A stretch of 20,728 nucleotides of DNA from a virus, in IMG/VR virus record IMGVR_UViG_3300032073_000334, positions 1-20,728 of that record. One strand, written 5' to 3'. The notes beneath the pieces are model-generated. The model was not told where the DNA came from, searched no databases, and saw only the letters and a list, made by a program, of their open reading frames with translations. The position numbers and the translations under genes are program-made. This document shows, piece after piece, positions 1 through 20,728 of the stretch; position 1 is the stretch's first letter, and each line of letters starts with the position of its first letter.

Positions 1-359
1 TTGCTGATCCCGTAGATCCGGATATGGCAGCAACAATTGCAAACATTATCAAGAGTTCGGGATATGCTCCTGCACAATCAAAAGATGATACTGCAACTAT
101 GTCAAAACAAAAGGCAGTAGCTGCTATCGGCAACCAGATTAACATTAAGCAGATTGACAGCGACGGAAACGCCGTTGAAACTTGGACGCTTATTAACCCT
201 TGGGTTAAGGACGTTAAATTCGGTGAGCTTGATTATGAATCTGACGAAATGACTAACGTTGAGCTTGAGATTCGCTATGACTGGGCATCGCTCGTAGTCA
301 CAAATGCACCGCACGAAGGTGCACCTAGCACGGATCGTGAGCTTTGGAAGCAAGGCTAA
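1..359 (+). CDS. Tail tube protein, gp19-like (3' part only)
   Basis: This is the C-terminal part of a contractile-tail tube subunit, the protein that polymerises into the inner DNA-conducting tube. The frame is open from base 3 with no stop, and coding reads through the first in-frame ATG at 24, so the true start lies before the window. The end of the protein carries a pattern typical of T4 gp19-like tubes, INPWVKDVKFGELDY then a run rich in E and V and the RYDWASL element, which fits the last beta strands of the tube fold. It is followed directly by a terminator, so it is the last gene of its transcript, as expected for an abundant sheath/tube unit. Family assignment is by motif recognition only. 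The sheath gene would be expected just upstream. Confidence 0.85.
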   Translation, partial: ADPVDPDMAATIANIIKSSGYAPAQSKDDTATMSKQKAVAAIGNQINIKQIDSDGNAVETWTLINPWVKDVKFGELDYESDEMTNVELEIRYDWASLVVTNAPHEGAPSTDRELWKQG

Positions 360-405
360 ATAAAGCTTAACAAACTCATTAATTTTTGGTAAAATTGAAG
401 AAATT

Positions 406-444
406 CCCCGTTTATACTATTTATATGTAGACGGGGTTTTTTTT
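406..444 (+). terminator. Rho-independent terminator after the tail tube gene
   Basis: CCCCGTTTA (406-414) pairs with TAGACGGGG (428-436), nine pairs with one G-U wobble, and eight T follow at 437-444. It sits about 47 bases after the tube stop and before the ribosome binding site (AGAGG) of the next gene. It separates the highly expressed tube gene from the baseplate assembly genes. Confidence 0.88.
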
Positions 445-468
445 AATCAAAAGGAATAAGAGGTTAAT

Positions 469-1380
469 ATGAGTCAAAGAAAGAATGAAGATAGAATTGG
501 TTCTCCAAATCTAGATTCTGACGTACCTGTAACACCCGAGACAATGGGTATGCCACAGATGCCGCCAAATATGGCAAGCAATCCGCAAATGCAAGCTTCA
601 CCACTAACTTTCGTGTCCCCGACCGAATTTGTAGAGCTTCCATCAGCGGGACGTTTTTATGCACAGGGGCACCCACTTCACGGACAAGAGGTAATTGAAG
701 TCAGACATATGACGGCGAGGGAAGAGGATATTTTAACCTCCCAATCGCTATTGAAGAAGGGCGTTGCGTTGGACAGGTTCCTGCAAAGCTTGGTTGTAGA
801 TAAACGTGTTCGCACAGACGATTTGTTGGTGGGTGATAAGAATGCAGTTCTTGTTAACGCACGAGTAAATGGTTATGGTGCAGAATATGACACGGGTGTC
901 ACTTGCCCTAATTGTCAAACAAATACTAGGTTTCAGTTTGATCTGGAGGCTACGAATGTTCAGACAGGTTTAGAGTTTATTGAAGAGCTTGAAGGTATCC
1001 AGCTTGACCAAACAAATGGTCTTGTGAATATTACCTTGCCGGTCACTGGCTGGAAGTTTGAATGTAAACCAATGACTGGTCGTGACGAAAAGGCTTTAAC
1101 TAAAGCGGTTGAAGCCCGACGTAAGCGAAAGATGGCAGAGGATATGTTGTCGCAACAGATTTCTCTATTTACTGTTTCTATTTCTGGTGTAACAGATCGT
1201 ACGCAAATTCAACAAGCAATTAAGAGTTTGCCAGCACGAGATTCCCGACACCTACGCCAGACGTACCAAAAGCTAATGCCAAACCTTGACTTAACTCAAA
1301 TGTTTGAGTGTGGCGAATGTGGGCATGTCGGCGATATGGAGGTTCCGTTTACGACGGACTTTTTTTGGCCTAAGCAGTAA
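469..1380 (+). CDS. gp26-like baseplate hub / tail assembly protein
   Basis: This 303-residue protein resembles the T4 gp26 baseplate protein family, whose T4 member is needed for hub assembly. Residues 1-50 are a Pro/Met/Asn-rich flexible leader. The body follows, with the conserved-looking stretch FVELPSAGRFYA and a RHMTAREEDIL segment. Two CxxC pairs, C146/C149 and C281/C284, could form one zinc ribbon. AGAGG lies upstream of the ATG. The position just before a small ORF and the tape measure gene matches the T4 gene 26-51 block, and also matches where tail assembly chaperones sit in many phages. The coding sequence ends in a seven-T run that could shift ribosomes into the next ORF (see the separate entry). 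The family call is by motif and synteny, and the zinc role is inferred. Confidence 0.75.
   Translation: MSQRKNEDRIGSPNLDSDVPVTPETMGMPQMPPNMASNPQMQASPLTFVSPTEFVELPSAGRFYAQGHPLHGQEVIEVRHMTAREEDILTSQSLLKKGVALDRFLQSLVVDKRVRTDDLLVGDKNAVLVNARVNGYGAEYDTGVTCPNCQTNTRFQFDLEATNVQTGLEFIEELEGIQLDQTNGLVNITLPVTGWKFECKPMTGRDEKALTKAVEARRKRKMAEDMLSQQISLFTVSISGVTDRTQIQQAIKSLPARDSRHLRQTYQKLMPNLDLTQMFECGECGHVGDMEVPFTTDFFWPKQ
1360..1366 (+). other. Candidate programmed frameshift / slippage site (T7)
   Basis: Seven consecutive T are read as TTT TTT TGG near the 3' end of the gp26-like gene. A +1 ribosomal slip on the second TTT, or transcription with one T missing, joins the gp26 frame to the downstream small ORF without any stop. 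The joined product would have about 299 residues of gp26 plus 62 residues. The small ORF begins 5 bases after the gp26 stop and has no visible Shine-Dalgarno sequence, unlike nearly every other gene here. This is inference and no product has been observed. A simple -1 slip would not reach the right frame. Confidence 0.45.
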
Positions 1381-1384
1381 ATAT

Positions 1385-1555
1385 ATGGAAGCTGTCTATG
1401 AGCAGTTCTTCTTCCTAAAATATTATGGAGGATGGAGTTTCATAGAAGCATACAACCTACCAGTTGGTTTGAGATTATGGTTCATAAAAAGGCTATCAGA
1501 CCAGATGGAGAGAGAAAAGAAAGCTATGGAAGACTCTCAACGTAAGAGCCGTTAA
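1385..1555 (+). CDS. Small partner ORF of the gp26-like gene (56 aa, possibly made only as a fusion)
   Basis: The basic protein has a compact pattern of a hydrophobic/aromatic start, YYGGWSFIEAYNLPVGL, then a charged helix rich in K, R and E. Similar short 'GGWS-x-EAYNLP' proteins occur next to gp26-like genes in T4-type phages, in the place of T4 gene 51, which acts in hub assembly. The ORF lies in the +1 frame relative to gp26. Its ATG at 1385 is 5 bases after the gp26 stop, and the sequence before it (GGCCTAAGCAGTAAAT) contains no Shine-Dalgarno. Expression could be by translational coupling, or as a C-terminal extension of gp26 through the T7 run, in the style of the gpG/gpGT tail chaperones. 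The name is tentative, but the ORF looks genuine because of its conserved-looking motif and its terminator immediately downstream. Confidence 0.65.
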   Translation: MEAVYEQFFFLKYYGGWSFIEAYNLPVGLRLWFIKRLSDQMEREKKAMEDSQRKSR

Positions 1556-1572
1556 CAATAGCTATAGAAATA

Positions 1573-1615
1573 AAAAAGGGGAGTAGGTTACATTTTTACC
1601 TGTTCCTCTTTTTTT
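1573..1615 (+). terminator. Rho-independent terminator after the gp26-like/small ORF pair
   Basis: AAAAAGGGGAGTAGGT (1573-1588) pairs with ACCTGTTCCTCTTTTT (1598-1613) with three G-U wobbles and a nine-base loop. The right arm runs into a T tract ending at 1615. It cuts the gp26 pair from the next gene, which has its own strong GGAGGAG ribosome binding site. Confidence 0.85.
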
Positions 1616-1666
1616 ATACCCAAACTACTACTTATACATAGAAATTAGTTTCTCGGAGGAGTTCAG

Positions 1667-2005
1667 ATGGAACAGCAGGATAAAGAATTACAGGCAATTG
1701 AAATTGACTTAAATGTTATGAACAATGGAGAGCTTAACGAAAGTTGGCTTTCTATGTTCGGCGGCGCAATTTCAGCGATTATGTCAAGAATGTTCGGAGG
1801 AGCAGCAATCCCAGTCAAGGTGCGTGGAAACAAACAGCAGGTGGCTGACTTTGCCAGAGCTATCGGTAGAGAGAAGAAGTATGTTCGCTCTGCTGCCAAA
1901 TATGGATTAAACGATCCTAGAACTTATAAGAATAAGTTCAACTTACGTCAATCTGTCAGCAAGTTTGAGAGATCAACGGGTTTGAAATGGCCATTTAAAA
2001 ATTAG
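1667..2005 (+). CDS. Conserved phage protein of unknown function, 112 aa, upstream of the tape measure gene
   Basis: I do not know a function for this protein. It has an acidic N-terminus (about 1-25), then a Gly/Met/Phe-rich segment SWLSMFGGAISAIMSRMFGG (26-45) that could be an amphipathic or membrane-touching helix. A basic C-terminal half (about 50-112) follows, with YGLNDPRTYKNKFNL and an aromatic Lys-rich end. Proteins of this pattern are familiar as hypothetical proteins in T4-like environmental phages. The ATG at 1667 has a very strong CGGAGGAG site. The gene sits alone between a terminator and the tape measure gene, 24 bases before it, so a tail assembly or minor virion role is plausible but not shown. 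Confidence 0.75.
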   Translation: MEQQDKELQAIEIDLNVMNNGELNESWLSMFGGAISAIMSRMFGGAAIPVKVRGNKQQVADFARAIGREKKYVRSAAKYGLNDPRTYKNKFNLRQSVSKFERSTGLKWPFKN

Positions 2006-2029
2006 CATTGATGGCGAGGTAATTAATGA

Positions 2030-5000
2030 ATGTCGGACGAACAAAAGAAAACTGAAGAGATAAAGAAGCAGAACGAGCATCTTGAGAATCAACTCAAGAT
2101 GCTCAAGCAGCGTACGGCGGAAGCTGAAAAGTCTCTAAAACAGATGCAGGACGGTGCTGCCCTTGCCTTAAAGCAGAACGATGCGCAGAGTCATGCTCTT
2201 GAGACGGAGAGGGCTCTCATTACCCTTAACGAGAAAAAGATTGCAGCCGATGAAAAAGAGCTTGAAAGGTTAGAGTATAGAAAAAAGATGGGCTTGGAGT
2301 TGTCCGACTCGGAGAAGAAAAGCCTCAAGAATCTTGGCAAAAGCATTGAAGCTCGCCAACAGGAAAACAAAGAACTCGCAGATAGCAACAAACGCAAAGC
2401 AGTTGGTCACGATATAGCCAAGGGCATAGCTAGTACGATGCTTGGCATCAATAAGAACTGGAAAAGCACTTGGTGGGGGCAGCTTTCATCCGGTGGTGGA
2501 TTTAGTGAAAAGATCGCCCAACTCGGAAAGAGTTTTGGCGAAGCCATAAACCCAGCAGACATGCTCGGATCAACAATAATGAAGATCCAAATTTCCACCG
2601 CAGCCGCTGTTTTGAGTTTTGACTCATCAACTGCCAGCCTCGCCGCTGCTACTGGTCAGGGCACAAAATACAATGATATGATCATGGACATTTCAGACTC
2701 CAACAGGAGTTTTGGGGTAGGTATAGCTGAATCAGCCGAGGCTATTCAGGGTCTTAACGATACTATGTCAGATTTTGTTAACTTATCTGACGAAGTAGCC
2801 GGAGCAATGGCAGCACAAGCCGCACAATTGAGCAAGCTTGGGGTAGCAGCCACAACAACCGGTAAACTAAACAATCAATTTATGAAGGGTATGGGGATGA
2901 CAGCCGATCAAGCGATGGCTGTCAACAACGACCTAGCCCGTACAGCAATGGGGATCGGAATCGCACCAGCAAAGATGGCTGCTGATTTTGAAGCTGCGCT
3001 TCCTAAGCTTGCAGCTTGGGGTAAAGACGCTCCAAAGATCTTTAAAAAGGTTGCAGCCGCAGCCAAGGGTCTTGGTGTTGAGATGAACACACTCCTTGGT
3101 TTTGCGAGTCAATTTGACACCTTTGAGGGTTCTGCCACAGCCGTCGGAAAATTAAATAATATTCTTGGCGGAGATTTATTAAATTCGTATGATATGCTCA
3201 ACGCTTCCGAGGAACAAAGAATTAGAATGCTCTTACAGAGTGTTGACGCTTCCGGTAAAAGTTGGGAGTCTATGGGTCGCTTTGAAAGGCGAGCCGTCGC
3301 CAGTGCAGCCGGTATTACAGATATGGCTGAAGCAAATAATTTGTTCGCAGGTGGCTTATCGGCATACGACGACGCACAGAAAAAGGCACAGGCTAATGCA
3401 GTATCCCAGAAAGAACTAGAAGAAAGGACAGCCGCCGCCGTAAAAGTATCGGACAAATTTTATCAGATTTTGGAGGCAATGGCAATCGCTGTTGCGCCGA
3501 TTGTAAATGTTCTTCACAGTTTAACTAATGCAGTCTTGGCAGTTAATGATGCTACGGGCGGAATGCTGGTCCCTGTCATACTCGGAGCAATAGCCGTGTA
3601 TGCTGTTTTTTACAATTTGCAGAAAATGGGCATTGTGTTGACAAAGGGCAGCACCTTGGCAAAGCTTGCTAATGTCGCCGTAACGAAGGCATCTACTATA
3701 GCCGAAGGTGCATCCGCAACCGTAAAGGGCTTGCTTGCCGCTGCGTCATCTGCATTGGGTATCGGACTAAAAGCTCAAGCTGTAGGACAATCCTCGGTCG
3801 GAAAAACCGCTCCTATAGCTACAGCCGGTGTGTCAACATTCTTTGGCGCATTGACAACCTTTGCAGCTACCGGTGTCGGAGCCCTTGTTATTGGTGCCGT
3901 CGTATTGTTGGCTATTTCACTGGCAGTCGCAGCAGTCGCAGCCGCAGCTATGGTTTATTCAATAGTCAGTTTGGTTAAAGCTTTTATGCAGATGCCAGAA
4001 GCTATATTACCCGCTCTTGCTGGTCTTGCCGGTTTTATGACAATTTTGTATATTTTTATTGTAGCCACCGCCGCTTTAGCACCCATCGCAGCAGCGTTTG
4101 CTGTCGCCGGTGCGTTTATTGGAGCCGGACTGATGGCAATGGCACCGGGGCTTATTTACTTCTCCGCTGGCTTGGCAATTTTCGGACTTGCGATGAAGCT
4201 CTTCGGTGGAGGAACGCTGGTGATGATGCTCTTGGTTGGTCTTGCCCTTGGTAAATTCGCCAGTCTTATGTTTGCCGCAGCACCAAAAATGTTTGCCGCA
4301 GCAATTCCCATGACGGCGGCTTTAGTTCTCTTAGGTGTTGGCTTTGCCGTGTTTTCTGTGGGCATGATGATGATGATGGGTGCGATATTGCCTATGTTGT
4401 TATTACCGCTTGTCCTGATGGGTTTTGCTAATGCCCTCTTTGCCGCAGCACCGATATTGAGTGCAGCAGCTATCACTCTAGCCCCCGCCCTTGCGCTGCT
4501 CGGACCCGGCTTTGCTTCCCTCGCACTGGGACTAATACTTTTAACCTTCGCAATTCCAGCAATGTTCTTAGCCGCCCTCGCTTTACCACTATTTGCGTTC
4601 GGTCTGTTTAAAGCTGCACCAATGATGGCTGCTGCCGCTGGTTTCTTCGCCCCCGCCGCAAAGAAGATCGCATTTGCACTTGGATACTTGGGGCTTGCCC
4701 TCCTGCTGTTTGACACTGACACAATGATTGTGATGAGTGCGATGGTTGTCGCTTTGCCCTTGTTCGCTCTTGGGCTTATGCTGGGGTCAGGCTTGATGAA
4801 ACTCGCCGCCAAGGAGATGAAATCGGGTGTAATGCTGATTGCAGTCGGTCTTGGCTTGTTTGGTCTTGCCCTGAAACTTTTTGATAAGAAAACAATTGAT
4901 ATAATGACGCACTTAGTGTACGCCTTACCTGTATTTGCTCTTGGTCTTCTCGCAGGCGCAGCAATCATGAAGATTGCAGGTAAGGTGATCACCCCCGCCG

Positions 5001-6259
5001 CCCTCTGGCTGGCTCTTGGGTTGGCTGCTCTTGGGATCGCATTGATGTTTTATGATCGTAAGACCATCAAAACGATGGAAGGGTTGGTAATTGCCCTTCC
5101 CCTGTTCGCACTGGCTCTCATGGCGGCAGGCTACGTCATCGCCGCCGCATCCCTCGTGTTTACTCCCGCCGTTGGCTGGCTTGCTGTTGGTTTGTTCGGA
5201 CTCGCCGTTGCATTGATGCCGTACGGTGAAGGAACGATCTCCACGATGTGGCGGCTTGGTTATGCACTTCCTGCTCTTGCGCTCGGAATTGGATATTTCA
5301 CCGAGATTCTTGACAAGAAGAATTTTAGCCCCACAAGCTTCATTAAAAATGCCGCCGCCATTGCACTCGGCATAGGTCTTATCGGTCTGGGTGCATCTTT
5401 GATGCCAGATGCCACCGCCATCGCCACCACCGCCGCTGGTTTGGTCATCTTCGCCATCGCCGTCGCCGCAGCGGGTGCCCTTTTTACTCTGTGGAAACCT
5501 GCAATCGCTGCTTTTATTGGTGTTGCACCCCTTCTTGGTATTGCGCTGGCAGTCTTGGGCTTCGGAATGTCTATGGCTTCTGCTCCAATAAAAGAATTTG
5601 CTGAAGCTATTGCTATTATGGCTCCTTTTGCTGGTTCACTCTTTGAGCTTGCGTTGGGGCTCGCCGCAATGGGTCCAGCACTTGCAATTTTTGCATTCTC
5701 AATGATCGCCGTTGGCATCGCCGCATCAATGCCGTTCTTTTCTACTGGTATTGGAGTATTTAAAGACGCTATCTCATCTATGGCTACAAGCTTTGAAGCT
5801 ATTCCGACAGAAAAAGCACAAGCTCTTGGAGACTTCTTCTCAAGCCTTGCCAAGTTGACAGAATTAAATAACGTAGCCGAGGTTATGTGGGCAATTGCGG
5901 GTGGTATCTACGGTGTGTCTGCTGCGTTGGCATTTATGCCGGAAGAAAAAGCATTTGCATTGTCTGAAGTTGTGAATTCAGTGACAAGAGCAGCCGTAGA
6001 GGTTACCCCTGAGAAGGTAGAGAACGTTACCGGTCTGGTTGAACAGGCAGCAGCGTACGCAGATGTACAGGCTAAGTTTAAAGCACCAAGTGTTGATGCT
6101 TTTGTTCAGGCTCTCAAGCAAGTGAGCGGCGACTCCGGTTCAGGCAGCGGATCTTCTTCGGGACGAGGTAAAGACATTGTTCTAGAACTGAATGGTCGTG
6201 AAATCGGTCGTGCTATTGATGTTCATTTGGACGATAAACACAACTTACGATCTAATTAA
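2030..6259 (+). CDS. Tail tape measure protein (1409 aa)
   Basis: This is a long tail protein that would set tail length and lie inside the tube until ejection. Residues 1-135 are Lys/Glu/Gln-rich and strongly coiled-coil in character. Residues about 140-480 are mixed helical, Ala-rich tape measure-like sequence. Residues about 480-1290 are extremely hydrophobic and rich in A, L, G and M, with many segments long enough to span a membrane. The Ser/Gly-rich linker SGDSGSGSGSSSGRGKD precedes a short C-terminal unit ending at 1409. A degenerate 57-residue tandem repeat spans about 725-1126. No lysozyme or peptidase motif is evident. T4 gp29 has about 590 residues, so by the rule of about 1.5 angstrom per residue this would imply a tail near 200 nm if every residue measures length, which is inference. 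GAGG precedes the ATG at 2030. The position after the gp26-like gene and before the tube-junction gene fits. Confidence 0.85.
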   Translation: MSDEQKKTEEIKKQNEHLENQLKMLKQRTAEAEKSLKQMQDGAALALKQNDAQSHALETERALITLNEKKIAADEKELERLEYRKKMGLELSDSEKKSLKNLGKSIEARQQENKELADSNKRKAVGHDIAKGIASTMLGINKNWKSTWWGQLSSGGGFSEKIAQLGKSFGEAINPADMLGSTIMKIQISTAAAVLSFDSSTASLAAATGQGTKYNDMIMDISDSNRSFGVGIAESAEAIQGLNDTMSDFVNLSDEVAGAMAAQAAQLSKLGVAATTTGKLNNQFMKGMGMTADQAMAVNNDLARTAMGIGIAPAKMAADFEAALPKLAAWGKDAPKIFKKVAAAAKGLGVEMNTLLGFASQFDTFEGSATAVGKLNNILGGDLLNSYDMLNASEEQRIRMLLQSVDASGKSWESMGRFERRAVASAAGITDMAEANNLFAGGLSAYDDAQKKAQANAVSQKELEERTAAAVKVSDKFYQILEAMAIAVAPIVNVLHSLTNAVLAVNDATGGMLVPVILGAIAVYAVFYNLQKMGIVLTKGSTLAKLANVAVTKASTIAEGASATVKGLLAAASSALGIGLKAQAVGQSSVGKTAPIATAGVSTFFGALTTFAATGVGALVIGAVVLLAISLAVAAVAAAAMVYSIVSLVKAFMQMPEAILPALAGLAGFMTILYIFIVATAALAPIAAAFAVAGAFIGAGLMAMAPGLIYFSAGLAIFGLAMKLFGGGTLVMMLLVGLALGKFASLMFAAAPKMFAAAIPMTAALVLLGVGFAVFSVGMMMMMGAILPMLLLPLVLMGFANALFAAAPILSAAAITLAPALALLGPGFASLALGLILLTFAIPAMFLAALALPLFAFGLFKAAPMMAAAAGFFAPAAKKIAFALGYLGLALLLFDTDTMIVMSAMVVALPLFALGLMLGSGLMKLAAKEMKSGVMLIAVGLGLFGLALKLFDKKTIDIMTHLVYALPVFALGLLAGAAIMKIAGKVITPAALWLALGLAALGIALMFYDRKTIKTMEGLVIALPLFALALMAAGYVIAAASLVFTPAVGWLAVGLFGLAVALMPYGEGTISTMWRLGYALPALALGIGYFTEILDKKNFSPTSFIKNAAAIALGIGLIGLGASLMPDATAIATTAAGLVIFAIAVAAAGALFTLWKPAIAAFIGVAPLLGIALAVLGFGMSMASAPIKEFAEAIAIMAPFAGSLFELALGLAAMGPALAIFAFSMIAVGIAASMPFFSTGIGVFKDAISSMATSFEAIPTEKAQALGDFFSSLAKLTELNNVAEVMWAIAGGIYGVSAALAFMPEEKAFALSEVVNSVTRAAVEVTPEKVENVTGLVEQAAAYADVQAKFKAPSVDAFVQALKQVSGDSGSGSGSSSGRGKDIVLELNGREIGRAIDVHLDDKHNLRSN
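4202..5407 (+). repeat. Degenerate 57-residue (171 bp) tandem repeat inside the tape measure gene
   Basis: Reading the protein in blocks from F725 gives units at 725-781, 782-838, 839-893, 894-950, 951-1007, 1008-1064 and 1065-1126. Three successive units are exactly 57 residues and begin FDTDT, FDKKT and YDRKT. Each of these carries ALPxFALxLM near position 15-24 and a Gly/Leu-rich xLAxGLxxLGxAL near the end. The units starting at 725 and 1065 open with FGGGT and YGEGT. The first two blocks share the period and FAAAP elements but are less similar, block three has 55 residues, and the last has about 62. DNA identity between units is low, so this is an old duplication and not a recent one. Confidence 0.75.
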
Positions 6260-6282
6260 TAAAATAAGGGAGTGTACTATAA

Positions 6283-7014
6283 ATGATTGATACTAGCGAT
6301 GTGGGACCAAGCCATCAGGAAGGCAAGGGTCAGGTTCTTGATTTCTTTTCCGTGCACACGGGAGATCGTGTCACTTTCAGGGCTTTCTTGACAGATTTTC
6401 AGGACCAGTTTCAGTCCGAATGGAACTCGGAAGATGTGTATGGCAGGATGGATCCGATTCAAACATTTAAAGGCACAAAAAGAACGATTAGCGTAGCTTG
6501 GGATTGTGTCGCTGGGAGCAAAGAACAGGCGAAGGAGAACATGGGGAAGTGTGCAATGCTTTTTAAAATGTTGTACCCAACATACGAGGGAACTACAATG
6601 AAAGCTTCTCCAATGATGAAGTTGAAGTTTGCAAACTTAATTACAGACACAAAAGTTTCAAGTTCGTCAAACACAACGGCGGAACAAGCTGGTCTGACAG
6701 GGACTATTGATGGGTTTGCTTACTCCCCAGATCTGGAACAAGGTTTTTTTGAAGAGGGTGCCTCGGTCTTCCCACAGACCATCACACTGGAGTGTACTTT
6801 TGTAGTTATGCACACACACGACTTGGGGCACAGTACCACTGGCGGCTCTAGGTTCCCCAGTCAGTTTCCTTATGTTCAGGATCAAGCTGCGGCAGATGCC
6901 GACGCAAGGGCTGCGGAAGAAGCCGCTACCGCCAGCACAACTGCTGATCCAACTGCACCAGTGGGCACCGGACCCAACAGAGAGGCACAGGCACAAGCAG
7001 GGCTGGATAACTAA
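6283..7014 (+). CDS. Probable baseplate-tail tube junction protein (gp48/gp54-like)
   Basis: This 243-residue structural protein has a beta-rich body (about 20-195) containing FRAFLTDF, YGRMDPIQTFKGTKRTISV and AMLFKMLYPTYEG. These elements resemble T4-type proteins that cap the hub and start the tail tube (gp48/gp54), which are tube-like folds. Residues about 205-243 are a low-complexity Ala/Asp/Thr/Pro tail. It lies between the tape measure gene and a gp53-like gene, and in T4 genes 48 and 54 directly follow the tape measure gene 29. AAGGGAG lies upstream of the ATG at 6283. The stop overlaps the next start by one base (TAATG), so the two are probably translationally coupled. The virion role is well supported by context, but the exact gp48 or gp54 identity is not. 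Confidence 0.6.
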   Translation: MIDTSDVGPSHQEGKGQVLDFFSVHTGDRVTFRAFLTDFQDQFQSEWNSEDVYGRMDPIQTFKGTKRTISVAWDCVAGSKEQAKENMGKCAMLFKMLYPTYEGTTMKASPMMKLKFANLITDTKVSSSSNTTAEQAGLTGTIDGFAYSPDLEQGFFEEGASVFPQTITLECTFVVMHTHDLGHSTTGGSRFPSQFPYVQDQAAADADARAAEEAATASTTADPTAPVGTGPNREAQAQAGLDN

Positions 7015-7349
7015 TGGCAAAAAGAATTGACAGACGAACAGTGCGTAACAAAGACGAGCTATATGAAGAAACTTTCAAGGCGAGAGGCGTAAAGCATATT
7101 GATCACTACCCGACTCCCACGATGAAAGAATTAACTGTTGAGATGACCGCCCGTATTGAGCAAATTAGTCACGTATGGTCGGTCGGCGACAGATTTTATA
7201 AATTAGCTCATAAATATTATGGAGACTCCAAGATGTGGTGGGTGATCGCCAGATTCAACAGTAAGCCAACCGAGGCTCATTTGAACTTGGGAGATGTTAT
7301 TGTTATTCCTGTGCCGCTAACAGACGCATTGCGTGTTATAAGGGGCTAA
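7014..7349 (+). CDS. Baseplate wedge protein, gp53-like with LysM-like domain
   Basis: The protein has 111 residues. Residues 55-101 form a LysM-like module: GDRFYKLAHKYYGDSKMWW, then the IARFN segment and a terminal GDVIVIPVPL. This pattern is seen in T4 gp53-type wedge proteins and in tail X proteins of contractile injection systems. The N-terminal 50 residues are basic and probably dock to neighbours. It is shorter than T4 gp53 (196 residues), so only the core domain is kept. The start overlaps the previous stop by one base and no strong ribosome site is visible, which points to coupled translation. In gp53 the module acts in wedge joining and not in cell wall binding. Confidence 0.7.
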   Translation: MAKRIDRRTVRNKDELYEETFKARGVKHIDHYPTPTMKELTVEMTARIEQISHVWSVGDRFYKLAHKYYGDSKMWWVIARFNSKPTEAHLNLGDVIVIPVPLTDALRVIRG

Positions 7350-7353
7350 ACAG

Positions 7354-9861
7354 ATGTTTGAGGAAGATAACAGAACAGAAGAAGAAATCCAGTCCGACAA
7401 AAGGTTGAACGAGCAGTGCTTTATGCTTGCAAACATTGACACCTTTCAGAATTGGGGTAAGGGCATCTCGTACCCGAATATTTTAAAATTAGATGGTGGC
7501 ACACCAAAGCAGTTTATTGGAAAACTGGTCAAAAGATCCGGGTTTGAAGATATATCTAAGCTTAAGCCTGTGCAGATTTCAAAACTAATTCCATATATTA
7601 AATTGTATAAAGTTTATTACCCATCCGACACTTCGGAGGGTACTGAATATGAACTTAAGTTTGATAACCACCTCCAGTCCAGCACTGTTGAAAGTATAAT
7701 GTCAACTCGTACAGGGCGAGGCTCGGGCATCGGTATAAAAAGTTTTGAGTGGAAGCTCGCAGGTGGCAACCCAGTGGAAGCCGACAGGATGATTGAAGCC
7801 AAGATGGTTTTGTTCTTCCAGAGTATGGATGACCTCCTCAAGAAGATGCCATCAGATCCTGTTTCTGGAGGAGGAGAGTCTAGAGACGTTAGCTATATTG
7901 ATTTAATCCATCAGGCGAACAAATTTAACACAGCACCTTGTTCTGGGGATCGGACATATAATAATAAATATTTTAGAATAAAGGCAACAGTTGGCTGGTC
8001 AGCACCCAACGGAGCCGATGGCGAATTAAACGAAACACATAAGGTTATGGAATCCGCATCGGCAACGGTCTTTCTTACTATGGTTAAGCATGATATCTCT
8101 TTTGACGATTTAGGTGGGGTTACGCTCACTGTTGATTATATGGCTGCTCCCGAAGCTCTTCTCTCGGATCCCCGAGCAGATGTTTTATCCGTTGACCTTG
8201 AGGCAACCGCTGCGAGAGCAGACGCAATGAGACAGCGAGAGCAGTTACAGACCCAAGGAGAGCAAGCTTGCGGCGACGGTCGCCAACGAGATCAAGATGC
8301 GCAAGATGAGCAAGCCGAGAGCGTAGCTGCAATGGACAAGGCTATTCGTGATGCTAATGCGGAGAGGTATAAGGCTTTTTTGCAGAAATTAGAGGAGATG
8401 CAAGCAATTTATTTTATTGACGTGGATTATCGTGAGCTTGATGCGTACCAAGAAAGTTATTTCTTTGGTCTTATTGAGGGTGACCTTGCGACCAGAGAAC
8501 AACAGATTCGTCAAAGATTAGAGGCGATGCGAGAATATAGTTCTGGAACTCCATCTTGGGCAGATAGCGGTCTTCAGAGATCTCCAGAGGGAGCTACTTC
8601 AGGTCTTCAAGAAGCTGTTGATACTGCTGCCTCCGGAGAAGATGGTGCTATTGACGATGCAAGAGAGGAAGCCAACGAGAGTGCGACCTCTGACGAGACT
8701 GGTGTAGGCGGCGCAATTTTTAACGGCTTGGCTAATCTGGTAACAGGTGGTAACAGGTGTACGTCTCCTAATGAAAAGAGGGTGAATTTCTTGTTTCTCG
8801 GGGGGATACTGGAAGTTGCCTTTGGTGCGGTAAAAAAAGATGAAATGATGAAAGAGATCAGAACAATCGTTGGTCCTTTTGACTACAGAGATCCAGTCTC
8901 CAGTGATAGAAAAAGTATTTGTCTTGCTGATATACCAATCTCTTTGAATATGTTTAAGATATGGTATTTTGAGCAAGCCGTTGTACCGCAGCGTGAGATT
9001 TGGACAATTAAAGATTTTATTAAAAATATTGTTGGAACCTTGGTTGAACCTGCTATGGGTCAGGATTGTTTTGGGTCTTGTGCCAACGGGTTTAGGACTA
9101 GAACAAACATGAGGCTTATGGAGCTTCCACTTTCTGATGACAAGAAGTGCAGAATTACTGGAACCTCAAACGTAGATGCCTTCGGCGGTGGCGGAACTAA
9201 ACAAATGGGTGCGTTAGATATTCTTCCTTGGCCTACGGACCCCGATAAGAACCAAAGCGGTCTTCACTCTGGTAGTTATTTTATGATTTACGCATCCGGC
9301 GCAACAACAAACAATGGTCCACCCCCTTCAGGTGGAACAAGAGAAGAAAGGGATGCTGAATTGGGTATTTATCACTTTACAATTGGTTCTGATCGTGGTA
9401 TTGTGAAGAAGGTTAGTTTTAAGAGGGAGGACGCTCCGCATGTAGCTGCGTCTAGAATTAATGCCGATGGACCCGGAAGGTTAGCGATCCGAGCGATGTA
9501 CAATGCTGATGTTGAATTAATCGGAAACTCTATTTTTGTTCCCGGTCAGATGGTGTTTATTGATCCCGGCTCTTTTTCCACTGGCGGCGACTCCGGTGTG
9601 GCAGGCTCCGCAGCAAACATCTTGGGCATTGGTGGCTACTATCTTGTGACAAAGGTCGATAATGTTATTGAGTCTGGTAAATTTGATACTCGCCTTTCTT
9701 GCATCTGGCAATCTTATGGAGAAGGGAGAGTTGCAGCTATGGATAAATACTGTGAGGTTCCGTCTTCTGGCGACTGCGCCGAAGATTGTGAAGAGGCTGA
9801 ATCTGAAGCACCTACGAATGCGAATACTGTACCGAATGCGGAGATACCTAGTTTAAGTTAG
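7354..9861 (+). CDS. Large baseplate/tail virion structural protein (835 aa)
   Basis: I do not recognise a named family with certainty. Residues 1-275 look beta-rich, with long polar loops. Residues about 275-400 are Gln/Arg/Glu/Ala-rich and probably a coiled coil or long helical insertion (for example MRQREQLQTQGEQACG). Residues 400-470 are a Ser/Gly/Glu-rich linker. Residues about 470-800 return to compact sequence ending with VPGQMVFIDPG, LGIGGYYLVTKV and a final IWQSYGEG element, a pattern I associate with large virion proteins of T4-type environmental phages. The last 35 residues are acidic and contain three Cys (C773 region and after). The place after the gp53-like gene suggests a baseplate hub or wedge part. 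AAGGGG lies 10 bases before the ATG at 7354. A short perfect 10-bp tandem repeat lies at 8739-8758. Confidence 0.6.
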   Translation: MFEEDNRTEEEIQSDKRLNEQCFMLANIDTFQNWGKGISYPNILKLDGGTPKQFIGKLVKRSGFEDISKLKPVQISKLIPYIKLYKVYYPSDTSEGTEYELKFDNHLQSSTVESIMSTRTGRGSGIGIKSFEWKLAGGNPVEADRMIEAKMVLFFQSMDDLLKKMPSDPVSGGGESRDVSYIDLIHQANKFNTAPCSGDRTYNNKYFRIKATVGWSAPNGADGELNETHKVMESASATVFLTMVKHDISFDDLGGVTLTVDYMAAPEALLSDPRADVLSVDLEATAARADAMRQREQLQTQGEQACGDGRQRDQDAQDEQAESVAAMDKAIRDANAERYKAFLQKLEEMQAIYFIDVDYRELDAYQESYFFGLIEGDLATREQQIRQRLEAMREYSSGTPSWADSGLQRSPEGATSGLQEAVDTAASGEDGAIDDAREEANESATSDETGVGGAIFNGLANLVTGGNRCTSPNEKRVNFLFLGGILEVAFGAVKKDEMMKEIRTIVGPFDYRDPVSSDRKSICLADIPISLNMFKIWYFEQAVVPQREIWTIKDFIKNIVGTLVEPAMGQDCFGSCANGFRTRTNMRLMELPLSDDKKCRITGTSNVDAFGGGGTKQMGALDILPWPTDPDKNQSGLHSGSYFMIYASGATTNNGPPPSGGTREERDAELGIYHFTIGSDRGIVKKVSFKREDAPHVAASRINADGPGRLAIRAMYNADVELIGNSIFVPGQMVFIDPGSFSTGGDSGVAGSAANILGIGGYYLVTKVDNVIESGKFDTRLSCIWQSYGEGRVAAMDKYCEVPSSGDCAEDCEEAESEAPTNANTVPNAEIPSLS
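8739..8758. repeat. Short perfect tandem repeat, 10 bp x 2
   Basis: GGTAACAGGT occurs twice in a row within the 835-residue structural gene, coding for part of LVTGGNRC. Ten is not a multiple of three, so the two copies are read in different frames. It is short enough to be chance. Confidence 0.8.
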
Positions 9862-9874
9862 GGGAGGGGAAGTG

Positions 9875-11131
9875 ATGAAAAGGAAAGATTTATTTAAAAA
9901 TAGTGATATTACTGACCCCAAGGGATCTAACAAGACCGGTGCGTATGGATCGTTTTACTTTAGAGACGTGTATGACTCTTTCATTTTCAAAGATGCCGAG
10001 AAAGATTTGTGGTATGTAGATTCTTATTACGGGAGAATCAATCACGCCAAAGAGGTCGTAATTCCTTCGGAAAAGAATCTGAAGCAATTGTCTAACGATG
10101 AGAGCACGATTTTAGTCTTACCTCCAGTTGCTCTCGCTTGGAACTCTTTGTTAAGTTATGTGGAGAAGGCAAAGTTTCGTGGAGATATGAACACGGAAGA
10201 TTCTTTGTACTCGGAACTCAAGCCAACCTTTGCATGGGCAAGCCCACACAAATACTACACCCAGTATAACGGCACGATGTATGATTCTTTCACCGGTAAG
10301 TTTATGACCTCTGACCGTGACCGAAAGATTAAAAACTTTGACGGTTTTCTGGAAGTCTTTGTTAACTTTGCCGAACGGACATTTAAAAAAGTACCTTGGA
10401 CACGAGAGGGTTTTCTTATGTCAAACCGTGCAACTCCCCACTTCAGTGGGATGTGCATAGAGATCGCAGAGGCACCGCACGATCTTGATTCCCTGAAGGC
10501 TCGCTTCTTGGCAGATAAAAACTTTAAATTTTTTAAAAAAGCAGCAAATCGCCACGGATTCCAAATAGACAAAAATGCACCTTGGCGACTTTTGGCAGAC
10601 TTAGACTCTAGGGGTATGCAAAGGTACATGAAGAAGTCAGGAACCTCAAGGGATGATTTCTATGATGACTATTTTATAAAAAGTTATGAATGGGAACTAC
10701 AAAATTTTAAACATTACCTTTGGGGCTGGTATAATAATTATGTCAATGCCAACCCGGTTGTTCAGGTTGTTGATACAACAAACCGTAAAACAAAGCTAGA
10801 CTTGGTGGTTAGAGAGGCGTATACGGAAGATGAATTGTATGAAAATTATTCAGATCACTTCTTTATGAAACTGTACGTGTACATCCGAGCGATAGAAACG
10901 AACAAACAGTGGTCACAATCAACCTATGACACGGTTGTTTACAAGACGAGAGACTTTTTGAGGCTAAAGGGTCTTAATGTTGCGATGAAATACTTGCACA
11001 AAAACATTGAACCGTGCGTTGCTCAAAAGGCAAAAGAACTTTTTGACAAAAAGAGCTTGACAAGTGAACAAGTTGATGTTATATTAAGGAAGAGAAATAA
11101 GCAGAACAAACTTTCCTTTAGCTATTACTAG
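9875..11131 (+). CDS. Conserved phage protein of unknown function (418 aa)
   Basis: No function is recognised. The protein is soluble-looking, rich in aromatic and charged residues (many Y, F, W, K, D), with no signal peptide or membrane segment. Noticeable stretches are NRATPHFSGMCIEIAEAP, PWRLLADLDSRGMQRYM and a Tyr/Trp-rich helix LQNFKHYLWGWYNNYV. I see no DEDD exonuclease, Walker or other catalytic motif, so it is not an obvious polymerase partner. It lies between the baseplate genes and the polymerase gene. Its end carries a promoter for the polymerase gene. ATG 9875 is chosen over GTG 9872 because GGGGAGGGG then has a seven-base spacer. It may be a virion protein, judging by its 13-base distance from the structural gene, but a replication link is also possible. 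Confidence 0.7.
   Translation: MKRKDLFKNSDITDPKGSNKTGAYGSFYFRDVYDSFIFKDAEKDLWYVDSYYGRINHAKEVVIPSEKNLKQLSNDESTILVLPPVALAWNSLLSYVEKAKFRGDMNTEDSLYSELKPTFAWASPHKYYTQYNGTMYDSFTGKFMTSDRDRKIKNFDGFLEVFVNFAERTFKKVPWTREGFLMSNRATPHFSGMCIEIAEAPHDLDSLKARFLADKNFKFFKKAANRHGFQIDKNAPWRLLADLDSRGMQRYMKKSGTSRDDFYDDYFIKSYEWELQNFKHYLWGWYNNYVNANPVVQVVDTTNRKTKLDLVVREAYTEDELYENYSDHFFMKLYVYIRAIETNKQWSQSTYDTVVYKTRDFLRLKGLNVAMKYLHKNIEPCVAQKAKELFDKKSLTSEQVDVILRKRNKQNKLSFSYY
11057..11085 (+). promoter_or_regulatory. sigma70-type promoter P1, upstream of the DNA polymerase gene
   Basis: TTGACA at 11057-11062, a 17-base spacer, then TATATT at 11080-11085. The -10 is preceded by TGT, giving an extended -10 (TGnTATATT). It lies inside the last codons of the upstream gene and about 53 bases before the polymerase start, so it would give the replication module its own host-type transcription. 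No experimental support is available. Confidence 0.75.
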
Positions 11132-11138
11132 GTGATTG

Positions 11139-12335
11139 ATGATATTTCAGACATTGGACGACAAGAAGCACTGCACGGGCTACTATGCAGGCGGTGAGCT
11201 TTATTATGATACTATCCCGGAGAACGTTGAGCTAACAGGGACTTGGGGTTTTTCACCACACATTACACGTCCCGTAGAATATGCGCAGGTGTATGCGCAG
11301 GGCAAGAGTCTGACAGAGGTATGCCCAGAACAATACGCTCCAGAGTGGCAATCTATTTCAGAAAAGATGAAAGCCTATCTGCGATCCTTTGAATACTCTA
11401 GGGTCTCTCTTGACGAAAACTGTTTTTATGACTTGGTTCCTCACAGATACTTGATGGAATATTGCGAGGTTAAGAATTTAATTTGTCAGCACGTCCTTGA
11501 GAGCTACAGCAAACCGAACAATTATGATTTCTTAGCCGCTGCGGGTAACATGCTCTCTGAAATGGAACGCCGACCTTTAAACATTAATTTAAAAAACTTG
11601 ACGGATAGTCTTTCCAAGCCCAACGTTCGGAACTTTTGGAAAAAAGTGCGAGGTAAAGAGCAGTATATTCGTTACAACCTCTTTGGCACAAAGACCGGTC
11701 GTTTGGCTACGCAGAGAAACAGCTTCCCAATTCACAATTTGAGCAAAGATTTGCGCTGCGTGATTGAACCTGTCAATGATTATTTGGTTGAGCTTGACTT
11801 TAACGCCGCCGAACTTCGTACGATGTTGGCTCTGGCTGGAAAGCCACAGCCCGAAGAAGACATTCACGACTGGCACATCAACAATGTGTTTGATGGTAAT
11901 GAAACTCGTGATGAGGCAAAGCGCAAGGTGTTTGCGTGGATGTACAATCCAGAAAGGAAAGAACCCGCCTTGGATAAGATGTATGATCGTGACTCGGTGG
12001 TGCAGAAGCACTTTGATGGTGAGCAGGTAAACACCTTTTTTGGTAGATCTATTCCATCTGACTCAAAACACGCACTAAACTATATCATCCAGAGCACTAC
12101 GAGCGATCTCTTGCTCCGTAGGATGATTGAGGTTACCCAGCGTCTCGCCGGGATGAAGTCTTTTATATCTTTTTGCATTCATGACAATTTAGTGCTTGAC
12201 ATAAAGGCAGAAGAGTGTTATATTATACCAGAGATAGTTAAGTTGTTCTCAAAGACAGAGCTTGGTGACTATAAAGTTAATATGAGCGTCGGAAAGAATT
12301 TTGGGGACATGAGGGAGACAAAAAAATGGACGTAG
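11139..12335 (+). CDS. Compact family A DNA polymerase (polymerase domain only, 398 aa)
   Basis: This is a template-directed DNA polymerase of the Pol I/T7 type. With ATG 11139 as residue 1, TGRL is at 186-189. Motif A is LVELDFNAAELR, with metal-binding D220 and steric-gate E225. Motif B is RDEAKRKVFAWMY, with R257, K261, F265 and Y269 in exactly the R-x3-K-x3-F-x3-Y spacing. Motif C is HDN at 348-350, where family members usually have HDE. Residues 1-150 would be thumb-like. No 3'-5' or 5'-3' exonuclease domain is present, and the distances between motifs are shorter than in E. coli Pol I, so the enzyme is small. Proofreading would have to come from another gene. The 5'-3' nuclease at 16129-17109 can supply flap removal. 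ATG 11139 is preferred to TTG 11136, with AGGTG just upstream. The end overlaps the next gene by 10 bases. Confidence 0.88.
   Translation: MIFQTLDDKKHCTGYYAGGELYYDTIPENVELTGTWGFSPHITRPVEYAQVYAQGKSLTEVCPEQYAPEWQSISEKMKAYLRSFEYSRVSLDENCFYDLVPHRYLMEYCEVKNLICQHVLESYSKPNNYDFLAAAGNMLSEMERRPLNINLKNLTDSLSKPNVRNFWKKVRGKEQYIRYNLFGTKTGRLATQRNSFPIHNLSKDLRCVIEPVNDYLVELDFNAAELRTMLALAGKPQPEEDIHDWHINNVFDGNETRDEAKRKVFAWMYNPERKEPALDKMYDRDSVVQKHFDGEQVNTFFGRSIPSDSKHALNYIIQSTTSDLLLRRMIEVTQRLAGMKSFISFCIHDNLVLDIKAEECYIIPEIVKLFSKTELGDYKVNMSVGKNFGDMRETKKWT
12196..12224 (+). promoter_or_regulatory. sigma70-type promoter P2, inside the polymerase gene
   Basis: TTGACA at 12196-12201, 17-base spacer, TATATT at 12219-12224, again with TGT before the -10 (extended -10). 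It lies in the 3' part of the polymerase gene, 102 bases before the tubulin-like gene start, and would let that gene be expressed without the polymerase. Confidence 0.72.
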
Positions 12336-13201
12336 TAATAGGTCTTGGAAAAGCAGGTTGTGCTGTCGCAGATTGTTTTGCGGAATATCCACAATATCAG
12401 ATATATAAGATTGATGAGGGCTTGGAGAGCACCGACAGAGTATATTCTATGCCCCAGCGAGACACCTCGGAAGAGTATGAGGCTAACTGTCCAGATCTGT
12501 CTGGGTTTTTTGCTGACCTCTCTGAAGGCACAAACGTGACTTTTGTTTTAGCTGGTGGTGGAAAGATTGCTGGCTGCTCCTTGAGGATCATGGAGCAGAT
12601 TAAACACTGTAACCTTAATGTTCTTTACATCACTCCGGACGTTGGCTTGATGGGTGGCAAGAAGTATTTGCTTAACCGAATTAGCTTCCATGTCTTACAA
12701 GAGTATGCACGTTCTGGTTTGCTGGGCAGCATGTCCCTGATTTATAATCCTTCGGTTGAGAAAGTTGTGGGAGACGTACCAGTACGTGATTACTATGCCC
12801 ACCTCAATGCCGCCTTGGTCAGCAGCGTCCACATGATTAATGTATTTTCAAATACGCCATCAGTGTTTGAGAACGTTAGCGAGACAGAAGAACACCATAG
12901 GATTTTTTCCTACGGGATCATCAATCCGGACTCTGGTGAAGAAAATTTACTTTTTCCCCTTGACAAAGTGAAAGAAAAGGTGTATTATATAGGAGTTAAT
13001 TCGCAGTCTCTAGAGGACGGCGGTTATTTTAAGAAACTGAAAAACAACATGAGGGAGAGGGCTGAAGCAGATGATGTAAAAATTTCATTTCAGATAAATG
13101 AAACCAAGTATGAACAAACGTATGCATATGTAGTTGCCTACGTTGACGATCCACAAAGTGAAAATAATTTAAAAAACTTCTTGACAAATGATCAAGAATA
13201 G
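12326..13201 (+). CDS. Divergent FtsZ/tubulin-like protein (291 aa), predicted GTP-binding
   Basis: The protein's layout follows FtsZ/tubulin. VVIGLGKAGCAVAD (3-16) matches the first glycine loop. After a variable region, VTFVLAGGGKIAGCS (71-85) takes the place of the tubulin signature GGGTGTG. NVLYITPD (98-105) matches the following strand, GLMGGKKYLLNR (107-118) resembles the FtsZ FEGKKR segment, SLIYNPS (137-143) resembles the FtsZ IPND strand, and a helical segment spans 155-175. Residues 185-291 would be the C-terminal domain. A clear T7-loop catalytic acid is not seen. The alternative is an NAD(P) Rossmann protein, because GLGKAG followed by an acidic residue (D30) also fits one, but the downstream order of motifs fits FtsZ better. 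It overlaps the polymerase gene by 10 bases, has GGGAG before the ATG, and has promoter P2 upstream. If real it could form filaments that position or spatially organise phage DNA, as PhuZ and TubZ relatives do, which is inference. Confidence 0.6.
   Translation: MDVVIGLGKAGCAVADCFAEYPQYQIYKIDEGLESTDRVYSMPQRDTSEEYEANCPDLSGFFADLSEGTNVTFVLAGGGKIAGCSLRIMEQIKHCNLNVLYITPDVGLMGGKKYLLNRISFHVLQEYARSGLLGSMSLIYNPSVEKVVGDVPVRDYYAHLNAALVSSVHMINVFSNTPSVFENVSETEEHHRIFSYGIINPDSGEENLLFPLDKVKEKVYYIGVNSQSLEDGGYFKKLKNNMRERAEADDVKISFQINETKYEQTYAYVVAYVDDPQSENNLKNFLTNDQE
12960..12988 (+). promoter_or_regulatory. sigma70-type promoter P3, inside the tubulin-like gene
   Basis: TTGACA at 12960-12965, 17-base spacer, TATTAT at 12983-12988 (five of six match TATAAT). 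It is about 250 bases before the small SH3-like gene and in tandem with P4, so the SSB operon would have two promoters. Confidence 0.55.
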
Positions 13202-13209
13202 GTTATATT
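13181..13209 (+). promoter_or_regulatory. sigma70-type promoter P4 for the small gene and ssDNA-binding protein
   Basis: TTGACA at 13181-13186, 17-base spacer, TATATT at 13204-13209. The -35 and half the spacer lie in the last codons of the tubulin-like gene, and transcription would begin near 13216, about 26 bases before the ATG of the next gene. Confidence 0.8.
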
Positions 13210-13219
13210 AGGTATACCT
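13210..13219. promoter_or_regulatory. Palindrome AGGTATACCT at the P4 start site (possible operator)
   Basis: A perfect 10-bp inverted repeat directly follows the -10 box, over the expected transcription start. This is a classic place for a repressor site, but a 10-bp palindrome can also occur by chance, and no second copy is seen at the other promoters. Confidence 0.3.
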
Positions 13220-13241
13220 TAAACAACAAAAGGAGAGGTAA

Positions 13242-13526
13242 ATGAATATGAAGCTGTACACAGGTACTTTTACGAAAAAGAATGGCGATGAGCGAACGAT
13301 GAATTTTGTTCGTCTTACGGAACTACCAGAGCAGTTCCTAAATACCCGGATTTCCGGTGATGGAAAAGCTCGTACTCTTGCCGAAGGGCATGAGTTGGTG
13401 TGGGATGTAGATAGTGATGCATTCCGAGTTTTTAATTGGAAGACTGTCGTTGGTGAAACAACGTCTGTTGAAAAAGAAGAAACTTTTTTAAACTTTTCAC
13501 TTAACAATTCTACTCAAGTAGGGTAG
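13242..13526 (+). CDS. Small SH3-like protein, DUF2693/WYL_2-like (94 aa)
   Basis: The protein resembles short phage proteins of the DUF2693 (Sm-like/SH3 barrel) type. It has LYTGTFTKKNGDERTMNFV at the start, a middle polar loop, then HELVWDVDSDAFRVFNW, the family-like D-V-x5-F-R-x-F/W strand, followed by an acidic linker. Function is unknown, and proteins of this type are common in early regions of T4-like phages. The ATG at 13242 follows AGGAGAGG and promoter P4. A second in-frame ATG six bases later is an alternative. Its position next to the SSB suggests early expression. Confidence 0.65.
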   Translation: MNMKLYTGTFTKKNGDERTMNFVRLTELPEQFLNTRISGDGKARTLAEGHELVWDVDSDAFRVFNWKTVVGETTSVEKEETFLNFSLNNSTQVG

Positions 13527-13541
13527 AATATATAAACAGAT

Positions 13542-13582
13542 GGGCGGAATATTTGCCGCTCATACTCAAGGGTAATTAACCC
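13542..13582 (+). promoter_or_regulatory. Structured leader before the ssDNA-binding protein gene
   Basis: The 83-base gap holds two possible hairpins. GGGCGG (13542-13547) pairs with CCGCTC (13556-13561), six pairs with one wobble, and GGGT (13570-13573) pairs with ACCC (13579-13582). TACTCAAG also occurs twice, at 13511-13518 and 13563-13570. There is no T tract, so it is not a terminator. T4 gene 32 is regulated by its own protein through a leader RNA structure, and a similar role here is a guess. Confidence 0.35.
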
Positions 13583-13609
13583 AAATAACCATAGATAGGA
13601 GAAAACAAC

Positions 13610-14389
13610 ATGGGTATTGATTTAAAAGCAATGAGAGCGAAGCTTAACCGGCTTCAAAATGGTGGTCGTTCAGGTGGCAAGAGTAATTTCTGGCGACCAA
13701 ACGACGGTGAGCAGACGATTCGCATCGTCCCAACCGCCGATGGCGACCCCTTCAAGGAGTTCTGGTTCCACTATAATTTGGGACAGAACGCAGGGTTTCT
13801 TTCCCCGAAGAAGAACTTCGGTGAAGAGGATCCGTTGAACGATTTTATTCGTTCATTGTACCAAGAAGGTACAGAAGAGAGTATTAAGATGGCTAAGTCT
13901 CTTAATGCTCGTCAGCGATTCTTCGCACCGGTAATTGTGCGTGGTGAGGAGAATCAGGGTGTCCGTGTTTGGGGCTTTGGTAAGACTGTTTACGAACAGC
14001 TTCTGAACCTTGTTCTGAATCCGGAGTATGGTGACATTACAGACCCTTCCGAGGGCACTGATCTCACTCTTCAGTACGGTAAGCCTCAAGGTGCACAGTT
14101 CCCTGTGACTCGCCTGACACCGCATCGCCGTGCTTCAACGATTTGTCCAGACATTTCGCCGGAAGAGTGTGCTCAACTTCTGGAAACGGTTCCAGACTTT
14201 GATGGCTTGTTTGATCGCAAGACTCCAGCACAGGTACAATCCATGCTGGATGAGTATCTTGCTTCCGACAACCCGGAGGAAACTTCGTCAGAAACTACGA
14301 AGTATGGCGGCAACACGACCACTGCCCCAACCACCGGGACGACAGAGACGAACTCTGTTGAAGCAGCTTTCAACGATTTGTTGAGCTAG
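13610..14389 (+). CDS. gp32-like single-stranded DNA-binding protein without zinc ligands
   Basis: This 259-residue replication SSB would coat single strands at the fork and support UvsX. The core spans about 25-200, with KSNFWRPNDGEQTIRIVP, FKEFWFHYN and VWGFGKTVYEQLLNL, as in T4 gp32 relatives. A Ser/Thr/Gly-rich linker follows at about 220-248 and an acidic tip at about 249-259 (SVEAAFNDLLS), the usual site for partner binding. In gp32 relatives the FLCPK and CPxC positions carry zinc Cys. Here they read FLSPK (S65) and DPLN (D74, N77). The only Cys in the protein are at 179 and 187, in another region, so the zinc element seems lost. AGGAG lies before the ATG at 13610, and a strong terminator follows. 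Confidence 0.8.
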   Translation: MGIDLKAMRAKLNRLQNGGRSGGKSNFWRPNDGEQTIRIVPTADGDPFKEFWFHYNLGQNAGFLSPKKNFGEEDPLNDFIRSLYQEGTEESIKMAKSLNARQRFFAPVIVRGEENQGVRVWGFGKTVYEQLLNLVLNPEYGDITDPSEGTDLTLQYGKPQGAQFPVTRLTPHRRASTICPDISPEECAQLLETVPDFDGLFDRKTPAQVQSMLDEYLASDNPEETSSETTKYGGNTTTAPTTGTTETNSVEAAFNDLLS

Positions 14390-14406
14390 ATCAGGATACC
14401 CACGGG

Positions 14407-14440
14407 GGGGCACAGGGTGAACAGGTGCCCCACTTTTTTT
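14407..14440 (+). terminator. Rho-independent terminator after the ssDNA-binding protein gene
   Basis: GGGGCAC (14407-14413) pairs with GTGCCCC (14425-14431) across an 11-base loop, and seven T follow at 14434-14440. It ends the SSB transcript before uvsX. The gap up to 14469 contains no clear promoter for uvsX, so that gene may rely on readthrough or an unseen signal. Confidence 0.87.
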
Positions 14441-14469
14441 AATTAATATTTTTAGGGTGGTGACTCACG

Positions 14470-15606
14470 ATGGCAAAGAAGAATAATACAGGTGCAGGCA
14501 AAATGTCTATTGCTGATATGCGTAAGATGATTAACAAAAAGCATGGGCAATCCGTTGCTTACAATCTTGTAGAGGATAACCCGACGGATGTAAAAGATTT
14601 TATTCCAACTGGCTCACGCTGGCTTGATTCTATTATCTGCCGTGGCAAACGTGGGGGAATCCCCGTAGGTAAGGTTTCGGAGATCGCTGGTCTTGAGGCG
14701 ACCGGTAAATCTTATATGGCTGCACAAGTTGCCTCAAACGCACAGAAGATGGGCATTGACGTTGTGTACTTTGATGCAGAGTCGGCAATTGATTCCAACT
14801 TCTTGACAGCCGCTGGTTGTAATGCCGAGGATATTTTATATATTCAGGCAACTTCCTGTGAATTTGTACTAGAGACGGTTGAGGATATTCTTTCTCAAGC
14901 TGAAAACAGGGTGCTGTTCATTTGGGACAGTCTAGCGTTAACACCCAGCGAGTCAGACATTGCAGGAGACTTCAATCCTCTATCGTCTATGGCAGTGAAG
15001 CCACGAATTCTCTCAAAGGGAATGGCTAAACTTGTACAACCGATTGCAAACGCCGGGGCTACGCTTCTCGTGCTGAATCAACTTAAGACGAATATCACCA
15101 GTAACGTTGCAGAGGCGATGACCACTCCGTATTTTACACCCGGAGGTAAGGCGATGCACTATACTTATAGTTTGCGTGTATGGCTGACTGGTCGTAAAGC
15201 CAAGGCTTCGTTTATTACGGATGACCGAGGTTTCCGTGTCGGCTCCGAGGTGAAGGTGAAGCTAGAGAAGTCTCGTTTCGGTACCGCAGGTCGTCAGTGT
15301 GCGTTTAAGATCTTGTGGGGTGGCGAGGTCGGCATTCAAGATGAGGAAAGTTGGTTTGAAGCTGTAAAGGGTTCTGAACAGTTGGTGTCTTCTGGTTCAT
15401 GGTATACCTTGACCCATTCCGATGGCACGACAGAGAAGTTCCAACCCGGTCGCTGGATGGAGAAGATGGCAAGCGAAAAGTTTAAGACTAGGATTCTTGA
15501 GCTTATGGACGAAGAGGTCGTCTTGAAGTTTGATAAGCGACAAGGTAATGCAGAAGATTTTTATGACGTGGACGGCGAAGAAGAGCTTACCAAAGAAATT
15601 GAATAA
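14470..15606 (+). CDS. uvsX: UvsX-like RecA-family recombinase
   Basis: This is an ATP-dependent strand exchange protein for recombination-dependent replication and repair. Walker A is GLEATGKS (74-81). YFDAESAID carries the RecA-type catalytic Glu (E104). Walker B is VLFIWDS with D153. LLVLNQLKTN (about 193-205) with its Gln is the switch region, and the DNA-binding loop region follows (TTPYFTPGGKAMHY). The C-terminal part (about 300-378) ends in an acidic tail, DVDGEEELTKEIE. At 378 residues it is close to T4 UvsX (391). GGTGGTG lies before the ATG at 14470. It follows the SSB gene, its functional partner, and is followed by a promoter/terminator element. RecA-family membership is certain, and the UvsX name rests on T4-like neighbours. 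Confidence 0.88.
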   Translation: MAKKNNTGAGKMSIADMRKMINKKHGQSVAYNLVEDNPTDVKDFIPTGSRWLDSIICRGKRGGIPVGKVSEIAGLEATGKSYMAAQVASNAQKMGIDVVYFDAESAIDSNFLTAAGCNAEDILYIQATSCEFVLETVEDILSQAENRVLFIWDSLALTPSESDIAGDFNPLSSMAVKPRILSKGMAKLVQPIANAGATLLVLNQLKTNITSNVAEAMTTPYFTPGGKAMHYTYSLRVWLTGRKAKASFITDDRGFRVGSEVKVKLEKSRFGTAGRQCAFKILWGGEVGIQDEESWFEAVKGSEQLVSSGSWYTLTHSDGTTEKFQPGRWMEKMASEKFKTRILELMDEEVVLKFDKRQGNAEDFYDVDGEEELTKEIE

Positions 15607-15621
15607 AGTTAAATTTTCTGC

Positions 15622-15650
15622 TTGACAAATCGCCTTCGGTTGTGTATAAT
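15622..15650 (+). promoter_or_regulatory. Consensus sigma70 promoter P5 for the deaminase-nuclease-helicase genes
   Basis: TTGACA at 15622-15627, 17-base spacer, TATAAT at 15645-15650, a perfect consensus at both boxes with ideal spacing. It begins 16 bases after the uvsX stop. Its spacer and -10 lie within the terminator hairpin described next, so the promoter and terminator share the same DNA. Confidence 0.9.
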
Positions 15651-15675
15651 ATAAACATAATCGAAGGCTTTTTTT
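15632..15675 (+). terminator. Terminator of uvsX overlapping promoter P5
   Basis: GCCTTCGGTT (15632-15641) pairs with AATCGAAGGC (15659-15668), ten pairs with one wobble, and seven T follow at 15669-15675. The loop contains the P5 -10 box. RNA from uvsX would form the hairpin and stop. RNA starting at P5 (near 15657) lacks the left arm and would escape. Confidence 0.75.
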
Positions 15676-15704
15676 ATAATATAAACATAATCGAAGGCTT
15701 TTTT
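15645..15704 (+). repeat. Perfect 30-bp tandem duplication (two copies) of -10 box plus terminator arm
   Basis: The 30 bases from 15645 (TATAATATAAACATAATCGA and so on to six T) recur without a mismatch from 15675 to 15704. Each copy has a TATAAT, the right arm CGAAGGC and a T tract. The left arm and the -35 box exist only once. It looks like a recent slippage duplication, or it is selected to strengthen termination. Confidence 0.95.
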
Positions 15705-15722
15705 TTCACTTGAGGAAAATTT

Positions 15723-16139
15723 GTGTGTAAGGAACTGCGAGGTTTGAGGATGGCTGCTAAGGCTGCTGAAAATTCAGAACATGATACGTTTAGACACGGT
15801 GCTGTCTTAGTTAAGGGTGGATCAATTATTAATATTGCTGCAAACAACGACAATCACACACCATTTGGGGAGCGTTTTAGGACGAGTCCGGGAAGGGCGA
15901 CACATCACGCCGAGCTTGGCTGTATTATGGGTATTGACAGGACCACCACCACAGGTGGTGTTGTGTATGCAGCTAGGGTTAACAAGTCGGGTAAGTGGAA
16001 GATGAGCAAACCTTGCAGTATGTGCCACGAGGCGATGAAGTTTGTGGGAATTAAAAAAGTTGTGTATACGATAGGTCCAAATGAGTGGGGCTCTTATAAA
16101 ATACATGACGATGAAGTAGAGGTAGGATATGACGAGTAA
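15723..16139 (+). CDS. dCMP/cytidine deaminase-family protein (138 aa)
   Basis: This zinc-dependent deaminase of the cytidine/deoxycytidylate family most likely turns dCMP into dUMP for dTMP synthesis. The active site reads H62-A63-E64 (THHAELGCI) and P97-C98-x2-C101 (KPCSMCHEAMK), giving zinc ligands H62, C98 and C101 and the proton shuttle E64. The start is GTG 15723, with TGAGGA six bases before it. The ATG at 15750 would remove the first helix and has its GAGG directly abutting. It is shorter than T4 dCMP deaminase (193 residues), so substrate choice is uncertain. It overlaps the nuclease gene by 11 bases and is served by promoter P5, and it works with the reductase downstream in dNTP supply. 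Confidence 0.8.
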   Translation: MCKELRGLRMAAKAAENSEHDTFRHGAVLVKGGSIINIAANNDNHTPFGERFRTSPGRATHHAELGCIMGIDRTTTTGGVVYAARVNKSGKWKMSKPCSMCHEAMKFVGIKKVVYTIGPNEWGSYKIHDDEVEVGYDE

Positions 16140-17109
16140 GAAACGGGTGCTGATTGTGGATGCCCTTAATATGTATTTTAGGGCGTATATTGTTGACCCT
16201 TCTTTATCTACAAACGGTCAGCCCATCGGAGGACTCAAGGGATTTCTTAAGATACTCCAGAAGCTCGCAAGGGAAACAAACCCAGATCAGATAGTTGTCT
16301 GCTGGGACGGAGCAGGTGGCTCTCAACGCAGGAAGAAGATCGTCAAGGGTTATAAAGAGGGTCGCAAGCCGATTCGCCTCAATCGTGACATCCGTAATAT
16401 GTCGGAGTCGGAAGAGGTGGAGAACAAGGTTTGGCAACAAACTAGGCTGTTTGAATATCTTAATTGTATGCCGGTCGTTCAGTTGATGTTGGATAGTGTT
16501 GAGGCAGATGATATTATTTCAGCAGTGGTCCAGCACAAGACAATGAAGGATTATCAAAAGGTCATCGTCTCCAGTGACAAAGATTTCTATCAACTGTGTG
16601 ATGATCAAACAGTCGTCTTCAGACCAGTTCAGAAAGAAGTCTTGAACAAAAACAACATTATTGACAAGTTTGGCATTCACCCGATGAACTTCGCTCTGGC
16701 TCGTGCTATTGCAGGTGATAAATCAGATAACCTCCCCGGTGTCGGCGGGGTAGGGTTGCCGACAATCTCAAAGCGACTGCCCTTCTTGTCTGAAGCCAAG
16801 TCTTATACGATTGATGAGGTTGTTGAGCACTGTGAGAAAGAATTAGAAGAGAAAAAACTTAAAGTATTTGAAAATATTGTTTTACAAGAAGACATAGTTC
16901 GGTTAAACTATAAGATGATGCAGTTGTATATCCCGTCCATCCCCGTACAGGGTAATCAGAAGATCTCATATGCTCTAGAAGAGTTTGAGCACCACTTTAA
17001 TAAAACCGAGATTAGGAAGATGATGTTGATGGATGGATTCGGAGAGTGGAATTGGAATGATCTTTTTCAGCGATTGAAGAAGATTTCGGTAGATGGTAAA
17101 GAGGAGTAA
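16129..17109 (+). CDS. 5'-3' exonuclease / flap endonuclease (T4 RNase H-like)
   Basis: This PIN/FEN-superfamily nuclease removes RNA primers and flaps from lagging strands. The acidic metal ligands stand at the expected places: D11 (VLIVDALNMYFRAY), D60 (VCWDG), E125/D127/D128 (SVEADDII), D150/D152 (SSDKDFYQL) and D197/D200 in GDKSDNLPGV. The GVGGVGLPT that follows is the helix-hairpin-helix DNA contact. At 326 residues it is near T4 RNase H (305). It complements the exonuclease-less polymerase at 11139. AGAGGTAGG lies before ATG 16129, which is inside the end of the deaminase gene, so the two are coupled. Confidence 0.88.
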   Translation: MTSKKRVLIVDALNMYFRAYIVDPSLSTNGQPIGGLKGFLKILQKLARETNPDQIVVCWDGAGGSQRRKKIVKGYKEGRKPIRLNRDIRNMSESEEVENKVWQQTRLFEYLNCMPVVQLMLDSVEADDIISAVVQHKTMKDYQKVIVSSDKDFYQLCDDQTVVFRPVQKEVLNKNNIIDKFGIHPMNFALARAIAGDKSDNLPGVGGVGLPTISKRLPFLSEAKSYTIDEVVEHCEKELEEKKLKVFENIVLQEDIVRLNYKMMQLYIPSIPVQGNQKISYALEEFEHHFNKTEIRKMMLMDGFGEWNWNDLFQRLKKISVDGKEE

Positions 17110-17112
17110 TAC

Positions 17113-18501
17113 ATGTCACCAGCAGAAATAAGTCTTGCAAAGTTTGGAACAAGTTTCCAAGAAAATTTAGTTCACCTGATCTTTGAAGATCGTGCCTTCT
17201 CTGATCAAATCAGAGAGGTTCTAGACGTAGAGTTCCTTGAGGTTAAATACCTACGGCTATTTTTAAAGCGTATGTTTGACCATCGTGATAAGTATGGCAC
17301 CCATCCTTCACGGGATGCGATGACAACGATGCTTCGCACAGAACTGGATGGCGAAAACGAAGTTGTGGTCAAGCAGGTGCGTGAGTTCTACGCTCGTATC
17401 TTGTCCGACAAATCCCCAGTCAGAGATCAGGATTACATTAGGAGTGTGTCGCTGGAGTTTTGCCGAAAGCAAAAGCTCAAGGAGGCGTTACTTGAATCTG
17501 CTGATTTGATTAATCGTGTTAGTGATACATCGTACGATGAGGTTCGCAAGAAGATTGATCAGGCTTTAAAGCTCGGTAGTGAAAATAACTTTGGTTACGA
17601 CTATTTGGCAGATTTTGAACGTCGCTTTGAGCTTAAGTCACGCAATCCGATCTCCACCGGTTGGGATAAGATTAACTCTATCACACAGGGCGGTCTAGGC
17701 GTAGGTGAACTCGGTGTTGTCATTGCCCCAACAGGAGTTGGGAAGTCAATGGTTCTTGTTCACTTGGGGGCGGAGGCTCTCAAAGAGGGTAAGACTGTCG
17801 TACACTATACTTTGGAGCTTGGAGACACAGTGGTTGCTTCAAGGTATGATAGCTGTATTACTGGTATCGGCTTGTCCGATCTTTATGGCAGGAAAGATGA
17901 TATCTATGAGCAAGTGCAGGAAGTTCCGGGTCGTCTCATTGTGAAAGAATATCCAACCAAGACGGCAACGACCGGCACAATTACTAATCATTTGGAGAAG
18001 TTGATTGCCCGTGGGATTAATCCCGATGTGGTGATTATTGACTACGGTGATTTGTTAAGACCAATTGACAAGAGAAAAGAAAAAAGAAATGAGCTTGAGT
18101 CTATTTATGAAGAGATGCGAGCCCTTGCGCAGATATATGGGTGTCCGGTTTGGACAGCATCTCAAACGAATAGGTCAGGTCTTAATGCTGAAGTTATTAC
18201 AATGGAGTCTATTTCAGAAGCTTTCAACAAATGCTTCGTTGCTGATTTTATCTGTACTATCTCTCGCACCATTGAGGATAAGAACACGAATGAGGGGCGA
18301 ATGTTCGTAGCTAAGAATAGAAATGGTCCCGACGGAATTGTGTTTCCGATCTTCATGGAAACAAGAAATGTCAAGATTAAGGTCTTGAATCGCAGTCACG
18401 AGACTCCCGAGTCTCTTGCCATTGGTGCATCCAAGAAGCAGGCTGAAAGCCTTAAGGAAAAATATAAAAACTTCCGCAACGTCGGAAGGAAAAAAGAATA
18501 A
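17113..18501 (+). CDS. Replicative DNA helicase, DnaB/gp41-like
   Basis: This 462-residue hexameric helicase of the DnaB family would unwind DNA at the fork. The N-terminal helical domain spans about 1-165, and the RecA-like motor runs from about 175. Walker A is APTGVGKS (205-212, K211), the E235 region is HYTLEL, Walker B is VVIIDYGD (306-313, D310), TASQTNRSG carries the sensor Gln (Q351), and KNRNGPDG carries an arginine (R403) at the arginine-finger place. The C-terminal tail (about 440-462) is Lys-rich. The length matches T4 gp41 (475). No primase domain is fused and no primase gene is seen in the window. The start lies three bases after the nuclease stop, with GAGGAG upstream. Confidence 0.9.
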   Translation: MSPAEISLAKFGTSFQENLVHLIFEDRAFSDQIREVLDVEFLEVKYLRLFLKRMFDHRDKYGTHPSRDAMTTMLRTELDGENEVVVKQVREFYARILSDKSPVRDQDYIRSVSLEFCRKQKLKEALLESADLINRVSDTSYDEVRKKIDQALKLGSENNFGYDYLADFERRFELKSRNPISTGWDKINSITQGGLGVGELGVVIAPTGVGKSMVLVHLGAEALKEGKTVVHYTLELGDTVVASRYDSCITGIGLSDLYGRKDDIYEQVQEVPGRLIVKEYPTKTATTGTITNHLEKLIARGINPDVVIIDYGDLLRPIDKRKEKRNELESIYEEMRALAQIYGCPVWTASQTNRSGLNAEVITMESISEAFNKCFVADFICTISRTIEDKNTNEGRMFVAKNRNGPDGIVFPIFMETRNVKIKVLNRSHETPESLAIGASKKQAESLKEKYKNFRNVGRKKE

Positions 18502-18530
18502 TTTAAACAAGAATAATAAAGGGGTAAGAA

Positions 18531-20728
18531 ATGTATAATAGAGAAGAAGTATATAACTCCACGTTGGAGTACTTTGACGGTGATGAGTTAGCCACGAATG
18601 TGTGGATGACGAAGTATGCGTTGAGGGATAAGGATGGTGAATATCGGGAGAAGACTCCTGATGATATGCACCGCAGGCTGTCTTCAGAGTTCGCAAGAAT
18701 GGAAAAGAAGTTTAACTCTGGTCACGAGCTTAATGAGGAGCAGATCTATGACTACCTCAAAGATTTTAAATATATTGTACCACAAGGTTCACCCATGATG
18801 GGCATTGGTAACGACTATGTTAATGTTTCGTTATCAAACTGTGTGGTCGTCGCTTCCCCAGAGGACAATATCTCATCAATTGTTGACTCTGGAAAAGAGT
18901 TGGCGAATTTGTTTAAACGTCGTTGTGGTGTAGGTCTGGACATATCCAACCTGCGTCCAGACGGAACAAATGTTAATAATTCTGCTGGTACAACGACAGG
19001 TGCTTGGTCGTTTGCAGATTTTTATTCTTATGTGTGTCGGATGATTGGTCAAAACGGTCGCCGTGGCGCACTGATGATTACAATGGATGTCCGACACCCA
19101 GACATTGAAAAGTTTGTGACGATGAAGCACGACTTGACGAAGGTCACGGGTGCCAATGTCTCTATCAAGATCAGTGATGACTTTATGGAGGCTGTTCAGA
19201 ACAAAGAAATGTTTACGTTACAGTTTCCTGTTGGTTCCGAGAACCCGACACACACATCCGAGGTTGATGCTGCGTCTCTGTGGTCAACGATTGTTGAGTC
19301 TGCTACTAAGACAGCCGAGCCGGGTCTTCTGATGTGGGGTAATATTGAAAAGACGCTTCCAGCGGAATGTTATGCCGACGTGGGCTTTAAAACCATTTGC
19401 ACAAACCCCTGTGCGGAAATTCCCTTATCGGCATACGATAGTTGCAGGCTGATCTCTATTAATCTTAAGAACCTTGTTGAGAATCCTTTCACAACTAAGG
19501 CATCTTTTAATTTTAATAAATTCTCTGAAGTTGTTCGTGCGTCAATGCGCTTATCTGATGATTTAGTTTCTTTAGAAATTGAAAAACTTGACAACATCAT
19601 TGATGTGTGCGATACTCCGGATGAGGTTGAGTTGTGGCAGAAGCTAAAGTCAGCAGCACTCCGTGGACGACGGACGGGTCTTGGTACACATGGTCTTGCT
19701 GATGCTCTTGCTTGTTTGCAGCTTGCATACGATTCGGGAGAAGCCATAGAAGCGGTCAGCGAGATCTACGCAACGTTACGCAATGAGTCTTATCGTGAAA
19801 GCGTAATCTTGGCTCGTGAGCGAGGCTCATTTCCAGTGTTTGACTCCAGCAAGGAAACAAACAATATTTATCTTCGTGAGTTACCCAACGATATTCGTGC
19901 GATGATGCACCAATACGGTCGGAGAAACATTTCAATCTTGACCAATGCTCCTACGGGTTCTGTGTCTATTTTGTCTCAAACCTCTTCGGGTCTGGAGCCT
20001 GTGTTCAGGAACTCCTATACACGACGACGCAAGCTTGAGACTTCAGAATACACACCAGAAGATTTTGTTGATGACTTGGGAGATCACTGGAAAGAATTTG
20101 AGGTCTATCACCACAATGTACAACAGTGGCGAGCAGCCAACGGCGAGACCGAAAACCTCCCAGAATATTTCACAGAATCAGATCAGATTGATTGGCTCAA
20201 GAGAATTGAAATCCAGTCGGCGATCCAAAAGAATATTGATCACGCCATTAGTTCTACGATTAACCTTCCAAAAGAAACTTCTATGGAAGTCGTCTCGGAA
20301 CTTTATCTGGAGGCTTGGAGACAGGGGCTAAAGGGAGTTACAATCTATGTAGACGGTAGCCGAACTGGTGTGCTTGTCACTAATGATGCAGCATCTGCTG
20401 AAGAGTTCCCGCAACACGCAGCACCTAAACGCCCAGAGCTTGTTGATTGTGATATTCATCATACGACGATTAAGGGTGAGAAGTGGGTCGTTCTTGTAGG
20501 TCTGATGGACGGGAAACCTTATGAGGTACTCGCTGGTGAGGCTAGTATGATTGAAATTCCGAAGAGGTACGACACAGGGACTCTAACAAAACATAATTTT
20601 AAGACAAAAAACAACAGATATGACTTGACATTTGGATACAATGGTGATAGTATTACTGTGAAAGATGTGGTTAAGGCTTTTGATAATCCAACTGATGCTG
20701 CGTTCACTCGCATGATCTCGTTGGGTCT
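18531..20728 (+). CDS. nrdJ: Class II (adenosylcobalamin-dependent) ribonucleotide reductase, 3' end outside window
   Basis: The enzyme reduces ribonucleotides to deoxyribonucleotides using vitamin B12 and needs no NrdB subunit or oxygen. From ATG 18531 (AAAGGGG upstream) the frame stays open to the window edge, 732 codons. LSNCVVVASPEDNI has the redox Cys C104. KRRCGVGLDIS, LRPDGTNV and GTTTGAWSFADFYSY are barrel elements. N292-P-C294-A-E296 (TNPCAEIPLS) is the radical-Cys site with its Asn and Glu. TNAPTGSVSIL and IYVDGSRTGVL are late conserved strands, the latter typical of NrdJ. After about residue 640 begins a C-terminal TSCPD-like region. The lack of an N-terminal ATP cone and of a neighbouring NrdB supports class II, but without the 3' end this is not certain. 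Confidence 0.82.
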   Translation, partial: MYNREEVYNSTLEYFDGDELATNVWMTKYALRDKDGEYREKTPDDMHRRLSSEFARMEKKFNSGHELNEEQIYDYLKDFKYIVPQGSPMMGIGNDYVNVSLSNCVVVASPEDNISSIVDSGKELANLFKRRCGVGLDISNLRPDGTNVNNSAGTTTGAWSFADFYSYVCRMIGQNGRRGALMITMDVRHPDIEKFVTMKHDLTKVTGANVSIKISDDFMEAVQNKEMFTLQFPVGSENPTHTSEVDAASLWSTIVESATKTAEPGLLMWGNIEKTLPAECYADVGFKTICTNPCAEIPLSAYDSCRLISINLKNLVENPFTTKASFNFNKFSEVVRASMRLSDDLVSLEIEKLDNIIDVCDTPDEVELWQKLKSAALRGRRTGLGTHGLADALACLQLAYDSGEAIEAVSEIYATLRNESYRESVILARERGSFPVFDSSKETNNIYLRELPNDIRAMMHQYGRRNISILTNAPTGSVSILSQTSSGLEPVFRNSYTRRRKLETSEYTPEDFVDDLGDHWKEFEVYHHNVQQWRAANGETENLPEYFTESDQIDWLKRIEIQSAIQKNIDHAISSTINLPKETSMEVVSELYLEAWRQGLKGVTIYVDGSRTGVLVTNDAASAEEFPQHAAPKRPELVDCDIHHTTIKGEKWVVLVGLMDGKPYEVLAGEASMIEIPKRYDTGTLTKHNFKTKNNRYDLTFGYNGDSITVKDVVKAFDNPTDAAFTRMISLG

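Follow-up and report, generated by a model that had tools for sequence, protein, structure and literature searches.

What kind of protein is encoded between the DNA polymerase and the single-strand DNA-binding protein (SSB) of an uncultured virus, and what might it do there? The question is raised by the 20.7 kb record IMGVR_UViG_3300032073_000334, analysed at its full length and referred to here as the window, in which all positions are given for the plus strand. The gene (12326..13201) starts with an ATG and encodes 291 residues. Its start codon lies inside the final codons of a family A DNA polymerase (11136..12335; 399 residues, polymerase domain only; Pfam DNA_pol_A, 3.9e-15; phrog_17), with 10 nt shared by both genes, and a ribosome-binding-like stretch, GAGGGAGA, is located approximately 10 nt 5′ of the ATG. 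On the 3′ side follow an open reading frame of 94 residues (orf94, 13242..13526; a relative is present in 23 of 89 loci), a gp32-like SSB (13610..14389; Pfam gp32, 3.4e-13, and synteny), a UvsX-like recombinase (14470..15606; phrog_97, 1.1e-49), a deoxycytidylate deaminase, a 5′-3′ exonuclease (16129..17109; Pfam 5_3_exonuc_N, 2.3e-31), and a DnaB/gp41-like replicative helicase (17113..18501; phrog_19, 3.5e-75), while contractile-tail genes—tail tube, baseplate hub, and baseplate wedge—precede the polymerase. The position between a family A polymerase and an SSB, noted in the initial annotation, is thus borne out by Pfam and PHROGs assignments of the neighbors. The description of the genome as T4-like holds for the contractile tail and the gp32-, UvsX-, and gp41-like genes, but not for the polymerase, which belongs to family A; moreover, among cultured phages only one relative, Microcystis phage Mel-JY01, turned up with this gene order, and it has no detectable copy of the 12326..13201 gene. 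The polymerase itself shows no exonuclease domain and has IHDN as its motif C (HD[SN] in the clade), where HDE is usual.

According to its predicted structure, the product of this gene is a full-length tubulin/FtsZ fold, recognizable from the fold only. The AlphaFold2 model, built on an alignment of 81 sequences (mean pLDDT 94.8, pTM 0.92), combines the elements that define the superfamily: an N-terminal nucleotide-binding domain, a long helix H7, and a C-terminal, activation-domain-like domain (12902..13144), in which DSSP assigns strands to residues 193–199, 217–225, 252–260, and 266–273, and a helix to residues 232–249. A Foldseek search of the PDB returned Bacillus TubZ as the top match (E 9.1e-13), followed by FtsZ, and the best 50 matches are TubZ, FtsZ, and gamma-tubulin. 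VIA-align, applied as a re-examination of the list that Foldseek had produced, aligned 262–285 of the 291 residues to CetZ, TubZ, FtsZ, and tubulins with Z scores of 20.9–24.4 (CetZ 24.4, at 3.0 Å over 262 residues; TubZ 22.8; FtsZ 22.1; microtubule tubulins about 21); Z was at least 8 for all 705 chains compared, and the best 50 of the 705 listed all belong to the tubulin superfamily. Since these alignments span residue 1 to 284–288, they cover H7 and the C-terminal domain. The motif order and spacing had been judged closer to FtsZ than to a plain Rossmann fold, a judgement with which the two-domain model, Foldseek, and VIA-align agree; a dehydrogenase-type Rossmann fold devoid of H7 and C-terminal domain, named beforehand as the outcome that would speak against a tubulin, was found by neither structural comparison.

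Sequence searches, on the other hand, do not reveal this relationship. Searched by itself, the window protein had no informative match in Pfam, PHROGs, NCBIfam, PADLOC, or the PDB (phmmer/hmmsearch), did not rise above the cut-off of the FtsZ models TIGR00065 and Pfam PF00091, and, in three versions (one of them an approximate consensus), found no relative by tblastn in 50,697 phage records. The 81-sequence alignment used as a profile had no credible match in the PDB, and hhalign detected nothing significant against E. coli FtsZ, the PhuZ of phiKZ (probability 0.7%), or the second phage tubulin family described below. A scan of viral metagenome contigs did retrieve 10 relatives with 33–67% identity, and the alignment built from them extended the family to at least 594 viral loci. 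When predicted structures of viral proteins were compared, the best matches were proteins of other uncultured phages annotated as FtsZ, cell division protein, or tubulin, which are 11–15% identical. Because no link emerges from sequence searches and even the closest viral structures are this distant, the earlier suggestion of a new tubulin clade is supported. The family, undescribed in a full-text search of open-licence papers, is a previously unnamed and very divergent tubulin/FtsZ relative in a large group of uncultured tailed phages. A cellular origin was also considered; the search of bacterial and archaeal genomes gave a sole match in the "chromosome" of a WOR-3 metagenome-assembled genome (CP070664.1, 2246234–2257046; locus L343). 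This stretch, which holds the tubulin gene together with phage neighbors, is bounded by two 100-N gaps, and it was rejected as probably a mis-binned phage contig; with gaps on both sides, the match is uninformative on the host.

The elements that form the nucleotide pocket are largely maintained. All five motifs quoted in the initial annotation are present in the stated order, and residues were assigned from motif order and secondary structure. The T1 glycine loop, GLGKAGC (residues 6–12; 12341..12361), corresponds to a family consensus GLGxAGC, with G6, G8, and G11 in 81/81 sequences and C12 in 78/81. The T4 loop, AGGGKIAGCS (residues 76–85; 12551..12580), is as strongly altered as had been proposed, the family pattern being G-[SAG]-G-x-[IV]-S-[GA] instead of GGGTGTG in the 81 sequences. 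In a non-significant hhalign alignment with E. coli FtsZ, this loop falls on the FtsZ signature, GxGxISGA lying opposite GGGTGTGA; N141 is paired with the IPND segment, and the LN of H7 with AND. P104-D105, in the T5 region after strand S5 (12635..12640), is conserved as P in 76/81 and as D or E in 77/81. Asn141 (12746..12748; 78/81) is equated, from motif order and its location in the fold, with the T6 Asn that contacts guanine in FtsZ and tubulin. The central helix H7 (residues 156–175 by DSSP on the model; 12791..12850) carries the conserved positions Y156-x3-L-N161 and H169-M-x-N172; it opens with Y-[YF]-x-x-L-N in the family, and Asn161 is kept in 78/81. P104-D105, N141, N161, and the T1 and T4 glycines are therefore family-wide positions in this alignment. 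The segment GGKKYLLNR, compared previously with FEGKKR of FtsZ, is a weaker case: it is present, but common only to the nearest relatives, and columns 111–116 are variable among the 81 sequences.

The catalytic side of the fold presents a different picture. Segment 176–192 (12851..12901), at the place expected for the T7 loop and helix H8, has no conserved acid and no helix; the model predicts an extended segment after H7 instead of H8. In agreement with the earlier remark that no T7-loop acid is obvious, no column between residues 172 and 192 is acidic in more than 68% of the 81 sequences, a value reached at residue 189, which adjoins strand S7, while the spacing from N172 to R192 is constant in 81/81. 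Only 5–22 residues follow the last strand, so the family holds no long C-terminal tail, and the conserved C-terminal tail of FtsZ is absent. The T7 aspartates of SaFtsZ act on the GTP of the neighboring subunit, and filament formation is impaired by each of D210N, D213N, and N208L (PMC8936486), while the D198A version of PhuZ from phage RAY polymerizes at every induction level tested (PMC10299810). With the T7 acids lost, hydrolysis would be expected to be poor, and filaments to be either absent or static. With the pocket kept, and the T7 catalytic loop and H8 gone, the protein most likely binds GTP without efficient hydrolysis at subunit contacts; GTP binding without hydrolysis, raised in the initial annotation, is consistent with the modelled and aligned positions.

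Archaeal CetZ (3zid and 4b45) shares the two-domain fold, with Z scores of 24.4 and 23.6 over 262–268 residues, but only 12–13% identity, and it is cellular, whereas the window protein is viral and holds neither T7 acids nor H8. FtsZ (2r6r, Z 22.1) shares the fold and, in the non-significant hhalign alignment, the T6 Asn and H7; however, its GGGTGTG signature, NVDFAD T7 loop, and C-terminal tail are missing from the window protein.

The gene is firmly linked to replication genes. With the neighbors of the window as queries, the SSB was found 3′ of the tubulin in 89/89 loci retrieved by the tubulin, and the polymerase 5′ of it in 81 of them, the rest being mostly short contigs. As these loci had been chosen by the tubulin, the converse search was run from a polymerase alignment, and 76 of 77 new loci carry the tubulin, the remaining contig stopping at the end of the polymerase; the best-scoring 80 loci were kept, so this sample favors viruses more closely related to the window. 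In 39/74 loci, the tubulin gene overlaps or abuts that of the polymerase; in about 22/74, 280–400 nt, often with a MazG-like gene, lie between them, and a few loci have a gap as large as 2.6 kb. Pairwise distances correlate with r of 0.72 for tubulin and polymerase, 0.61 for polymerase and SSB, and 0.48 for tubulin and SSB (58 loci, shared ancestry ignored). The tubulin gene is under strong purifying selection, with dN/dS of 0.04–0.15 between pairs 75–91% identical, in which synonymous sites are partly saturated. In short, one phage clade keeps a tubulin-fold gene at a fixed place next to the polymerase, as part of its core replication module. Such a neighborhood demonstrates shared inheritance and, probably, shared timing, but does not speak for physical contact.

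The MazG/HisE-like gene of the polymerase–tubulin interval, assigned to its family by eye, encodes approximately 100 residues with the pattern YNKLVRDKIPEII...EELADILEV and was seen at L005:3685-3999, L015:4699-5001, L021:4684-4995, and about 17 other loci.

Outside this clade, the same module exists in a sister group exemplified by Mel-JY01, the top UvsX match among phage records. Its order—tail genes, a 408-residue polymerase-like protein, SSB, UvsX, exonuclease, and helicase—is that of the window, and it has no match to the tubulin profile. Likewise, 80 loci found by the Mel-JY01 SSB gave zero tubulin matches, and other genes fill the interval between polymerase and SSB. The possibility that a divergent tubulin occupies this interval was considered and rejected, as the intervening genes, inspected by eye in 14 loci, encode other proteins. 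The lack of a detectable copy in the sister group indicates that the tubulin marks the clade of the window, and that the replication module as such can work without it. In that interval, occupied by the tubulin in the window clade, the sister group has among others a gene for a conserved 130-residue protein (QLLCTFT...VHRKK.TNTLYTINALN; L289:5487-5903, L293:5491-5898, and L183:8980-9369).

Promoter-like sites were found on both sides of the gene by a motif scan. A sigma70-like site, TTGACA-17-TATATT, is located inside the polymerase gene about 100 nt 5′ of the tubulin start (12196..12224), but equal sites are no commoner there in relatives than at mid-gene, leaving a dedicated and conserved tubulin promoter unsupported. 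A second TTGACA-17-TATATT site, at the 3′ end of the tubulin gene (13181..13209), has counterparts scoring 11–12 of 12 in 29/67 relatives, versus 11/67 at mid-gene, and probably serves orf94 and the SSB. Directly 3′ of the tubulin stop, an imperfect palindrome (13202–13227, center GGTATACC) overlaps the −10 element of the latter site and is a possible operator for orf94/SSB. More generally, four TTGACA-17-TATATT/TATTAT sites with 11/12 matches occur within 2.2 kb (11057, 12196, 12960, and 13181), and 17 promoter-like sites were counted in 9700–14600, where 9.0 ± 2.6 are expected.

A second tubulin family, with proteins of about 360 residues, was also found in related and other uncultured phages (L091:1030-2121, minus strand, and also L093–L172). 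One 165.9 kb genome with a window-type gene encodes in addition a 364-residue protein of this kind, which matches Pfam Tubulin at 3e-6, below the cut-off. The L091 type, with at least 107 relatives and no match in the phage record collection, holds GGGGGTGS and FDSKDLER, with GGGTGS and a T7-region D-x-K-D invariant; its profile matches FtsZ in the PDB, and its model (pLDDT 90.2) reaches a Z of 32.7 to TubZ. The L091 type retains the T7 acids and H8, whereas the window type lacks both. The two types occur together in seven genomes examined. Among six window-type records of 102–184 kb, first found by the window family and possibly incomplete, the L091 type is present in one; an alpha/beta-like pairing of both phage tubulins as a general rule was dropped in view of the five without it, and many L091-type genomes are devoid of the window type. 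By eye, the gene adjoining the L091-type tubulin resembles a T4 gp55-type sigma factor.

Regarding function, the reading favored here, put forward tentatively and as falling a little short of probable, is that of a tubulin that binds GTP, hydrolyses it poorly, and acts together with the phage polymerase and SSB by scaffolding or tethering DNA synthesis, instead of forming a treadmilling filament that moves cargo. The protein would be made from a gene that overlaps or abuts that of the polymerase, as in this genome and about half of the relatives compared; it would bind GTP through the conserved T1, T6, and H7 positions, and may then self-associate or dock on a partner via its GTP-bound top face. 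With T7 and H8 missing from the bottom face in both model and alignment, a normal hydrolysis cycle would not take place, and the GTP-bound subunit, whether as a static scaffold or as a polymerase accessory, could organize or tether phage DNA synthesis during infection. The confident full-length fold, the pocket kept without T7 acid and H8, the purifying selection, the constant SSB linkage, the presence of the tubulin in all but one of the polymerase-found loci, the frequent overlap, and tubulin distances that follow those of the polymerase more closely than those of the SSB count in favor of this reading; the sister group without a copy and the gaps between polymerase and tubulin in some loci count against it. 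A bolder version, in which the protein is a GTP-binding, non-hydrolysing core factor of the viral replication machine, of the tubulin superfamily, acting directly with the family A polymerase and without any moving-filament role, is distinctly less likely and must be considered doubtful.

Host-takeover genes are usually patchy in their distribution, and the fixed link to the polymerase consequently argues against such a role for this tubulin, which is found in every readable locus of the clade and is co-inherited with the polymerase. This bears on a different, rather unlikely explanation, in which the protein is an inhibitor of host division whose tubulin-like, GTP-bound top face caps the growing end of the host FtsZ filament and, for want of a working bottom face, stops division during infection. 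The geometry is the one expected of a cap, in that the nucleotide elements of the top face persist and T7 and H8 of the bottom face are lost, and FtsZ monomers have been argued to join the T7-exposing filament end by their GTP-bound top face (PMC8936486). Nevertheless, a direct mimic of the interface might keep some sequence similarity to FtsZ, and none that is significant was detected.

No better placed is a cytoskeleton similar to that formed by PhuZ in phiKZ-like jumbo phages, in which the protein would form filaments to position or transport capsids or replicating phage DNA. Both are phage-encoded proteins with the superfamily fold, and the departed T4 loop is compatible with polymerization, as that of phiKZ PhuZ reads GGASGST. 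However, the window type has no significant profile match to PhuZ, lacks the T7 DxxD, H8, and the long tail typical of PhuZ and TubZ, and is encoded between polymerase and SSB; furthermore, a protein search of nine large genomes with the phiKZ chimallin (gp54) gave no match, while the phiKZ positive control was found; a very divergent chimallin could escape such a search. The three missing elements, catalytic T7, H8, and C-terminal tail, speak against a motor of the PhuZ kind. A TubZ-like protein that partitions an extrachromosomal or pseudolysogenic phage genome is very improbable, even though TubZ proteins from Bacillus plasmids (4ei7, 2xkb) are the top Foldseek matches: identity is approximately 15%, the T7 acid and the long C-terminal tail are missing, and the gene belongs to a replication cluster directly after tail genes, with no iterated, centromere-like (tubC-type) repeats within 11000–14500 and neither a TubR-like neighbor nor a partition operon recognized, although more distant repeats or a TubR of unfamiliar sequence could have escaped notice. 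Lastly, a Rossmann-type NAD(P)/nucleotide enzyme misread as a tubulin, to which weak N-terminal sequence matches (TrkA_N and an oxidase) might point, is scarcely credible, being contradicted by the high-confidence two-domain model and by the agreement of every chain compared.

The phage tubulins known so far, PhuZ and TubZ, position or partition DNA. The present family, which occurs throughout a large phage clade and is tied to the replicative polymerase gene, has lost the catalytic loop responsible for tubulin dynamics. If the scaffold or tether reading is true, the tubulin fold can also function within a replisome or next to one. In any case, the tubulin superfamily gains on its viral side a family whose active site is altered and whose genomic setting is unusual, and the core genes of a widespread group of uncultured phages include one "unknown" fewer. 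A small natural tubulin of about 280 residues, without the usual GTPase cycle, offers a test case for the abilities that remain in this fold.
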